NCBI RefSeq assembly: GCF_030682035.1
Contig: NZ_JAUXQZ010000045.1
Location: 124,001 to 188,000, forward strand
Direction of reading: 5' to 3'
Length of the DNA stretch: 64,000 bases
From: Brevundimonas sp.
GTDB taxonomy: Bacteria > Pseudomonadota > Alphaproteobacteria > Caulobacterales > Caulobacteraceae
Shown here: positions 1 through 64,000 of the stretch, piece by piece
Position numbering within the stretch: the first letter of the stretch is position 1
How the letters are laid out: each line of letters begins with the position of its first letter
Made by a program: the position numbers and the translations under genes
The notes under the pieces: generated by a model
Databases searched by the model: none
What the model saw: only the letters and a program-made list of their open reading frames with translations
Told to the model about the DNA's origin: nothing

Positions 1-546
1 CTCGTCGCCGATCAGGGGATCGTCGTGGATGCCCGAGGTGAAGAAGTCGCGATAGGTGAGGTCGGCGACATTGCGCACCGTGTGGCAGACGACGACTCGA
101 TTGAAGCGAGCATAGGTGTCGGGGTCGCGCGCGACGCTGATCCAGGGGGCCAGGCCGGTGCCGGTCCCGATCAGCCACAGCCGCTCGCCGCCGGTCAGGG
201 CGTCCAGCACCAGGGTGCCGGTCGGCTTCTTGCCCATCAGCACCGTATCACCCGGCTGGATTCTTTGGAGGCGCGAGGTCAGGGGGCCGTCGGGGACCTT
301 GATCGACAGGAACTCGAGCTGCTCGTCCCAGTGCGGGCTGGCGATGGAATAGGCGCGCAAGATGGGCTTTCCTCCATCTTCCGCCGGCAGGCCGATCATC
401 ACGAACTCGCCCGAGCGGAAGCGGAAATCCTCGGGCCGGGCAATGGCGAAGCTGAACAGCTGGTCGGTCCAGTGGCGCACCCACAGCACTTCCAGTTCAT
501 GGAAGGCGGAGGCTTTCGCGGGTGCGGAGGCGGCGACGTCGGTCAT
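1..546 (-). CDS. fpr: Ferredoxin--NADP reductase (3' end outside window)
   Basis: This minus-strand gene starts at the ATG at 546 and runs off the left edge, so about 181 N-terminal residues are visible. It is absent from the ORF track because it has no stop inside the window. The protein begins MTDVAASAPAKAS and carries the FAD-binding RAYS motif (ILRAYSIASP) and a GTGTGLAPW segment typical of the NADP domain of bacterial ferredoxin/flavodoxin reductases. The family moves electrons between NADPH and ferredoxin or flavodoxin in the cytoplasm, often during oxidative stress. The plus-strand ORFs at 25-568 are shadows of it. Confidence 0.88.
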   Translation of the reverse strand, partial: MTDVAASAPAKASAFHELEVLWVRHWTDQLFSFAIARPEDFRFRSGEFVMIGLPAEDGGKPILRAYSIASPHWDEQLEFLSIKVPDGPLTSRLQRIQPGDTVLMGKKPTGTLVLDALTGGERLWLIGTGTGLAPWISVARDPDTYARFNRVVVCHTVRNVADLTYRDFFTSGIHDDPLIGDE

Positions 547-969
547 TGCGAGGCTTATTAGGGGGTGAGGGACGACGGGGGAAGGGATGCGGTGTCGCGC
601 CGGGTCTGTTGTGAGCGCGCCCCGGCGATGCTGTCTTCTCGCCCCTGATAATCGCGTCCCTTTTCGCCCCTGATCGTGTCCTTCCGCCCCTTGTCCCGGC
701 CTCATTGGCCTGACCGTCAATCGCCTGCGACCGAAGCTGACGTAGCGGTGTGCCTCAATGCGAAGACGCGGAGGCGACAGGGCTTTTTGACGGTTCGACA
801 CACATCATGGCATCAGCATCCGGTTCAACCGGCGATCCCTGCGCGGACCACCCGAAGGGTCGCTCGATCACTCGATAATTTTCCGGCGCCAGAATGTACT
901 CTCGACTCCTCCACCGCCCGTGCGGAATCGGGGATGACGCCGGCCGAAACGACCGCTAGCGTCAGCGTC
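547..969. repeat. Non-coding divergent region with three CGCCCCTGAT-like direct repeats
   Basis: This 423-base gap separates fpr (minus) from the S9 peptidase gene (plus). The decamer CGCCCCTGAT occurs at 640-649 and 665-674, and a third copy at 685-694 reads CGCCCCTTGT. The spacing is irregular (25 and 20 bases). The ORF track extends the peptidase ORF back to 676, but that part has no signal-peptide-like start and looks non-coding. The repeats may be regulator sites for fpr or simple decay; I see no clear promoter hexamers. Confidence 0.4.
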
Positions 970-3306
970 ATGCGCAACAAACTCCTCGCCTCCACCCTGT
1001 TTCTCGCGGCGCTTTCGCCGTTCACCGCCGCCATGGCGCAAACGCCGGACCCGACAGTCCTGACGCCCGAGCGGGTGTTCGCCAATCCGTCGCTGGCCGG
1101 ACCGGTGGCGCGCGGCGTCAGCCTGTCGCCGGACGGCGAACTCGTGGCCTTCCTGCGTTCGCGCGAGGATGACGTGGATGTGCTGGACCTGTGGGCCGCG
1201 CCGACGGGCGAGGGCGAGCCGTTCAAGCTGATCGACGCGCGGGCGCTGGTTCCCGACGCCGGCGAACTGTCGGAGGCCGAGAAGGCCCGGCGCGAGCGGA
1301 TGCGGATCAGCCAGCGCGGCGTGGTCGAGTATTCGTGGGACGAACAGGGCCGCTATATCCTGGCCCCGCTTGAAGGCGACATCTTCCTGGCCGAACGTGA
1401 GGGCGGGGCGGTGCGCCGCTTGACCGAGACCGAGGCCGACGAGATCGACGCCAAGGTGTCGCCGATGGGCAATTTCGTCTCCTTCGTGCGCGACCAGGAT
1501 CTGGTTGTGCTGGCGCTGGACGGCAATCGCGAGACGGAGATCACCTCAGACGGCGATGGCCTGATCACCTGGGCCACAGCCGAGTTCATCGCCCAGGAGG
1601 AGATGGACCGCGACACCGGCTACTGGTGGAGCCCGGACGAACGCTACATCGCCCTGCAACGGACGGACGAGAGCACGGTCGACATTATCCCGCGCCTCGA
1701 CATCACCGGCGGCGGCGCCCGGGTTATCGAGCAGCGCTACCCGCGCGCCGGGCGGCCCAATGCGGTGGTCGAATTGTTCGTCCACGACCGCGAAAGCGGT
1801 CGGCGGACCAAGGTGGACCTGGGCGCGAACGCCGACATCTATCTGGCGCGGGTCGACTGGTCGGTTGACGGTCGCACCCTCTATGTCCAGCGCCAGTCGC
1901 GCGACCAGAAGACTCTGGACCTGCTGAGCGTCGATCCGGCCACGGGCGCGTCGCGGGTGATCCTGACCCGGACCTCGGACGCCTGGGTCTCGCTGAACGA
2001 CGACTTCCGGCCGCTGGACGACGGCCGCTTCATCTGGTCGTCGGAGGAGACGGGTTGGAAGCACCTGTATCTGTACGAGCGCGACGGGACGCTGATCCAG
2101 CCAATCACCCACGGCCCCTGGCCGGTGAAGAGCCTGGACGGCGTCAACCAGCAGACCGGCGAGGTCTTCTTCACCGCCTCGTTTGGCTATGCCGCGCGGC
2201 CCCCCGGGGTGACCGGCGGCCACAGCGCCTGTCCGCTGCCCGGCGGCCGGGTGACCATGTGCGACGTGCAGGGCGAGCGGCCGACGACCCAGCGCCTGTG
2301 GCGGGCCTCGCTGAACGAACTGCGCCAGGCCGTCGCTGTGACGTCCGACGGCGGCTGGTGGTCGGCTTCGATGAACAGGACGGGGACCGCCTTCGTCGGC
2401 AACTATACTGACCTGCAGACCCCGCCGCAGTCGGGCCTGTACCGGGCCGACGGGACCTTCGTGCGCTGGATCGAGGAGAACCGGCTCGACGCCGACCATC
2501 CCAGCTTCCCCTACGTGTCACGCCGGGGCGAGGTGACCTTCGGCACGCTGGACAGCCATGGCGAGATGCTGGTGTGGCAGATGACCACGCCGCCGGGCTT
2601 CGATCCGTCGAAACAGTATCCGGTGGTCATGCAGGTCTATGGCGGACCGTCCGGCGGCGGGGTGCGGCAGTCGTGGCAGTCGTCCACCAATCAACTGTTG
2701 ACCGAGGCCGGATACATCGTCTTCCGGCTCGATAACCGGGGCGAGGGCGACCGTTCAGCGGCTTTCAAACAGGCGCTCTATCTGCGCATGGGGCAGCCTG
2801 AGGTCGAAGATCAGGTGTTGGCTATCAACTATCTGAGAACATTGCCATACGTTGCCGGCGATCGCATCGCCATGATGGGCTGGTCCTATGGCGGGTTCAT
2901 GAGTCTGATGGCCCTGACCGAGCCCCACATGGGGCTGACATCGGCCATCGCGGGCGCGCCGCCGACCGAGTGGAGCCTGTACGACACCCACTATACCGAA
3001 CGATACATGTCGACGCCGGAAGCTAACGCCGCGGGCTATGCCGCCTCGGACGCCATTCCGCGCCTGCCGAACCTGACCGGGCGGCTGCTTTTGCTGCACG
3101 GCATGGCCGACGACAACGTCATCCTCGAGAACTCCACGCGGGTCATCGACGCGCTGCAGGCCTCGTCCATTCCCTTCGAATTGATGCTCTACCCCGGCCA
3201 GCGCCACGGCGTCCGGGGCAATGAAAGGCAGCTGCAGCAATGGCGGACGTATCTCGACTTTCTGGATCGCACGATCGGTTCAAGGGCGCCCGCCGCGCAG
3301 GACTGA
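970..3306 (+). CDS. Secreted S9B (dipeptidyl-peptidase IV-type) serine peptidase
   Basis: The product is about 778 residues from the ATG at 970, which directly precedes a good signal peptide (MRNKLLASTLFLAALSPF, then AMAQ). An ATG at 934 would add twelve residues. The N-terminal part is the beta-propeller domain (DPP_IV_N). The C-terminal alpha/beta hydrolase has the nucleophile in GWSYGG (Ser about 639), an acid in HGMADDN and the histidine in GQRHGV. The family removes N-terminal dipeptides, preferably after proline or alanine, in the periplasm. The 3' end overlaps the next gene by 67 bases, suggesting co-transcription with the amidases, perhaps for peptide or amide catabolism (inference). 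Confidence 0.9.
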   Translation: MRNKLLASTLFLAALSPFTAAMAQTPDPTVLTPERVFANPSLAGPVARGVSLSPDGELVAFLRSREDDVDVLDLWAAPTGEGEPFKLIDARALVPDAGELSEAEKARRERMRISQRGVVEYSWDEQGRYILAPLEGDIFLAEREGGAVRRLTETEADEIDAKVSPMGNFVSFVRDQDLVVLALDGNRETEITSDGDGLITWATAEFIAQEEMDRDTGYWWSPDERYIALQRTDESTVDIIPRLDITGGGARVIEQRYPRAGRPNAVVELFVHDRESGRRTKVDLGANADIYLARVDWSVDGRTLYVQRQSRDQKTLDLLSVDPATGASRVILTRTSDAWVSLNDDFRPLDDGRFIWSSEETGWKHLYLYERDGTLIQPITHGPWPVKSLDGVNQQTGEVFFTASFGYAARPPGVTGGHSACPLPGGRVTMCDVQGERPTTQRLWRASLNELRQAVAVTSDGGWWSASMNRTGTAFVGNYTDLQTPPQSGLYRADGTFVRWIEENRLDADHPSFPYVSRRGEVTFGTLDSHGEMLVWQMTTPPGFDPSKQYPVVMQVYGGPSGGGVRQSWQSSTNQLLTEAGYIVFRLDNRGEGDRSAAFKQALYLRMGQPEVEDQVLAINYLRTLPYVAGDRIAMMGWSYGGFMSLMALTEPHMGLTSAIAGAPPTEWSLYDTHYTERYMSTPEANAAGYAASDAIPRLPNLTGRLLLLHGMADDNVILENSTRVIDALQASSIPFELMLYPGQRHGVRGNERQLQQWRTYLDFLDRTIGSRAPAAQD

Positions 3307-4874
3307 TTGCAGGGGCGGCAGGGGCCCTGACTCTGGGGGCCTGCGCCACGCCGTCCATGCCGGAGCCCGAGATTTGGGCTGCGGCCGACGCCGCGGCGGC
3401 TGACGCCACAGCCGCGGCGGATCGGGCCTTGGGAGTGACGCTGGCAGGAACGCGTTGCGAGCAGCTCTACAGAGAGCGGGGCAACGTCAGTCCTGACCAC
3501 CATGCCTATACAGATCGCTGCCGCGACGACATTGTCGGCCCGAACAGCATGATCGCGTGGGCATCGGGGATCAGCGACCGAGGCTGGATGCCAGAGGCCG
3601 GAATCAGCGGCATGCCCATCCTCCTCAAGGACAATATCGAAACCGCCGACATGCCGACCACGGCCGGTTCGCTGGCGCTGTCCGGCAACGCCCCGGGCCG
3701 CGATGCACCCATCGTCACGCGCCTGCGCGAAGCCGGCGCGGTCATCCTCGGCAAGACCAATCTGTCCGAATGGGCCAACATCCGTTCGACTAATTCCATC
3801 AGCGGCTGGAGCGCCGTCGTTGGGCAGACGCGCAATCCGTATGATCCGGCACGCACCCCCTGCGGCTCTTCGGCCGGCAGCGCGGTGGCCGTGGCCATCG
3901 GTCTGGCGCCGGCGGCCATCGGCACCGAAACCAATGGCTCCATCGTCTGCCCGGCCTCGGTGAACGGCGTGGTCGGGTTCAAGCCGACCGTGGGTCTGGT
4001 CTCGCGCACCCACATCGTGCCGATCAGCCATTCGCAGGATACGGCCGGGCCGATCGCCACCACGGTTGAGGACGCGGCGATCGTGCTGTCGGTCATCGCC
4101 GGCTCCGACCCGCTAGACCCAGCGACGGTCGAGGCCGATGCCCGCAAGGTCGACTATCGCGCCGCTTTGGACGCCGGCTCGTTGAACGGCGCGCGGATCG
4201 GGGTGATGCGGTTCCTGATCGCCAACTATTCAGCCGAAACGCAAGCCGAGTTCGAGCGGGCGCTTCAGGCGATGCGCAATGCGGGCGCCGAACTGGTCGA
4301 GATCACCGAGGGGCCGGACATGCAGGCCGTGGGCGCCAGCCTCCAGGTGTTGCTGACCGAGCTGAAGGTCGACCTGAATGCCTATCTGGCCTCGACCGAT
4401 CCCGCGCAGGTGCCGTCCCGGAGCCTGGCCGATCTGATCGCGTTCAACGCCGCCGAACCGCGCGAGACAGTGCTGTTCGGCCAGGAGTTGTTCATCCGCG
4501 CCGAGGCGACCACGGGACTGGAAGACCCGGTCTATATCGCTTCGCGGGAACGATCGCTGCGCGCTGCAGGTCCGGAGGGGATCGACCGGATGATGGCGAC
4601 CCACCGGGTGGTCGCGCTGGTCGCGCCGACGACATCGCGGGCCTGGACCAATGACCCGACTGATGACGACCGGTCCCAAGGCTCGTCCAGCTCGCTGGCG
4701 GCGGTGGCCGGCTATCCGCACCTGACCGTGCCGATGGGCTTCGACCGCGGCATGCCGGTGGGGATAAGCTTCATCGGCGGCAAATGGGACGACGCGAAGG
4801 TGCTGTCGCTGGGGTATGCCTTCGAGCAGCGGACGCGGGCGCGGCGGGCGCCGGCGCTTCAACCGGAAGGATGA
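3240..4874 (+). CDS. Amidase-signature family protein, predicted lipoprotein (tandem copy 1)
   Basis: The product is 544 residues. The start lies inside the end of the S9 peptidase gene, and this frame is needed to keep the lipoprotein signal (basic RFKGARRA, hydrophobic core, lipobox LGAC with Cys at about 35). The amidase-signature triad is visible: Lys in MPILLKDN (about 130), the cis-Ser in GSSAGS and the nucleophile in TETNGS. The family hydrolyses amide bonds; the substrate cannot be told from sequence. It is a close paralogue of the next gene, with near-identical blocks such as FKPTVGLVSRTHIVPISHSQ. Confidence 0.85.
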   Translation: MADVSRLSGSHDRFKGARRAGLIAGAAGALTLGACATPSMPEPEIWAAADAAAADATAAADRALGVTLAGTRCEQLYRERGNVSPDHHAYTDRCRDDIVGPNSMIAWASGISDRGWMPEAGISGMPILLKDNIETADMPTTAGSLALSGNAPGRDAPIVTRLREAGAVILGKTNLSEWANIRSTNSISGWSAVVGQTRNPYDPARTPCGSSAGSAVAVAIGLAPAAIGTETNGSIVCPASVNGVVGFKPTVGLVSRTHIVPISHSQDTAGPIATTVEDAAIVLSVIAGSDPLDPATVEADARKVDYRAALDAGSLNGARIGVMRFLIANYSAETQAEFERALQAMRNAGAELVEITEGPDMQAVGASLQVLLTELKVDLNAYLASTDPAQVPSRSLADLIAFNAAEPRETVLFGQELFIRAEATTGLEDPVYIASRERSLRAAGPEGIDRMMATHRVVALVAPTTSRAWTNDPTDDDRSQGSSSSLAAVAGYPHLTVPMGFDRGMPVGISFIGGKWDDAKVLSLGYAFEQRTRARRAPALQPEG

Positions 4875-6391
4875 CGGGGACCATGATGATAGGCCGGATG
4901 ATCACCGCGGCGACCGCGGCCGCTCTGCTGCTCGCCGGAGCGGCGTCAGCGCAGGAAGTCTATGGCGCACGCCATGTGACGCCGCAGGAAGCCGCGACTA
5001 ACAGCCTGCTGGTCTGGGCCGATCCGCAACAGGTGGTGCGGTGGGAGGACGGAGCCGGCATCGCGGGCATGCCCATCCTTCTCAAGGACAACATCGAAAC
5101 CACCGACATGCCCACGACCGCGGGGTCGCTGGCGCTTCTCAACAACGCTCCCGGCCGGGACGCGCCTCTGGTGGCGCGGCTGAGGGCCGCCGGAGCGGTG
5201 ATCGTCGGCAAGACCAACCTGTCGGAATGGGCCAATATCCGCTCGTCCAGCTCGACCAGCGGCTGGAGCGCGGTCGGCGGACTGACCCGCAACCCGCATG
5301 CGCTGGATCGCAACGCCTGCGGCTCGTCCTCGGGCAGCGGGGCGGCGGTGGCGGCGGGGCTGGCGCCGGCGGCGATCGGGACCGAGACGGACGGGTCCAT
5401 CACCTGCCCCGCGGCGATCAACGGCATCGTCGGCTTCAAGCCGACCGTCGGCCTGGTCAGCCGCACCCACATCGTGCCGATCAGCCATTCCCAGGATACC
5501 GCCGGACCGATGACGCTGACGGTCGAGGACGCGGCCATGGTGCTGACCGTCATCGCCGGAAGCGATCCGCTGGATCCTGCCACGGTCGAGGCCGACGCAC
5601 GGAAGGTCGACTATCGCGCGGCGCTGGACGCGGGCTCGCTGCGTGGCGCGCGCATCGGCGTGATGCGATTCGCGACCGGCTATTCGAATGGCCTTGATCG
5701 CGTGTTCGAAGAGAACCTGTCCCGGTTGCGCGAAGCGGGGGCCATTCTGGTCGATATCACCCAGGGCCCCGACCCGGCCATGGACGCCGCCGAGCTGACC
5801 GTGCTGCTGACCGAGCTTAAGGTCGATTTGAACGCCTACCTCGCCTCGACCGATCCGCGGCAGGTGCAGACCCGGACCCTGGCCGACGTCATCGCCTTCA
5901 ACATCGCCGAGCCACGTGAACTGGCCCTGTTCGGGCAGGAGCTGTTCCTGCAGGCTGAGCAGACGAAGGGGCTGGACGACCCGGCCTATGTGGCGGCGCG
6001 AGCGACCTCCCTGAAGGCCGCCGGCGCCGACGGCATCGACCGGATGATGCGCGACCACGCCGTCATCGCCCTGATCGCGCCGACGACCGGCCCGGCCTGG
6101 ACGACGGATGTGGTCAACGGCGACCACTATGCCGGGGCGGCGTCCAGCATGCCGGCCATCGCCGGCTACCCGCACCTGACCGTGCCGATGGGTTTCGTGC
6201 GCGGGCTGCCGGTCGGGATGAGCTTCATCGCCGGAAAATGGGAGGACTCGAAGGTCTTGTCGCTGGGCTATGCATTCGAGCAACTGACCCATGCGCTGCG
6301 ACCGCCGACGTTCGTTCGGTCGATCGACACGATGGAGGAAAACGCGCCGCTGCTGGCCGCCGGCTCCTCGCCGGTGCGCGAGGGCGAGTAA
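4871..6391 (+). CDS. Amidase-signature family protein, exported (tandem copy 2)
   Basis: About 506 residues from the ATG at 4871, which overlaps the stop of copy 1 (ATGA). An ATG at 4883 or 4886 would suit the GGAAGG/GGGGA ribosome-site candidates better. It has an N-terminal signal peptide ending ASAQE instead of the lipobox of copy 1, and lacks copy 1's extra region of about 60 residues before the catalytic domain. The triad motifs are LLKDN, GSSSGS and TETDGS. The two amidases are tandem duplicates whose export modes have diverged. The substrate is unknown. Confidence 0.85.
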   Translation: MTGTMMIGRMITAATAAALLLAGAASAQEVYGARHVTPQEAATNSLLVWADPQQVVRWEDGAGIAGMPILLKDNIETTDMPTTAGSLALLNNAPGRDAPLVARLRAAGAVIVGKTNLSEWANIRSSSSTSGWSAVGGLTRNPHALDRNACGSSSGSGAAVAAGLAPAAIGTETDGSITCPAAINGIVGFKPTVGLVSRTHIVPISHSQDTAGPMTLTVEDAAMVLTVIAGSDPLDPATVEADARKVDYRAALDAGSLRGARIGVMRFATGYSNGLDRVFEENLSRLREAGAILVDITQGPDPAMDAAELTVLLTELKVDLNAYLASTDPRQVQTRTLADVIAFNIAEPRELALFGQELFLQAEQTKGLDDPAYVAARATSLKAAGADGIDRMMRDHAVIALIAPTTGPAWTTDVVNGDHYAGAASSMPAIAGYPHLTVPMGFVRGLPVGMSFIAGKWEDSKVLSLGYAFEQLTHALRPPTFVRSIDTMEENAPLLAAGSSPVREGE

Positions 6392-6425
6392 CGCAACGTA
6401 GTCCGCAAGGCGCAGTTAAGCAGCC

Positions 6426-6902
6426 ATGGAAAAGCAGTTCGTCAAATTCGCCACGGCGACGGCCAAGGTGGCAGGCAAGCCATGGACCTTCATCGCCTGC
6501 CTGTCGATCGTGCTGATCTGGGCGGCAACCGGTCCGATCTTCAAATTCAGCGAGACCTGGCAACTGGTGATCAACACCGGCACGACCATCATCACCTTCC
6601 TGATGGTTTTCCTGATCCAGAACACCCAGAACCGCGACGGCGCGGCGATTCAGGCCAAGCTGGATGAGTTGCTGCATGCCGTCACCGCCGCCGACGAGCG
6701 GTTCATCGGCATCGAGCACCTGACCGAGAAGGATCTCGACAAGATCCTGGTCGAGGTCGAGGCCCGCGCCCAACGCCTGCACGGCGGCGATCAAATGCCG
6801 ATCGTGGCGACGCGCGCCGAGGACCTGTCGGCGGCGCCTCGCAAACCCGCGGGGAAACCGGCTGAGAAGAAGACGCCCGGTCGCCGCAAGGCGTCCCGGT
6901 GA
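6426..6902 (+). CDS. Low-affinity iron permease-like membrane protein
   Basis: 158 residues. Two membrane helices are visible (WTFIACLSIVLIWAATGP and TTIITFLMVFLIQNTQN), followed by a soluble AIQAKLDELLHA segment and a basic Lys/Arg-rich C-terminus. The pattern TFLMVFLIQNTQNRD is typical of the low-affinity iron permease (FET4-like) family in bacteria, whose transport role has seldom been tested. The stop overlaps the GTG of the next gene (GTGA), so the two are translationally coupled. Confidence 0.78.
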   Translation: MEKQFVKFATATAKVAGKPWTFIACLSIVLIWAATGPIFKFSETWQLVINTGTTIITFLMVFLIQNTQNRDGAAIQAKLDELLHAVTAADERFIGIEHLTEKDLDKILVEVEARAQRLHGGDQMPIVATRAEDLSAAPRKPAGKPAEKKTPGRRKASR

Positions 6903-7174
6903 GCGGTCTGGTCGCCAACGTCGTCGGCACGGCCGCGGCCCTGTGCTCGATCACCAGCTTTGCGCCGCAGATGATCAAGATCTGGAGGGAACGCGACGCC
7001 TCCTCCGTGTCGCTGAAGACCTATTCGCTGACGGTGATCTGCTTCGTGCTGTGGACCACCTACGGCGTGCTGACCGACGCCTGGCCCATTGTCATCGCCA
7101 ATGCCTGCGCCCTGGTCATGGCCGCCGGTGTGCTGGCGATGAAGTGGTGGTTCGACGGCCCACGCTCGGCTTGA
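6899..7174 (+). CDS. SemiSWEET-type PQ-loop transporter
   Basis: 91 residues with three predicted membrane helices and the PQ motif in SFAPQMIKIWRER, matching bacterial SemiSWEETs, which dimerise to form a small sugar uniporter. The start is a GTG overlapping the upstream TGA. The conserved pattern ASSVSLKTYSLTVICFVLW is characteristic. The substrate cannot be deduced; sugars are the family norm. Confidence 0.85.
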   Translation: MSGLVANVVGTAAALCSITSFAPQMIKIWRERDASSVSLKTYSLTVICFVLWTTYGVLTDAWPIVIANACALVMAAGVLAMKWWFDGPRSA

Positions 7175-7269
7175 GCCCGCGAACAGCCGACAACCTGCGG
7201 GCGATGCCGATGGACAGGGCGGCTCGGCTCTGAGACCGTAACGCCGTTCTGAAGGCGGGGGCCTGACCG

Positions 7270-8580
7270 ATGTTGCTCAATCGACGAGGCGCGCTGGCGG
7301 GCGCGGGCGGTCTGATGACGGCCCTGGCGACGGGCGAGGCCTGGGCGCAGGACGCGCGGCGCGTCCGAAAGGCGGCCTCCTCGCTGAGTTCCGCCGACAC
7401 CGACATCCTGGCCTTCGCCGAGGGGGTCAAGATCATGAAACGCCGGTCGGATTCCCTGTCGTGGGAGGCCCAGAACCGGCTCCATGCCCAGCGCGCCGAG
7501 CACGGCAACTGGCGGTTCCTGCCCTGGCACCGCCTGCAGGTGGCCCATATGGAACGGATCATCGCCCAGGTGACCGGGCACTCAAACTTCGCCATGCCCT
7601 ATTGGGACTGGCAGGTGGACCGCTTCCTGCCGCCGTGGGTGCTGGATCCGACATCGGCGCTCTATGAGCGTGAGCGCGACCCGGCGACTGAGACCCTCGA
7701 CTTCCAGAAAGCCCGTTTCGCCCAGAGCCGCGATGTGGCCCGCGTCGCCGACGATCGCTTCGAGACCTTCTGCGGTCGCGACCGGGCGGCGGGTCGGGTG
7801 GAAGCCTATGGCCACAACATCATCCACATGCTGGTCGGCGGCCTGATGGGGAGCACCCGAACGGCGGCGCTGGACCCGGTGTTCTGGCTGCACCACTGCA
7901 ACGTCGACCGGGTCTGGGCGACCTGGCACCAGAAGAATGGCGACCTGGCCTATCCCCGGCCGTGGAAGGACCTCTCCATGTCGGGGTTCACGGGCCCAGA
8001 TGGCCGGCAGACGGGGCGCTGGCTCGCGTCGCGCATAACCTCCACGCGCGGTCTGGGGTACCGCTACGACGCGCTCTATGCGCCATTGGTCTTCGCTTTG
8101 CCCCCGAGCGCCTTGGGCGACGGACCGGTGTCGACACGCCAGGTCTCAGTGCGGGTCGACGCCGCTGCGACCGACGACTCCCTCCGGCTGGAACTGCCCG
8201 CCGAAGTCGTGCGTCTGCTGCGCGAGTCGCCAAACAGGGTCACAGTCGAAGGCGAGGGCGTCGTGGCCTATGAGCGGTCTGAAAACCTGACGGGCCGCGC
8301 CATCGCCACCAGCGTGTTCACCGAAAAGGGTCGGGTCGATCTGGGCGTGTCGCCGACGTTTGTGCATTTCGGCATGGGCGAAGCGGGCGATCATGCCGGG
8401 CATGGCGACTACGCCCACGTCTTCACCTTCGACAGCGCCGTGGTCGAACTGGCGCGACTGACTACGGGGCCGCTCGTGATCGTATCGACGGCCCAGGACC
8501 TGCGACCAGAGGAGCAGCGGCCCCCGGTCTGCGCGGTCTCGCTCGAGGCTACGCTGACGATCACCGAATACGCGGCCTGA
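7270..8580 (+). CDS. Tyrosinase-family copper protein
   Basis: 436 residues. The N-terminus ([18 protein letters not shown]) resembles a twin-arginine signal, fitting export of a folded copper enzyme. Copper site A histidines lie in RLHAQ and [12 protein letters not shown]; site B in GHNIIHM and [14 protein letters not shown]. The family hydroxylates monophenols and/or oxidises catechols to quinones. The C-terminal 170 residues form a second, beta-rich domain that in related enzymes can cover the active site. The last 20 bases overlap the end of convergent cysNC. No caddie protein gene is visible beside it. Confidence 0.85.
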
Positions 8581-10435
8581 GGCCTCCGGCGGGCCGTTCG
8601 GCCGCTTGCGCCGCATGGACCAAGGCGACGATCCGGTCGGCTGCTTCGTCCGCTGAGCAGGCCGAGGCGTCGATCCGTAGTTCGGGCGCTTCCGGCGCCT
8701 CATAGGGGCTGTCGATGCCTGTGAAATGGCTCAACTGGCCTGCCCGCGCCTTGGCGTAGAGACCCTTCACATCCCGCGCCTCCGCCACCTCCAGGGGGAC
8801 GTCGATGAAGACCTCGATGAACTCGCCCGGCTCCATCCGCTCGCGCGCCATCCGGCGTTCCTCGCGGAAGGGCGAGATGAAGGACACCAGCACGATCAGG
8901 CCCGCGTCGGTCATCAGCCGCGCCACCTCGGCCACGCGGCGGACGTTCTCGACCCGGTCGGCGTCGGTGAAGCCGAGGTCGCGGTTCAGGCCGTGGCGGA
9001 CATTGTCGCCGTCCAGCAGCACCGAATGCAGGCCCTCGGCAAACAGCCGCTGTTCGACGCGGTTGGCGATGGTGGACTTGCCGGCGCCGGACAGGCCGGT
9101 GAACCACAGCACCAGCGGCGACTGCCGCTTCAGTGCAGCGCGATCGGTTCGGCTGACGGTCAGGGCCTGCGGATGGATGTTCGCCGCACGGCGCAGGGCG
9201 AAGCGGATCATACCGGCGCCGGCGGTCTCGTTGGTTATCCGGTCGATCAGGATGAAGCCCCCCAGGTCGCGACTGACGGCATAGGGCTCGAAGGCGACTG
9301 GCGCATCGAGCGCCAGGGTGCACAGTCCGATGTCGTTAAGGCTGAGGGTCGGCGCGGCGAGCAATTCTCCGGTATCGACATTGACCTTGTGCCGCAGGTC
9401 GCTGATCCGCGCCGCCACCGTCTCCGCGCCCAGTTTCAGCCAGTAGGACCGGCCGGGCAGCAGGGGGCGGTCGGACATCCAGACCAGATGGGCCTCGAAC
9501 TGGTCCGCGACTTCGGGTGGAGCCTCGGCGGCGGCGATCAGGTTCCCGCGCGAGACGTCCACCTCCGGCGTCAAGGTCAGGGTCACGGACTGGCCGATCC
9601 GGGCCTCGTCAAGATCACCGTCCATGGTGACGATGCGGTCGATGGTAGCGCTGACGCCCGAGGGCAGGACACGGACGGCGTCTCCCGGACGAGCCTTGCC
9701 CACGACGATCCTGCCCGCGAAGCCCCGGAAGTCCGCATTCGGCCGGCTGACGCCCTGTACCGTCATACGCAGCGGGCCGGGCGCGGCTTCAGCGAGGCCG
9801 ACGGTCTTCAGATGGGCCATCAGGCCGGGACCGGCGTACCAGGATGTCAGACCGCCCGGCGCCGAAACATTCTCGCCTGTCCGGGCGCAGGTCGGGATGG
9901 CGGTGATGTCGGTCAGGCCAATCTGGTCGGCGAAGGCGCAATAGTCGGCGACGATGGAGTCGAAGCGGCCCTGGGCTCCCTCAACCAGGTCCATCTTGTT
10001 CACCGCCAGCACGACGCGACGGACGCCCAGCAGGGCCAGAAGCCGGCTATGCCGTCGCGTCTGGGTCAGCACCCCCTTGCGCGCATCGACCAGGACGATG
10101 CCCAGGTCCGCCGTCGAGGCGGCGGTGACCATGTTGCGCGTGTACTGCTCATGCCCCGGTGTGTCGGCCAGGACGAAGCGGCGCTTGCCGATGTCGAAGA
10201 AGCGGTAGGCGACGTCGATGGTGATGCCCTGCTCGCGCTCGGCCGCCAGACCGTCGACGAGGAAGGACAGATCCGGGGAGCCGTCGAGGTCAGGCAGGGC
10301 CGCGATCTGATCGGAGGGGATCGCGCCGGCGTCGTACAACAGACGGCCGATCAGGGTCGATTTGCCATCATCAACCGAGCCGCAGGTGATCAGGCGGACG
10401 ACTTCCTTCGGGCCGATGTCATGCAGCGCCACCAT
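8561..10435 (-). CDS. cysNC: Bifunctional sulfate adenylyltransferase subunit 1 / adenylylsulfate kinase (CysNC)
   Basis: About 624 residues from the ATG at 10435; the track ORF to 10762 is over-extended through cysD. The N-terminal GTPase (CysN) has the P-loop [17 protein letters not shown] and NKMD. The C-terminal APS kinase (CysC) has [19 protein letters not shown] and FISPFREER. Together with CysD it makes APS from sulfate and ATP, driven by GTP hydrolysis, then phosphorylates it to PAPS. The start shares one base with the cysD stop (TGATG). CysN/CysC fusion is common in alphaproteobacteria. Confidence 0.95.
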
Positions 10436-11340
10436 CAGAAATAGCCCTCGCGCTTCTTCCGCTCCATCGAGGCCGACGGATCGTGGTCGATGGCCCGGCC
10501 CTGACGTTCTGACACGGAGGCCTCCGCGACCTCGCGGACCACGGCCTCGAGGGAGTCTGCATCGCTGTCGATGGCGGCGGTCAGGGGCCAGCAGCCGAGG
10601 GTGCGGAAGCGGACCCGGCGCATCCGGGCGGTCTCGCCGGGCCGCAGCGGCAGGCGATCGTCGTCGAGCATCAGCAGGGCTCCGTCGCGCTCGATCACCG
10701 GCCGGTCGGCGGCGAAATAGAGCGAGGGCAGACCGATGTTTTCGCGCTGAATGTAGCGCCAAACATCCAGCTCGATCCAGTTCGACAGGGGGAAGACCCG
10801 CACCGACTCCCCATCGTTCAGGCGGGTGTTGTAGAGGTTCCAGAGCTCGGGACGCTGGCGTTTGGGATCCCAGCCGTGCGCCGCCGTGCGAACCGAGACG
10901 ATCCGCTCCTTGGCCCGGCTCTTCTCCTCGTCGCGGCGGGCGCCACCGAAGGCCGCGTCGAACCGGCCCTCATCCAGCGCCTGTTTAAGGCCTTGGGTCT
11001 TCCACAGATCGGTGTGGACGCTCGCCCCATGATCGAACGGGTTGATGCCCTCCGCCTCGGCCTCGGGATTGCGATGAACCAGCAGCCGCATGCCCGCCGC
11101 GGCCGCGGCCTGGTCGCGGAAGACGTACATCTCGCGGAATTTCCACATCGTATCGACGTGAAGCAGGGGGAAGGGCGGCACGGCGGGGAAAAAGGCCTTG
11201 CGCGCGAGATGTAGCAGAACCGCCGAGTCCTTGCCGCCCGAGAACAGCAGCACGGGCCGTTCGCACTCGGCGACGACCTCCCGGAAAATGTGAATAGCCT
11301 CGGCCTCAAGTGCGCCAAGGACGTCGTCGTGTAGCCGCAT
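10435..11340 (-). CDS. cysD: Sulfate adenylyltransferase subunit 2 (CysD)
   Basis: 301 residues, the usual CysD length. The PP-loop ATP pyrophosphatase motif SGGKDS lies near residues 34-39, and the family block [10 protein letters not shown] is present. It transfers AMP from ATP to sulfate in complex with CysN. It starts 38 bases after the RidA gene of the aromatic operon on the same strand, so read-through is possible, although the pathways are unrelated. No strong ribosome site is visible before the ATG. Confidence 0.95.
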
Positions 11341-11378
11341 GGTCTAGCTGTGGCCCCCGAATCGCGCGGCGCCAACCC

Positions 11379-11774
11379 TCACGCGGGGACGACGGCGGTG
11401 GTCTCGATCTCCACGCGGGCCGCGTCCTCGATCAGTCCCTTGACCTCGACCACGGCCATGGCCGGGTAGTGCAGTCCGATCAGCTCGCGCCAGGCCGCGC
11501 CGATGTCGCGGAGGGCGGCCAAATACTCGCTCTTGTCGACCACGTACCAAGTCATTCTGACGATATCTTCTGGGCCGGCGCCCGCTTCCGCAAGGACGGC
11601 GAGGGTGTTCTCCAGCGCCTGGCGGAATTGGCCGGCGAACCCCGTCTCGACAAACAGGCCTGCGGGTGTCCAGCCGATCTGGCCGGCGACGAAGACCGTG
11701 CGGCCGGTCGCTTCGATGCCGTTGGAATAGCCCTTGGGCCGAGGCCAGCCTTCGGGCAGCAGGACACGATTCAT
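11379..11774 (-). CDS. RidA-family protein, last gene of the aryl-CoA operon
   Basis: 131 residues from the ATG at 11774; the track ORF to 12146 is over-extended. It carries the RidA/YjgF pattern (FVAGQIGWTP, FRQALENTLAVL, the VEVKGLIEDAARVEIE end). RidA proteins deaminate reactive enamines and imines, which suits a pathway that makes amino-cyclohexenone CoA intermediates. The ATG overlaps the stop of the thioesterase gene (ATGA), so it belongs to the operon. In the described 2-aminobenzoate pathway an enamine/imine hydrolysis step is expected; assigning it here is inference. Confidence 0.85.
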   Translation of the reverse strand: MNRVLLPEGWPRPKGYSNGIEATGRTVFVAGQIGWTPAGLFVETGFAGQFRQALENTLAVLAEAGAGPEDIVRMTWYVVDKSEYLAALRDIGAAWRELIGLHYPAMAVVEVKGLIEDAARVEIETTAVVPA

Positions 11775-12193
11775 TCGGACGTCTCCACGAACGAGGTGAT
11801 ACGGGTGCGCAAGGGTTCTGGCCAGGGTTCGGGCTTCAGCGACGCGCCGACATAGACGATGGTCTGCGTCGCCTCGAAGCGCAGCTGACCGCCCGAACTG
11901 ATGCGATGGCGCAGGCCGCAGGAGGCGCCGCCAAGTCTGGTGACGGTCAGGGCGAAGGTCAACTCGTCCTCCAGCCGCGAGGGGGCGATGAAGCGGGCCT
12001 CGACGGCGGCGGTGGGGACGCTGACATGACGGTTGACGTGCAGTTCGCGGAAGGAGGCGTGCAGCGGCCCGGCGAACCAATCCTCGACGACCCCGTTCAG
12101 CATCTCGAAATAGCGCGGGAAGAAGACGATGCCTGCCGCGTCGCAATCGGCGAAGCGGACGCGGCGTTCGACCGTGAAAATCTGGCCCGTCAT
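11771..12193 (-). CDS. Acyl-CoA thioesterase, 4-hydroxybenzoyl-CoA thioesterase-like (hot-dog fold)
   Basis: 140 residues with the hot-dog signature RFADCDAAGIVFFPRYFEM; the Asp-containing segment DCDAAGIVF is the active-site region of 4-HBT-like enzymes. It probably hydrolyses an aromatic or dead-end CoA ester in this operon, releasing CoA. Its start overlaps the ligase stop (ATGA) and its stop overlaps the RidA start. The exact substrate is not evident. Confidence 0.85.
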   Translation of the reverse strand: MTGQIFTVERRVRFADCDAAGIVFFPRYFEMLNGVVEDWFAGPLHASFRELHVNRHVSVPTAAVEARFIAPSRLEDELTFALTVTRLGGASCGLRHRISSGGQLRFEATQTIVYVGASLKPEPWPEPLRTRITSFVETSE

Positions 12194-13794
12194 TTGGGCT
12201 CCTTGAGCCGGAAGCGCTGCAGCTTGCCGGTCTGGGTCTTGGGCAGGGCCTCGACGAAGTCGAGGCCGCGGGGGTATTTGTAGGGGGCGATGACGCCCTT
12301 GACGAAGGTCTGGAGCTCGGCGCGCAGGGCGTCGGAGGGGGCGTGGCCCTCGTTCAACACCACGAAGGCCTTCACGATCTGGCCGCGTTCGGGATCGGGG
12401 ACGCCGATCACCGCGGCCTCGGCCACGGCGGGGTGGCGCAGCAGGGCGTGCTCCACCTCGGGCGCGCCGATATTGTAGCCGGACGAGACGATCATGTCGT
12501 CGGATCGGGCCACGAACCAGAAGTATCCGTCCGTATCCTGACGGTAGATGTCGCCGGTCAGGTTCCAGCCGTTCTGGACATAGGCCGCCTGCCGGTCGTC
12601 ATCAAGGTAGCGGCAGCCGGTCGGGCCACGCACGGCGAGGCGGCCGGTCTCGCCGGGGGGCAGGGGTTTGCCGTCGGCGTCGATGATCCGGGCCTGATAG
12701 CCGGGCACGGCCTTGCCGGTGGAGCCGGGGCGGATGTTGTCACCGCGCGCGGATATGAAGACGTGGATCATCTCGGTCGAGCCGATGCCGTCGATGATGC
12801 GGACGCCGGTAGTCTCATGCCAGGCGTCCGAAGTGGCGGCGGGAAGGGCCTCTCCGGCCGAGACGCAGGTGCGCAGGGAGGACAGGTTGTGCCCGCCGGC
12901 CAGCTTCAGCAGGGCGCGGTAGCCGGTGGGGGCGGTGAACAGGGCGGTGGCCCTGTGACGAGCGATGGTCTCGGCCAGGGCTTCGAGGCCGGGGCGATCG
13001 GCGAAGGCCGTCGCGGCGCCGACGGCGGCCGGGAAGACCACCAGTCCGCCGAGGCCGAAGGTGAAGGCGATGGGCGGGGCGCCCACGACGATGTCGTCCT
13101 TCGTCAGGCCGACGATGTGGCGGCCGAACGTATCCGCCATGGCGAGGATGTCGCGATGGAAATGGACGCAGCCCTTGGGCCTGCCGGTGGTGCCCGAGGT
13201 GAAGGCGATCAGGGCGGGGTCGTCGGCGGCGGTGTCCACGGCGTCGAAGCGGTAACCGGCGGGCAGGGCCTGGGCGGCCTTCTGCAGCGCGGTCGAGTCC
13301 ATCACCTGCGTCAGCGATGTCGTCGCATTCCGGGCCTCGCTCACGGCGTCGGCGAGGGTCGAATAGACCAGAGCGCGGCTGATCCGGGCCTTGTCGATCA
13401 CCGTCGCCAATTCGGCCGCGCGCAGCATGGGCATGGTGGCGACCACGACGCCGCCAGCCTTGAGGATCGCAAACCAGGCCAGGACAGTCCAGGAGGAATT
13501 CGGGCCGTGCAGCAGTACGCGATTGCCCGGGACCAGGCCCATCTCCTCGACCAGCACCCGCGCCATCCGGCCCGAGATGGCGTCGACGCGGCTCCACGAG
13601 AATTCGTGGTCGAAGTCGATCAGGGCGCGGGCGTCGGGGCCGGCGGCGGCGAGCGCCCGGCGCAGCAACTCCACGCCGGCGTTCAGGCGCTCGGGATAGA
13701 CCAGTTCCGGCAGGTCGAAGACGAACTCCGGCTGCTGGTCCGTCGGCGGCAGATGGTCGAGGACGAACCGGTCGAGATGCGCGCTGGTCCCCAT
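12190..13794 (-). CDS. Aryl-CoA ligase (2-aminobenzoate/benzoate-CoA ligase type)
   Basis: 534 residues. The adenylate-forming core motifs are present: the P-loop FTSGTTGRPKG, the GIGSTEM segment, GDIYRQD and the C-terminal TQTGKLQRF with the catalytic lysine. The family activates an aromatic carboxylate with ATP and CoA. Its place beside a hybrid monooxygenase/OYE gene suggests 2-aminobenzoate or salicylate as substrate (inference). It overlaps the dehydrogenase stop by one base (TGATG). Confidence 0.88.
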   Translation of the reverse strand: MGTSAHLDRFVLDHLPPTDQQPEFVFDLPELVYPERLNAGVELLRRALAAAGPDARALIDFDHEFSWSRVDAISGRMARVLVEEMGLVPGNRVLLHGPNSSWTVLAWFAILKAGGVVVATMPMLRAAELATVIDKARISRALVYSTLADAVSEARNATTSLTQVMDSTALQKAAQALPAGYRFDAVDTAADDPALIAFTSGTTGRPKGCVHFHRDILAMADTFGRHIVGLTKDDIVVGAPPIAFTFGLGGLVVFPAAVGAATAFADRPGLEALAETIARHRATALFTAPTGYRALLKLAGGHNLSSLRTCVSAGEALPAATSDAWHETTGVRIIDGIGSTEMIHVFISARGDNIRPGSTGKAVPGYQARIIDADGKPLPPGETGRLAVRGPTGCRYLDDDRQAAYVQNGWNLTGDIYRQDTDGYFWFVARSDDMIVSSGYNIGAPEVEHALLRHPAVAEAAVIGVPDPERGQIVKAFVVLNEGHAPSDALRAELQTFVKGVIAPYKYPRGLDFVEALPKTQTGKLQRFRLKEPK

Positions 13795-14960
13795 CAGCCG
13801 CCTCCCGCCATGGCCGCCAGGGCCTGCCGGGCGATGACGATCTTCTGCACCTCGGACGCGCCCTCATAGATGCGCAGGGCGCGGATCTCGCGGTACAGCC
13901 GCTCGACTGGATGGCCGGAGACGACGCCGAGGCCGCCAAACAGCTGGACCGCCGCGTCGATGACTGCCTGGGCCTCGTCGGTGGCGTAGAGCTTGGCCAT
14001 GGCGGCCTCGCGGGTGACGCGCGGCGCGCCCTGATCCTTCAGCCAGGCGGCGCGGTAGATCAGCAGGGCCGAGGCGTCGATCTTCAGCGCCATGTCGGCG
14101 AGGGACGCCTGCACCAGCTGCAGGTCGCTCATCGGGGCGCCGAACAGCTTGCGGGAGACGGTGCGGGAGGCGGCCTCGCCGAAGGCGCGGCGTGAGAAGC
14201 CGAGCGCCGCCGCGGCGACGGTCGAGCGGAACACGTCGAGCGTGCCCATGGCGATGCGGAAGCCCTCGCCCGGCGCGCGGAGGATGCGGTCGCCGTCGAT
14301 GCGGCAGGCGTTGAAGCGGACCGTCGCCAGCGGATGGGCGGCCATCAGGGGGATGCGTTCGACGATCTCGAACCCAGGCGTGTCTGCATCGACGACGAAG
14401 GCGCTGAGGCCCTTGGCGCCGGGCGCCTCGCCGCTGCGGGCGAAGACGGTGTAGCGGTCGGCTAGGCCGCCGTTGGAGATGAAGGTCTTGGTCCCGTCCA
14501 GTATCCAGCCGTCGCCGTCGCGCCGGGCGGTCGTGGACAGGGCGGCGACGTCGGAGCCGGCCTCGGGCTCGGAGAGGGCGAAGGCGGCGATGGTCTCGCC
14601 GGCCGCCACGCCGGGCAGCCAGCGGGCCTTCTGGTCGTCCGTACCGAACAGGCTGATCGGGCCGGAGCCGAGGCCCTGCATGGCGAAGACGAAATCGGCC
14701 AGGCCCGAGCGGCGGGCGAGGGTCTCGCGCGTCAGGCACAGGGTTCGGACGTCCAGTTTTCCGTTAGCGTCGGGGACGGCGTTGTTGAGCCACCCGCCCT
14801 CGGCCAGCGCCTTGAGGATCGAGCGGCAATCGCCGTCGAGGTCGTGGTCGCCGTGCAGGTTCACCGCCTCCGTTCTGTCCGCCCAAGCGTCCAGATCAGC
14901 GGCGAAGGCGCGGTGGCGGTCGTCGAAGAAGGGCCAGTCGAGGAAGGTGCGGTCCGCCAT
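13794..14960 (-). CDS. Acyl-CoA dehydrogenase
   Basis: 388 residues, normal for the family. The FAD-binding blocks [11 protein letters not shown] and KTFISNGG are present, and the C-terminal [16 protein letters not shown] carries the usual catalytic glutamate region. In this operon it should oxidise an alicyclic CoA ester during ring breakdown (beta-oxidation-like steps). It begins three bases after the hydratase stop. Confidence 0.9.
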
Positions 14961-14963
14961 GGC

Positions 14964-15776
14964 TCAGTTCCCCTCGAACACCGGCTCGCGCCTGGCGGCG
15001 AAGGCCTCATAGGCGCGGCGGAAGTCGTTGGTCTGCATGCAGATGGCCTGGGCCTGGGCCTCGGACTCGATGGCGGCGTCCAGGCTCATGTCCCATTCGA
15101 CGTTCAGCTGGTTCTTGGTGATGCCGTGGGCGAAGGTCGGCCCCTTGGCTAGCGAGCGCGCCAGTTCCAGTGCGGTCTCCATCAAGGCCTCGCCCTCGAC
15201 GACGCGGTTGTGGAAGCCCCAGCGCTCGCCCTCGTCGGCGGTCATGACCCGGCCGGTGAACAGCAGCTCTGACGCCCGGCCCTGACCGATCTGGCGGGGC
15301 AGGATGGCGCAGGCGCCCATGTCGCAACCGGCCAGCCCCACGCGGGTGAACAGGAAGGCCGTCTTCGTGCGCGGCGTAGCGATGCGCAGGTCCGAGGCCA
15401 TGGCCATGATCGCCCCGGCCCCGACGCAGACGCCGTCCAGCGCGGCGATCACGGGCTGGGGGCAGCCGCGCATGGCCTTGACCAGATCGCCGGTCATGCG
15501 GGTGAAGTCGAGCAGGGCCGGCATGGCCATTTCGGTCAGCGGGCCGATGATCTCGTGCACGTCCCCACCCGACGAGAAATTGCCGCCGGCGCCCGTGACG
15601 ATCACCACCTCGCAGTCGTCGGCGTGGACGAGCGCGCGGAACAGGTCGCGCATCTCGGCATAGGAGTCGAAGGTCAGCGGATTCTTCCGCTCGGGCCGGT
15701 TCAGGGTCAGGGTCGCGACGCCGTCGTCATCGACCGACCACAGGAAATGGGCCGCCTTGTAGTCGCGCGCCTTCAT
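14964..15776 (-). CDS. Enoyl-CoA hydratase/isomerase family protein
   Basis: 270 residues from the ATG at 15776; the ORF to 16307 is over-extended through the MarR gene. Crotonase-fold oxyanion blocks are visible ([11 protein letters not shown] and [13 protein letters not shown]). The second block [15 protein letters not shown] lacks the classic paired glutamates of hydratase and matches crotonases found in CoA-dependent aromatic clusters. It may hydrate a ring alkene or open the ring. The ATG overlaps the MarR stop (ATGA). Confidence 0.88.
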
Positions 15777-16276
15777 CCGTTCAGCTCCTCGGGCGTGGTG
15801 GCGTGGAGCGACTGTTTGGTCAGCTCCAGCAGTCGGGTCAGATCGTCGGCCTCGGCCCCGGTCAGGCCGGCGAACAGGGCCTCGATCCAGCGTTCGTGGG
15901 CGCGGGCCATGACGGCGAAGCGCGCCTGTCCGGCGGCGGTCAGACGCACGCGCTGGACGCGGCGGTCGACCCCCGCCACGGCCTCGATCAGGCCGTCGGC
16001 CCGGAGCCGCGCGCCCAGGCCGGTGACATTGCCGTTGGACACCATCAGCATGCGCGAGACCTCGCCCATGGTCAGGCCCCCGGCGCCGGCCCGGTCGAGG
16101 GCCGACAGCATGTCGAAGCGGGGCAGGGTGGAGTCGAATTCGTCCCTGAGCCGCTGCGACACCGTCTGTTCGATGCGGGTGGAGCAGGTCAGCAGCCGCA
16201 GCCACAGACGCAGCGAGCGCTTGCCGTCGGGCGCGCCGCCCAGCCTGTCCGGCAGATGGGCGGCGGCGGGGCTCAC
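15773..16276 (-). CDS. MarR-family transcriptional regulator
   Basis: 167 residues from a GTG at 16276 that overlaps the SDR stop (GTGA); the track ORF to 16648 is over-extended. The winged helix is visible: [34 protein letters not shown] and [15 protein letters not shown] (wing). MarR repressors inside CoA-dependent aromatic operons commonly sense an aryl-CoA intermediate. A candidate operator lies at the first gene of the operon (19330-19343). Confidence 0.9.
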
Positions 16277-17034
16277 AGTTCGCCGCCCGCGACGGGTACG
16301 GCGGCACCGTTGACGCCCGAGGCGTTGTCGCCGCACAGCCAGACGATGGTCATGGCGACCTCGTCCGGGGTGATCAGCCGGCCTTGCGGGTTGGAGGCGG
16401 CCAGCGCCGCGCGGGCTTCCTCCTCGCTGCGGCCGGTCTTGCCGACGATGGCCTCGACCGAGCGGGCGACCAGGTCGGTGTCGGTGAAGCCCGGGCAGAC
16501 GGCGTTGACCGTCACGCCCTTCGAGGCGACTTCGAGCGCGAGCGCGCGGGTCAGACCGACGAGGCCGTGCTTGGCCGCGACATAGGCCGAGACGTAGGCA
16601 TAGCCCTTCAGGCCGGCCGTCGAGGCGACGTTGACGATCCGGCCCCATCGACGGGTCAGCATGCCCGGCAGAACCAGACGCGCGGCCTCTGCGGGCGCTT
16701 CCAGATTAAGGGCCAGCATGGCGCGCAAGGCTTCGGCGTCGGTCTGGAGGAAGGGGGCGGAGGTGGCCGCGCCGGCGTTGTTGATCAGGATGTCAATCGG
16801 GCCGAACCGGTCGCGACCCGCCTCGATGGCGGCCGCGAGGGCGTCCGGGTCCGTGACGTCGGCCGGGGCGGCGAAGGCGGCGTCGCCGACGCGGTCGGCG
16901 GTCTCGACCAGCCGATCGATGTGGCGGCCGATCAGGGTGACCTGACAGCCGGCCTCGGCCAGCCGGTCGGCGGTGGCGCGGCCGATGCCCGACCCGGCTC
17001 CGGTGACCACGGCGTGATGTCCGGTCAGGCTCAT
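16273..17034 (-). CDS. Short-chain dehydrogenase/reductase
   Basis: 253 residues from the ATG at 17034. It has the Rossmann motif TGAGSGIG, the NNAG block, and the catalytic Tyr/Lys in SAYVAAKHG with an upstream VASTAG serine. In this operon it should oxidise a hydroxyacyl-CoA intermediate, as a 3-hydroxyacyl-CoA dehydrogenase would. The start overlaps the monooxygenase stop (ATGA). Confidence 0.9.
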
Positions 17035-19328
17035 ACGGATCCCACCTGCTGCTGGCGTTCGAGATTGCGGGCCAGCTGGGCGAAACCGGCGCGGTACTGG
17101 ACGGGCGGCTGGACCCCTCGCCAGCCCAGCTCGGCGGCGGCGCGCAGGCTCCAGTTCGGATCGGCCAGATGCGGCCGGGCCAGGGCGCACAAATCGGCGC
17201 GCCCGGCGGCGAGGATGCTGTTCACATGGTCGGTCTCATAGATGTTGCCGACGGCCATGGTGACCACCCCCGCTTCGTTGCGGATGCGGTCGCTGAGCGG
17301 GGTCTGGAACATCCGGCCGTAGACGGGCTGGCCGTCCAGCGTGGTCGATCCCGCAGACACGTCGATCAGGTCGCAGCCGGCCTCGGCGAAAGCGCGGGCG
17401 ATGGCCACCGAGTCCTCAGGCGTCAGGCCGTCCTCTACCCAGTCGCTGGCCGACAGGCGGACCGACATCGGCTTGTCGTCGGGCCAGGCTGCGCGCATGG
17501 CGGCGAAAACTTCCAGCGGGAAGCGCAGCCGGTTCTCGACGGGGCCGCCGTGGGTGTCAGCGCGGTGGTTCGACACCGGCGTCAGGAAGGACGATAGCAG
17601 ATAGCCGTGGGCGCAGTGCAGTTCGACCATGTCGAAGCCGGCCTCGTCGGCCCAGCCGACCGCGCGCACGAAGTCGTCGCGGACGCGGTCCATGTCGGCG
17701 CGGGTCATTTCGCGCGGAATCTGATCTTCGTCCGACCACGGAATGGCGGACGGAGCGATCAACGCCCAGCCGTCCTCGAGCGGCTGATCGGCGCGCGGCC
17801 CCCACGGCCGTTCAACCGAGCCCTTGCGCCCGGCGTGGGCCAGCTGGATGGCGATGCGCGAACCCTGGGCGTGGACGAAGCCGACGATCCTCTTCCAGGC
17901 GTCGCGATGCTCAGGGCTGTACATCCCCGCACAGCCGGGCGTGATCCGGGCGTCGGCCGAGACGTCGGTCATCTCGGTGAAGACCAGACCCGCGCCGCCC
18001 AGCGCCCGCCCGCCGAGGTGGACGAGATGGAAGTCGCCGACGGTCCCGTCCTCGGCCGAATACATGCACATGGGCGAGACGACGACGCGGTTGGGCAGGG
18101 TCAGGCCGCGCAGTTTCAGTGGTGCGAACATGGGCGGGGGTGGATTGTCTGTGGACGGAGCGCCGGCGTTGTCGGCGAACCAGCGCTCGACCCCGGTCAG
18201 GAAGTCGCGGTCGCGCAGGCGCAGGTTCTCGTGGCTGACGCGCTGGCTGCGGGTCAGCAGGCTGTAGGCGAATTGCAGCGGGTCGAGTCCGACATAGCGG
18301 TCGACCGTCTCGAACCATTCGGTGGAGTTGCGGGCCGCGCTCTGCAGCTTCAGCACCTCCACCCGGCGCTCTGCCTCATAGGCGGCCAGCGCCGCGTCCC
18401 GATCGCCCCCGTCGGTCAGGGCCCGGGCCAGGCGGATGGCGTCCTCGAAGGCCAGCTTGGTCCCTGAGCCGATCGAGAAGTGGGCCGTGTGCGCCGCGTC
18501 GCCCAGCAGCACCACCCTGCCGGCGCGCCAGTTGGAACAGGCCACGCGCGGGAAGTTCAGCCACGCTGAGCCGCGCAGGTGTTTGGCATTGCTCATCAGG
18601 GCATGGCCGCCCAGCCAGTCGGCGAACAGGCCCTCCGCCGCGCGGCAGGTCTGGTCGTGATCCATGGCCTCGAAGCCAAGGCCGCGCCATGTCGCCTCCG
18701 AACACTCCACGATGAAGGTCGAGGCGCCCGGTTCGAACTGGTAAGCGTGGGCCCAGATCCAGCCGTGGGGTGTCTCGACGAAGGCGAAGGTGAAGGCGTC
18801 GAAAGACTGTTTCGTGCCCAGCCAGATGTATTTGTTGGTCCGCACATCGATGTCGACGCCGAAGACCTCGGGATTGTCGTTGCGGACGCGGCTGTTCAGG
18901 CCGTCGGCGGCGACGATGACGTCGGCCGGCAGGGCGCGAATGTCGGCGACCTCGTCCTCGAACCTCAAATCGACTCCGAGCGACCGGGCGCGCTCTTGTA
19001 GGACGGTCAACAACCGTTGCCGCCCGATGCCCGCGAAACCATGCCCGCCGGAGCGGATGGTCCGGCCATGGATATGGACGTCGATGTCGTCCCAGTGGAC
19101 GAAGGCCGCTTCGATGGCGGCGGCAGTTTCCGGGTCGTTGGCCTTCAGATTGGCCAGGGTCTGGTCGGAGAAGACCACGCCCCAGCCGAAGGTGTCGTCC
19201 GCGCGGTTGCGCTCATGGACCACGACGTCGAGAGACGCATCACGCAGCTTCAGGGAAATGGCGAGGTACAGGCCGCCCGGCCCGGCGCCCACAACGGCGA
19301 TGCTTTTGACGGCTCGATCCGACGACAT
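17031..19328 (-). CDS. abmA: Hybrid flavoprotein: aryl-CoA monooxygenase / old-yellow-enzyme reductase (2-aminobenzoyl-CoA or salicylyl-CoA type)
   Basis: 765 residues in two halves. Residues 1 to about 380 form a group A FAD monooxygenase ([13 protein letters not shown] near the N-terminus and [17 protein letters not shown]). Residues about 395-765 form an old-yellow-enzyme FMN domain ([39 protein letters not shown]). This fusion is known from 2-aminobenzoyl-CoA monooxygenase/reductase of Azoarcus evansii and related salicylyl-CoA 5-hydroxylases. It would hydroxylate and then reduce the ring of the CoA ester. The ATG has no evident ribosome site and sits against an AAGCTT palindrome, so the transcript may be leaderless. 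It is the first gene of the operon. Confidence 0.88.
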
Positions 19329-19329
19329 A

Positions 19330-19343
19330 TTTTAAGCTTGAAA
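19330..19343. promoter_or_regulatory. Candidate MarR operator at the start of the aryl-CoA operon
   Basis: The sequence TTTTAAGCTTGAAA is a TTTN-AAGCTT-NAAA inverted repeat placed immediately before the monooxygenase start codon, inside a 44-base AT-rich gap after the LysR gene. MarR dimers bind such short palindromes. A repressor here would block transcription start of the operon. The assignment is inference from symmetry and position. Confidence 0.5.
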
Positions 19344-19372
19344 CAAAATCGGACGGGTGTCCAGAGGTCGGG

Positions 19373-20272
19373 TCAGGCGCTGGTGAACATGGCCCGGTCC
19401 GCCTTGACCGCCTCGACGATCATCGCCGTGACCGCCCGGATACGCGCCAGAGGCTTGAGGTCGGCATGGGTGACCAGCCACAGGCTGCGGTCCAGATGCA
19501 CGGCGTCGGGCAGCACACGCCGCAGATCCGTCTCGCGCGCGGCGATGAAGTCGGGCAGGACGCACAGGCCCGCCCCGGCCAGCGCGGCCTGGAGCTGGGC
19601 GATCAGGTTGGAGCTCTGCAGGGCGACATGGATGTCGACGTCGGGCGCCTGCATATAGTCGAGCTCGGGCGCGTAGAGCAGGTCGCCGATGTAGCCGATG
19701 AAGCGCTGGCCGGCCATGTCGGCGCGGGTCAGGATCGGCGGGCGTGCGTCGAGATAGGCGGGGGCGGCGTAGAGGCTGAGGCCGTAATCGGTCAGTTTGC
19801 GCGAGATCAGCCGGCCCTCGCGCGGCGCGCTGAGCGTCACGGCGATGTCGGCCTCGCGCTTGGACAGGCTGAGCACGCCGGAGATGGCCACCAGCTGGAT
19901 ATCGAGTCCAGGATGCCGGTCGGCCAGTTTGGCCATCAGCGGCGCCAGAACGTAGCTGCCGAAGCCCTCCGGCGCGCCGATCCGCACCGTGCCGGTCAGG
20001 GCCTGGTCGGCCTCGCCCAGTTCGCTGGCGGCCAGCAGGGTCAGGCTCTCGATCTTCTCCGCCGTCGGCATCAGGCGTTCGCCGTGCGGGGTCAGGGCGT
20101 AGCCCTGGGGGCTGCGGTCGAACAGCCGGGCCCCCAGACCGTCCTCCAGCGCCGCGATGCGCCGGGCCACGGTGGTGTGGTCCATGCCGGTCCGCGCGGC
20201 CGCCGTGGTCAGACGCCCCGTGCGGGCCACGGCGAGGAAGGCGCGCAGGTCGTTCCAGTTGAAGTCGGCCAC
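19373..20272 (-). CDS. LysR-family transcriptional regulator
   Basis: 299 residues from a GTG at 20272 that gives the usual LysR start (VADFNWNDLRAFLAVARTGR) and has AGGAG seven bases upstream; the ORF to 20386 is over-extended. The helix-turn-helix lies in LTTAAARTGMDHTTVARRIAALE, followed by an effector-binding domain. It is transcribed toward the aryl-CoA operon, 44 bases before it, and divergently from the 62-residue ORF and phaC. It could control either side. Confidence 0.9.
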   Translation of the reverse strand: MADFNWNDLRAFLAVARTGRLTTAAARTGMDHTTVARRIAALEDGLGARLFDRSPQGYALTPHGERLMPTAEKIESLTLLAASELGEADQALTGTVRIGAPEGFGSYVLAPLMAKLADRHPGLDIQLVAISGVLSLSKREADIAVTLSAPREGRLISRKLTDYGLSLYAAPAYLDARPPILTRADMAGQRFIGYIGDLLYAPELDYMQAPDVDIHVALQSSNLIAQLQAALAGAGLCVLPDFIAARETDLRRVLPDAVHLDRSLWLVTHADLKPLARIRAVTAMIVEAVKADRAMFTSA

Positions 20273-20282
20273 CGTCCGCTCC

Positions 20283-20309
20283 TGTGCAAAAACGCACAAC
20301 GATTGCACA
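20283..20309. promoter_or_regulatory. Candidate LysR operator: TGTGC/GCACA repeats
   Basis: Between the divergent LysR gene and the 62-residue ORF lies TGTGC-AAAAAC-GCACA (20283-20298), an inverted repeat with the T-N11-A form expected of LysR sites. A second GCACA follows at 20305-20309, eleven bases, about one helical turn, after the first. The site sits just upstream of the LysR ribosome site, so autoregulation is likely. Confidence 0.45.
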
Positions 20310-20384
20310 GATTTTGGCATCGTCAGGACAAAAAAGCCATGACATACCCCTCCATCCGAACGTCTCCTTTCCGAGGACACCGTC

Positions 20385-20573
20385 ATGGCCTTCGACTCCG
20401 CCGCCTATATGCCCGCCATCCGAACCACTATTCCCACGCCGGCAGCCGCGCTGATCGACGCATTCGACACTCACTGCCCGATCTGGGCGGCCGAGAACCC
20501 GGACCGCGCCCTGGCGTTGCTGTTCGTGGCCCCGCGCGATTGCGCGGCCGTGGATGTCCTCGTCTCGCTGTAA
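20385..20573 (+). CDS. 62-residue hypothetical protein before phaC
   Basis: A short ORF (MAFDSAAYMPAIRTTIPTP...) with a GAGGA ribosome site about seven bases upstream. It ends 15 bases before phaC on the same strand. There is no signal peptide, membrane segment or motif that I recognise; it has one Cys in TSHC-like context (DTHCPIWA) and another in RDCAAVDV. It may be a small protein co-expressed with the PHA synthase, or a leader ORF. Its reality rests on the ribosome site and spacing. Confidence 0.5.
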   Translation: MAFDSAAYMPAIRTTIPTPAAALIDAFDTHCPIWAAENPDRALALLFVAPRDCAAVDVLVSL

Positions 20574-20588
20574 GCGGAAAGCCTGCCC

Positions 20589-22373
20589 ATGACCGTTTCC
20601 CAGCCGCCGGTTCCCCATCTGCCTGACCCGACCGTCGTGGCCGAGACCCTGACCACCCTGATGCAGAACGCCGCCGCCGCGGTGCGCACGACCATGGCCC
20701 AGGCCGCCGCGCCCCAGGCGCTGCCCTATGATCCGGCGACGCTCACGCGGGCGATGATCGACTTCAACACCGCGGTGATGATCCAGCCCGCGGCGCTGTT
20801 CGAGGCCCAGGCGAACAACTGGAACGACTGGGTCGCCCTGTGGCGCGCCATGGGCGAGCGGGCCATGGGCCAGGAGGCCACTCCCGTCGCCGCTCCGGCC
20901 AAGGGCGATCGCCGCTTCTCCGACCCGGCGTGGAGCGACGAACCGGTCTATGACTATCTGAAACAGGCCTATCTGCTGGCCGCGCGCCAGCTGCAGGATT
21001 TCGTCGCCGCCGCACCGGTCGATGACGCGACCCGCGCCCAGGTCGACTTCGCCAGCCGCCAGATGATGAACGCCTTGGCGCCGACGAATTTCGCCCACAC
21101 CAATCCGCAGGTCGCCCGCCGCACCATCGAGAGCGGCGGCCTGAACCTGATGACCGGTCTGTCGAACCTGCTGGAGGACGTCGGCAGGGGGCAGGGGCTG
21201 GTCAGCCGCCGCGCGCCGAATGATTTCGAGCTTGGCGTCAACGTCGCCGCCACGCCGGGCGCGGTCGTGTTCAAGAACCACCTGATGGAACTGATCCAGT
21301 ATGCGCCGACGACCGACACGGTCTATCGCCGCCCGCTGCTGTTCGTGCCGCCGCTGGTCAACAAATACTACCTCTTCGACCTGACGCCCAAGGCCAGCTA
21401 TCTGAAATGGCTGGTCGATCAGGGCCACACCGTCTTCGTCATCTCCTGGGCCAACCCGGACGAGAGCCACGCTGACAACGGCATGGACGCCTATGTGAAG
21501 GACGGCGTCATCGCCGCCCTTGACGCCGTCGAGGCAGCCACGGGCGAGCCGGACGCGGATCTGGTCTCCTACTGCCTGGGCGGCACGCTCTCGGCCATGA
21601 CGCTGGCCTATCTGGCCCGTACAGGCCGGGCTGACCGCATCGCCTCGGCCACCCTGATCGCCACCCTCGTCGACTTCGGCGAGATGGGCGAATGGTCGGT
21701 GTTCACCGGCGAAGACGACCTGAAAGCCTTTGACCGCTATCTGGACGACAAGGGCTATGTCGAGGCCCACGACCTGACCAAGCTGTTCTCGGCCGTGCGC
21801 GCCAACGACCTGATCTGGTCGTCGGTGGTGAACCATTATCTGCTGGGCGACGAGGCCCGCGCCTCGGACCTGCTGTGGTGGTTTGACGACGGTTCGCGCA
21901 TCCCGGCGCGGATGCTGAAGGAATACGGCCGCCAGATCCTGCGCGGGAACCAGCTCAAGGACGGCGGGGTCGCGATCGACGGCGTGACGCTGGACCTCAA
22001 GGCGATCGAGACCCCGGTCATGATCGTGGCGCTGAAGGATGATCATGTCTCGGCCTGGAAGAACACCTACGCCGGTCGCGCCTTCTTCGGCGGGCCGACG
22101 CGGTTCCTGCTGGGGGGCTCGGGCCACAACGCCGGAATGATCAATCCGCCGGCGGCCAACAGGCACGGCTACTGGACCAATGAAGACGCCCCCGCTGACG
22201 CCGAGGCCTGGCTGGCCGGCGCCGAGCAGAAGGCCGGTTCGTGGTGGCCCGAATGGCAGGGCTGGCTCGACGCCGGCGGGGCCGACGACAAGGTCAAGGC
22301 CCGCAAGGTGGGCTCAGGCAAGCTGAAGGCCGGCGCCGCCGCGCCCGGCGACTACGTCCGGGTTCGGCATTAG
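20589..22373 (+). CDS. phaC: Class I poly(3-hydroxyalkanoate) synthase (PhaC)
   Basis: 594 residues, typical of class I PhaC. The lipase-like box SYCLGGTLSA holds the catalytic cysteine (about 329). The N-terminal domain has the PhaC_N block (LLFVPPLVNKYYLFDL). The histidine lies in GGSGHNAGMINPP and an aspartate in VALKDDHVSAW. It polymerises 3-hydroxyacyl-CoA into storage granules. No phaA, phaB, phaP or phaR is adjacent. It is convergent with the DNA ligase gene. Confidence 0.95.
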   Translation: MTVSQPPVPHLPDPTVVAETLTTLMQNAAAAVRTTMAQAAAPQALPYDPATLTRAMIDFNTAVMIQPAALFEAQANNWNDWVALWRAMGERAMGQEATPVAAPAKGDRRFSDPAWSDEPVYDYLKQAYLLAARQLQDFVAAAPVDDATRAQVDFASRQMMNALAPTNFAHTNPQVARRTIESGGLNLMTGLSNLLEDVGRGQGLVSRRAPNDFELGVNVAATPGAVVFKNHLMELIQYAPTTDTVYRRPLLFVPPLVNKYYLFDLTPKASYLKWLVDQGHTVFVISWANPDESHADNGMDAYVKDGVIAALDAVEAATGEPDADLVSYCLGGTLSAMTLAYLARTGRADRIASATLIATLVDFGEMGEWSVFTGEDDLKAFDRYLDDKGYVEAHDLTKLFSAVRANDLIWSSVVNHYLLGDEARASDLLWWFDDGSRIPARMLKEYGRQILRGNQLKDGGVAIDGVTLDLKAIETPVMIVALKDDHVSAWKNTYAGRAFFGGPTRFLLGGSGHNAGMINPPAANRHGYWTNEDAPADAEAWLAGAEQKAGSWWPEWQGWLDAGGADDKVKARKVGSGKLKAGAAAPGDYVRVRH

Positions 22374-22399
22374 GTCTTTGGACGCCCCGGCCTGACGGC

Positions 22400-24022
22400 T
22401 CACCCCAGCGCCGGTTCGACCTGATCCAACATCCCCTCCAGCGTCGCCAGTTCGTCCGCCTCCTTCGCCGGCTTGTCCCAGCGGATGCGGCTGATCCGGG
22501 GGAAACGCATGGCGACCCCTGACTTGTGGCGTTTCGACCGCTGCAGACCCTCGAACGCCACCTCCAGCACCAGGCCGAACTCGCGGTCCGCCCGCACCGA
22601 CCGCACCGGGCCGAAGCGTTCGACCGTGTGGTCGCGCACGAATTTGTCGATCTGCTTCAGCTCCTCGTCGGTGAAACCGAAATAGGCCTTGCCCACCGGC
22701 GTCAACGCATGGGCCCCGTTCGCGTCCTCGATCCATACGCCGAAGGTGTAGTCGGAATAGAAGCTGGAGCGCTTGCCGTGACCCCGCTGGGCGTACATCA
22801 GCACCGCGTCGATCAGGTGCGGATCCCGCTTCCACTTGAACCACGGTCCCTTGGGTCGGCCCGCCTCATAGACGCTGTCGAGTCGTTTGAGCATCAGCCC
22901 CTCCGCCGCCGCCGGATCGCCGGCGGGCGGCGCGAGACGCAAGGCCGTGAGCGCCTCCCACGACGCGAACGGCTGCACCGGCGACAGATCGATCCGGTCG
23001 GACGCCGTCCTGGCGACCAGGGCCTCCAGCCGTGCCCGCCGCTCGACGAAGGTCAGGCCGCGCAGATCGACGCCGTCCGCCGCCAGCAGGTCATAGGCGC
23101 GGATGCCGGCGGGATAGGCCGCCATCACCCTGGCGTCCGCGGCCTTGCGATTCAGCCGTTGCTGCAGGTCGCCGAACGGCGCGACCCGTCCGTCCCGCAA
23201 AACCAGCAGCTCGCCGTCGATCACCCCTTCATAGGTCAGGGCTGACAGCACGTCGGGGAAGGCCGCCGACACATCCTCTCCGGTGCGGCTGTAGAGGCGT
23301 TTCACCCCGCCCTCGCTGGTGGCCTGAACCCGGATGCCGTCCCATTTCCATTCGGCGGCGTAGGCGGCGGGGTCCAGCTTCGGCAGGTCCGCCTCGTCGA
23401 GCGGCTGGGCCAGCATGACCGGCCTGAACCGGCCGTGGGCGTCGGCCGCAGGACGGTCGGCCTTGCCGTCCAGCCAGGCCAGAAGGTCGGCATAGGGCGG
23501 CGTCTGGGCGTGCCAGACCTCCTGGATCTCGGCGACCTCGACCCCGCCGAAGTCCGCCGCGGCCTGCCAGGCCAGCCGCGCCGAGACCCCCACGCGCAAC
23601 CCCCCGGTCACGAGCTTGAGCAGGGCCCAGCGGCCGTCGGCGTCCAGCGCGTCCAGCCACCCCTCCAGCAGCGCCCGGACCTCGCCGCGTTTTGCCTGTG
23701 TCAGGGCGTCGACCACCTCCGACAGATCGGGCTCCCGGTTGGCGCCGTGACGGGCGGGCCAGATCAGGGCCGCGGTCTCGGCCAGGTCGCCGACATAGTC
23801 GTGGGACAGCCGGAACAGTTCCGGATCGACCCGCGCCTCGACCGCCTGGCGGATCATGGTCGGCTTGGCGGCGGTGAACGACAGGGCGCCGGTCAGGGCG
23901 GCCAGGGCCCAGCCTCGATCAGGATCCGGTGCGTCCGCCAAGTGGTCGCGGATCAGCCGTAGTTTGGCGTTGCGCGACGCGGTCAGCGACAGGCGATCCA
24001 GCAGGGCGGCGAAGGCGCGCAT
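22400..24022 (-). CDS. ATP-dependent DNA ligase, exonuclease-associated type
   Basis: 540 residues. The nucleotidyltransferase motif I is EWKWDGIRVQ with the adenylated lysine near 226; an N-terminal LigB/LigI-like domain precedes it, and the C-terminal OB domain ends with GVAMRFPRISRIRWDK. This group usually sits beside an MBL-fold exonuclease and has been linked to crosslink or cisplatin damage tolerance. Here the partner is directly upstream, sharing one base (TGATG). The DEXH helicase and PdeM-like phosphatase often seen with the pair are absent from the window. Confidence 0.9.
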   Translation of the reverse strand: MRAFAALLDRLSLTASRNAKLRLIRDHLADAPDPDRGWALAALTGALSFTAAKPTMIRQAVEARVDPELFRLSHDYVGDLAETAALIWPARHGANREPDLSEVVDALTQAKRGEVRALLEGWLDALDADGRWALLKLVTGGLRVGVSARLAWQAAADFGGVEVAEIQEVWHAQTPPYADLLAWLDGKADRPAADAHGRFRPVMLAQPLDEADLPKLDPAAYAAEWKWDGIRVQATSEGGVKRLYSRTGEDVSAAFPDVLSALTYEGVIDGELLVLRDGRVAPFGDLQQRLNRKAADARVMAAYPAGIRAYDLLAADGVDLRGLTFVERRARLEALVARTASDRIDLSPVQPFASWEALTALRLAPPAGDPAAAEGLMLKRLDSVYEAGRPKGPWFKWKRDPHLIDAVLMYAQRGHGKRSSFYSDYTFGVWIEDANGAHALTPVGKAYFGFTDEELKQIDKFVRDHTVERFGPVRSVRADREFGLVLEVAFEGLQRSKRHKSGVAMRFPRISRIRWDKPAKEADELATLEGMLDQVEPALG

Positions 24023-25056
24023 CAGTCGTCGTCCTCGTCCTCGTAGCCAACCAGGTGCAGGGCGCGCGCCGTCAGCCCGTTCAACTCGGCCCAGCGGCGC
24101 AGGGCGTCGTCGCGTCCGTGGGTGATCCAGATCTCTTCGGGCGAAAGCTCTGTCAGGGTCTCGGTCAGCTCGTCCCAGTCCGCGTGGTCCGACAGCACCA
24201 GCGGCAGCTCCACGCCCCGCTGCCGCGCCCGGGCCCGCACGCTCATCCAGCCCGAGGCGAAGGCCGTGACCGGGTCGGGAAACCGCCGGCTCCAGCGATC
24301 GGCCAGCGCCGAGGGCGGGGCGATGATGATGCGCCCGGCGAAATCGGCCTTGGACCCGGTCGCCGGCGCCAGCGCGCCCAGCGACACGCCGAAATGCTCG
24401 TACAGCCGGTTCAGCCGCTCCAGCGCGCCGTGGACATAGATGGTCTCGTCATAGCCGGCCTCGCGCAGCAGGCGGATCACGCGTTGCGCCTTGCCGAGGG
24501 CATAGGCCCCGACCAGATGGGCGCGCTCGGGAAACTGCTGGACCGACCGCAGTAACCGCCCGATCTCCTGCGTGTCCGGCGGATGGCGAAACACGGGCAG
24601 ACCGAAGGTCGCCTCGGTGATGAAGACGTCGCTGGGCACGGGTTCGAACGGGACACAGGTCGGATCGCGTCGGCGCTTGTAGTCCCCCGAGGCCGTGATC
24701 GTCAGTCCGCCCTGACGAACCGTTGCCTGTGCCGAGCCCAGAACATGGCCCGCCGGCGCCAGCGACAGCTCGACACCCCCGATCACGACCCGCTCGCCAT
24801 AGGCCAGCGACTGCGCGTGACCGGCGAAGTCGTGGCCGTAGCGTTCGCCCATGATGGCCAGGGTTTCAGGGGTCGCCAGTACGGCGCCGTGCCCCGCTCG
24901 CGCATGATCGGCGTGGCCGTGGGTGATGACCGCCCGATCGACGGGCCGCGGCGGATCGATGAAAAACGCTCCACCTGGACACCAGAGCCCGTCCGGCGTG
25001 GGGCGCAGGATCGAGTCAAAACGGCGTGAAGTGCGACGGTCAGCGGGCGGGGGCAT
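24022..25056 (-). CDS. Ligase-associated MBL-fold DNA exonuclease
   Basis: 344 residues from the ATG at 25056 (MPPPADRR); the ORF to 25248 is over-extended. The metallo-beta-lactamase motif THGHADHARAGH lies near the N-terminus, with GDYKRRRDP and LSDHADWDEL further on, as in SNM1/CPSF-type nucleases. It should process DNA ends before sealing by the partner ligase. The C-terminus is acidic (YEDEDDD). Confidence 0.9.
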   Translation of the reverse strand: MPPPADRRTSRRFDSILRPTPDGLWCPGGAFFIDPPRPVDRAVITHGHADHARAGHGAVLATPETLAIMGERYGHDFAGHAQSLAYGERVVIGGVELSLAPAGHVLGSAQATVRQGGLTITASGDYKRRRDPTCVPFEPVPSDVFITEATFGLPVFRHPPDTQEIGRLLRSVQQFPERAHLVGAYALGKAQRVIRLLREAGYDETIYVHGALERLNRLYEHFGVSLGALAPATGSKADFAGRIIIAPPSALADRWSRRFPDPVTAFASGWMSVRARARQRGVELPLVLSDHADWDELTETLTELSPEEIWITHGRDDALRRWAELNGLTARALHLVGYEDEDDD

Positions 25057-25324
25057 GGGGTTCCGGAGCGAGTTTGCAGAACCTTGAACGCCGCGACAAT
25101 GCGAGGTTTCCGTCGGGTCCAGTCCGCAACGTGTGCCGCCTGGCATGGGACCGCAGACCGTCCGCAAGGTTTTCAACAGTGGAGCTAGTCCGGCAGCGCC
25201 CATTACCCCCAGACGTCGTCTTGGAGGCGTCAGCCGCCGCCGAACCAATCCAGGAGCAGGTCATATCGTATTCCCCGCGGTTCACCGGGCGGCGGCGGGG
25301 TTTGACGCGTGCCCGTCTGGATCT

Positions 25325-25641
25325 CGGCTTCGCCGGAATCCTCCGGAACGGTGTGGGCGAGGACGAGAGCTTCACGTTCGCAGCCTCGAACTTCACAGCC
25401 GGCGCGACTGATGTCGACGGGGGGCACGCTCACCATTGTGTCGGTGGGCACCAGCGCAAATGGCGCCACAGTGACCCTGAACGCCGACGGGACTGTCCTG
25501 TACAATCCGATCGGCCATCTGGACTTCCTGGCTGCCCGCCTCAAGGCATGACGCGATGCAACTGACGATCACAGAAGACGGCCAAATCCTGGGCAGAGAT
25601 AACTGGATCGACACCAGCGGCCTCTACACCTGGGCCTAAGC
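25325..25641 (+). pseudogene. Frameshifted fragment of a cadherin/VCBS-like repeat surface protein
   Basis: One frame reads GVGEDESFTFAASNFTAGAT then DVDGG, and the next frame continues TLTIVSVGTSANGATVTLNA, DGTVLYNP. Together these match a bacterial cadherin-like repeat (EDxxFTFxAxDxxxxxTDVDGxTLTIVSV...). The switch falls in a run of six G (GACGGGGGGCACG), where five would keep the frame. A final piece follows (MQLTITEDGQILGRDNWIDT to a stop near 25639). No start or upstream part is present, so this is a decayed remnant at the island edge. Confidence 0.65.
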
Positions 25642-25651
25642 CAACGCGACT

Positions 25652-25672
25652 GCCGGACCTTGGGGGTCCGGC
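25652..25672. terminator. Perfect 8-bp hairpin
   Basis: GCCGGACC-TTGGG-GGTCCGGC forms a perfect GC-rich stem with a five-base loop. It follows the end of the cadherin-like fragment and lies just before an IS6-type end. There is no T-tract, so termination is plausible but unproven. Confidence 0.4.
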
Positions 25673-25676
25673 GGTC

Positions 25677-25765
25677 GGGTGCTGTCAGTCCGCCGACAAC
25701 TTGTGTCCACGAGACGCGGGTGGAGCAGGCGACGCCGAGCCTGTCCGGCGAGGGTCCTCCACCCG
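25677..25765 (-). mobile_element. Truncated IS6-type element, right end (remnant A)
   Basis: The sequence beginning GGGTGCTGTCAGTC with CGACAACTTGT and TCCAC closely matches the terminal repeat at 48530. The minus strand just inside reads WRTLAG, matching the transposase C-terminus EWKTLAG of the 48.6 kb remnant. Similarity stops after about 85 bases, so only the last part of the element is left. It has the same orientation as the 48530 copy. Confidence 0.65.
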
Positions 25766-25917
25766 TTGGGCGGGAGCAGACGCAATCGATTCGCGACTTG
25801 CGGAATACCGAGTTTGCACGGCTACAGGTCACCGCCGACGAGACCGAGGGTGAAGCCTACGACCGAGCCCGAGGCCCCTGCCAGGATGGGCTGGATCAGA
25901 TCCATCCGCCGCCCGCC

Positions 25918-26229
25918 TCAGCGGCGCTCGACCGGCAGCCCCGCAGCCTGCCAGCCGTCGATCCCGCCTTCCAGCAGATAGACGTCGTCTGTGTCCACGG
26001 TGCTCGCAAGGGCGGAGGCGTTCATCTGCGTGCGCCGACCGCTGCGGCAGTGGAATATGACCGGCTGGCCCGGCTTGGCCGCCAGCCCGGCCGCGCCCGT
26101 TGAAAGGGGCGCGGGGTGGGCTCCGGCGATGACCAGGGCGCATTCGCCGGGCTCGCGGATGTCGACCAGTAGCGCCCCTTCTGCGACGAGGCGGGCGGCA
26201 TCTTCGGGGGTGATGGATTTGGTGCTCAT
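25918..26229 (-). CDS. Rhodanese-like sulfurtransferase
   Basis: 103 residues from the ATG at 26229, with GAGGA at good distance; the ORF to 26301 is over-extended. It is a single rhodanese domain with active-site loop HCRSGRRTQ and the LLVDIREPGE block. It transfers sulfane sulfur between thiols in the cytoplasm. It lies 110 bases after the persulfide dioxygenase gene on the same strand and completes a sulfide/persulfide detoxification set. Confidence 0.9.
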   Translation of the reverse strand: MSTKSITPEDAARLVAEGALLVDIREPGECALVIAGAHPAPLSTGAAGLAAKPGQPVIFHCRSGRRTQMNASALASTVDTDDVYLLEGGIDGWQAAGLPVERR

Positions 26230-26339
26230 GTCAGTTTCCTCGGGTTGCAGGCGGGCGGCGCCCGCCGTCTGGTGGGAACAGGTCGCGAGTAGGCGCAACA
26301 CGGCCGCGCCGGTGGCCCCTCAATCGCCAGCCTCCATCG

Positions 26340-27239
26340 TTATACGCCACGAGGTGGCTTGAACTGGTTGGCGGGTATGCGGAAGAACACACGCCCGTTG
26401 GCGTCCGGCTCGGGCAGTCGCCCGCCCCGGATATTCACCTGAAGGGCGTAGAGCATGAGGTTGGGCAGGGGCAGGTTGGCGTCGCGCTCATCACGCAATG
26501 CGACAAACTCTGCCTCCGACCGGCCTCGGCCAACGTGGATGTTGCTGGCCTTTTGTTCAGCGACTGTGCTGAAGCAGGCCGGCTCGCGGCCTCCGGGCCC
26601 GTAGTCATGACCGACGAACACGCCGGTGCGGTCCGGCAACGCCAGCAGATCCTGAATGCTGCGGTAGAGCGCCCTCGAATCACCGCCGGGAAAGTCAGCC
26701 CGGGAAGTGCCGGCGTCCGGCATCATCAGGGTATCGTGCACGAAGGCGTTGCCCCCGATCACGTAAGTAATGGATGCCATTGTGTGTCCGGGTGAGAACA
26801 TCACACGCCCCTCAAGCCCCCCCAGCTTGAAGCGCTCCTCACTCTTAAACAGCCGGTCCCAATAACGTCCGTCAACAGGGAATGCGTCGGCGAGACCGTA
26901 GAGATTTTTCCACAATATCTGAACGTCCGTGACCTTCTCGCCGATCGCCGTCGGGGCTCCCAGCTTTTCCGTCAGGTAGGGCGCCGCTGAGAAGTGGTCG
27001 GCATGCGGGTGGGTATCCAGAATCCATTCGACGGCCAGGTTGCGGTCGCGAATATGGTCGAGGATCCGGTCCGCGTTGCCGGTGGACGTTGAGGCCGCCT
27101 TCTCGTCAAAGTCCCAGACAGGATCGATGATGGCCGCAGCCCGTGTGGTCGGATCGACGATCACATACTGCCAGCTCCCGGTTTTCTGATCGTGAAAGGC
27201 CGCAATCTCGGCCCCGCCGTGGGTGAAGTATTTGATCAC
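26340..27239 (-). CDS. Persulfide dioxygenase-like MBL-fold protein (Blh/ETHE1 type)
   Basis: 299 residues from a GTG at 27239. Metal ligands are in THPHADHF, SPGHTMAS and VGHDYGPGG, the spacing of ETHE1/Blh persulfide dioxygenases, which oxidise glutathione persulfide to sulfite. The GTG overlaps the stop of the small gene upstream (GTGA). It is the stand-alone MBL domain, without the N-terminal sulfurtransferase domain of the fused Blh proteins. Genes of this type are BigR targets in other bacteria. Confidence 0.9.
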   Translation of the reverse strand: MIKYFTHGGAEIAAFHDQKTGSWQYVIVDPTTRAAAIIDPVWDFDEKAASTSTGNADRILDHIRDRNLAVEWILDTHPHADHFSAAPYLTEKLGAPTAIGEKVTDVQILWKNLYGLADAFPVDGRYWDRLFKSEERFKLGGLEGRVMFSPGHTMASITYVIGGNAFVHDTLMMPDAGTSRADFPGGDSRALYRSIQDLLALPDRTGVFVGHDYGPGGREPACFSTVAEQKASNIHVGRGRSEAEFVALRDERDANLPLPNLMLYALQVNIRGGRLPEPDANGRVFFRIPANQFKPPRGV

Positions 27240-27448
27240 CGTCTCACCTCCAATGACGGCGGCGGCTCGGCGAGCGGCGCCACCAATATCTGGCTGTAGC
27301 GGCGGCCGTCGTCACACACCGGGAAGCCCACGAAGTCTACTCCGTTGTGGTCGGCGGCCTGGCACGCCAGATCGCGGAACTCTGCCCACATGACCAGGCC
27401 GCGCGGCCCGGAGATGGCCGTCCGTCTTATTGGTGACGCTGTGGGCAT
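27236..27448 (-). CDS. 70-residue unknown protein coupled to the persulfide dioxygenase
   Basis: The ORF overlaps the dioxygenase GTG by four bases (GTGA), which argues that it is translated. The part from the internal Met (MWAEFRDLACQAADHNG) through VGFPVCDDGRRYSQ looks protein-like, while the first 19 residues do not. The true start may be 27391 or an unseen alternative. I do not recognise the family. It could be a fragment left by deletion, since its upstream neighbour SQR is also damaged. Confidence 0.45.
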   Translation of the reverse strand: MPTASPIRRTAISGPRGLVMWAEFRDLACQAADHNGVDFVGFPVCDDGRRYSQILVAPLAEPPPSLEVRR

Positions 27449-27488
27449 GGCAGGCTTCCAGCAGACGATCCAGCAGCTTTCTCGATCC

Positions 27489-27692
27489 TCAACGAAACGC
27501 CGTTCCCGGCCGCACGCCCAGCCGTCGGAACAGCATGGCGGCTGGGCAGAAGCCTGTGATCGAGGCCTGAAGCAGGTTCAGGCCGATGAAGACCGTCAGC
27601 CAAATCCATGTCGGATGCACCCAGTGGGTCAGCGCCAGGCTGACAAGCACCATGAAGCCAGCGAACATCATGACGGCGCGGTCGAGGCTCAT
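27489..27692 (-). CDS. DUF2892 (YgaP-like) inner-membrane protein
   Basis: 67 residues with two hydrophobic helices (MMFAGFMVLVSLALTH and WIWLTVFIGLNLLQASITG) and the conserved TGFCP motif followed by the LFRRLGVRPG tail. Such proteins accompany rhodaneses and sulfide-handling genes and are a known part of the BigR operon. The ATG overlaps the stop of the SQR remnant (ATGA). Confidence 0.88.
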   Translation of the reverse strand: MSLDRAVMMFAGFMVLVSLALTHWVHPTWIWLTVFIGLNLLQASITGFCPAAMLFRRLGVRPGTAFR

Positions 27693-27982
27693 GCTCTCGG
27701 CTCCTGTACGGGGGTGGACCGGGTGGTGCGGCGCAGCTTGTGGGCGCCGATCAGATCGAGGGCCAGCTTTTCGTAGAGCCGCTCGGCCTGGCCCCTGCGG
27801 ACCTTGACCTCGATGGCTTCGCGCTTGCGCCCGTTCACCGCCACCAAAGGGTTGAAATGAAAGTTGTCGCCCTTCGACGCCATTACGATCCGCGCGCGTT
27901 CACGCGGGACGTGCCGCAGATCAAACGCGGCGATGGCGCGGCCCAGGCCTGCGCCCGGTATGATGATGGTGGGCCGTTCCAT
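27689..27982 (-). pseudogene. Sulfide:quinone oxidoreductase with the middle deleted in frame
   Basis: The intact reading frame (97 residues, ATG at 27982, AAGGAG seven bases upstream) fuses the SQR N-terminus (TIIIPGAGLGRAIAAFDLRH with ASKGDNFHFNPLVAVNGRKR) directly to what looks like the extreme C-terminus (RRGQAERLYEKLALDLIGAH). A normal SQR is about 400 residues, so roughly 300, including the redox cysteines and the quinone pocket, are missing. It cannot be a working SQR, but it keeps its start signal and its coupling to DUF2892, perhaps serving as the operon's translated leader. Confidence 0.75.
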
Positions 27983-28099
27983 GCGCAAACTCCTTGAGCT
28001 GTCCCCGATGCTCAATCCTGCGCCAACGGGGTCCGCCGCGCCTTGTTCCGAACAAGGCCGGGAATCGGCGCCCTGTGCACAGACCTCAGGCTTGCATTC

Positions 28100-28119
28100 A
28101 TATTAGCATGATATAATAT
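28100..28119. promoter_or_regulatory. Divergent promoter with AT-rich inverted repeat, candidate BigR-type operator
   Basis: Between the SQR remnant (minus) and the RND adaptor (plus) lies ATATTAGCATGATATAATAT, with ATATTA and TAATAT arms eight bases apart. It contains a perfect TATAAT (28112-28117) that could be the -10 of the rightward operon, and a second ATATTAG follows at 28116. This AT-rich island stands out in GC-rich DNA and sits where one ArsR repressor could control both operons. The regulator itself is the third gene of the right-hand operon. Confidence 0.55.
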
Positions 28120-28147
28120 TAGAGCAACCTTACATAAGGATTCTCGG

Positions 28148-29179
28148 ATGAAGACGCCCACGGCCCTGTTCGCCGCCCTCGCCGCCGTCCTTCTGGTCGG
28201 CGGATTGTCGGCCTGCGGCGGAGAGCCCGAGGTCGTGGTGACCGCGCCTGCGCGGGGCGAGCGCCTGACCGTGACCGAAGCCATGATCGACGCGGTCAAG
28301 CCGGCCTCAGCCGTGGTGGCCTCGCGCGATCTCGGCGAGGCGCGGGCCCGCATTCCGGGTACGCTCAGCGAGTTGAACGTGCGTGAAGGCGATACGGTGC
28401 GTCAGGGCCAGATCATCGGCCTGGTCACCGACAACCGGGTCGGGCTCGAGACGGCGGCTTATGGTGCTCAGGTCGCGGCGGCCGAGGCCGAGGCCGCGCG
28501 GGCCCGGGCTGACCTGTCGCGCATCCAGACCCTGTTCGACAAAGGCATCTACGCCCAGGCCCGGCTCGACCAGTCCGTGGCCGCCTCGCGGGCCGCCGAC
28601 GCACAGGTCAGGGCGGCGCGCGCCGTGCGCTCGGCCAGCGCCGAGACCGGGGCCCAGGGCCGCATCCTGGCCCCCACGTCCGGGCGGGTGCTCGCCGCCG
28701 ACGTGCCCGCCGGTTCGGTGGTTAACGCCGGACAGTCAGTCGCCACCATCACCGCCGGACCGCTGGTCCTGCGACTTGAACTGCCCGAGGCCCAGGGTCG
28801 CAACCTGCGGGTCGGCCAAGGCGTCATCATTTCGTCCGAGGACCTGCCCGGCGTCAGCGCGGGGACCATCGCCCAGGTCTATCCGGCCACCACCGCCGGC
28901 CAGACCATCGCGGACATCTCGGTGCCCGGCTTGAACAGCGACCGGGTTGGACAGCGCGTCACCGTCCAGGTGCCGGTGGGTCAGCGGCGCGCGCTGGTAA
29001 TTCCCCGCCGCGTCGTCGCCAGCCGCTACGGCATCGACTTCGTCCGCACCGTCGATCGCGCCGGCCACGTTAGCGAGGCGCCGGTCCAGTTGGGCGGCCC
29101 CGCCGGTGCGGATCGTGTCGAGGTCCTGTCGGGTCTCGCTGCCGGCGATGTGGTGCTGGCCCCGGAGCCCACCCGATGA
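28148..29179 (+). CDS. RND efflux periplasmic adaptor (lipoprotein)
   Basis: 343 residues. An AAGGA ribosome site precedes the ATG. The signal peptide ends in lipobox LSAC (Cys about 23). The lipoyl/barrel-sandwich halves (LNVREGDTVRQGQ and GRILAPTSGRVLAADVPAGS) flank a short coiled-coil hairpin, as in HlyD/AcrA-type adaptors. It bridges the inner-membrane pump to an outer-membrane channel, which is not encoded here. The ATGA overlap couples it to the pump gene. Confidence 0.9.
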   Translation: MKTPTALFAALAAVLLVGGLSACGGEPEVVVTAPARGERLTVTEAMIDAVKPASAVVASRDLGEARARIPGTLSELNVREGDTVRQGQIIGLVTDNRVGLETAAYGAQVAAAEAEAARARADLSRIQTLFDKGIYAQARLDQSVAASRAADAQVRAARAVRSASAETGAQGRILAPTSGRVLAADVPAGSVVNAGQSVATITAGPLVLRLELPEAQGRNLRVGQGVIISSEDLPGVSAGTIAQVYPATTAGQTIADISVPGLNSDRVGQRVTVQVPVGQRRALVIPRRVVASRYGIDFVRTVDRAGHVSEAPVQLGGPAGADRVEVLSGLAAGDVVLAPEPTR

Positions 29180-32100
29180 ACCTCGGCCTTTCCGGGCGGC
29201 TGACTCGCGCCACGCTCAACTCGCCCCTGACCCCCCTGATACTGCTGGCGGCGATCGCCGTCGGCCTGATGGCCGTGCTGTCGATCCCCCGCGAGGAGGA
29301 GCCGCAGATCAGCGTGCCCGTGGTCGACATCATGGTCGCAGCCCCCGGGCTGAGCGCCGCCGACGCGACCGAACTGGCGGCCAAGCCGCTGGAAGCCATC
29401 GTCCGCAGCATCGACGGCGTCGAGCACGTCTACACCCAGGTACAGGACGACCGGGTGATGGTCACCGCCCGTTTCGTGGTCGGCTCGGACCCCGACGACG
29501 CGGCGGTTCGCGTGCACGAGAAGGTGCGCGCCAACTACGGCTCCATTCCCACGGGCGTGTCAGAGCCGCAGATCGTCACCCGGGGCATTAATGACGTTCC
29601 GGCCGTGGTCCTGACCCTGACACCCCGCGCCGCCGCCGCCGCGCGCTGGAGCGATCAGGCCCTCTACGACGTCGCCGCCCGCCTGCGCACCGAGATCAGC
29701 AAGGTTGAGGACGTCGGCCTGACCTTCGTCGTCGGCGGCCGCCCGTCCGAGATCAGGGTGGAGCCCGATCCCGCCCGCATGGCCGCGCGCGGCGTGGCGC
29801 TGTCCTCCATCCTCGAGACTGTGGCCCAGGCCAACCGCAGCTTCCCCGCCGGCGCCTTCCGCGACCAGGGCCAGGCCGTGTCGTTGCGCTCCGGCGAACG
29901 GCTGGCCACGCCCGACGATGCGGCCCTGCTGACGGTCCGTTCTATGGCCGGCGAGCCGGTCTATCTGCGCGACGTAGCGACCGTCGTTCAGGCCCCGCGC
30001 GAGGATCAGGCCCGGGCCGCCCACTACGCGCGCGTCGGCGACGGCTGGAGCCGGACCCCGGCCGTCAGCCTGGCCGTGGCCAAGCGCCAGGGGGCCAACG
30101 CCGTGGTGGTCTCCCATGGGGTGATGCAGCGGGTCGAGGCGCTGAAGGGCACGCTGATTCCGGACGGCCTCGAGGTCGTGGTCACTCGCGACTATGGCGA
30201 GACGGCCAATGAAAAGGCCAATGAGCTGCTCATGCACCTCGGCCTCGCCACCATCTCCATCGTTATCCTGATCGGTTTCGCCATCGGCTGGCGCGAGGCC
30301 GGCGTGACGGCAGTGGTGATCCCCACGACCATTCTGCTGACCCTCTTCGCCTCCAACCTGATGGGCTACACCATCAACCGCGTCAGCCTGTTCGCCCTGA
30401 TCTTCTCGATCGGCATCCTCGTCGACGACGCCATCGTGATGATCGAGAACATCGCCCGCCACTGGGCCATGAATGACGACCGCAGCCGCGCCCAGGCCAC
30501 CGTCGAGGCCGTGGCCGAGGTGGGCAACCCGACCGTGGTCGCCACCCTGACCGTGGTCGCCGCCCTGCTGCCCATGCTGTTCGTCTCGGGTCTGATGGGC
30601 CCCTATATGGCGCCGATCCCGGTCAACGCCTCGGCGGCCATGGTCTTCTCTTTCTTCGTCGCCGTGGTCATCGCGCCCTGGCTGATGATCCGTCTGGCCC
30701 GCAAGACCCTGGCCGGAGACACGGGTCACGAGCACGGGGAGGGGATGCTGGGCCGCCTTTATCGCAAGGTTGCGACGCCCGTGATCCGCTCGCGCCGCAG
30801 CGCCTGGACCTTCCTGATCGTGGTCGGTGTCGCCACCCTGCTCGCCATGTCGATGTTCGGCTTCCGGGCCGTGCCGGTGAAGCTGCTGCCGTTCGACAAC
30901 AAGTCCGAGCTGCAGGTCGTGCTGGACATGCCCGAAGGGACCAGCCTCGAGACCACCGAACGCACCCTGGCCGGGGCCGCCGCCGTGGCCGGGACCTTGG
31001 CCGAGGTCGAGTCGCTGGAAAGCTATGCCGGAACCGCCGCGCCGTTCAACTTCAACGGCTTGGTGCGCCACTATTTCCTGCGCGCCGGGGCCGAGCAGGG
31101 CGACCTTGCGGTGATGCTGGCCCCCAAGGGTGAACGCAGCCGCAGCAGCCACGCCATCGCCCTCGACCTGCGCCGCAGTCTGGCCGACCTGCCGCTGCCG
31201 GCGGGGGCCTCAATCAAGGTGGTCGAGGCCCCGCCGGGACCGCCGGTGTTGGCGACCCTGCTGGCCGAGGTCTACGGCCCCGATCCCGCCACCCGCCGCG
31301 CCGTGGCCGCCGAACTGGAGACCCTGTTCCGGGCCGAGCCCTCGGTGGTCGACGTGGACAACAGCTACGGCGTCCGCCGTCCGGTCCTGCGCCTGATCCC
31401 GGACCGCGAGAAGATCGAGCGATTCGGCCTGTCCGAACGCGAGGTGCACGACTCCATCGCCGCCGTCATGGGCGGCCAGGTGCTCGGCTACGCCGAGCGC
31501 GGAGACGAGCGGACCCCTCTGGAGATCGCCGTGCGCCTGCCGCAGTCGGCCCGGACCTGGAACGAACAGATGGCTGTCATGCCCGTTGCCATGACCACGA
31601 TCGACGGCGGCCGGCGGCTGGTCGAACTGGGCGAGGTGGTCGAGGCCCGGCGCGAGCTGGCCGGCTGGCCCGTCTATCGCCGCGACGGCCGGGCCGCGGA
31701 GATGGTCACCGCCGAACTGGCCGGCCAGTTCGAAGCCCCGATCTACGGCATCATGGCCATCGACGCGGCCATCAAGGCCCACGACTGGAAGGGGCTGCCG
31801 CGTCCCGAGGTTCGCCTCAACGGCCAGCCGACGGACGAGACGGTCCCCACCGTGCTGTGGGACGGCGAATGGGAGATCACCTGGGTGACCTTCCGCGACA
31901 TGGGCGCCGCCTTCGGCGTGGCCCTGCTGGGGATCTATGTTCTGGTCGTCGCCCAGTTCAAGGATTTCCGCATTCCGCTGGTGATCCTGACGCCCATCCC
32001 CCTGACCCTGATCGGCATCGTCATCGGCCACATGCTGTTCGGCGCGCCCTTCACCGCCACCTCGATGATCGGCTTCATCGCCCTGGCGGGGATCATCGTG

Positions 32101-32406
32101 CGAAACTCGATCCTGCTGGTCGACTTCATTCGCCACGCCCGAACACCGGGACGGCCGCTGCGCGAGGTTCTGCTGGAGGCGGGCGCCATCCGCTTCAAGC
32201 CCATCCTGCTCACCGCCCTGGCCGCCATGATCGGCGCTGCGGTCATTCTGTTCGATCCGATTTTCCAGGGATTGGCGATTTCCCTGCTGTTCGGTCTGAT
32301 TTCCTCCACGATTCTGACGGTGCTGGTGATCCCGGCCATCTATATCGCGTTGAAGGACGACGGTCGGCCCCTGGCTGCGCCCGGGCCCGCGGAAGAGACG
32401 CCATGA
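29176..32406 (+). CDS. RND-family efflux pump permease (AcrB/MexF-like)
   Basis: 1076 residues with the twelve-helix RND plan. TM4 carries the proton-relay block SIGILVDDAIVMIENIARHW, with adjacent aspartates as in drug-type (HAE) RNDs, unlike the single-Asp heavy-metal form of the CzcA protein later in the window. Large periplasmic loops follow TM1 and TM7. The exported substrate is unknown; control by a BigR-like repressor suggests a reactive sulfur, oxidant or electrophile signal. The stop overlaps the arsR start (ATGA). Confidence 0.9.
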   Translation: MNLGLSGRLTRATLNSPLTPLILLAAIAVGLMAVLSIPREEEPQISVPVVDIMVAAPGLSAADATELAAKPLEAIVRSIDGVEHVYTQVQDDRVMVTARFVVGSDPDDAAVRVHEKVRANYGSIPTGVSEPQIVTRGINDVPAVVLTLTPRAAAAARWSDQALYDVAARLRTEISKVEDVGLTFVVGGRPSEIRVEPDPARMAARGVALSSILETVAQANRSFPAGAFRDQGQAVSLRSGERLATPDDAALLTVRSMAGEPVYLRDVATVVQAPREDQARAAHYARVGDGWSRTPAVSLAVAKRQGANAVVVSHGVMQRVEALKGTLIPDGLEVVVTRDYGETANEKANELLMHLGLATISIVILIGFAIGWREAGVTAVVIPTTILLTLFASNLMGYTINRVSLFALIFSIGILVDDAIVMIENIARHWAMNDDRSRAQATVEAVAEVGNPTVVATLTVVAALLPMLFVSGLMGPYMAPIPVNASAAMVFSFFVAVVIAPWLMIRLARKTLAGDTGHEHGEGMLGRLYRKVATPVIRSRRSAWTFLIVVGVATLLAMSMFGFRAVPVKLLPFDNKSELQVVLDMPEGTSLETTERTLAGAAAVAGTLAEVESLESYAGTAAPFNFNGLVRHYFLRAGAEQGDLAVMLAPKGERSRSSHAIALDLRRSLADLPLPAGASIKVVEAPPGPPVLATLLAEVYGPDPATRRAVAAELETLFRAEPSVVDVDNSYGVRRPVLRLIPDREKIERFGLSEREVHDSIAAVMGGQVLGYAERGDERTPLEIAVRLPQSARTWNEQMAVMPVAMTTIDGGRRLVELGEVVEARRELAGWPVYRRDGRAAEMVTAELAGQFEAPIYGIMAIDAAIKAHDWKGLPRPEVRLNGQPTDETVPTVLWDGEWEITWVTFRDMGAAFGVALLGIYVLVVAQFKDFRIPLVILTPIPLTLIGIVIGHMLFGAPFTATSMIGFIALAGIIVRNSILLVDFIRHARTPGRPLREVLLEAGAIRFKPILLTALAAMIGAAVILFDPIFQGLAISLLFGLISSTILTVLVIPAIYIALKDDGRPLAAPGPAEETP

Positions 32407-32747
32407 TCGACGCCTTGCCTATGCCGAACGCCGCCGCCCTCGCCGAGCTCGAGGCCAGCGCCGCTCCCGCGGCCCGGCTGTTGCGGCTGTTCGCCAACGA
32501 GCAGCGACTGATGCTGATGTGCCGGCTGAGCGAAGGTGAGTGCGCGGTCGGTGAGTTGGCCGGCTATGCGGGCCTGTCGCAGTCAGCCTGTTCGCAGCAT
32601 CTCGCCCGCTTGCGCATAGCCGGCGTCATCGCTCCGCGACGCGAGGCCCAGACCATCTACTACGGCATCTCCGATCCAGCCGCGGCCCGCCTCATCGCCC
32701 TGCTATGCGACATCTACCGCGATAAACCCGAGGACCAGACATCATGA
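32403..32747 (+). CDS. ArsR-family repressor, BigR/SqrR-like two-cysteine type
   Basis: 114 residues from the ATG at 32403; the longer track ORF is over-extended. The winged helix reads LSQSACSQHLARLRIAGVIA and REAQTIYYGI. Cysteines at about 40 (LMCRLSEGE) and 102 (ALLCDIYR) fall where BigR/SqrR have their persulfide-sensing pair (C41/C107 type), whereas the metal-site ELCVCDL motif is absent. It is therefore a likely persulfide or redox sensor (inference). Overlaps couple it to the pump and the DUF302 gene. Confidence 0.85.
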   Translation: MIDALPMPNAAALAELEASAAPAARLLRLFANEQRLMLMCRLSEGECAVGELAGYAGLSQSACSQHLARLRIAGVIAPRREAQTIYYGISDPAAARLIALLCDIYRDKPEDQTS

Positions 32748-33127
32748 CCTATTTCCATGCCCGCACGATCGAGGGCGACTTCGAGGCCGTCGTCGAGCGC
32801 ACCCGCGCGGCGCTTCAAAAGCACGGCTTCGGCGTCCTCACCGAGATCGACGTCCAGGCCACGCTCAAGGCGAAGATCGGGGAGAATTTCCGCCCTTACC
32901 GCATCCTCGGCGCCTGCAACCCCGTCATGGCCCACGAAGCCCTGAATATGGAGCCGCACGTCGGGGTCATGCTGCCCTGCAACGTCGTCGTCCAGCAGAC
33001 CGATTGCGGCGTCGAGGTGTTCGCCGTCGACCCCGCCGCCTCGATGAGCGCTATCGACAATACCGAACTGCTGGGCCACGCGCGGACGGTGGGTGAGCAT
33101 TTGCGTTCGGCTGTCGATGAGATTTGA
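32744..33127 (+). CDS. DUF302 family protein
   Basis: 127 residues with the DUF302 pattern (TIEGDFEAVVERTRAALQKH, LTEIDVQATLKAKIG, LGACNPVMAHEAL, GVMLPCNVVVQ). There is no signal peptide, so it is probably cytoplasmic. The biochemical role of the family is unknown; members often sit in oxidative or sulfur stress operons. It is the last gene of the adaptor-pump-ArsR operon (ATGA overlap). The four cysteines may matter in redox sensing. Confidence 0.88.
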   Translation: MTYFHARTIEGDFEAVVERTRAALQKHGFGVLTEIDVQATLKAKIGENFRPYRILGACNPVMAHEALNMEPHVGVMLPCNVVVQQTDCGVEVFAVDPAASMSAIDNTELLGHARTVGEHLRSAVDEI

Positions 33128-33201
33128 GGGCGCGCGCGACGGCGCGATTTGATCTGCAATCCGGCTTCTCGAACGCACGATGTTTGCGAGCCGGGCAGGG
33201 A

Positions 33202-33500
33202 GGGATGCTGTCAGGCTAACGCTAACCTGTCTCCACATAGAGCGGCATAAGCCACTGACAGGGATGATGTTTCGTGGAGCCGATCTCGTTCAAGCGCGAT
33301 AGATTTCCGGCGGATGTCATCCGACATGCGGCGTGGCTCTGTTTCCGGTTCAGCCTGAGTTTCCGCGACGTGAGGAGCTTCTGGCGCAGCGGGGATCGAC
33401 GTCAGCTACGAGACGATCCGGTGCGGGCCATCAAATTTGGGCCATAGCCAAGACGCTGGGCGGGTCAGATCGCCGGGTGGCCAGTTTTGGGCCGACAGCG
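33202..33500 (+). mobile_element. Truncated, frameshifted IS6-type element, left end (remnant B)
   Basis: A terminal repeat (GGGATGCTGTCAGGCTAAC, then CCTGTCTCCAC) is followed by the start of an IS6-type transposase: GTG at about 33273, FKRDRFPADVIRHAAW, then FRFSLSFRDV. The frame then breaks. EELLAQRG is in the next frame and DVSYETIRC in another, meaning at least two single-base losses. Similarity fades after about 33500, so the catalytic DDE region is missing. This is a dead 5' end. It accounts for most of the 467-base gap between the DUF302 gene and the TPR gene. Confidence 0.8.
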
Positions 33501-33594
33501 CCGCCGCCGCGGTTGCCTGAGGCGGCCGACGTAGGGCACGGTTCGGCTTCGCACCGTCAGTCTGACAACGCCGCCGAGGCGATAGCGGGGAGCA

Positions 33595-35616
33595 ATGATG
33601 ATGTCAGCGGCCGATCCGGGCCCGGCCGGCAGCGCCGATCTGACGACGGCGCTTGCGCATGGATATCGTTTGATGTCCGACGACCCAAGGCTCGCGGAGG
33701 CCCAGGCAGACGAGATCCTCCGACTCTACCCAGATGAAGCGGAAGCACTGGTTCTGCTGGCTTCAGCCCGGCGCCGACGGGGGGCGCCGGAGGCCGCTCT
33801 GGCGGCCCTGGAGCCGCTGTTGGCGACCCGGCCCGACTGGGGGCCGCTTCATGCTGCGATCGGACTCGCACTGACCGACCTGGGCCAAGGCAATACCGCC
33901 ATCGCTGCCCTGAAACGCGCCGTGACACTGGATCCGGGTCTGACCTCCGCTTGGCGCGCTCTGGCCGAACAATTGGCTATGGGCGGAGATGACACGGGTG
34001 CGGCGGTCGCCACCGCCGAGGAGATCCGTTCATCGGTTTCAGATCCGATCCTGCTCGAAGCCGGCGCGGCGCTGGCTGACAATCGTCTGGCCATCGCTGA
34101 ACGCCTGCTGAGGGACTATCTCAAGCGAGATCCGTTCAATGTTCCTGCGATCCGGATGCTCGCCGAAACCGGGGGTCGGCTCGGTCGGCTTGACGACGCC
34201 GAACGTCTGTTGGAGCGCTGCGTCGAACTGGCCCCGGGCTTCGCTCCCGCGCGGCACAACTATGCGACCGTCCTCTACCGCCAGAACAAGGCTGTCGCGG
34301 CATTGGCGCAGATCGAGCAGCTACTGAGCCTCGAACCGGACCGCCCCACCTATCTGAATCTCAAGGCCGCTGCGCTCGGCCGGGTGGGCGACTATGACGA
34401 GGCCATCGCGATCTGGAGTTCGCTACTCAAGGCGCTTCCGGATCAACCCCGGGTCTGGCTGAGCTTCGGCCATGCGCTCAAGACCGTCGGGCGTCAGGCC
34501 GAGTGCATTGACGCCTATCGCCGCGCTGCGGCCCTTGCTCCTCATATGGGAGAGGCCTGGTGGAGTCTGGCCAATCTCAAAACCCTGGTCTTTACGTCCG
34601 CCGACGTCGCCGAGATGGAACGTCAGCTGGTCCGTCCGGACATCTCCGACGAGGATCGGCTTCATCTGGCCTATACGCTCGGCAAGGCGTTCGAGGATGC
34701 CGGAAGCTATCGTTCCTCGTTCAACCATTACCAGCAGGGGGCTGGACTGCGTCGAGCGCGCGAGCGCTATGACGCCGCCGCCACGACCTCGCACATGGAG
34801 CGGTCCCGCGCCGTGTTCACCCCGGACTTGCTGGCCCGCAAAGCCGGGGCGGGCTGTCCGGCGCCGGATCCGATCTTCGTCGTGGGTCTGCCACGGGCCG
34901 GTTCAACCTTGATCGAACAGATCCTGTCGAGCCATTCGGCGGTGGAGGGAACCCAGGAACTGCCCGACATCATCTCGCTGGCGCGACGGTTGGGCGGCGG
35001 GTCTGAGGGGAGAGGGGCCACGGCCTACCCCGAGAGTCTGGCGGAGCTCGACGGCGCAGACCTTTCAGCCCTCGGCGAAGAATACGTCGCGCGGACCCGG
35101 GTGCACCGGAAGACGGATCGTCCGTTCTTTATCGACAAGATGCCAAACAATTTCGCCCATGTCGGGCTGATCCATCTGATCCTGCCGAAGGCGAAGATCA
35201 TCGACGCCCGACGACACCCGATGGCCGGCTGCTTTTCCGCCTTCAAACAGCATTTCGCGCGCGGCCAGAACTTCTCCTACGACCTCGTCGACCTGGGCCG
35301 CTACTATTCCGACTATGTCGCCCTGATGCGGCATTTCGACGAGGTCCTGTCTGGCCGCGTGCACCGGGTGATCTATGAGGACATGATCGCCGATCCGGAG
35401 GGGCAGACCCGCGCCCTGTTGGATCATTGCGGCCTCCCCTTTGAGGCGGCCTGCCTGCGGTTCCACGAGACCGAGCGCGCTGTTCGGACAGCGAGCTCCG
35501 AACAGGTGCGGCGCCCGATCTTCACCGATGCTCTCGAGCAGTGGCGCCACTACCAGGCCTGGCTGGAGCCCCTGGAAGCGGCCCTTGGCGAGACCCGGCG
35601 GAACTGGCGTCAGTAG
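33595..35616 (+). CDS. TPR-repeat sulfotransferase
   Basis: Up to 673 residues; ATGs at 33595, 33598 and 33601 follow GGGGAG, the last having the best spacing. Residues about 10-400 are tetratricopeptide repeats. Residues about 420-660 are a sulfotransferase domain with the PAPS-binding GLPRAGSTLIEQILSSHS loop and the RRHPMAGCFSAFKQHF block. The family moves sulfate from PAPS to hydroxyl or amine acceptors, and TPRs may hold a protein or peptide acceptor. PAPS would come from CysD/CysNC (11.3-8.6 kb). It is followed after 129 bases by a TonB-dependent receptor. Confidence 0.88.
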   Translation: MMMSAADPGPAGSADLTTALAHGYRLMSDDPRLAEAQADEILRLYPDEAEALVLLASARRRRGAPEAALAALEPLLATRPDWGPLHAAIGLALTDLGQGNTAIAALKRAVTLDPGLTSAWRALAEQLAMGGDDTGAAVATAEEIRSSVSDPILLEAGAALADNRLAIAERLLRDYLKRDPFNVPAIRMLAETGGRLGRLDDAERLLERCVELAPGFAPARHNYATVLYRQNKAVAALAQIEQLLSLEPDRPTYLNLKAAALGRVGDYDEAIAIWSSLLKALPDQPRVWLSFGHALKTVGRQAECIDAYRRAAALAPHMGEAWWSLANLKTLVFTSADVAEMERQLVRPDISDEDRLHLAYTLGKAFEDAGSYRSSFNHYQQGAGLRRARERYDAAATTSHMERSRAVFTPDLLARKAGAGCPAPDPIFVVGLPRAGSTLIEQILSSHSAVEGTQELPDIISLARRLGGGSEGRGATAYPESLAELDGADLSALGEEYVARTRVHRKTDRPFFIDKMPNNFAHVGLIHLILPKAKIIDARRHPMAGCFSAFKQHFARGQNFSYDLVDLGRYYSDYVALMRHFDEVLSGRVHRVIYEDMIADPEGQTRALLDHCGLPFEAACLRFHETERAVRTASSEQVRRPIFTDALEQWRHYQAWLEPLEAALGETRRNWRQ

Positions 35617-35745
35617 GCAGGAGGCGTCCGTGTTCGGGCCACAGGTCCGGGCGGAACGCACCCGTTCGACCGGGGCAAATTTGCAATATTGACATCTCCC
35701 CCCGGAACCAGAGCAACTGGCCCTGTGAGTCGTCGGGGGGCTGAG

Positions 35746-38127
35746 ATGGTCAAGATGAAATTGGGTACGGGGGTGCGGGGCGCATTCTGGTCGGCGGCCC
35801 TGATGGGCACCACCATGCTGGCCGGGGCGCCGGCCGCCATGGCCCAGGACGCCGAGCGCACAACCGCGATCGACGACATTATCGTCACCGCCCAGAAGCG
35901 CGATGAGAATCTGCAGGACGTGCCCATCAGCATCCAGGCGCTCGGCAACGAGCGGCTTGAGCAGATGGGGGTCTCGGACTTCAACGACTACGTCAAACTG
36001 CTGCCCAGCGTTTCCTACCAGACGGTCGCCCCGGGTTTCTCGGGCGTCTATATGCGCGGCATCGCCAGCGGCGGGGACGGCAACCATTCGGGGTCCCTGC
36101 CAAGCGTCGGCGTCTATCTCGACGAACAACCCATCACGACCATCCAGGGGCCGCTGGACATCAATGTCTACGACATGAACCGGGTCGAGGCGTTGGCCGG
36201 GCCGCAGGGCACCCTCTATGGGGCCAGCTCCCAGGCCGGAACGATCCGTCTGATCACCAACAAGCCTGACTTCGCCGGCCGGTATGGTCAGATCGACGTC
36301 GAGGCCAACTCCGTGGCCCACGGCGGCGCCGGTGGCAGCGTCGAGGGCTTCGTCAACCTGCCGATCAGCGACCGCATCGCCGCCCGTGTCGTCGGCTGGT
36401 ACCGCCAGGACGCCGGTTATATCGACAACGTGCCCGGAACCCTCACCTATCCGACCTCGGGTGCGACCATCAACAACGCCAGCCGGGTCGAGGAGGACTA
36501 CAACGACTCCACCGTGATCGGCGGTCGCGCCGCGCTTCGGATCGAGTTGGACGATACCTGGACGGCCACGGCGTCCCTGATGGGTCAGAGCGCCGACAGC
36601 AATGGCAACTGGTCCTACGACCCGGCCAAGGGCGATCTGAACGCCAGCCATTTCTATCCCGAGACGCTCGAGGACCGCTGGTACCAGGCGGCGCTCACTG
36701 TCACCGGTCGGGTCGGCAACTGGGATCTCGTCTATGCGGGCGCCTATATGAACCGCAACGACGAGATACAGCAGGACTACTCTGACTATTCCTTCTTCTA
36801 TGACACGCTGGCGGGCTATGGGGCCTACTGGACCGACGATTCCGGCACGCCGCTCGACAATCCTTCGCAATATATCCAGGGCGCGGACCAGTACCAACGC
36901 AACAGCCACGAGATCCGGCTGTCGTCGCCAGCGGACGCCCGGCTGCGCGCCGTTGTCGGCCTGTTCTACCAGCAGCAGACCCACGACATCGAACAGAAGT
37001 ACCGGATCGACGGCCTGGCCGGACCCGGTGGAACGGTCCCCTCGCTGGAGGTCACCGGCCAGGCCGACACGCTCTGGCTCACTCAACAGGTCCGCGAGGA
37101 CGATGATTCGGCGGTGTTCGGTGAACTCGCCTACGATCTCACAGACCGGCTCACCCTGACCGGTGGCCTGCGGCTGTTCAAGTCCGAGAATTCCCTGCGC
37201 GGCTTCTTCGGCTTCGGCACCGGATACAGCGCCACCCTGGGCGAGGGTTCCTGCTTCTCCGGTCCGATCGTGCCGGATTCGCCATGCACCAATCTCGACA
37301 AGAGCGTCGAGGAGAGCGGCTCGACCCACCGGTTGAACCTGACTTACAAGATCGACGACGACCGCATGGTCTACGCCACCTGGTCAACCGGCTACAGGCC
37401 TGGCGGCATCAACCGGCGCGGCAGCCTGCCGCCCTATGATTCGGACTTCCTGACCAACTATGAAATGGGGTGGAAGACCACCTGGATGGATGGCAGCCTG
37501 CGCTGGAATGGGGCGGTCTACGCGCTGCGCTGGGAGGATTTCCAGTTCTCCATCCTCGGATCGAACGGGCTGACGGAGATCAAGAACGCCGCCCAGGCCC
37601 GCGTCATGGGGGCCGAAAGCGACGTCGTCTGGCGGCTGACGCCTGACTTCACCCTGTCGGGGGCGGTGGCCTATACCGACGCCGAGCTGTCCGAGAACTA
37701 TTGCGGATTCCTCGCGCCGGATGGGTCGCCGGAAACCAACTGCCCGACCCCGCAGGCCCCCGAAGGCACCGAGCTGCCGGTCACGCCCAAACTCAAGGGC
37801 AATATGACCGCCCGCTATGAGTTTCCGGTCGGCAGCCTCGACGGCTTCGTCCAGGGATCAGTGGTCTATGTCGGCGAGAACTGGACCGACCTGCGGCTGA
37901 TCGAGCGCGCGATCATCGGCGAGCAGCCCGCCTATACGACGGCCGACCTGTCGGCCGGCGTGGCCAGCGATGTCTGGTCCGCGACGCTGGCCGTCAGCAA
38001 TCTCACCGATGAGCGAGCCAGTCTGTATCGCTATGCCCAATGCGCGGAACAGGTCTGCGGCGCCAGGACCTATATCGTACCCAACCGACCCCGCATGATC
38101 AGCGTCCGCCTCGGCTGGAAATTCTGA
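35746..38127 (+). CDS. TonB-dependent outer-membrane receptor
   Basis: 793 residues from the ATG at 35746, which has GGGGGG nearby and gives a signal peptide ending AMAQD; the track start at 35689 is too early. The TonB box region is DDIIVTAQKRDENLQDVPIS. The plug (VYMRGIASGG, VEALAGPQGTLYGASSQAGT) and the beta-barrel end with the aromatic terminal residue (RLGWKF) are present. It takes up a ligand of unknown kind (siderophore, vitamin or glycan). Pairing with a TPR-sulfotransferase is a recurrent arrangement, to my knowledge, in Caulobacter and Sphingomonas relatives. Confidence 0.92.
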   Translation: MVKMKLGTGVRGAFWSAALMGTTMLAGAPAAMAQDAERTTAIDDIIVTAQKRDENLQDVPISIQALGNERLEQMGVSDFNDYVKLLPSVSYQTVAPGFSGVYMRGIASGGDGNHSGSLPSVGVYLDEQPITTIQGPLDINVYDMNRVEALAGPQGTLYGASSQAGTIRLITNKPDFAGRYGQIDVEANSVAHGGAGGSVEGFVNLPISDRIAARVVGWYRQDAGYIDNVPGTLTYPTSGATINNASRVEEDYNDSTVIGGRAALRIELDDTWTATASLMGQSADSNGNWSYDPAKGDLNASHFYPETLEDRWYQAALTVTGRVGNWDLVYAGAYMNRNDEIQQDYSDYSFFYDTLAGYGAYWTDDSGTPLDNPSQYIQGADQYQRNSHEIRLSSPADARLRAVVGLFYQQQTHDIEQKYRIDGLAGPGGTVPSLEVTGQADTLWLTQQVREDDDSAVFGELAYDLTDRLTLTGGLRLFKSENSLRGFFGFGTGYSATLGEGSCFSGPIVPDSPCTNLDKSVEESGSTHRLNLTYKIDDDRMVYATWSTGYRPGGINRRGSLPPYDSDFLTNYEMGWKTTWMDGSLRWNGAVYALRWEDFQFSILGSNGLTEIKNAAQARVMGAESDVVWRLTPDFTLSGAVAYTDAELSENYCGFLAPDGSPETNCPTPQAPEGTELPVTPKLKGNMTARYEFPVGSLDGFVQGSVVYVGENWTDLRLIERAIIGEQPAYTTADLSAGVASDVWSATLAVSNLTDERASLYRYAQCAEQVCGARTYIVPNRPRMISVRLGWKF

Positions 38128-38131
38128 CGGT

Positions 38132-38263
38132 TGCCGTCGTCCGGAATGCGGCGTGGACGGAGCGGCCGCGCTGGGCCAAGAGTTCCGCGACGTCCCGAAA
38201 ACTGAGACTTGGTATGAGCCGGTCCTGCTTACCGTCAAGCTAAGTTTGGGCTGACAGAGCCCT
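38132..38263 (-). mobile_element. Truncated IS6-type element, left end, inverted (remnant C)
   Basis: On the minus strand an end reads AGGGCTCTGTCAGCCCAAAC, like the ends at 33202 and 48530. Just inside, the minus strand translates SLSFRDVAELLAQRG, matching the IS6-type transposase segment SLSFRDVEELLAERG. The first 25 or so transposase residues and everything after the ELLAQRG block are missing. It faces remnant B, so the TPR-sulfotransferase and receptor lie between two inward-facing 5' ends. Confidence 0.7.
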
Positions 38264-38371
38264 CCGGCGAACTGTCAAAGTCGCGGAACGGGTTGCTCGA
38301 TTTGGCCATGGCGACCGGGCTAGCGGGAGTCACGAGTTCCGGGAGTCTGAAGGGCCGACCCCAAGGCAAGC

Positions 38372-39754
38372 TCAAGGCTTCGCTTTCGGCCAACGGTCAT
38401 GACGCTCATCGATCACAAAGGGATGGGCGTGTGTCGCAGTCTGATCCGCCCTCGATCCATCAGCCAGGTGAGGATCGTCCGGCGCGAGTCCCATGTGGGC
38501 GTGGATTTGGTTTTCGGGATCGTGGGCGGGCCAGATCAGCAGGCCCAGTACGCCCCCGGTCGCGCACAGGGCCGCGAGCACCAGGAAGGCCGCGCCGGGG
38601 TTCGCCGCCGCGCTGACCAGGCCGGCGACCGGATAGGCGACCAGCCAGCAGGCGTGGGACAGGGCGAACTGGGCCGCGAACAAGGCCGGCCGATCCTGCG
38701 CCGTGGACGATCGCCTAAGCGCCCGTCCCGCAGGGGTGATTGTCAGCGAGTACCCGAAGCCCATGATCACCCATAGCGCCAGCAGCGCGGGATAGCTGAC
38801 CGCGATCCACGGTCCGGCCAGCAGCGCGGCGGTCATCAGGCCCGCCCCCATCACCATGGCCGTCCGGTCGCTCAGACGGACAAGCAGGCGCGGCAGGACC
38901 ACCGCCGCCGTCATCGAGCCGCTTCCGAAGGCGGCGAGCGCCCAGGCAGCCGCTTGGCCCGACAGTCCGAAGCCGGACTGGACGAGCACCACGGTGTTGA
39001 CGAAGACCATCGCGCCCCCAGCCGAGGTCGCCAAACTGATCGCTAGCAGACCGCGAAGCCGAGGCGTCAGGGCGAACAGTCGGATGCCGCCCGTCAAACG
39101 CTGCAGGAAAGGCTTGGGCTGAATCTTGCTGAGCAGCGGCAAGCTTGCGGTGATCACGAACAGGGCCGAGACGACAAATCCCAGGGCGGTGCCAACAAAG
39201 AGGTTGTTGTAGCTGATGAACGCCAGCAGTACGGCCGCGGCCACAGGACTGGCCACGCTCTCCAGATCAGCCGCCAGCCGCGACAGTGACAGAGCCTTGG
39301 TGTACTCGGCCTCGTCCTCAAGCAAATCCGGGATCATGGCTTGGAAGGCCGGAGTGAAGGCCGCCGAGGCGACGTAGAGCACCGTCATTAAGGCATAAAT
39401 CTGCCAAGCCTCGCCGACGAACGGGAGGGTGATCGCGATACCGGCTCGCACAACGTCCAGCGCCACCAGTAGCGTCTTCCTGGGCAGCCGTGCGACCAAT
39501 GCGCTCGCGAACGGCGCCACGCCGATATAGGCGACCATCTTGATGGCCAGGGCCGCGCCGAGCACCTCGCCCGCATTGGCCCCGGCCAGATCATGCGCGA
39601 GAAGGCCCAGCGCGACCGTGGCCATGCCCGTGCCGAGCAGGGCGGCGACCTGGGCCGCGAACAGATGCCGATATCCGGCGTGTCGGAGGGGCGAGAACAT
39701 CAGCAGGCGCGCGCTTTCTGGGAAGTAGGCTAAATGTTCGCACAGACTAGCCAT
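38372..39754 (-). CDS. MFS exporter with His-rich C-terminal tail (nickel/cobalt-type candidate)
   Basis: 460 residues with about twelve helices and MFS loops (ARLPRKTLL after TM2). The ATG at 39754 has GGAGG at proper distance; an internal Met at 39700 is less likely. The tail after the last helix is rich in His and Asp (HDPENQIHAHMG, ATHAHPF, DERHDRW), as in NreB-like metal exporters. It is divergent from an RcnR/CsoR-like repressor 29 bases away. Ni/Co export is inferred from this pairing and the tail. Confidence 0.75.
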   Translation of the reverse strand: MASLCEHLAYFPESARLLMFSPLRHAGYRHLFAAQVAALLGTGMATVALGLLAHDLAGANAGEVLGAALAIKMVAYIGVAPFASALVARLPRKTLLVALDVVRAGIAITLPFVGEAWQIYALMTVLYVASAAFTPAFQAMIPDLLEDEAEYTKALSLSRLAADLESVASPVAAAVLLAFISYNNLFVGTALGFVVSALFVITASLPLLSKIQPKPFLQRLTGGIRLFALTPRLRGLLAISLATSAGGAMVFVNTVVLVQSGFGLSGQAAAWALAAFGSGSMTAAVVLPRLLVRLSDRTAMVMGAGLMTAALLAGPWIAVSYPALLALWVIMGFGYSLTITPAGRALRRSSTAQDRPALFAAQFALSHACWLVAYPVAGLVSAAANPGAAFLVLAALCATGGVLGLLIWPAHDPENQIHAHMGLAPDDPHLADGSRADQTATHAHPFVIDERHDRWPKAKP

Positions 39755-39772
39755 ATCCCCTCCAGGGGGATA
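39754..39772. promoter_or_regulatory. Candidate RcnR/CsoR-type operator overlapping the exporter ribosome site
   Basis: TATCCCC-TCCAG-GGGGATA is an inverted repeat with G/C tracts flanked by AT bases, the form of RcnR/DmeR operators. It fills the 29-base gap between the divergent exporter and repressor genes. On the exporter strand the same bases provide the GGAGG Shine-Dalgarno, so the site would be both operator DNA and ribosome site. Confidence 0.6.
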
Positions 39773-39783
39773 GCATATTCAGC

Positions 39784-40059
39784 ATGGTACATGTGGTGCA
39801 CGAGACCCACCCCAAGATCGTCAATCGATTACGGAGGGCGGAAGGCCATCTTCGAAAGACGATCATCATGATCGAGGGCGGTCGAACCTGTGTGGATCTT
39901 GCCCAACAACTCCATGCGATCGAGAAAGCCGTGGCCGCAGCTAAAAACGCGCTCATCCACGACCACATCGATCACTGTCTGGCCCATGCCGCCAGTGGCG
40001 AACCGGTCGAAGCTCGTCAAGCGATGGCTGAGTTCAAGACCATCACGAAATATTTGTGA
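39784..40059 (+). CDS. Metal-sensing repressor, RcnR/CsoR family
   Basis: 91 residues, all-helical DUF156 family. Candidate metal ligands are an N-terminal His (VHVVHETH), Cys about 36 (GRTCVDL) and His about 61 in HDHIDH, closer to the Ni/Co sensors RcnR and DmeR than to copper CsoR. The block RLRRAEGHLRKTIIMIEGG is the family signature. No ribosome site is obvious before the ATG, so translation may be leaderless or start internally. It should repress the divergent exporter and itself until metal binds. Confidence 0.88.
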   Translation: MVHVVHETHPKIVNRLRRAEGHLRKTIIMIEGGRTCVDLAQQLHAIEKAVAAAKNALIHDHIDHCLAHAASGEPVEARQAMAEFKTITKYL

Positions 40060-40066
40060 GGCTGCG

Positions 40067-40432
40067 ATGACCTTGCAGCACCAAGCCGTCCGCCGCATCC
40101 CTACGGATCATGGCATCCTGGTGTTCGGTATAACCGAACCGAGGACGCCTGCACATTTCCAGATATCCGCTGAAATCGGGCCTCTGCCGGGCGCCGACGA
40201 TATCATCGTCACCACGCGTCGCTCCGGGGGCGCCAGCGAAATTTTCACCTTCGTCCGGTCGGGCCGGGTCCTGCGGTCCGTCGAGGGCCTTCAGCCGCCG
40301 CACGATTTCAAAGCCCGTCTGGCCATCGGTTCCCGGGGGCAGGTTCAGGCTTTCGACGTGATCTTTGGCGAGCCCCGTCTTGACCATCATCACACGCATA
40401 GTCACGGTCCCCAAGTCGGCCGAGAGGTCTAG
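40067..40432 (+). CDS. 121-residue hypothetical protein with His-rich C-terminus
   Basis: It starts eight bases after the repressor stop; the track ORF from 39890 is over-extended through the repressor. There is no signal peptide. A beta-rich core (HGILVFGITEPRTPAHFQIS) is followed by the metal-binding tail RLDHHHTHSHGP. I do not recognise the family. Its position after a Ni/Co-type repressor suggests a cytoplasmic metal-buffering or donor role (inference). Confidence 0.65.
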   Translation: MTLQHQAVRRIPTDHGILVFGITEPRTPAHFQISAEIGPLPGADDIIVTTRRSGGASEIFTFVRSGRVLRSVEGLQPPHDFKARLAIGSRGQVQAFDVIFGEPRLDHHHTHSHGPQVGREV

Positions 40433-40514
40433 ACTAGCGCGTAAGGGGAGCAAGCCCTGCGCGGTTGGGGAGGGGGACACCCTTTTGCAAATCACTGGGG
40501 CGACGAACTTTCGC

Positions 40515-40543
40515 CTCCGATGTCCATGGACTGGACACCGGAG
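40515..40543. terminator. Hairpin between convergent genes
   Basis: CTCCGATGTCC and GGACACCGGAG form an 11-bp stem with one A-C mismatch around a seven-base loop. It lies between the His-tail gene (plus) and the membrane-anchor gene (minus), where a bidirectional terminator is expected. No T-run follows. Confidence 0.5.
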
Positions 40544-40559
40544 ACGGGAAGCGGGGTGA

Positions 40560-41243
40560 TCACACCACCCGCTTGACCTCGCTATAGGCCCCCTCGGTGA
40601 TCAAGGTGATGGTCATGGGCTCGCCGGTGCGGTTGCGCCAGAACCAACCATGGCTACCGGTGAAGGCCGCCGTCAATTCCCCTTCAAGCCGTTCGGCCGA
40701 CCCCTTGTTGTAGCCGTGATAGGACAGGCCCGGTCGATCGGCGTGGGTGTCATAATTCACGCGGCCCCCGCTGCTGGACCAAGTGAAGCGCACTGTTGCC
40801 CCTTCCTGCATCACCAGCTTGATCTCGGCGCCTTGGTCGGCAGCGAGGGTCAGGACGGTCCGGTCGGAGCGCACGCCGGCCTGCGTCGCCGCTTCCGCCG
40901 GAGCCGCGACGGGGGCGGCCGGAGTCCCCGGCACCGGATTGCCGGGGACTGGAGTGGCCGGCGTGAGGGCGGTCGGGGCCGTCTCCGGGCTGGAAGCCGG
41001 GACCGCGGCGGTGGCCGCCGCCGCTTCTTCAGCTTGGGCTTCGGCGGCCAGGGAGACTTTGATCCGCCCCATTTCGGTCAGGCCGAATACCGAGCCGACG
41101 CGGGTCGGATCGACGCCATACTCGGCTGGCATGACGATGGTGACGAGCAGGCCAGCGGCGACGACCACCGCGATCCCGGTCGATTTCAGCAGCTTGCGCG
41201 TGGAGGGCAGCTCGGAGGCAGTGGGTTTGTTGGCGTTGTACAT
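40560..41243 (-). CDS. Single-pass membrane-anchor protein of the metal-efflux cluster
   Basis: 227 residues: a short cytoplasmic start, one membrane helix (TGIAVVVAAGLLVTIVMPAEYG), an Ala/Pro-rich linker with repeated TPATPVPGNPVPGTP-like units, then a periplasmic globular domain ending WFWRNRTGEPMTITLITEG. Proteins of this type are annotated only as transmembrane anchors and travel with HupE/UreJ and CzcCBA genes. It begins 15 bases after the HupE gene, so the two form an operon. Its role is unknown; it may bind metal or stabilise the pump (inference). Confidence 0.75.
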   Translation of the reverse strand: MYNANKPTASELPSTRKLLKSTGIAVVVAAGLLVTIVMPAEYGVDPTRVGSVFGLTEMGRIKVSLAAEAQAEEAAAATAAVPASSPETAPTALTPATPVPGNPVPGTPAAPVAAPAEAATQAGVRSDRTVLTLAADQGAEIKLVMQEGATVRFTWSSSGGRVNYDTHADRPGLSYHGYNKGSAERLEGELTAAFTGSHGWFWRNRTGEPMTITLITEGAYSEVKRVV

Positions 41244-41258
41244 GGTTCAGATCTCCGA

Positions 41259-41990
41259 TTAGAGGACGAAATAACCGACAAGCTGATAGCCCGTCAGGAC
41301 GAAACCGAGGGTCATCAGGACGACGTTGACGGCGTAGGCGTGACGCCAGAAACTGCCGGTTTTGCGCCAGAAGCCCATGGCGATGAGGATGGCGCCCAGG
41401 GCCAAAAGCTGGCCCATCTCGACGCCGATGTTAAAGGCCACCAGATTGACGAACAGGCCGTCCGGCGAAAGCTCGAAGTCCTGCAGCTTGGTCGCCAGGC
41501 CGAAGCCGTGGAACAGCCCAAAGATGAGGGTCGCGGCCTTGGTGTTGGGCTGAACGCCGAACCACCGCTGGAATGCCCCCAGATTGTCGAGCGCTTTATA
41601 GACGACGGAAAGCCCGATGATGGCGTCTACGAGGTAGCTGGATACGCTGACGTCCATCAGCACGCCGAGCAGAAGCGTGGTCGAGTGGCCGATGGCGAAC
41701 ATCGTCACGTAGATGGAGATGTCCTTCATCCGATAGAGGAAGAAGATCACGCCGAACAGGAACAGCAAGTGGTCGTAGCCGGTGACCATGTGCTTGGCCC
41801 CCAGATAAACGAAGGGCCAGAAGACGATGCCAGAGGTTTCCTGAATGTAGCCCTTGTCGCCCTCGGCGACGCCATGGGCGAGAGCCTGACTCAAGGCTCC
41901 GTCGAGCAGGAAGAACAGAAGTACGGCTGCCAGCGCCATCGTGGGTGATTTGAGCCACGACCAAGGGTCGTGTCGGTATGCCACTGTCAT
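41259..41990 (-). CDS. HupE/UreJ-family membrane protein
   Basis: 243 residues from the ATG at 41990 (MTVAYRHDPW), with AGG six bases upstream; the ORF to 42164 is over-extended. About seven helices are seen. The conserved GAKHMVTGYDHLLFLFGVIFF, AIGHSTTLLLG, GLFHGFGLA and FNIGVEMGQ blocks carry His/Asp residues suited to metal transit. HupE/UreJ proteins are linked to nickel or cobalt movement. It lies downstream of czcA with 271 bases between. That gap holds no recognisable gene. Confidence 0.85.
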   Translation of the reverse strand: MTVAYRHDPWSWLKSPTMALAAVLLFFLLDGALSQALAHGVAEGDKGYIQETSGIVFWPFVYLGAKHMVTGYDHLLFLFGVIFFLYRMKDISIYVTMFAIGHSTTLLLGVLMDVSVSSYLVDAIIGLSVVYKALDNLGAFQRWFGVQPNTKAATLIFGLFHGFGLATKLQDFELSPDGLFVNLVAFNIGVEMGQLLALGAILIAMGFWRKTGSFWRHAYAVNVVLMTLGFVLTGYQLVGYFVL

Positions 41991-42261
41991 GAGGACCTTT
42001 TCGGGGGTTGGGGAGGATTCGGAGGGAGGGGCGGGCGAGAAGCCAGCAGGAGCGCGCGATCGAGCGCGGGGGTTGTTCCGAGAGATAGCGAAGGGCGAAA
42101 GCAGCCAGATTCGTGATCGCCAGTAAGACGCCCGCGTCCCAGACGGGAAGGGGACAAGAACCACCGGATACTGGTCAGGGACAGCAGGTTGGCGGGCAGC
42201 CCGTCCACCGCCGCAGCCGGAGCCGCGTCGGTGGCCGTCGCCGTCGCCGGACGGTTTGGCT

Positions 42262-46717
<4,456 letters not shown>

Positions 46718-46721
<4 letters not shown>

Positions 46722-48031
46722 GAGCGAGCCTCCAGGCCGAGCAGGTCGGCGTGCGCGCCAGTCAGCCGGTCAAGGCGGGCGCGGTCTGTGTGGAACTGTT
46801 TGAGAACGGCGACGCGTCGGGCCTTGGTGGCGAGAAGCGCGGTCTGGGCGGAAATGACGTCGTTGTAGGTGAAGCCGCCGCGCGCGAAGCCGTCGCGGAC
46901 GAGGGCCACGGCGCGTTCGGCCTGGGGCAGCGTTTCATTGGCGATGCGCTGTGCTTCGAACGCCCTGGAGGCCAAAAGGACCTGGAGGCGGGCGATCTCG
47001 CGTTCGCGTTCCTGCCGGAGCGCCGCCATGTCGGCCTCGGCGGCGACGCCTTCGAACCTTGCACGGTCGATGGCGCCTTCGTTTCGGTCGTAACGGCCAA
47101 GCGGGATAGACCCTCCGACCACCAGGCCGACGTCTTGACCCTCCCAGAAGTGGCGGACGCCGACGCTTATCGTGGCGTCAGGGGTAGCGCGCGCCTGTTC
47201 CACTCGGACCCTAGCCAAGGAGACATCGCGCTGCGCGGCAAAGACCGCGAGGTCGATCTCGGCGGCGGGTCCAGCGACTTCGCGGGCGGCGCTGGTGTCT
47301 TCAAAGTCGGCCGGATCGAGAGAGAAATCCGACGCGCCGATCCAGAACCGTCCCAAGGTAGCGCGGGCGAGACGGGCCAGAATCCCGGCTTGATCGAAGT
47401 CGATCTGGGCCTGCGCCAGTTCGGCCTCGGCCCGAGCGCCGGCGAACAGGGGATCGCGCGCCATATCCACGCGGCGCTGCACCTCGGTTTGGAAACGCTC
47501 CGCCAAGGCGAGACGCTCCCGAGCGATTTCGAGTTCGGCCTGGGCGGCCAATGCTTCAGCCCAGGAACGCTGCACCTGCTCAAGGCGGTCCAGTCGGCTG
47601 ATCGCGGCTTCGGCCTGAACCAGATCGGATTCGCCGCGAGCCAAGGCCACACGCGCCGGCCGATCGCCACCCCGTTCAAACCGCTGCTCATAAGACAGCG
47701 TAGTCTCCGTCCGGTCGATAATGTTGCCGCCGCCCAGCGTGGGCAGGTTCTCAACCATCAGGCCCAGCGTCGGATTGGGGCGGACGTCTGCTTGGCGAAC
47801 CGCGGCGTCACCAGCGCGGGCGCGGGCCGTCACGCCGGGCAAGCCTGGATCTACCTCCACGGCCCGCGCGAGAGCGCCTTCCAGCGACAGAGTGGGTGGG
47901 TTCTGGGCGGCGCCAGACGGATCCTGCGCCACGGCAGCCTGAGACGGCAGAGCCGCCAGTGAGAGCGCCAGCGCCGAAACGGCCGCCAGACGCGCCCACG
48001 ATCCGGCAGAGCCGGCAATCGGGGTATTCAA
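46718..48031 (-). CDS. czcC: Heavy-metal RND outer-membrane channel (CzcC family)
   Basis: About 437 residues from a TTG at 48031 (LNTPIAGSAGSW), which has GGAG seven bases upstream and gives a normal signal peptide ending QAAVAQ. The ATG at 48136 would place some 50 extra residues before the signal and overlap the upstream gene. The TolC-like repeats are visible (DPGLPGVTARARAGDAAVRQ, RPNPTLGLMVENLP, SIPLGRYDRNEG). It forms the outer channel for CzcAB. Confidence 0.9.
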
Positions 48032-48080
48032 GGGTATCTCCGGGAAAACGGGTTGCGCGCAGCCGAATGGCCGCGCCGGT

Positions 48081-48479
48081 TCAGACGACCGGGCGCATCC
48101 GCTTTGGAGGGTATTCAGGACCGTCGAGGCCGACATCGTCCAAGGTGCGGCTTCGCTCGAAGCTGTGCTCGGAGACTCCAGCCTGGGTCGGCAGATCGCC
48201 CACGGTCAGGGGAGGCGAGGCCGAAGGCTTCTCGACGCTACTATGGTGATGGCCGGTAGGTTGCCCCTCCTTGTCCTGATCGGGCGCTTCAGGAGCCTTT
48301 TCGGTCGGGGCGACATGTTTGTGGGCATGTCCGTCATAGTCGTTCTCGACCATCGACACCGGAGGCCAGCCGGATGAATGGCCGACTTCATGCTGCGCCT
48401 GAGCGGACGCGTGCAGACCCAACGCCGCCACTAAGGCGACGCAGAGCGTGACACAGATTGTCCGAATCGATGGCGGCAA
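48081..48479 (-). CDS. Small His-rich periplasmic protein heading the czc operon
   Basis: 132 residues from a TTG at 48479 with AGGAG upstream. A signal peptide ends SAQAQ. The mature protein is short, charged and histidine-rich (QHEVGHSSG, YDGHAHKHV, TGHHHSSVEK), so it probably binds metal ions in the periplasm. It is the first gene of the set, 50 bases before czcC. It resembles the small unannotated proteins often found ahead of czcCBA; I cannot name the family. Confidence 0.7.
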   Translation of the reverse strand: MPPSIRTICVTLCVALVAALGLHASAQAQHEVGHSSGWPPVSMVENDYDGHAHKHVAPTEKAPEAPDQDKEGQPTGHHHSSVEKPSASPPLTVGDLPTQAGVSEHSFERSRTLDDVGLDGPEYPPKRMRPVV

Positions 48480-48529
48480 GGATACTCCTAACGCTTTCGA
48501 TACCCGGCCATAGAGCGAAGGGCAATGCG

Positions 48530-48800
48530 GGTGCTGTCAGTCCAACGACAACTTGTCTCCACTAGGCGCAGGTAGGGTAGGGGACGCGACGCCTACCCGG
48601 CGAGCGTCTTCCACTCAGCCAGGGCGGCCGAGCGTTGGGCCTTGTATGTCTCTCTGCTGATGAGGTGGCGGTCCTGATTGAAGTGGTTGTGGAAGGCGGC
48701 GTGCACGGAGCTGAACTTCTGCAGCGTCTTCATCTGCCGGAACCTCAGCATGGCCCGTTCTCGTCGTCTGAACGGCGGGTGTGAGTTCTCCGGTATTGGG
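48530..48800 (-). mobile_element. Truncated IS6-type element, right end with transposase C-terminus (remnant D)
   Basis: The terminal repeat GGTGCTGTCAGTCCAACGAC begins at 48530. The minus strand encodes ENSHPPFRRRERAMLRFRQM, then the FSSVHAAFHNHFNQDRHLIS block and EWKTLAG with stop at 48593. This is the C-terminal part of an IS6-type transposase, starting at the ENSH segment that holds the last catalytic glutamate. The rest is lost, so the element is dead. The track ORF 48593-48877 adds unrelated upstream sequence. Confidence 0.85.
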
Positions 48801-48860
48801 TAGCAAACACACCACATATGATGATGCGTCCTTGGGGATTCCGGGGGTATTTTCGTCGTC

Positions 48861-49319
48861 ATGGAACGCCCGAACATCGTAGCCGGACTGATCGAAAAGC
48901 GGCGTCAGCTAGTTGCGCGGCTCAAGTGCGCCAGGGCCGAGACCACGACGCTAACAGTCGGCATCGACGCGCTGGACGTGGTGCTGAAGCTGTTCGCACC
49001 CGAGATCAATGGCGCGGACGCCAAGCCGGTGCGCCTGCCAACCTATCACGCCGCCCGCAAGGGCGAGATGCAGCGGGCCGCGCCGGAACTGCTACGCGAG
49101 ACCGGAGTCCCGGTCACGAGCCGCATGGTGGCGAAGCGTTTCTGTCAGGCGCGTGGTTTCAATCCCGACGACGCCACCTTCACCAACATCCGAAACCGCG
49201 CCAGCTATGCCCTCTGCCATATGCGCGACAGGGGGATGGTCTTGGCTGTCGGCCACGACAAGGCGAATGTGTGCTGGGCTCTGGCGAATGATGTCGGGAG
49301 CGCCACGGCGCCCCTCTGA
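48861..49319 (+). CDS. Hypothetical protein with N-terminal coiled coil and HTH-like C-terminus
   Basis: 152 residues. The first 50 form a helical, coiled-coil-like segment (LIEKRRQLVARLKCARAE). The rest reads like a winged helix (LRETGVPVTSRMVAKRFCQA, NIRNRASYALCHMRDRGMV). Proteins of this build are common and uncharacterised in alphaproteobacterial mobile regions. It lies just outside remnant D. DNA binding is inferred only from the predicted fold. Confidence 0.6.
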   Translation: MERPNIVAGLIEKRRQLVARLKCARAETTTLTVGIDALDVVLKLFAPEINGADAKPVRLPTYHAARKGEMQRAAPELLRETGVPVTSRMVAKRFCQARGFNPDDATFTNIRNRASYALCHMRDRGMVLAVGHDKANVCWALANDVGSATAPL

Positions 49320-49348
49320 CGCCGTCACAGGCCCCGTGGTAAAATGCG

Positions 49349-49380
49349 TGAACCCCCGGTGTTGAAGCACCGGGGGTTCA
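49349..49380. terminator. Perfect 13-bp hairpin
   Basis: TGAACCCCCGGTG and CACCGGGGGTTCA form a perfect stem around a six-base TTGAAG loop. It follows the 152-residue gene by about 30 bases and could end its transcript. There is no T-run, and 95 bases later a small gene starts, so a structured leader is the alternative. Confidence 0.55.
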
Positions 49381-49475
49381 TAGAAACCGCCGGGCGAGGC
49401 GGGCCGTGATCACGGCTGGACTCTATCAGAGCCTCCCCGACGATCAAAGGCCGTCGCCTTGGCTAGGAGATCAAG

Positions 49476-49727
49476 ATGACGGACGCGGCTGAGGTTGCTC
49501 GCCTGACGAAGGCGGGACTCAAAGCTGGCTTGGCCGAAGGCGGTGCACAAACCCTCGCCGCTGCGCTGGCCAAGGAACTGGCAAAGGAGCGAGAGACCGT
49601 GAAAGCCGAATTAGCAGCCATCAGGAACGAGATTGAGAAGTTGGAACTGCGCATGACGATCAAGGTCGGCGTTATCTCGCTCGCCGTGGCCGGCGCGCTG
49701 TTCGCGCTCTTGAAGGCGACCTCCTAG
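49476..49727 (+). CDS. 83-residue coiled-coil protein with C-terminal membrane anchor
   Basis: A small ORF with AGGAG about nine bases before the ATG. Residues about 25-58 are a long charged helix (LAKERETVKAELAAIRNEIE), followed by one C-terminal hydrophobic helix (VGVISLAVAGALFALLKA). This build resembles DUF1640-like proteins. It is a tail-anchored, probably oligomeric inner-membrane protein of unknown role, and ends next to the transposase pseudogene. Confidence 0.65.
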   Translation: MTDAAEVARLTKAGLKAGLAEGGAQTLAAALAKELAKERETVKAELAAIRNEIEKLELRMTIKVGVISLAVAGALFALLKATS

Positions 49728-50140
49728 GCCGCCCGGCGCTGCCAATAGCCCTTCCACTGGCGGGACACCGGGGCTTCCATCGCCGCGGCGACGATTTGGG
49801 CGAACTGGCCGCCGTTCGAGACCCGGCGGTTGTCTTCGCGCCACGCCATTTCCGACGCATATGCCGCGAGATACTTGCCGGCGATGTGGTGGTGAGTGCC
49901 GATCTCGGCCCGGCGAAGGCGCGAGAAGAAGGACTCGACCATGTTCGTGCAAGCGCCGTCCGGTGAGTAGGCGCGGTCGGCTTTCTTGTTCTCAGGCTTC
50001 ACATAGCCGCTGAAATAGGCGCCATCGACCTCGACAACGCCGTCCCGCTTCTCAGCCGACCGCGACAGGGCAATGGCCTCGCGCAGCTTGCCGATGCGGA
50101 CGGGGTCCTGCAGCAGGCTCCGCCCACCGTTCACGAACGC
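49724..50140 (-). pseudogene. IS1595-type (ISXO2-like) transposase with catalytic core deleted
   Basis: The reading frame joins VVEVDGAYFSGYVKPENKK, an early catalytic segment, directly to YSPDGACTNMVESFFSRLRR and IGTHHHIAGKYLAAYASEMA near the C-terminus. About 100 residues that normally lie between are absent, taking the second acidic residue with them. The upstream part of the track ORF (to 50518) is not transposase-like. The stop overlaps the end of the 83-residue gene. The element is inactive. Confidence 0.8.
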
Positions 50141-50145
50141 GGCTG

Positions 50146-50286
50146 ATCCGCCTCGCTTGGCTCGCCCCGGATCTGCAGGCGGCGCTGCTCGAGGGCCGCC
50201 AGAAGACCGGTCTTTGCCTGGAGGATCTGCGCGGTGCGCCCATCCCGCTGTGCTGGGACGATCAGCGGCGGTTGCTGGCGGGGTGA
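50146..50286 (+). pseudogene. C-terminal tail of a site-specific recombinase
   Basis: The plus strand reads RLAWLAPDLQAALLEGRQKT followed by GLCLEDLRGAPIPLCWDDQRR and a stop. This matches the conserved end of large serine recombinases (LAPDIxxAILEGRQPxxLxxxxL...PLxWxxQR). No start or catalytic part is present. It is a leftover of an integration event beside the tRNA gene. The track gives this stretch only in other frames. Confidence 0.65.
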
Positions 50287-50477
50287 AGCGTAGGCGGCGT
50301 TCCCTCTTGGCAGGGAAACTCCACCGGATCTTTGGACGACAGAGGCGCAGGGCCGGGGTTCGTAGGGTTTGCGGCCGGGAAACGCCCGCCACACCTGGCG
50401 ATCGCACCAGTTCGAGCCCCGCTGAAGGGCCAAAGCCGATGCTATTTTTTGTTATTGATAAACAAGGGGTTAGGTGA
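50287..50477. other. Non-coding stretch between recombinase tail and tRNA-Ser
   Basis: No convincing gene. It ends in an AT-rich run (CTATTTTTTGTTATTGATA), just after the 3' end of the minus-strand tRNA. Such a place is typical for integration junctions, but I found no second copy of the tRNA 3' end elsewhere in the window. Confidence 0.4.
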
Positions 50478-50567
50478 TGGCGGACAGAGAGGGATTCGAA
50501 CCCTCGGTAGGCTTTCACCTACACACGCTTTCCAAGCGTGCGCGATCGACCACTCCGCCACCTGTCC
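50478..50567 (-). tRNA. tRNA-Ser (anticodon GGA)
   Basis: The minus strand gives GGACAGGTGGCGGAGTGGTC at the 5' end, an anticodon stem-loop ACGCTTGGAAAGCGT with anticodon GGA, a long variable arm (GTAGGTGAAAGCCTAC), the T arm GAGGGTTCGAATCCCTC, and the 3' end GTCCGCCA with encoded CCA. Length (90) and variable arm fit class II serine tRNA. The recombinase tail and IS pseudogene lie on its 3' side. Confidence 0.95.
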
Positions 50568-50713
50568 GTTTCCACGACGTCGCCCAAGGGCCTTCGTGTC
50601 GCGTCGGAGGTCGATCCGGCGCGAGGCGAGGCTGATAGAACACCCGGACCCCCTCGGCAAGCGGCGCATGAGGCCCCATATGGAAGAACGACCGTTCGAC
50701 CGGAGTTCACGCG

Positions 50714-51364
50714 ATGTTGTTCCAGAAAACCCACGAAATGCCGACCGCCGCCGAGGCCCTGCCGGGCCGCGCGACCCCCCTGCACACCGACGAGGTGCAT
50801 TACGTCAGCGGCCGTCCGCTAAAGGGGCCGCATCCGGAGGGTTTTGAGACGGCCATCCTCGGCATGGGCTGTTTCTGGGGCGTGGAACGGATCTTCTGGC
50901 AACTCCCGGGCGTCTGGGTCACCTCGGTTGGCTATGCTGGCGGGATCACGCCCAACCCGACCTATGAAGAGACCTGCACGGGCCGCACCGGCCATGCCGA
51001 GGTGGTGCAGGTCGTCTTTAATCCGCACGAGACCAGCTACGGCGACCTGCTTAAGGCCTTCTGGGAGAACCACGACCCGACCCAAGGCATGCGACAGGGC
51101 AATGATGTGGGCACGACCTACCGCTCGGCCATCTACTGGCTGAACGACGCGCAGCGGGCGGAGGCGGAGGCCTCACGTGACGCCTACCAGGCGGCCCTGT
51201 CGAAGGCCGGCCGGGGGACGATCACGACCGAGATCGCGGCGGCGGGGCCGTATTATTTCGCCGAGGACTATCATCAGGGCTATCTGGCCAAGAATCCCGC
51301 CGGCTATTGCGGCATCGGTGGAACGGGCGTGATCTGCCCGATCGGCGTGGGTGTGGAGGCCTGA
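50714..51364 (+). CDS. msrA: Peptide-methionine (S)-S-oxide reductase MsrA
   Basis: 216 residues. The active-site motif GMGCFWG holds the catalytic cysteine, followed by [24 protein letters not shown] and AEDYHQGYL, all MsrA signatures. It repairs oxidised methionine in proteins with thioredoxin. It starts 146 bases past the tRNA gene and ends two bases before the next gene. Confidence 0.95.
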
Positions 51365-51366
51365 CC

Positions 51367-51711
51367 ATGGATCGCGCGGGGGTGGGCAAGGTCTGTCTGG
51401 CGCTGCCGTCGGCGACGCTGGACCATCCGTTCGGCGAGGAACACGACGCCTATCGTGTGGGCGGCAAGATGTTCGCCATGGTCGGCGAGCGGGGCGGCAT
51501 TTCGTTCAAGGTCTCCGACATCGCCTATGAGGTGCTGACCGAGACCGGCCACGCCCGTCCGGCGCCCTATATGGCGCGCAACAAATGGGTGAACCTGCCG
51601 CAGATCGACGACTGGGCCGACGACGAACTGGCCGAGCATCTGGCCATCGCGCACGGCATCGTGGCGGCGAAGCTGACGAAGAAGGCGCGGGCGACGTTGA
51701 GGCTGGCCTAG
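51367..51711 (+). CDS. MmcQ/YjbR-family DNA-binding-like protein
   Basis: 114 residues from the ATG at 51367; the track start at 51307 lies inside msrA. It has the family pattern (DHPFGEEHDAYRVGGKMFAM, SFKVSD, APYMARNKWVNL, HGIVAAKLTKKAR). The fold resembles double-wing DNA-binding proteins, but function is not established. It is probably co-transcribed with msrA. Its stop overlaps that of the convergent DUF885 gene (CTAG). Confidence 0.82.
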   Translation: MDRAGVGKVCLALPSATLDHPFGEEHDAYRVGGKMFAMVGERGGISFKVSDIAYEVLTETGHARPAPYMARNKWVNLPQIDDWADDELAEHLAIAHGIVAAKLTKKARATLRLA

Positions 51712-53513
51712 TCGGCGGGCCGCGCCTGCTCTTCCGCGATCCAGCGGTCCATCCGCCCGTCCAGCAACCCCATCGGCAGCGGCCCATCGACGAGCAGGGC
51801 GTCGTGGAAGCGGCGGATGTCGAACCGGTCGCCCAGTTCGCGCTCGGCCCGGGTGCGGATCGCACGCAGCCTGATCTCGCCGATCTTGTAGGCCGTAGCC
51901 TGGCCGGGCCAGCCGATATAGCGCTGCAGCTCGGTTTGGATATTCAACGGGGCGAGGGCCGAGTTGTCCTGGAAGCAGGCGCGGGCCTGTTCAATGTTCC
52001 AGCCGAGCCAATGGATGCCGGTGTCCGAAACCAGCCGGCAGGCGCGCCACATCTCGTAGCTGAGGCGGCCGAAGCGTTCGTAGGGGGTGCGGTAGAAGCC
52101 CATCTCCTCGCCGAGGAATTCCGAATACAGGCCCCAGCCCTCGACGAAGGCGGTGACATCGACGCTGCGCCGGAAATAGGGGCCGTCCTCGGCCTCCTGC
52201 TGCAACGCGATCTGCAGATGGTGGCCGGGTACGGCCTCATGCAGCGTCAGGGCGGGCAGTTCGTACAGGGGCCGCTGGTTCAGGCTGGAGGTGTTGACCA
52301 TATAGCCACCGGCGATCCCGTTCTCCATTGAGCCCTGATTGTAGCGGCCGGTGGTGTAGTTGGCCTCGATGGCCAGAGGCACAGGACGCACGCCATAGGG
52401 CAGGCGGGGCAGGGTTCCGAACAGGGCCGGCAGGCCGTCGTCGGCCCGCTTGGCCATCTCTGACGCCTTCTCCAGCAGGCCTTCGCGGCTGGTGGCGTAG
52501 AACTGCGGATCGGTGCGCAGGAAGTTGAGGAAGGAGGCGAAGTCGCCGGTCCAGCCGGCGGCGCGCATTTCTACGTCCATGCGGGCGCGGATACGGGCGA
52601 CCTCCTGCAGGCCGATGGCGTGAACCTCGTCGGGCGTCAGGTCCGTCGTGGTGAAGCCCCGGACCAGATAGGCGTACAGCTCGCGCCCGCCGGGCCGGTG
52701 GACCAGGCCCAGGGTATCTGGCGCGCGGGGCAGATAGTCCTCGCGCAGGAACCGCGCCCATTCGCGCCGCTGCGGCATGATTCCGTCGGCCACGGCCCGC
52801 GCGGCTCTTTCGCGCAATGCCGTCTGCTGGGCGGCCGGGATGGAAGCCGGGAGAGTCTGGAACGGCTTGAGCAGCGGATCGGCGTCTGGCGCCAGCGCCG
52901 CCTCAGGCTCGATCAGGGTCAGGGCGTTCTCGACGATGGAACGGGGCTGGACCAGTCCAGTCTCGAGCCCGCGCCGGGCGGCGGCCAACGGGTCGGCGTA
53001 GCTTTTGGGCATGGCCTCCAGCCGGGCGATCCAGGCCTCGGCGTCGGCGGCGGTGGCGATTCGGGTGACGCTGGCGATATAGGCCAGACCCTGTCCCGGT
53101 CCGCCCTCCGAGTTGAAGGCGTCGATCCGTCCGGTGTCGAGCGGGATGCGGGCCCGCGACCGCTGGAGCACATAGGTCAGGAAGGCGTGGTTGAGCCGGT
53201 CATCGTCGCTCAACCCGCCGGGGTCGATCGCGGCCAGCCGGTCGGCGAGCCCCCTGAGCACGGGCTCCTGCGCCACTTCGAAGGCGCGCGAGCCATCGGG
53301 CAGGCGCGACAGGGCGGTGCGGTCGCCCTCCATGCCCGCACTGATTGGGTCCGCGGCGCGCAGATACGCCTCATAGTCCGCCAGCACCGAGGCCAGGGCC
53401 GGGTTCTCGGCGTTGCGGGCGGCCTCGGCCTGCACCAGCGCGGGACTGGCTACGACGGGGGCCGCGGCGGCGGCGAGCATGGCGATGGCGCCTGCGCCGA
53501 TGACGAGTTTCAT
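51708..53513 (-). CDS. DUF885 family exported protein (putative metallopeptidase)
   Basis: About 601 residues from the ATG at 53513, which follows GAGAGGGA and gives a signal peptide (MKLVIGAGAIAMLAAAAAPV); the ORF to 53546 is over-extended. The zinc-peptidase-like motif HEAVPGHH and a downstream EGWGLYSEFLGEE supply likely metal ligands. DUF885 members are poorly characterised, mostly secreted, and presumed peptidases. No operon partner is evident. Confidence 0.88.
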   Translation of the reverse strand: MKLVIGAGAIAMLAAAAAPVVASPALVQAEAARNAENPALASVLADYEAYLRAADPISAGMEGDRTALSRLPDGSRAFEVAQEPVLRGLADRLAAIDPGGLSDDDRLNHAFLTYVLQRSRARIPLDTGRIDAFNSEGGPGQGLAYIASVTRIATAADAEAWIARLEAMPKSYADPLAAARRGLETGLVQPRSIVENALTLIEPEAALAPDADPLLKPFQTLPASIPAAQQTALRERAARAVADGIMPQRREWARFLREDYLPRAPDTLGLVHRPGGRELYAYLVRGFTTTDLTPDEVHAIGLQEVARIRARMDVEMRAAGWTGDFASFLNFLRTDPQFYATSREGLLEKASEMAKRADDGLPALFGTLPRLPYGVRPVPLAIEANYTTGRYNQGSMENGIAGGYMVNTSSLNQRPLYELPALTLHEAVPGHHLQIALQQEAEDGPYFRRSVDVTAFVEGWGLYSEFLGEEMGFYRTPYERFGRLSYEMWRACRLVSDTGIHWLGWNIEQARACFQDNSALAPLNIQTELQRYIGWPGQATAYKIGEIRLRAIRTRAERELGDRFDIRRFHDALLVDGPLPMGLLDGRMDRWIAEEQARPAD

Positions 53514-53564
53514 AAGGTCCCTCTCCCGGATCAGGCGGGACTGCACCGGAGCGAAGCCGTCGCG

Positions 53565-54074
53565 TCAACCGCAGAAGGCGAAGAACCGCTCGATATTCGG
53601 GGCGGATTCGGGATGTGGAGCGTAGGCATGTCGTTCGCCGTCCTGCCACAGGGCCAGCCAGCCGACCCGCCGGAAGCGCTGGAACACCGGCGCGTTCGTG
53701 GCCGCTTCGGCCGTGAGGAAGACGCCTTCATGCAGTTCGGACGGTTCGGATCGCGCCGCAAACCGTTCCGTCTCGCCACCCGCCTCCACGTGGATCTCGG
53801 GCTTGGCGCCCGGACCGCCGACGGCGCTCAGCGCCAGCCGCCCACTGCCCTCGCTGCAATCCAGGCCCATCCGGAGGTCGTCGCTCTCCGCCAGTCCATA
53901 GACGAGGCGGGCCTCCTCGCCATCGCGGTGATAGAACCAGTCATGGTTGGCGACGGGCGCCGGCGCGCCGGTTGAGGCGACTGCGGGGCCGGGCTCCACC
54001 GGGGTCTCGACCGTGGCGCAGGCGCCTGCGCCCAGCGTCAGGCTGCTCAGGACAATCAGGGCTGGGGCGCGCAT
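53565..54074 (-). CDS. Small exported protein, tandem family member 3
   Basis: 169 residues from the ATG at 54074 with GGGAG upstream. A signal peptide with a weak lipobox (GAGAC, Cys about 19) is followed by WFYHRDGEEARLVYGLAESD, then DCSEGSG and a C-terminal RFFAFCG. These features recur in the next two genes: a tryptophan and YG segment, a cysteine in the middle followed by a polar turn, and a terminal Phe-x-x-x-Cys. It probably has one disulfide in the periplasm. The function is unknown. Confidence 0.7.
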   Translation of the reverse strand: MRAPALIVLSSLTLGAGACATVETPVEPGPAVASTGAPAPVANHDWFYHRDGEEARLVYGLAESDDLRMGLDCSEGSGRLALSAVGGPGAKPEIHVEAGGETERFAARSEPSELHEGVFLTAEAATNAPVFQRFRRVGWLALWQDGERHAYAPHPESAPNIERFFAFCG

Positions 54075-54089
54075 CGACGTCTCCCGCAA

Positions 54090-54518
54090 TCAGCCAGAGC
54101 ACAGTTCGGCGAACCGGCGCAGCTTGGCAAGGTGCGCGGCCGGAACCTCGACCGGCCGGCGCTGATCACCGATGATGATCGCCATACGACCGTCGACGGT
54201 GAAGGCGGCGAAGACCGGGTGATCCGTCCGTAGCACCAGTTTGGTGGCCCCGGCCCGCGCCGTCGCCGCTTCGGCCACGGCGGATGCGTCGCCGGCGGTG
54301 ACCCGCGCCATACCGGCCAGGGGCGCGCCGCCGTACAGGGTCAGTCTAGCGACGCTCGTCCCCGGATGGCATTCCAGGGTGGTGCGCAGACTGGCGGTGT
54401 CGGGGACTTCATGCGCCAGGACCACAGGCTCGGCGTCGGCGTACAGGGTCCAGGTCCAGGCGGGTTCGGGCGGCGGATTCTGCGCGGCCAGGGCCGCGGC
54501 GACGAACAAGGCAATCAT
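54090..54518 (-). CDS. Small exported protein, tandem family member 2
   Basis: 142 residues. A short signal peptide (MIALFVAAALAAQ) precedes WTWTLYADAEPVVLAHEVPD, ECHPGTS and the C-terminal RRFAELCSG. The layout of tryptophan, central cysteine and terminal cysteine matches its two neighbours, though sequence identity is low. It lies 15 bases before the next member, likely one transcript. The function is unknown. Confidence 0.68.
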   Translation of the reverse strand: MIALFVAAALAAQNPPPEPAWTWTLYADAEPVVLAHEVPDTASLRTTLECHPGTSVARLTLYGGAPLAGMARVTAGDASAVAEAATARAGATKLVLRTDHPVFAAFTVDGRMAIIIGDQRRPVEVPAAHLAKLRRFAELCSG

Positions 54519-54556
54519 GGCTCAGGCCCCGCAGAATGGTCCGTCCACTGTTGTGG

Positions 54557-55024
54557 TCAGACGCGCTCCGAACCGCAATAGGCGAAAAAGTCGCCGATCA
54601 GGCGGCGTTCGGCCGGGTTGGCGGACAGCTCGAACTGTCCGGCGTCGGCCTCGACCGCCAATTTGCCGCTTCGGGCCAGCTGTCGCAGCGCCGGATCGCG
54701 AACCGAAATCCGCGTCTCGGCGGCCAGTTCCCCGCCGAGGGGATCGATCGCGGCTGCCGTGGAGGTCTTGATCAGACGCGGACTGGCCGGCTGGACATCA
54801 CCATAGACGGTCGCCTGCGTCTGGCCCCGCTCGCAGGTCATCATCAGGGCGACCTGGTCCGAGTTCTCAACACCATAAGCCAGTTTAGCCAACGAGCCTT
54901 CGTGGCTGAGATGCCAGCCCATCGGCGCAGCCCCGGTCTGAACATCAAGGTTTGTCGCCTGCGACCGGGCGGCGAAGGCGATCAGCCCGAGGGCGGCGAC
55001 GGCTGGAATGGCGATCTTGAGCAT
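54557..55024 (-). CDS. Small exported protein, tandem family member 1
   Basis: 155 residues. A hydrophobic N-terminus (MLKIAIPAVAALGLIAFAA) acts as a signal peptide or anchor, followed by GWHLSHEGSLAKLAYGVENS, MTCERGQ and a C-terminal GDFFAYCGSERV. It shows the same pattern as the two genes downstream on the same strand. All three follow flgH on the minus strand after 202 bases of non-coding DNA. A flagellar link is possible only by position. Confidence 0.68.
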   Translation of the reverse strand: MLKIAIPAVAALGLIAFAARSQATNLDVQTGAAPMGWHLSHEGSLAKLAYGVENSDQVALMMTCERGQTQATVYGDVQPASPRLIKTSTAAAIDPLGGELAAETRISVRDPALRQLARSGKLAVEADAGQFELSANPAERRLIGDFFAYCGSERV

Positions 55025-55226
55025 CAGGGAATCTCGCGTCTGGTGTCGAAACGCTAGAGTCCATTAACGGTTCACGGCCCCGCTTGGACGCATCCGGACC
55101 TCGCCTGGGGTGTGATGAATTTATCGCGTGTTCGGCGAAGGGGCCTCGGCAGCCCGGGGCCAGGCCGACGCCCGGCGCCACCGCGTCGGTTCGGCAGGGT
55201 CCGGAGGGCCGACGAGCGCGGCCCAA

Positions 55227-55961
55227 CTAGAACGGACTGAAGCGCTCGACCAGCGACTGTGCCGCGGGCGTGGCCTGGACACGGCTGATGTCGCCACGAC
55301 CGCCGTAGCTGATGCGGGCCTCGGCGATCTGGGTATGGGCGATGGTGTTGGCCGAACTGATGTCCTCGGGCCGGACGATGCCGGCGACGGTCAGTTCGCG
55401 CACCTCGCGGTTGGTGCGAACCTCCTGCCGGCCCTGGATGACCAGATTGCCGTTGACCATGACGTCGGTGACGACGGCCGCGATGGTCAGGCTGACCTTC
55501 TCGGACCGGTTCACCGAGCCGGATCCGTTCGAATTCGAGGCCCCCGCCAGCCCGACCAGATTGGCGGGGTCGAATCCGCCGGGGAAGGCCTGGCCGAGGC
55601 TGTTCTCCAGCCCGAGCAAATTGGTGACGCCGCCAGTGACGTCGTTGGTGCGGCTGCGCGCGGTGGTGTTCTGGGTCTGGGCGCGGTCGTCGATGTCGAT
55701 GCTGACCGTCACGATGTCGCCGATCCGGCGCGCGCGCTGGTCGCCGAAGAAGGTGCGGGCCCCGGCGCGCCACAGGCTGTTGGCGCTGGCGGCGCGGTCA
55801 GCCTGCTGTTGCTCCGGCGAGGGCAGATAGGCCTGGCTGGTCGGCATCAGGGCGGCGGGATAGCCGATCGGGGCCAGCTCCGGTCCGCGCACGGCCTCGA
55901 TAGCGGTGGAGCAGGCGCCCAACGAGAGAGCTGCGGCGGTGACGATCAGGACGGTACGCAT
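55227..55961 (-). CDS. flgH: Flagellar L-ring protein FlgH
   Basis: 244 residues with lipobox SLGAC (Cys about 17). FlgH blocks are SLWRAGARTFFGDQRARRIG, DIVTVSIDIDDRAQTQN, VNGNLVIQGRQEV and the VRPEDISSANTIAHTQIAEA end. It builds the outer-membrane ring of the basal body. It is last in the flgF-flgG-flgA-flgH set and starts 14 bases after flgA. Confidence 0.95.
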   Translation of the reverse strand: MRTVLIVTAAALSLGACSTAIEAVRGPELAPIGYPAALMPTSQAYLPSPEQQQADRAASANSLWRAGARTFFGDQRARRIGDIVTVSIDIDDRAQTQNTTARSRTNDVTGGVTNLLGLENSLGQAFPGGFDPANLVGLAGASNSNGSGSVNRSEKVSLTIAAVVTDVMVNGNLVIQGRQEVRTNREVRELTVAGIVRPEDISSANTIAHTQIAEARISYGGRGDISRVQATPAAQSLVERFSPF

Positions 55962-55975
55962 AAAACTGTATCCCT

Positions 55976-56587
55976 CTATCGGGCGGCGAGCTGTTGGGTG
56001 GCGCGGGCGTCTTGCGAGGCCGGACCGGCGAGGGCCGAACCGGGGCCGATGGCTACGGCGTCGATGGTGCGGCCCGATTGCAGGTTGCGAACCGCCAGAC
56101 GCTGACCGACGGCGGCATTGCCTTCGGCGCGGCCGGTGATGGTCAGGCGCACGCCGCCGACTTCATAAGCGACCTCGACCATGTCGTTGCGGGTGATGAC
56201 GCGCTCGGCCAGGGCGGCGCGGGCAGGCTGGGGCCGGGCGGCGGCGACCGGTGGGGCTTCGCCCGCAACCGCTGCGAACGTGGGGGCGGTCGCAGACGGC
56301 GCGGCGGCGGCGTTGCGCACCACCACCCGGCGCAACCCGGTCGGATTTGCCCAGTCCAGGCCCGACTGACGCGCCAGGCTCTGAAGCTGTCCGGCCTCGA
56401 AGACGATGGAGGGTCCCGCCCGGGCGCCGATCACGACGTCTGACGCCGCTCCGGCGCCATCGAACAGGTCGCCGAAGGTCACCCGGCCATCGCTGTCGAC
56501 GGGGTTGGCCTTCAGCGTCACCGGACCCGCGACCGCCGCGCCCGCGACCAAAAGGGCCGCGACGGCGCCGAGGATCAGGGATTTCAC
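55976..56587 (-). CDS. flgA: Flagellar P-ring assembly chaperone FlgA
   Basis: 203 residues with a signal peptide (AAVAG). The C-terminal SAF domain is visible (AERVITRNDMVEVAYEVGGV, ITGRAEGNAAVGQRLAVRNL). It assists P-ring FlgI assembly in the periplasm; flgI is not in the window. The middle contains an Ala/Pro-rich linker. The ATG overlaps the flgG stop (ATGA). Confidence 0.9.
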   Translation of the reverse strand: MKSLILGAVAALLVAGAAVAGPVTLKANPVDSDGRVTFGDLFDGAGAASDVVIGARAGPSIVFEAGQLQSLARQSGLDWANPTGLRRVVVRNAAAAPSATAPTFAAVAGEAPPVAAARPQPARAALAERVITRNDMVEVAYEVGGVRLTITGRAEGNAAVGQRLAVRNLQSGRTIDAVAIGPGSALAGPASQDARATQQLAAR

Positions 56588-57372
56588 GATTTCACCTGCG
56601 CGCTGACCTGCAGCATTTCGTCAGCGGTGCTGATGACCTTGGAATTCATCTCATAGGCACGCTGGGCGATAATCAGGGCGCTGATTTCGGACACCGCATC
56701 GACGTTCGAGGCCTCGGTATAGCCATGCAGCAGCTGGCCGAAGCCGACCTCGCCGGGGGTGCCGACATTGGCCGCGCCCGAGGCGGCGGTCTCCATCAGC
56801 AGGTTGTCGCCGATGGCTTCCAACCCCGCCTCGTTGAAGAAGCTGGCCAGTTCCAGCTGACCGACGACCGAGGGCTCGGTCGTACCGGCGGTGATGACCT
56901 GGACCTGGCCCGATTTCGAGATGGTCACGTCGACCGCGTCCTGCGGGATCGAGATGTTGGGCTGCACCGCATAGCCGTCGTCGGTGACCAGCTGGCCCTC
57001 GCCGTTGAGGGCGAAATTCCCGGCCCGGGTGAAGGCGGTCTCGCCGGACGGCAGCAAAACCTGGAAATAGCCGCGTCCGTCGATGGCGATGTCGTAGCGA
57101 CCGCCGGTCTGGGTGGGGGAGCCCTGGTCGGTGATGCGATAGACGCTGCCGGCCTTGACGCCCGCGCCGATCTGGATGCCGGTTGGAACGACCGTGCCCT
57201 GGCTTGACGACTGCGCGCCCATGCGTTCGACGTTCTGGTACAGCAGGTCCTGGAACTCGGCCCGCTGCCGCTTGAACCCGACGGTGTTCATGTTGGCGAT
57301 GTTGTTCGAGATGACCTCGACGTTCAGCTGTTGGGCGGCCATGCCCGAGGCTGCAGTTCTGAGCGCGCGCAT
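56584..57372 (-). CDS. flgG: Flagellar distal rod protein FlgG
   Basis: 262 residues, the standard FlgG length. The N-terminal rod motif NVEVISNNIANMNTVGFKRQ and the C-terminal VDAVSEISALIIAQRAYEMN are diagnostic. It forms the distal rod of the basal body. It lies 16 bases after flgF. Confidence 0.97.
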   Translation of the reverse strand: MRALRTAASGMAAQQLNVEVISNNIANMNTVGFKRQRAEFQDLLYQNVERMGAQSSSQGTVVPTGIQIGAGVKAGSVYRITDQGSPTQTGGRYDIAIDGRGYFQVLLPSGETAFTRAGNFALNGEGQLVTDDGYAVQPNISIPQDAVDVTISKSGQVQVITAGTTEPSVVGQLELASFFNEAGLEAIGDNLLMETAASGAANVGTPGEVGFGQLLHGYTEASNVDAVSEISALIIAQRAYEMNSKVISTADEMLQVSAQVKS

Positions 57373-57388
57373 GTCTCAGTCTTCCCTT

Positions 57389-58123
57389 CTATGCCCGGCC
57401 CAGCCGCTCGACGGCGCGGCGTGACAGGTCGTTGGTGTTCTCGATCATCCGGGTCACGCTCTCGTAAGCGCGCTGGATCTCGATCAGATTGGTGATCTCG
57501 AGGATCGGGTTGACGTTGGAGCCTTCCAGCATGCCCTGACGTACACGGGCGTCGGTCGCCTCGATGGCGGTGGCGTTGGAGGCGTTGCGGTACAGGCCGT
57601 CGCCGCCCTTTTCGAGCGCGGCCAGAGTATCGAAGCGGACGATCGACAAACGGCCCACGGTCGCGCCGTTCTGGCTGATCGTGCCGTCGGCGGCCACGGC
57701 GGGTTCGCCCAGCGCGCGGTTGAGGATAATCTCGCCGCCGTCGCCCTGAACGGCCGCGCCGCCCTCGGTCGTCAGCCGGCCTTCGGGGTCCAGGGTGAAG
57801 GCGCCGTCGCGGGTATAGGCTTCGCCGGCGCCGTCATTGAGCTTGAAGAAAGCGCCTTCGCCCTCGATGGCGAAGTCCAGATTGCGGCCGGTTTGTTCCA
57901 GTGCGCCCTGGCCGTAATCGCGGCCGATGCCGTTATCCAGCACGAAGCTGGCGCTCGGCCGGATAAAGGCGTTGCGGGCCCGCTCGCCGATCTCGGCGCC
58001 GACCAGCAACTGTTCGACCTTGAAGCCGCTGGTGTCCACGTTGGCGATGTTGTTGGCCACGATGTCGAGCTCGCGGCGCAGCGTCATCTGGCGTGACAGT
58101 CCGACATAGGCGGCATTTTCCAC
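57389..58123 (-). CDS. flgF: Flagellar proximal rod protein FlgF
   Basis: 244 residues from a GTG at 58123 (VENAAYVGLSRQ), chosen because AAAGGAG lies seven bases upstream; the track ATG at 58144 lies within the expected leader. It has the rod motif VANNIANVDTSGFK and ends VNPILEITNLIEIQRAYESV. It is the first gene of a set with a sigma54 promoter 28-42 bases upstream. Confidence 0.93.
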   Translation of the reverse strand: MENAAYVGLSRQMTLRRELDIVANNIANVDTSGFKVEQLLVGAEIGERARNAFIRPSASFVLDNGIGRDYGQGALEQTGRNLDFAIEGEGAFFKLNDGAGEAYTRDGAFTLDPEGRLTTEGGAAVQGDGGEIILNRALGEPAVAADGTISQNGATVGRLSIVRFDTLAALEKGGDGLYRNASNATAIEATDARVRQGMLEGSNVNPILEITNLIEIQRAYESVTRMIENTNDLSRRAVERLGRA

Positions 58124-58150
58124 GGGGCGGCTCCTTTCGGCCATCCCCTC

Positions 58151-58165
58151 GCAACGGTCGTGCCA
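58151..58165 (-). promoter_or_regulatory. Sigma54 (-24/-12) promoter of flgFGAH
   Basis: The minus strand reads TGGCACGACCGTTGC, a full match to the sigma54 consensus TGGCACG-N4-TTGC, including the GG and GC with ten bases between. Transcription would start about 12 bases on, near 58139, just before flgF. Class III flagellar genes in Caulobacter use this sigma factor with the activator FlbD. Confidence 0.88.
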
Positions 58166-58219
58166 AGAGGGTTAATCCAGTACGGACGGGACTTTGGCCG
58201 AGCTTGCCGCATCGAGCAC

Positions 58220-58236
58220 CCGGCAGGATTTGCCGG
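58220..58236. promoter_or_regulatory. ftr-like palindrome, candidate FlbD site
   Basis: CCGGCA-GGATT-TGCCGG is a perfect inverted repeat about 80-100 bases upstream of the predicted flgF transcript start, the distance at which FlbD-binding ftr elements stand in Caulobacter. It also lies 64-80 bases before fliL, so FlbD might act on both sides. The match to the ftr consensus is from memory and needs checking. Confidence 0.5.
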
Positions 58237-58299
58237 TTCTTAGCGGCTCGTTAACCAAAAAACGCTCGTATGGGCCGAGAGATTCCCGGGGCGTGGTCC

Positions 58300-58959
58300 A
58301 TGTTCAAATTCGGCAAGAAGAAAGGCGCCAAGGAGGGCGACGACGAGGCCGCCAACCTGCCGGCCGTTTCGGACGCCTCCGACGCTGAGGGCGAGGATGG
58401 CGCTGCGCCGAAGAAGAAGAAGCTTCCCCTGTTGTTCATCGTCATCCCGGCCGCCCTGGTGGTCCTGGGCGGCGGCGGGGGCGCGGCCTTCTTCCTGATG
58501 CAGCCCAAGCCTGCCTCGGCCGAGGAGGGCGGCCACGGCGCCGAGAAGAAGGGCGGCCATGACAAGAAGGCCGAGAAGAAGGGCGGAAGCCATGGCTCCC
58601 CCGCTGACGGGGCCGCTGACGGCTCCCTGGGCGTGATCGCCGAGGGGCCTGACGGCGTCACCTTCTTCACCCTGCCGGACCTGGTCGTGAACATTCAGGC
58701 CCCCGACGGCCGACCCACTTTCCTCAAGCTCAAACTGACGCTGGAAACCCGCGACGCTCATGTGGCCGAGCAGTTGCAGGCCGAGATGCCGCGGCTGCAG
58801 GACATGTTTCAAGGCTTCCTGCGCGAGCTGCGGCCCGAGGATCTCGCCGGCTCGAGTGGCACCTTTCAGCTTCGCGCCGAAATCCTGCGCCGGGTCAATC
58901 TGATCGCGGCGCCCGGCAAGGTCGACGCCGTCCTGATCGAAGAAATGCTGGTGCAGTAA
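58300..58959 (+). CDS. fliL: Flagellar basal-body protein FliL
   Basis: 219 residues from the ATG at 58300 (MFKFGKKKG); the track start at 58270 adds an unlikely leader. A lysine-rich cytoplasmic segment, one membrane helix (LPLLFIVIPAALVVLGGGGG), a His/Lys/Gly linker (GGHGAEKKGGHDKKAEKKGG) and the FliL domain (FFTLPDLVVNIQ, FLKLKLTLETRD) follow. FliL surrounds the stator and supports motor torque. Two TTAA half-sites (58172, 58251) upstream could be CtrA-related. Confidence 0.93.
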   Translation: MFKFGKKKGAKEGDDEAANLPAVSDASDAEGEDGAAPKKKKLPLLFIVIPAALVVLGGGGGAAFFLMQPKPASAEEGGHGAEKKGGHDKKAEKKGGSHGSPADGAADGSLGVIAEGPDGVTFFTLPDLVVNIQAPDGRPTFLKLKLTLETRDAHVAEQLQAEMPRLQDMFQGFLRELRPEDLAGSSGTFQLRAEILRRVNLIAAPGKVDAVLIEEMLVQ

Positions 58960-58961
58960 GC

Positions 58962-60026
58962 ATGACCGATGCGGCCTTCGCCGAAAGCGCCGACCCGTTC
59001 GCTGAAGCCGATACGGACGACGCGCGTCCGTCCTCCATGTCCGAACGCGTCCTGAACCAGGATGAGATCGACAGCCTGCTGGGCTTCGACATGGGCGAGG
59101 GCGATGACGGCGAGCGCTCGGGCATTCGCGCCATCATCAACTCCGCCCTCGTCAGCTACGAGCGGTTGCCGATGCTCGAAATCGTTTTTGACCGTCTCGT
59201 GCGGTTGATGACGACCTCGCTGCGCAATTTTACGTCGGACAACGTCGAGGTCAGTCTCGACAACATCTCGTCGATCCGTTTCGGGGACTATCTTAACTCG
59301 ATCCCGCTGCCGGCCATTCTGGCGGTGTTCCGGGCCGAGGAGCTGGACAACTACGGCCTGCTGACGGTCGATTCCAACCTGATCTATTCGATCGTCGACG
59401 TGCTGCTGGGCGGCCGTCGCGGCACCGCGGCCCTTCGCATCGAGGGGCGGCCCTATACCACCATCGAACGGGTGCTGGTGCAGCGAATGGTCGAGGTCGT
59501 GCTGGCCGACGCCCGCGCCGCCTTCGAGCCGCTGACGCCGGTGCATTTCAGCCTGGACCGGCTGGAAACCAATCCGCGCTTCGCCGCCATCGCCCGCCCG
59601 GCCAACGCCGCGATCCTGGTCAAGCTGCGCATCGACATGGAGGACCGGGGCGGCCGTATCGAACTGCTGTTGCCCTACGCCACGCTCGAACCCATCCGGA
59701 AGATGCTGCTGCAGCAGTTCATGGGTGAGAAGTTCGGCCGCGACAACATCTGGGAAGGCCACCTGGCCACCGAGCTCTGGACCACCGAAACCGAGGTGCG
59801 CGCGGTGCTGGACGAGCAGCAGCTGCCGCTTTCAAAGGTGCTGGATCTGAAGGTCGGCGACACGCTGATGCTCAACGCCACGCCCGATTCGGATATCTCG
59901 GTCCGCTGTGGGCCCATTCCGGTCACGATCGGCAAGATGGGCCGCAAGGGGCAGAACATCGCCGTGCGGATCGAGGCGCCGATAAGCATCGAAGCCGCGA
60001 CCAGTCTGACAAAGGGAAGACGCTGA
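58962..60026 (+). CDS. fliM: Flagellar motor switch protein FliM
   Basis: 354 residues. The N-terminal CheY-P-binding peptide is LNQDEIDSLLGF. The CheC-like middle domain (LPMLEIVFDRLVRLMTTSLR) and C-terminal SpoA domain (LPLSKVLDLKVGDTLML) follow. It forms the switch of the C-ring. It starts two bases after fliL. Confidence 0.97.
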   Translation: MTDAAFAESADPFAEADTDDARPSSMSERVLNQDEIDSLLGFDMGEGDDGERSGIRAIINSALVSYERLPMLEIVFDRLVRLMTTSLRNFTSDNVEVSLDNISSIRFGDYLNSIPLPAILAVFRAEELDNYGLLTVDSNLIYSIVDVLLGGRRGTAALRIEGRPYTTIERVLVQRMVEVVLADARAAFEPLTPVHFSLDRLETNPRFAAIARPANAAILVKLRIDMEDRGGRIELLLPYATLEPIRKMLLQQFMGEKFGRDNIWEGHLATELWTTETEVRAVLDEQQLPLSKVLDLKVGDTLMLNATPDSDISVRCGPIPVTIGKMGRKGQNIAVRIEAPISIEAATSLTKGRR

Positions 60027-60568
60027 TGACCGGAATGATCCTCGACGGCGTGCTGATGCTGCTGCTGGTGGCCGCGCTCGGCTACGGCGTGCGGCTGGAG
60101 AAGAAGCTGTCCGCCCTTCGCGCCGGCCAGCAGGCCTTCGCCACGGCCGTCACCGAACTCAACGCGGCCGCGGGCCGGGCCGAGGCCGCCCTCGCCAGCC
60201 TGCGGGCTTCGGGTCAGGAAACCGACCTGCTGCATGACCGCATCGTCAAGGCGCGGGAAGTGAAGGCCCAGCTGGAAGCCCTGATCGCCCGGGCTCCGGA
60301 CACCCCGAGGGCGGCTCCCCAGGAGGCGCCGAAGCCCGTGCTGGTCGCTACCCGCGCTCCCGTCGCCGTCACGGCTGAAGACGAGCGCGCCCTGCGCATG
60401 GCCGCTCTGGCGGAACGAATCCAGGGCATGGCCCCGGCGACGCGCGCGCCTGCGCCGGTCGCCGCCATCCTCGGCGCCCTGACGGCGGGCCGGACCGCTA
60501 ACCAGGCTGCGAAGCAAAGCCTCAACCAGAGCCGTTGCAACCTCGACGAAGACCTGTTCGCCGCCTGA
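60026..60568 (+). CDS. DUF6468-type membrane protein of the fliLM operon
   Basis: 180 residues: one N-terminal membrane helix (ILDGVLMLLLVAALGYGVRL), a coiled-coil region (AGQQAFATAVTELNAAAGRA), an Ala/Pro-rich linker and a basic tail. It overlaps the fliM stop by one base. Homologues stay next to fliM in Caulobacterales, which suggests a flagellar role that has not been defined. Confidence 0.75.
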   Translation: MTGMILDGVLMLLLVAALGYGVRLEKKLSALRAGQQAFATAVTELNAAAGRAEAALASLRASGQETDLLHDRIVKAREVKAQLEALIARAPDTPRAAPQEAPKPVLVATRAPVAVTAEDERALRMAALAERIQGMAPATRAPAPVAAILGALTAGRTANQAAKQSLNQSRCNLDEDLFAA

Positions 60569-60636
60569 GCATCATTCGTGTGGCCCTTTGGCGAACGCGC
60601 GGCGTTCGTCGGCTTGAGGGCTTGGAGTAGCCGACC

Positions 60637-61548
60637 ATGAGCAAGATCCCCCGCCTTCTGCCGCTGATCGCCGTCGCCATCGGCGGGGTGGTTCTGGTTC
60701 GCGCCGTCGGCGTGGCACCCGGCCTGTTCGAGGGCGCCCGCGCCTGGGCCGAGGAAGCCGTGCCCGCCGGCGCCGCCGCCGTCCCCGCCGCTGTGGCGGT
60801 CTGCGCCCTGACGCCGGAACAACTGGCACAGCAGGCGGGCCTGTCGCCGGCGGAGATGCGTATTCTGGATGCGCTGAAGAATCGCCGCATCGAACTGGAC
60901 GCGCGCGACGTCGATCTCGCCTCGATGCTGCCTCTGCTGGCGACTGCCGAACAGAAGCTGGACGCCAGGGTGGCCGCTCTCGAGGCTGTGAAGGCCGAGG
61001 TCCGCGTTCTGCTGGGTCAGGTGAGCGAGCAGGAGAAGGCCGAGACCGATCGCATGGTGGCGGTCTATTCCGCCATGCGTCCGCGCGAGGCGGCCCGCGT
61101 CTTCGCCACCCTGGACGACGATGTCCGCCTGCCCGTCGCCGCCGCCATGCGCCCGCGGTCCCTGGCCGCCATCATGGCCCAGATGGATCCCGCCGCGGCC
61201 CGTACCCTGACCGAGAAACTGGCCCGGCGGTTCGAGGCGCGCCAGCAACTGGCCGCCCGTGCGGCCGCGGCATCCGCGGCGGCTGCGCCCGCGACGGAGA
61301 CGGCTGCGGCCGCCGCCGTTCCTGCCACACCGCCGACCGGGGGGGCGTCCGCGCCCGCCGCGGCGGCGAACGTCCCGGCTCCCGCGCCAGTCCGCGCCGC
61401 CCGCGCGCCCGCGCGCCGTCCCGCCGCCCGTCCGGCCGCCCGGACGCCGGCCCCCGCACCGCCGGCTCCGGCCGAATCCGAGGGCGAGCGGCCCTATACG
61501 GCGCCCGCCGCCGCCACGCCGGCCCCGCCCCGGCAGTCGGTGCAGTAA
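60637..61548 (+). CDS. MotE-like flagellar chaperone candidate with MgtE-N-like domain
   Basis: 303 residues. An N-terminal membrane segment (LPLIAVAIGGVVLVRAVGVA) is followed by a coiled coil (about 75-135) and an MgtE-N-like helical repeat (VYSAMRPREAARVFATLDDD, MRPRSLAAIMAQMDPAAA). The build is that of MotE, the chaperone for the stator-linked protein MotC in rhizobia. The last 90 residues are an Ala/Pro/Arg low-complexity tail. It is the last gene of the fliL-fliM group. Confidence 0.75.
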   Translation: MSKIPRLLPLIAVAIGGVVLVRAVGVAPGLFEGARAWAEEAVPAGAAAVPAAVAVCALTPEQLAQQAGLSPAEMRILDALKNRRIELDARDVDLASMLPLLATAEQKLDARVAALEAVKAEVRVLLGQVSEQEKAETDRMVAVYSAMRPREAARVFATLDDDVRLPVAAAMRPRSLAAIMAQMDPAAARTLTEKLARRFEARQQLAARAAAASAAAAPATETAAAAAVPATPPTGGASAPAAAANVPAPAPVRAARAPARRPAARPAARTPAPAPPAPAESEGERPYTAPAAATPAPPRQSVQ

Positions 61549-61591
61549 AGGTCTTTCCCCTGGCCTTCAGCGGTTGAGGGACGCAAACGAA

Positions 61592-61621
61592 AGAGGCCGC
61601 GTCCCCGGGGACGCGGCCTCT
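61592..61621. terminator. Perfect 15-bp palindrome, bidirectional terminator
   Basis: AGAGGCCGCGTCCCC is followed at once by its exact reverse complement. It sits between the convergent MotE-like and ExbD/TolR genes, with AACGAA before it and TGGTCGTT after it. The symmetry and site fit a shared terminator, although the T-runs are weak. Confidence 0.75.
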
Positions 61622-61644
61622 GGTCGTTCAGCGCGACGTGGCGC

Positions 61645-62085
61645 CTATTCGATGTCTTCGTTCAGCAGGCCGACCTTGAAGAAGCCGTTCTCCTGCAGGG
61701 TGTTCATGACTTCCATGAACTGGTCGTAGGTCACATCCGGCTGGGCTCGCACGAACACGCGCTCTTCGCGGCAGTCGGTGGCGACGGCCAGGGCGGTGCA
61801 GACGTCGGTGGCCAGAGTCTCGATCGTCGTCTGGCGATCGGCCAGGAAGATCGATCCAGTATCCTGGATGGTGATGTACACCGGCTCCTTCGGTTTTTCA
61901 TTGTCGGCCGGCGGCGTCGCCGGCGGCAGGTCGAGGCGGATCGAAACGGTGGCCATGGGCGCGGCGACCATGAAGATGATCAGCAGGACCAGCATGATAT
62001 CGACGAACGGCGTGACGTTGATGTCCGCGTTCTGCTCGATCGTCTTGCCGCCCTGGCCGGCAGGTCCGGAAAGTTTGGAGCCCAT
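61645..62085 (-). CDS. ExbD/TolR-family biopolymer transport protein
   Basis: 146 residues from the ATG at 62085 with GGAGA upstream; the ORF to 62130 is over-extended. The single membrane helix holds the family's proton-path aspartate (INVTPFVDIMLVLLIIFMVA), followed by a periplasmic domain (VFVRAQPDVTYDQFMEVMNT). It works with an ExbB/TolQ partner, not seen in the window, to energise TonB or Tol. It could be one of several ExbD copies. Confidence 0.9.
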   Translation of the reverse strand: MGSKLSGPAGQGGKTIEQNADINVTPFVDIMLVLLIIFMVAAPMATVSIRLDLPPATPPADNEKPKEPVYITIQDTGSIFLADRQTTIETLATDVCTALAVATDCREERVFVRAQPDVTYDQFMEVMNTLQENGFFKVGLLNEDIE

Positions 62086-62247
62086 GTGTCGCTCTCTCCA
62101 TCGGGCTCGACGCGATCGCGGCGAGCGCAAGCTATGACGTTCGGTTCGTCTCTTGGCGTCCCCGACCCGGCTTGTAAAGCGGGTTCAGGCGGGTTGGGGT
62201 TCCATCGCCCCGTGATTGTCCCAAATACGCCTTTCAGGCGAGCCCTA

Positions 62248-62865
62248 TCAGCCCTTCGCAAGCCTGAGGAAGCGATCCTTCAGCACCGCGTCGGTCTTGA
62301 AGACGCCAGTGAAGCGGGTGGTGATGGTGGAAACGTGGCGGTGGTGCACGCCTCGGGTTGTCATGCACTGATGCTCGGCGTCGATCATGATGGCGACGCC
62401 GGCCGGCTGCAGGTGCGATTCGATGGCGGCGGCGATCTGGTTGGTCAGGACTTCCTGGGTCTGCAGGCGGCGCGAGAAGATCTCGACCACGCGGGCCAGC
62501 TTGGAGATGCCGACGACCTTTTCGTTCGGGATGTAGGCGACATAGGCCTTGCCGAGGAACGGGGCCATGTGATGCTCGCAGTGGCTCTCCACTTCGATTT
62601 CGCGCAACAGGACCATGTCATCGTAGCCCTGGACGTCCTCGAAGGTGCGGCTCAGCTCCTTTTCGACGTCGGCGTCATAGCCATCGAACCATTCGCCATA
62701 GGCGTCGACGACGCGGCGCGGCGTGTCGATCAGGCCGGGTCGGTCGGGATTGTCGCCGGCCCAGGCCAGCAGGGTGCGGACCGCCTTCAGCGCTTCATCG
62801 CGGCTGGGGCGTTGGGCCAGGTCGTTGTCGCCGACCAGAACGGGCTTGACGGGAGTGAGGCTCAT
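62248..62865 (-). CDS. folE: GTP cyclohydrolase I
   Basis: 205 residues. Zinc ligands lie in SHCEHH and HQCMTTRGV; FLGKAYVAYIPNEKVVGISK and RRLQTQEVLTNQIA are family blocks. It converts GTP to dihydroneopterin triphosphate, the first step of tetrahydrofolate synthesis. It is divergent from cysS, with 115 bases between. Confidence 0.97.
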   Translation of the reverse strand: MSLTPVKPVLVGDNDLAQRPSRDEALKAVRTLLAWAGDNPDRPGLIDTPRRVVDAYGEWFDGYDADVEKELSRTFEDVQGYDDMVLLREIEVESHCEHHMAPFLGKAYVAYIPNEKVVGISKLARVVEIFSRRLQTQEVLTNQIAAAIESHLQPAGVAIMIDAEHQCMTTRGVHHRHVSTITTRFTGVFKTDAVLKDRFLRLAKG

Positions 62866-62980
62866 GAGGCGGTTCTCGGACGCGCGACTTTGTAAGTCAC
62901 GGGGGACTGTTTATCAGCTTGGCGGCGTATATGGGACCGCCGGTCCGTCCTGCAAGAAAACTGAAAGCCACCGCCTCACT

Positions 62981-64000
62981 ATGCCGCTGACCCTGCACGA
63001 CACCCTGCACCGCGAAAAGCGCGTGTTCACGCCGCGAAATCCGGATCGGGTGACCCTCTATGTCTGCGGCCCGACGGTCTGGGACTATGCCCATATCGGC
63101 AATGCGCGGCCGCCGGTGGTGTTCGACGTGCTGGTGCGTCTGCTGCGCCGTCAGTATGGAGCCGACAAGGTTATCTACGCCCGCAATGTCACCGACGTGG
63201 ACGACAAGATCAATGCCAAGGCCGCCAAGGAGAGCACGGCGATCGGCGAGGTCACCGCGCGCTACGAAGCCGCCTATCTGGAGGACATGGGCCGGTTGAA
63301 CGTCTCGCCGCCCGACCTCGCGCCCCACGTCACCGACCACATGGACGCCATCGTGAAACAGATCGGCGCGATCATGGATCACGGCTGCGCCTATGCGGCC
63401 GAAGGCCATGTCCTGTTCGATGTCTCGTCCTACGACACCTACGGCCGGCTGTCGGGCCGGAACCTCGACGACATGATTGCTGGGGCCCGGGTCGAGGTGG
63501 CGCCCTACAAGAAGAATCCGCACGACTTCGTGCTGTGGAAGCCGTCCAGGGCCGATGAGCCGTCGTGGCCGTCGCCCTGGGGCGAGGGGCGTCCGGGCTG
63601 GCATATCGAATGCTCGGCCATGATCGAGGAGACGCTGGGCCTGCCGATCGACATCCACGGCGGTGGCATCGATCTGGTGTTTCCGCACCACGAGAACGAG
63701 ATCGCCCAGGGTGTCTGCGCCCACGGCCACGCCCATTCGCCCGAGGCGCACGTGGAATACAGCCGCTACTGGATGCACAACGGCTTTCTGACGGTCGATG
63801 CGGAGAAGATGTCCAAGTCGATCGGCAACGTGCTGCTGCTGCACGATCTGGTGCAGGCGATCCCGGGCGAGGTGGTCCGCTGGGCCCTGCTGAGCGCCCA
63901 CTACCGCCAGCCGCTGGACTGGAACCAGTCGCTGCTGGACCAGAGCCGCAAGGCGCTGGACCGGCTGTACGGCGCCCTGCATCGCGCGGCGGGGGTTCAG
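62981..64000 (+). CDS. cysS: Cysteinyl-tRNA synthetase (3' end outside window)
   Basis: 340 residues are visible from the ATG at 62981. Class I motifs are YAHIGN (HIGH) and KMSKS. The zinc/cysteine-site residues are in [16 protein letters not shown] and [10 protein letters not shown]. It charges tRNA-Cys in the cytoplasm. The gene runs off the right edge and is missing from the track for that reason. Confidence 0.96.

Follow-up and report, generated by a model that had tools for sequence, protein, structure and literature searches.

What is a frame of 97 codons, made up of the two ends of an SQR gene, doing directly in front of a gene for a DUF2892 membrane protein? The frame lies in a stretch of Brevundimonas DNA of 64,000 nucleotides (the window), and a sequence-only reading had offered two answers: either a recent deletion kept for translational coupling of the downstream sulfide genes, or a mini-protein with a new role. 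Answering this requires knowing what was lost from the gene, how selection has since acted on what remains, and which features of the locus were already present in its intact relatives.

An SQR gene reduced to its two ends

The remnant, its lesion and its partner gene comprise the following features.

27982 (ATG) to 27689 (TGA), minus strand: remnant of SQR in which the N- and C-terminal ends are joined, 97 codons/97 residues
27806 to 27982, minus strand: N-terminal part of SQR, codons 1 to about 62 of the ancestral gene with 3 of them missing
27689 to 27805, minus strand: C-terminal part of SQR, from ancestral codon 400 through the stop, identity up to 87%
27990 to 27995, minus strand: AAGGAG, 7 nt before the ATG, the remnant's ribosome-binding site, inherited from the intact gene
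27804 to 27807, minus strand: joint of the 1,011-nt deletion, with the 2-nt microhomology CA at 27805-27806, read by eye from alignments
27853 to 27854, minus strand: separate 9-nt in-frame deletion (3 codons), by which the TPS of FHFTPSNPW is lost
27489 to 27692, minus strand: DUF2892 / YgaP-like TM protein of 67 aa, partner of SQR (Pfam PF11127, E=3e-13)
27701 to 27705, minus strand: AGGAG ribosome-binding site of DUF2892, within the tail of the remnant; AGGA or AGGAG in most relatives

The translation of the remnant reads MERPTIIIPGAGLGRAIAAFDLRHVPRERARIVMASKGDNFHFNPLVAVNGRKREAIEVKVRRGQAERLYEKLALDLIGAHKLRRTTRSTPVQEPRA. Compared with intact SQRs of the same genus, residues 1-63 show roughly 60-75% identity and residues 60-97 up to 87%, and in the strongest relatives these two segments match places about 1 kb apart within one open frame. 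At the level of sequence, this homology to same-genus SQRs is unambiguous and extends over both ends, as the sequence-only reading had supposed. A PDB search matches the remnant to one SQR at both ends as well, although weakly (E about 0.02), with residues 6-63 falling on SQR residues 7-67, and residues 60-85 on SQR residues 404-429. Pfam and NCBIfam profiles run against the 97 residues returned no family above cut-off; what they did return were sub-threshold matches to Hjc, rejected as due to chance. The AAGGAG site and the ATG are indeed in place, and the stop codon of the remnant overlaps the start of DUF2892 by four bases, as ATGA (27689-27692).

In a search of 390 family genomes, this SQR was found to be encoded in 30 of 130 other Brevundimonas genomes, and the 18 relatives' genes taken for analysis are all full length, without internal stops. 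Their loci, checked in detail, confirm that intact copies occupy the same place, where DUF302-RND-MFP is followed by a divergent SQR-DUF2892 pair in the loci examined, and likewise in the window; the contigs of a few relatives end before all genes of the locus are visible. The intact SQR of 437 aa (e.g. G151:C1:1711138-1712448) has in common with the remnant its locus, start, ribosome site, the N-terminal about 60 and C-terminal 38 residues, and the ATGA overlap with DUF2892. The remnant differs in that 340 of the 437 residues are gone, a glycine of the FAD motif is replaced, and the FNR-like box upstream is altered.

Pairwise DNA alignments with five relatives place the lesion. Each comparison shows a gap of the same 1,011 nt (337 codons) between GAGGT and CAAGGTC, which together with the three codons lost separately accounts for the in-frame loss of some 300 residues noted earlier and gives the breakpoint that alignment to full SQRs was meant to find. 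Both deletions are multiples of three, such that the frame remains open and lacks the frame break that is usual, but not required, in a pseudogene. The GASCFGP and NAICLADFGD stretches of the relatives' SQR, conserved cysteine-bearing parts of the active site with a catalytic role, fall inside the deleted 337 codons. With most of the fold and this segment gone, the remnant cannot be an SQR by its sequence, and presumably not by its activity either; quinone-linked sulfide oxidation by its product is expected to be absent. No other SQR was found in this genome by a protein search at E up to 10, and none of the 19 loci returned by a Pyr_redox_2 search resembles one, which rejects, at the sensitivity used, the survival of an SQR elsewhere in the genome. 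A close plasmid-borne copy of the locus was likewise rejected: the plasmids searched match neither the remnant nor DUF2892, and their only matches are to the dioxygenase gene, mostly at 65-69%.

Selection on the remnant and on its partner

Of 82 positions that could be compared, 57 are invariant among the 18 relatives, and the remnant differs at seven of these, where each relative held out in turn differs at none or one. Among these seven are G15R in GxGxxG, G27R, a P to R exchange and, further along the N-terminal part, W to L and W to G; L9P (in the region of the FAD-binding motif) and L26P hit near-invariant positions. The dinucleotide-binding motif reads GAGLGR, its third glycine, present in all 18 relatives, being replaced. 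In a codon model with a separate rate for the branch of the remnant, dN/dS is 0.176 against 0.038 elsewhere, about five times background, figures that are approximate because the tree used has weak internal support. A single rate is rejected (2dlnL about 10.1), and so is a dN/dS of 1 on the remnant branch (about 11.3). This value is what one would expect if the gene worked along most of the branch and evolved neutrally over about 14%, or the last seventh or so, of its length; weak constraint throughout would also give it. The branch of DUF2892, with a dN/dS of 0.039, shows purifying selection and no relaxation.

The remnant resembles ordinary internal-deletion pseudogenes in three respects: relatives have the gene intact at this locus, the deletion is large, and selection is relaxed, as its dN/dS and invariant-site changes show. 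Unlike them, it has kept an open frame that runs from the original start to the original stop.

DUF2892 is found at 57% identity or more in the same 30 SQR-bearing genomes of the genus, and without a matched SQR in only two others, G077 and G126 (from a manual count of the intersection). The G126 copy is preceded by an SQR fragment (residues 277-424) and by a thioredoxin-like gene. The G077 copy has an IS-like transposase frame upstream and CTG as its first codon, so that it may itself be decaying.

Neighbouring genes and upstream region

On both sides of the SQR-DUF2892 pair, and in the region between the divergent genes, the following features were identified.

28041 to 28057, minus strand: altered FNR/FixK-like box, CCTTGTTCGGAACAAGG; relatives mostly CCTTGATNNNNATCAAGG
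28091 to 28128, no strand assigned: inverted repeat with two CTAATAT... motifs in the SQR-MFP intergenic region; conserved in most relatives and retained here
28148 to 29179, plus strand: RND adaptor (MFP), divergent from SQR and next to it in relatives too
29176 to 32406, plus strand: RND transporter
32403 to 32747, plus strand: ArsR-family regulator, best PDB matches SqrR (6o8l set) and HlyU
32744 to 33127, plus strand: DUF302 protein
27236 to 27448, minus strand: small ORF of 70 codons (orf70), which shares a GTGA overlap with the start of the dioxygenase gene; absent from this position in relatives
26340 to 27239, minus strand: MBL-fold persulfide-dioxygenase-like protein (NCBIfam NF040641, 458.7 bits over residues 10-293, below the cut-off of 625)
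25918 to 26301, minus strand: rhodanese (Pfam PF00581), start codon probably internal, at MSTKS

An FNR/FixK-type box (TTGAY-N4-RTCAA) lies 72-79 nt before the SQR start in 17 of the 18 relatives. In the window it reads TTGTTCGGAACAA, one base shorter and with both half-sites changed; in this form it is a 17-nt near-perfect palindrome with different spacing. The CTAATAT inverted repeat is probably the operator of the ArsR-type regulator, whose gene lies at 32403-32747 and which may control the SQR locus. A promoter scan, which is uninformative for this group, found no sigma-70-like site. The MFP-RND-ArsR-DUF302 cluster (28148-33127) is kept beside SQR across the genus, with overlaps of 4 bases between RND and ArsR and between ArsR and DUF302.

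A comparable association is known from Azospira suillum PS, where SQR lies within an RND efflux operon (Dsui_3440-3443; PMC5358917). There too, SQR is linked to an RND transporter and an MFP subunit, and sulfide also induces a DUF2892 gene, located elsewhere in that genome; that SQR is, however, intact and inside the operon rather than divergent from it (PMC5358917). When that SQR was deleted experimentally, perchlorate-dependent sulfide oxidation was unaffected (PMC5358917). Our literature searches returned nothing that joins SqrR with SQR and RND and, judged by title, nothing on the present locus among the work on SQR and Brevundimonas.

Downstream, DNA similarity to the relatives stops at the end of DUF2892, and orf70, the dioxygenase and the rhodanese (25918-27448) adjoin DUF2892 only in this genome. 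Relatives that have the latter two genes carry them elsewhere (e.g. G098:C9), at about 75-80% and 72% identity. The ancestral operon therefore consisted of just SQR and DUF2892, and a longer series of sulfur genes headed by the remnant is conceivable in this genome alone. Homologues of orf70 (about 50% identity) are small ORFs of other genus members in unrelated contexts. Its interpretation as a remnant of a Blh N-terminal domain was rejected: it has no PDB match and no match to such a family, and its relatives are small ORFs located elsewhere.

Decay or a translated leader

So is the remnant held open by selection, as a translated leader whose ribosomes, on terminating at the TGA, would start again on the DUF2892 ATG that overlaps it? 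This arrangement has much of what one would look for in a coupling leader: an ATGA or GTGA overlap with an AGGA or AGGAG site in the window and in most intact relatives, two indels that are both in frame, and an AGGAG site of DUF2892 that is predicted to be partly paired (mean unpaired 0.21-0.38). Since most intact relatives have the overlap and the AGGA/AGGAG, both are inherited and not new, and the predicted pairing resembles that of the relatives' sites. Two random indels would both fall in frame with a chance of 1 in 9, and under simulated neutral change with 10 replacements, the 82 codons stay free of stops in about 70% of trials; these figures agree with chance as well as with selection for a non-polar loss. 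Furthermore, DUF2892 has its own ribosome site, and its persistence behind another gene in G126 and behind a transposase in G077 means that an SQR leader is not indispensable. The predicted pairing of its AGGAG site is only partial. Translation of DUF2892 may depend on that of the remnant, but we regard upkeep of the remnant as a leader as the less likely outcome, if one to be taken seriously. That translation of the gutted frame sets the level of DUF2892, making this a natural non-polar deletion that preserves coupling, we consider unlikely, and our literature search found no direct precedent for a gutted gene kept for coupling. Of the coupling originally proposed, the possibility stands; its extension to a set of downstream sulfide genes is not supported, as DUF2892 was the only ancestral gene downstream.

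A new function of the 97-residue protein, for instance in binding FAD-less membrane partners or DUF2892, would fit the open frame, a dN/dS below 1, and the C-terminal part being the better conserved half. The elevated dN/dS and the seven invariant residues changed nevertheless disfavour it; glycine 15 of GxGxxG, leucines 9 and 26 and two invariant tryptophans are among the residues replaced. Moreover, the protein has no family match, and neither the 390 family genomes nor a GTDB scan yielded another genome with this fusion, which makes such a role very improbable. More improbable still is that a full-length SQR gene was collapsed in assembly. The assembly does consist of 48 contigs, with an estimated contamination of 5.4%, but after a collapse the two ends should be unharmed, and here they carry seven invariant-residue changes and a second deletion; the missing middle of SQR is found nowhere in the assembly, and the 203-kb contig that contains the joint shows conserved synteny to either side of it. 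An allelic-exchange scar would likewise have the form of two gene ends joined in frame. No cloning site was seen at the joint, however, and such constructs would not bring with them the 9-nt loss, the numerous replacements or the change in the box upstream, so that we give a laboratory deletion allele practically no credence.

We therefore read the locus, with considerable confidence, as a naturally decaying SQR gene, reduced in frame, beside a DUF2892 gene that is still constrained. The loss of the FNR-like box, which 17 of the 18 relatives have, also speaks for decay. Against it count a frame that two indels, each a multiple of three, have left open, the retained start, ribosome site and overlap, and a dN/dS below 1, with which weak constraint on the remnant would be compatible too. 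On this reading, the course of events began with an SQR-DUF2892 operon divergent from the RND efflux operon, from which illegitimate recombination at the 2-nt match removed 337 codons of SQR in frame. The 9-nt loss and substitutions at residues needed by the enzyme, visible in the alignments, accompanied this large deletion. Because its ribosome site, start and upstream repeat are kept, the remnant is probably still transcribed and translated; DUF2892 downstream is still constrained and has its own ribosome site. The in-frame loss was either of the tolerable kind, as it leaves DUF2892 translation undisturbed, or in frame by chance.

In general terms, this case is ordinary gene decay caught midway. 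It offers a snapshot of enzyme loss in which the body of the gene is gone while its small partner, DUF2892, is still fully constrained, and it suggests that this YgaP-type membrane protein, the companion of SQR across the genus, has a value of its own without SQR.
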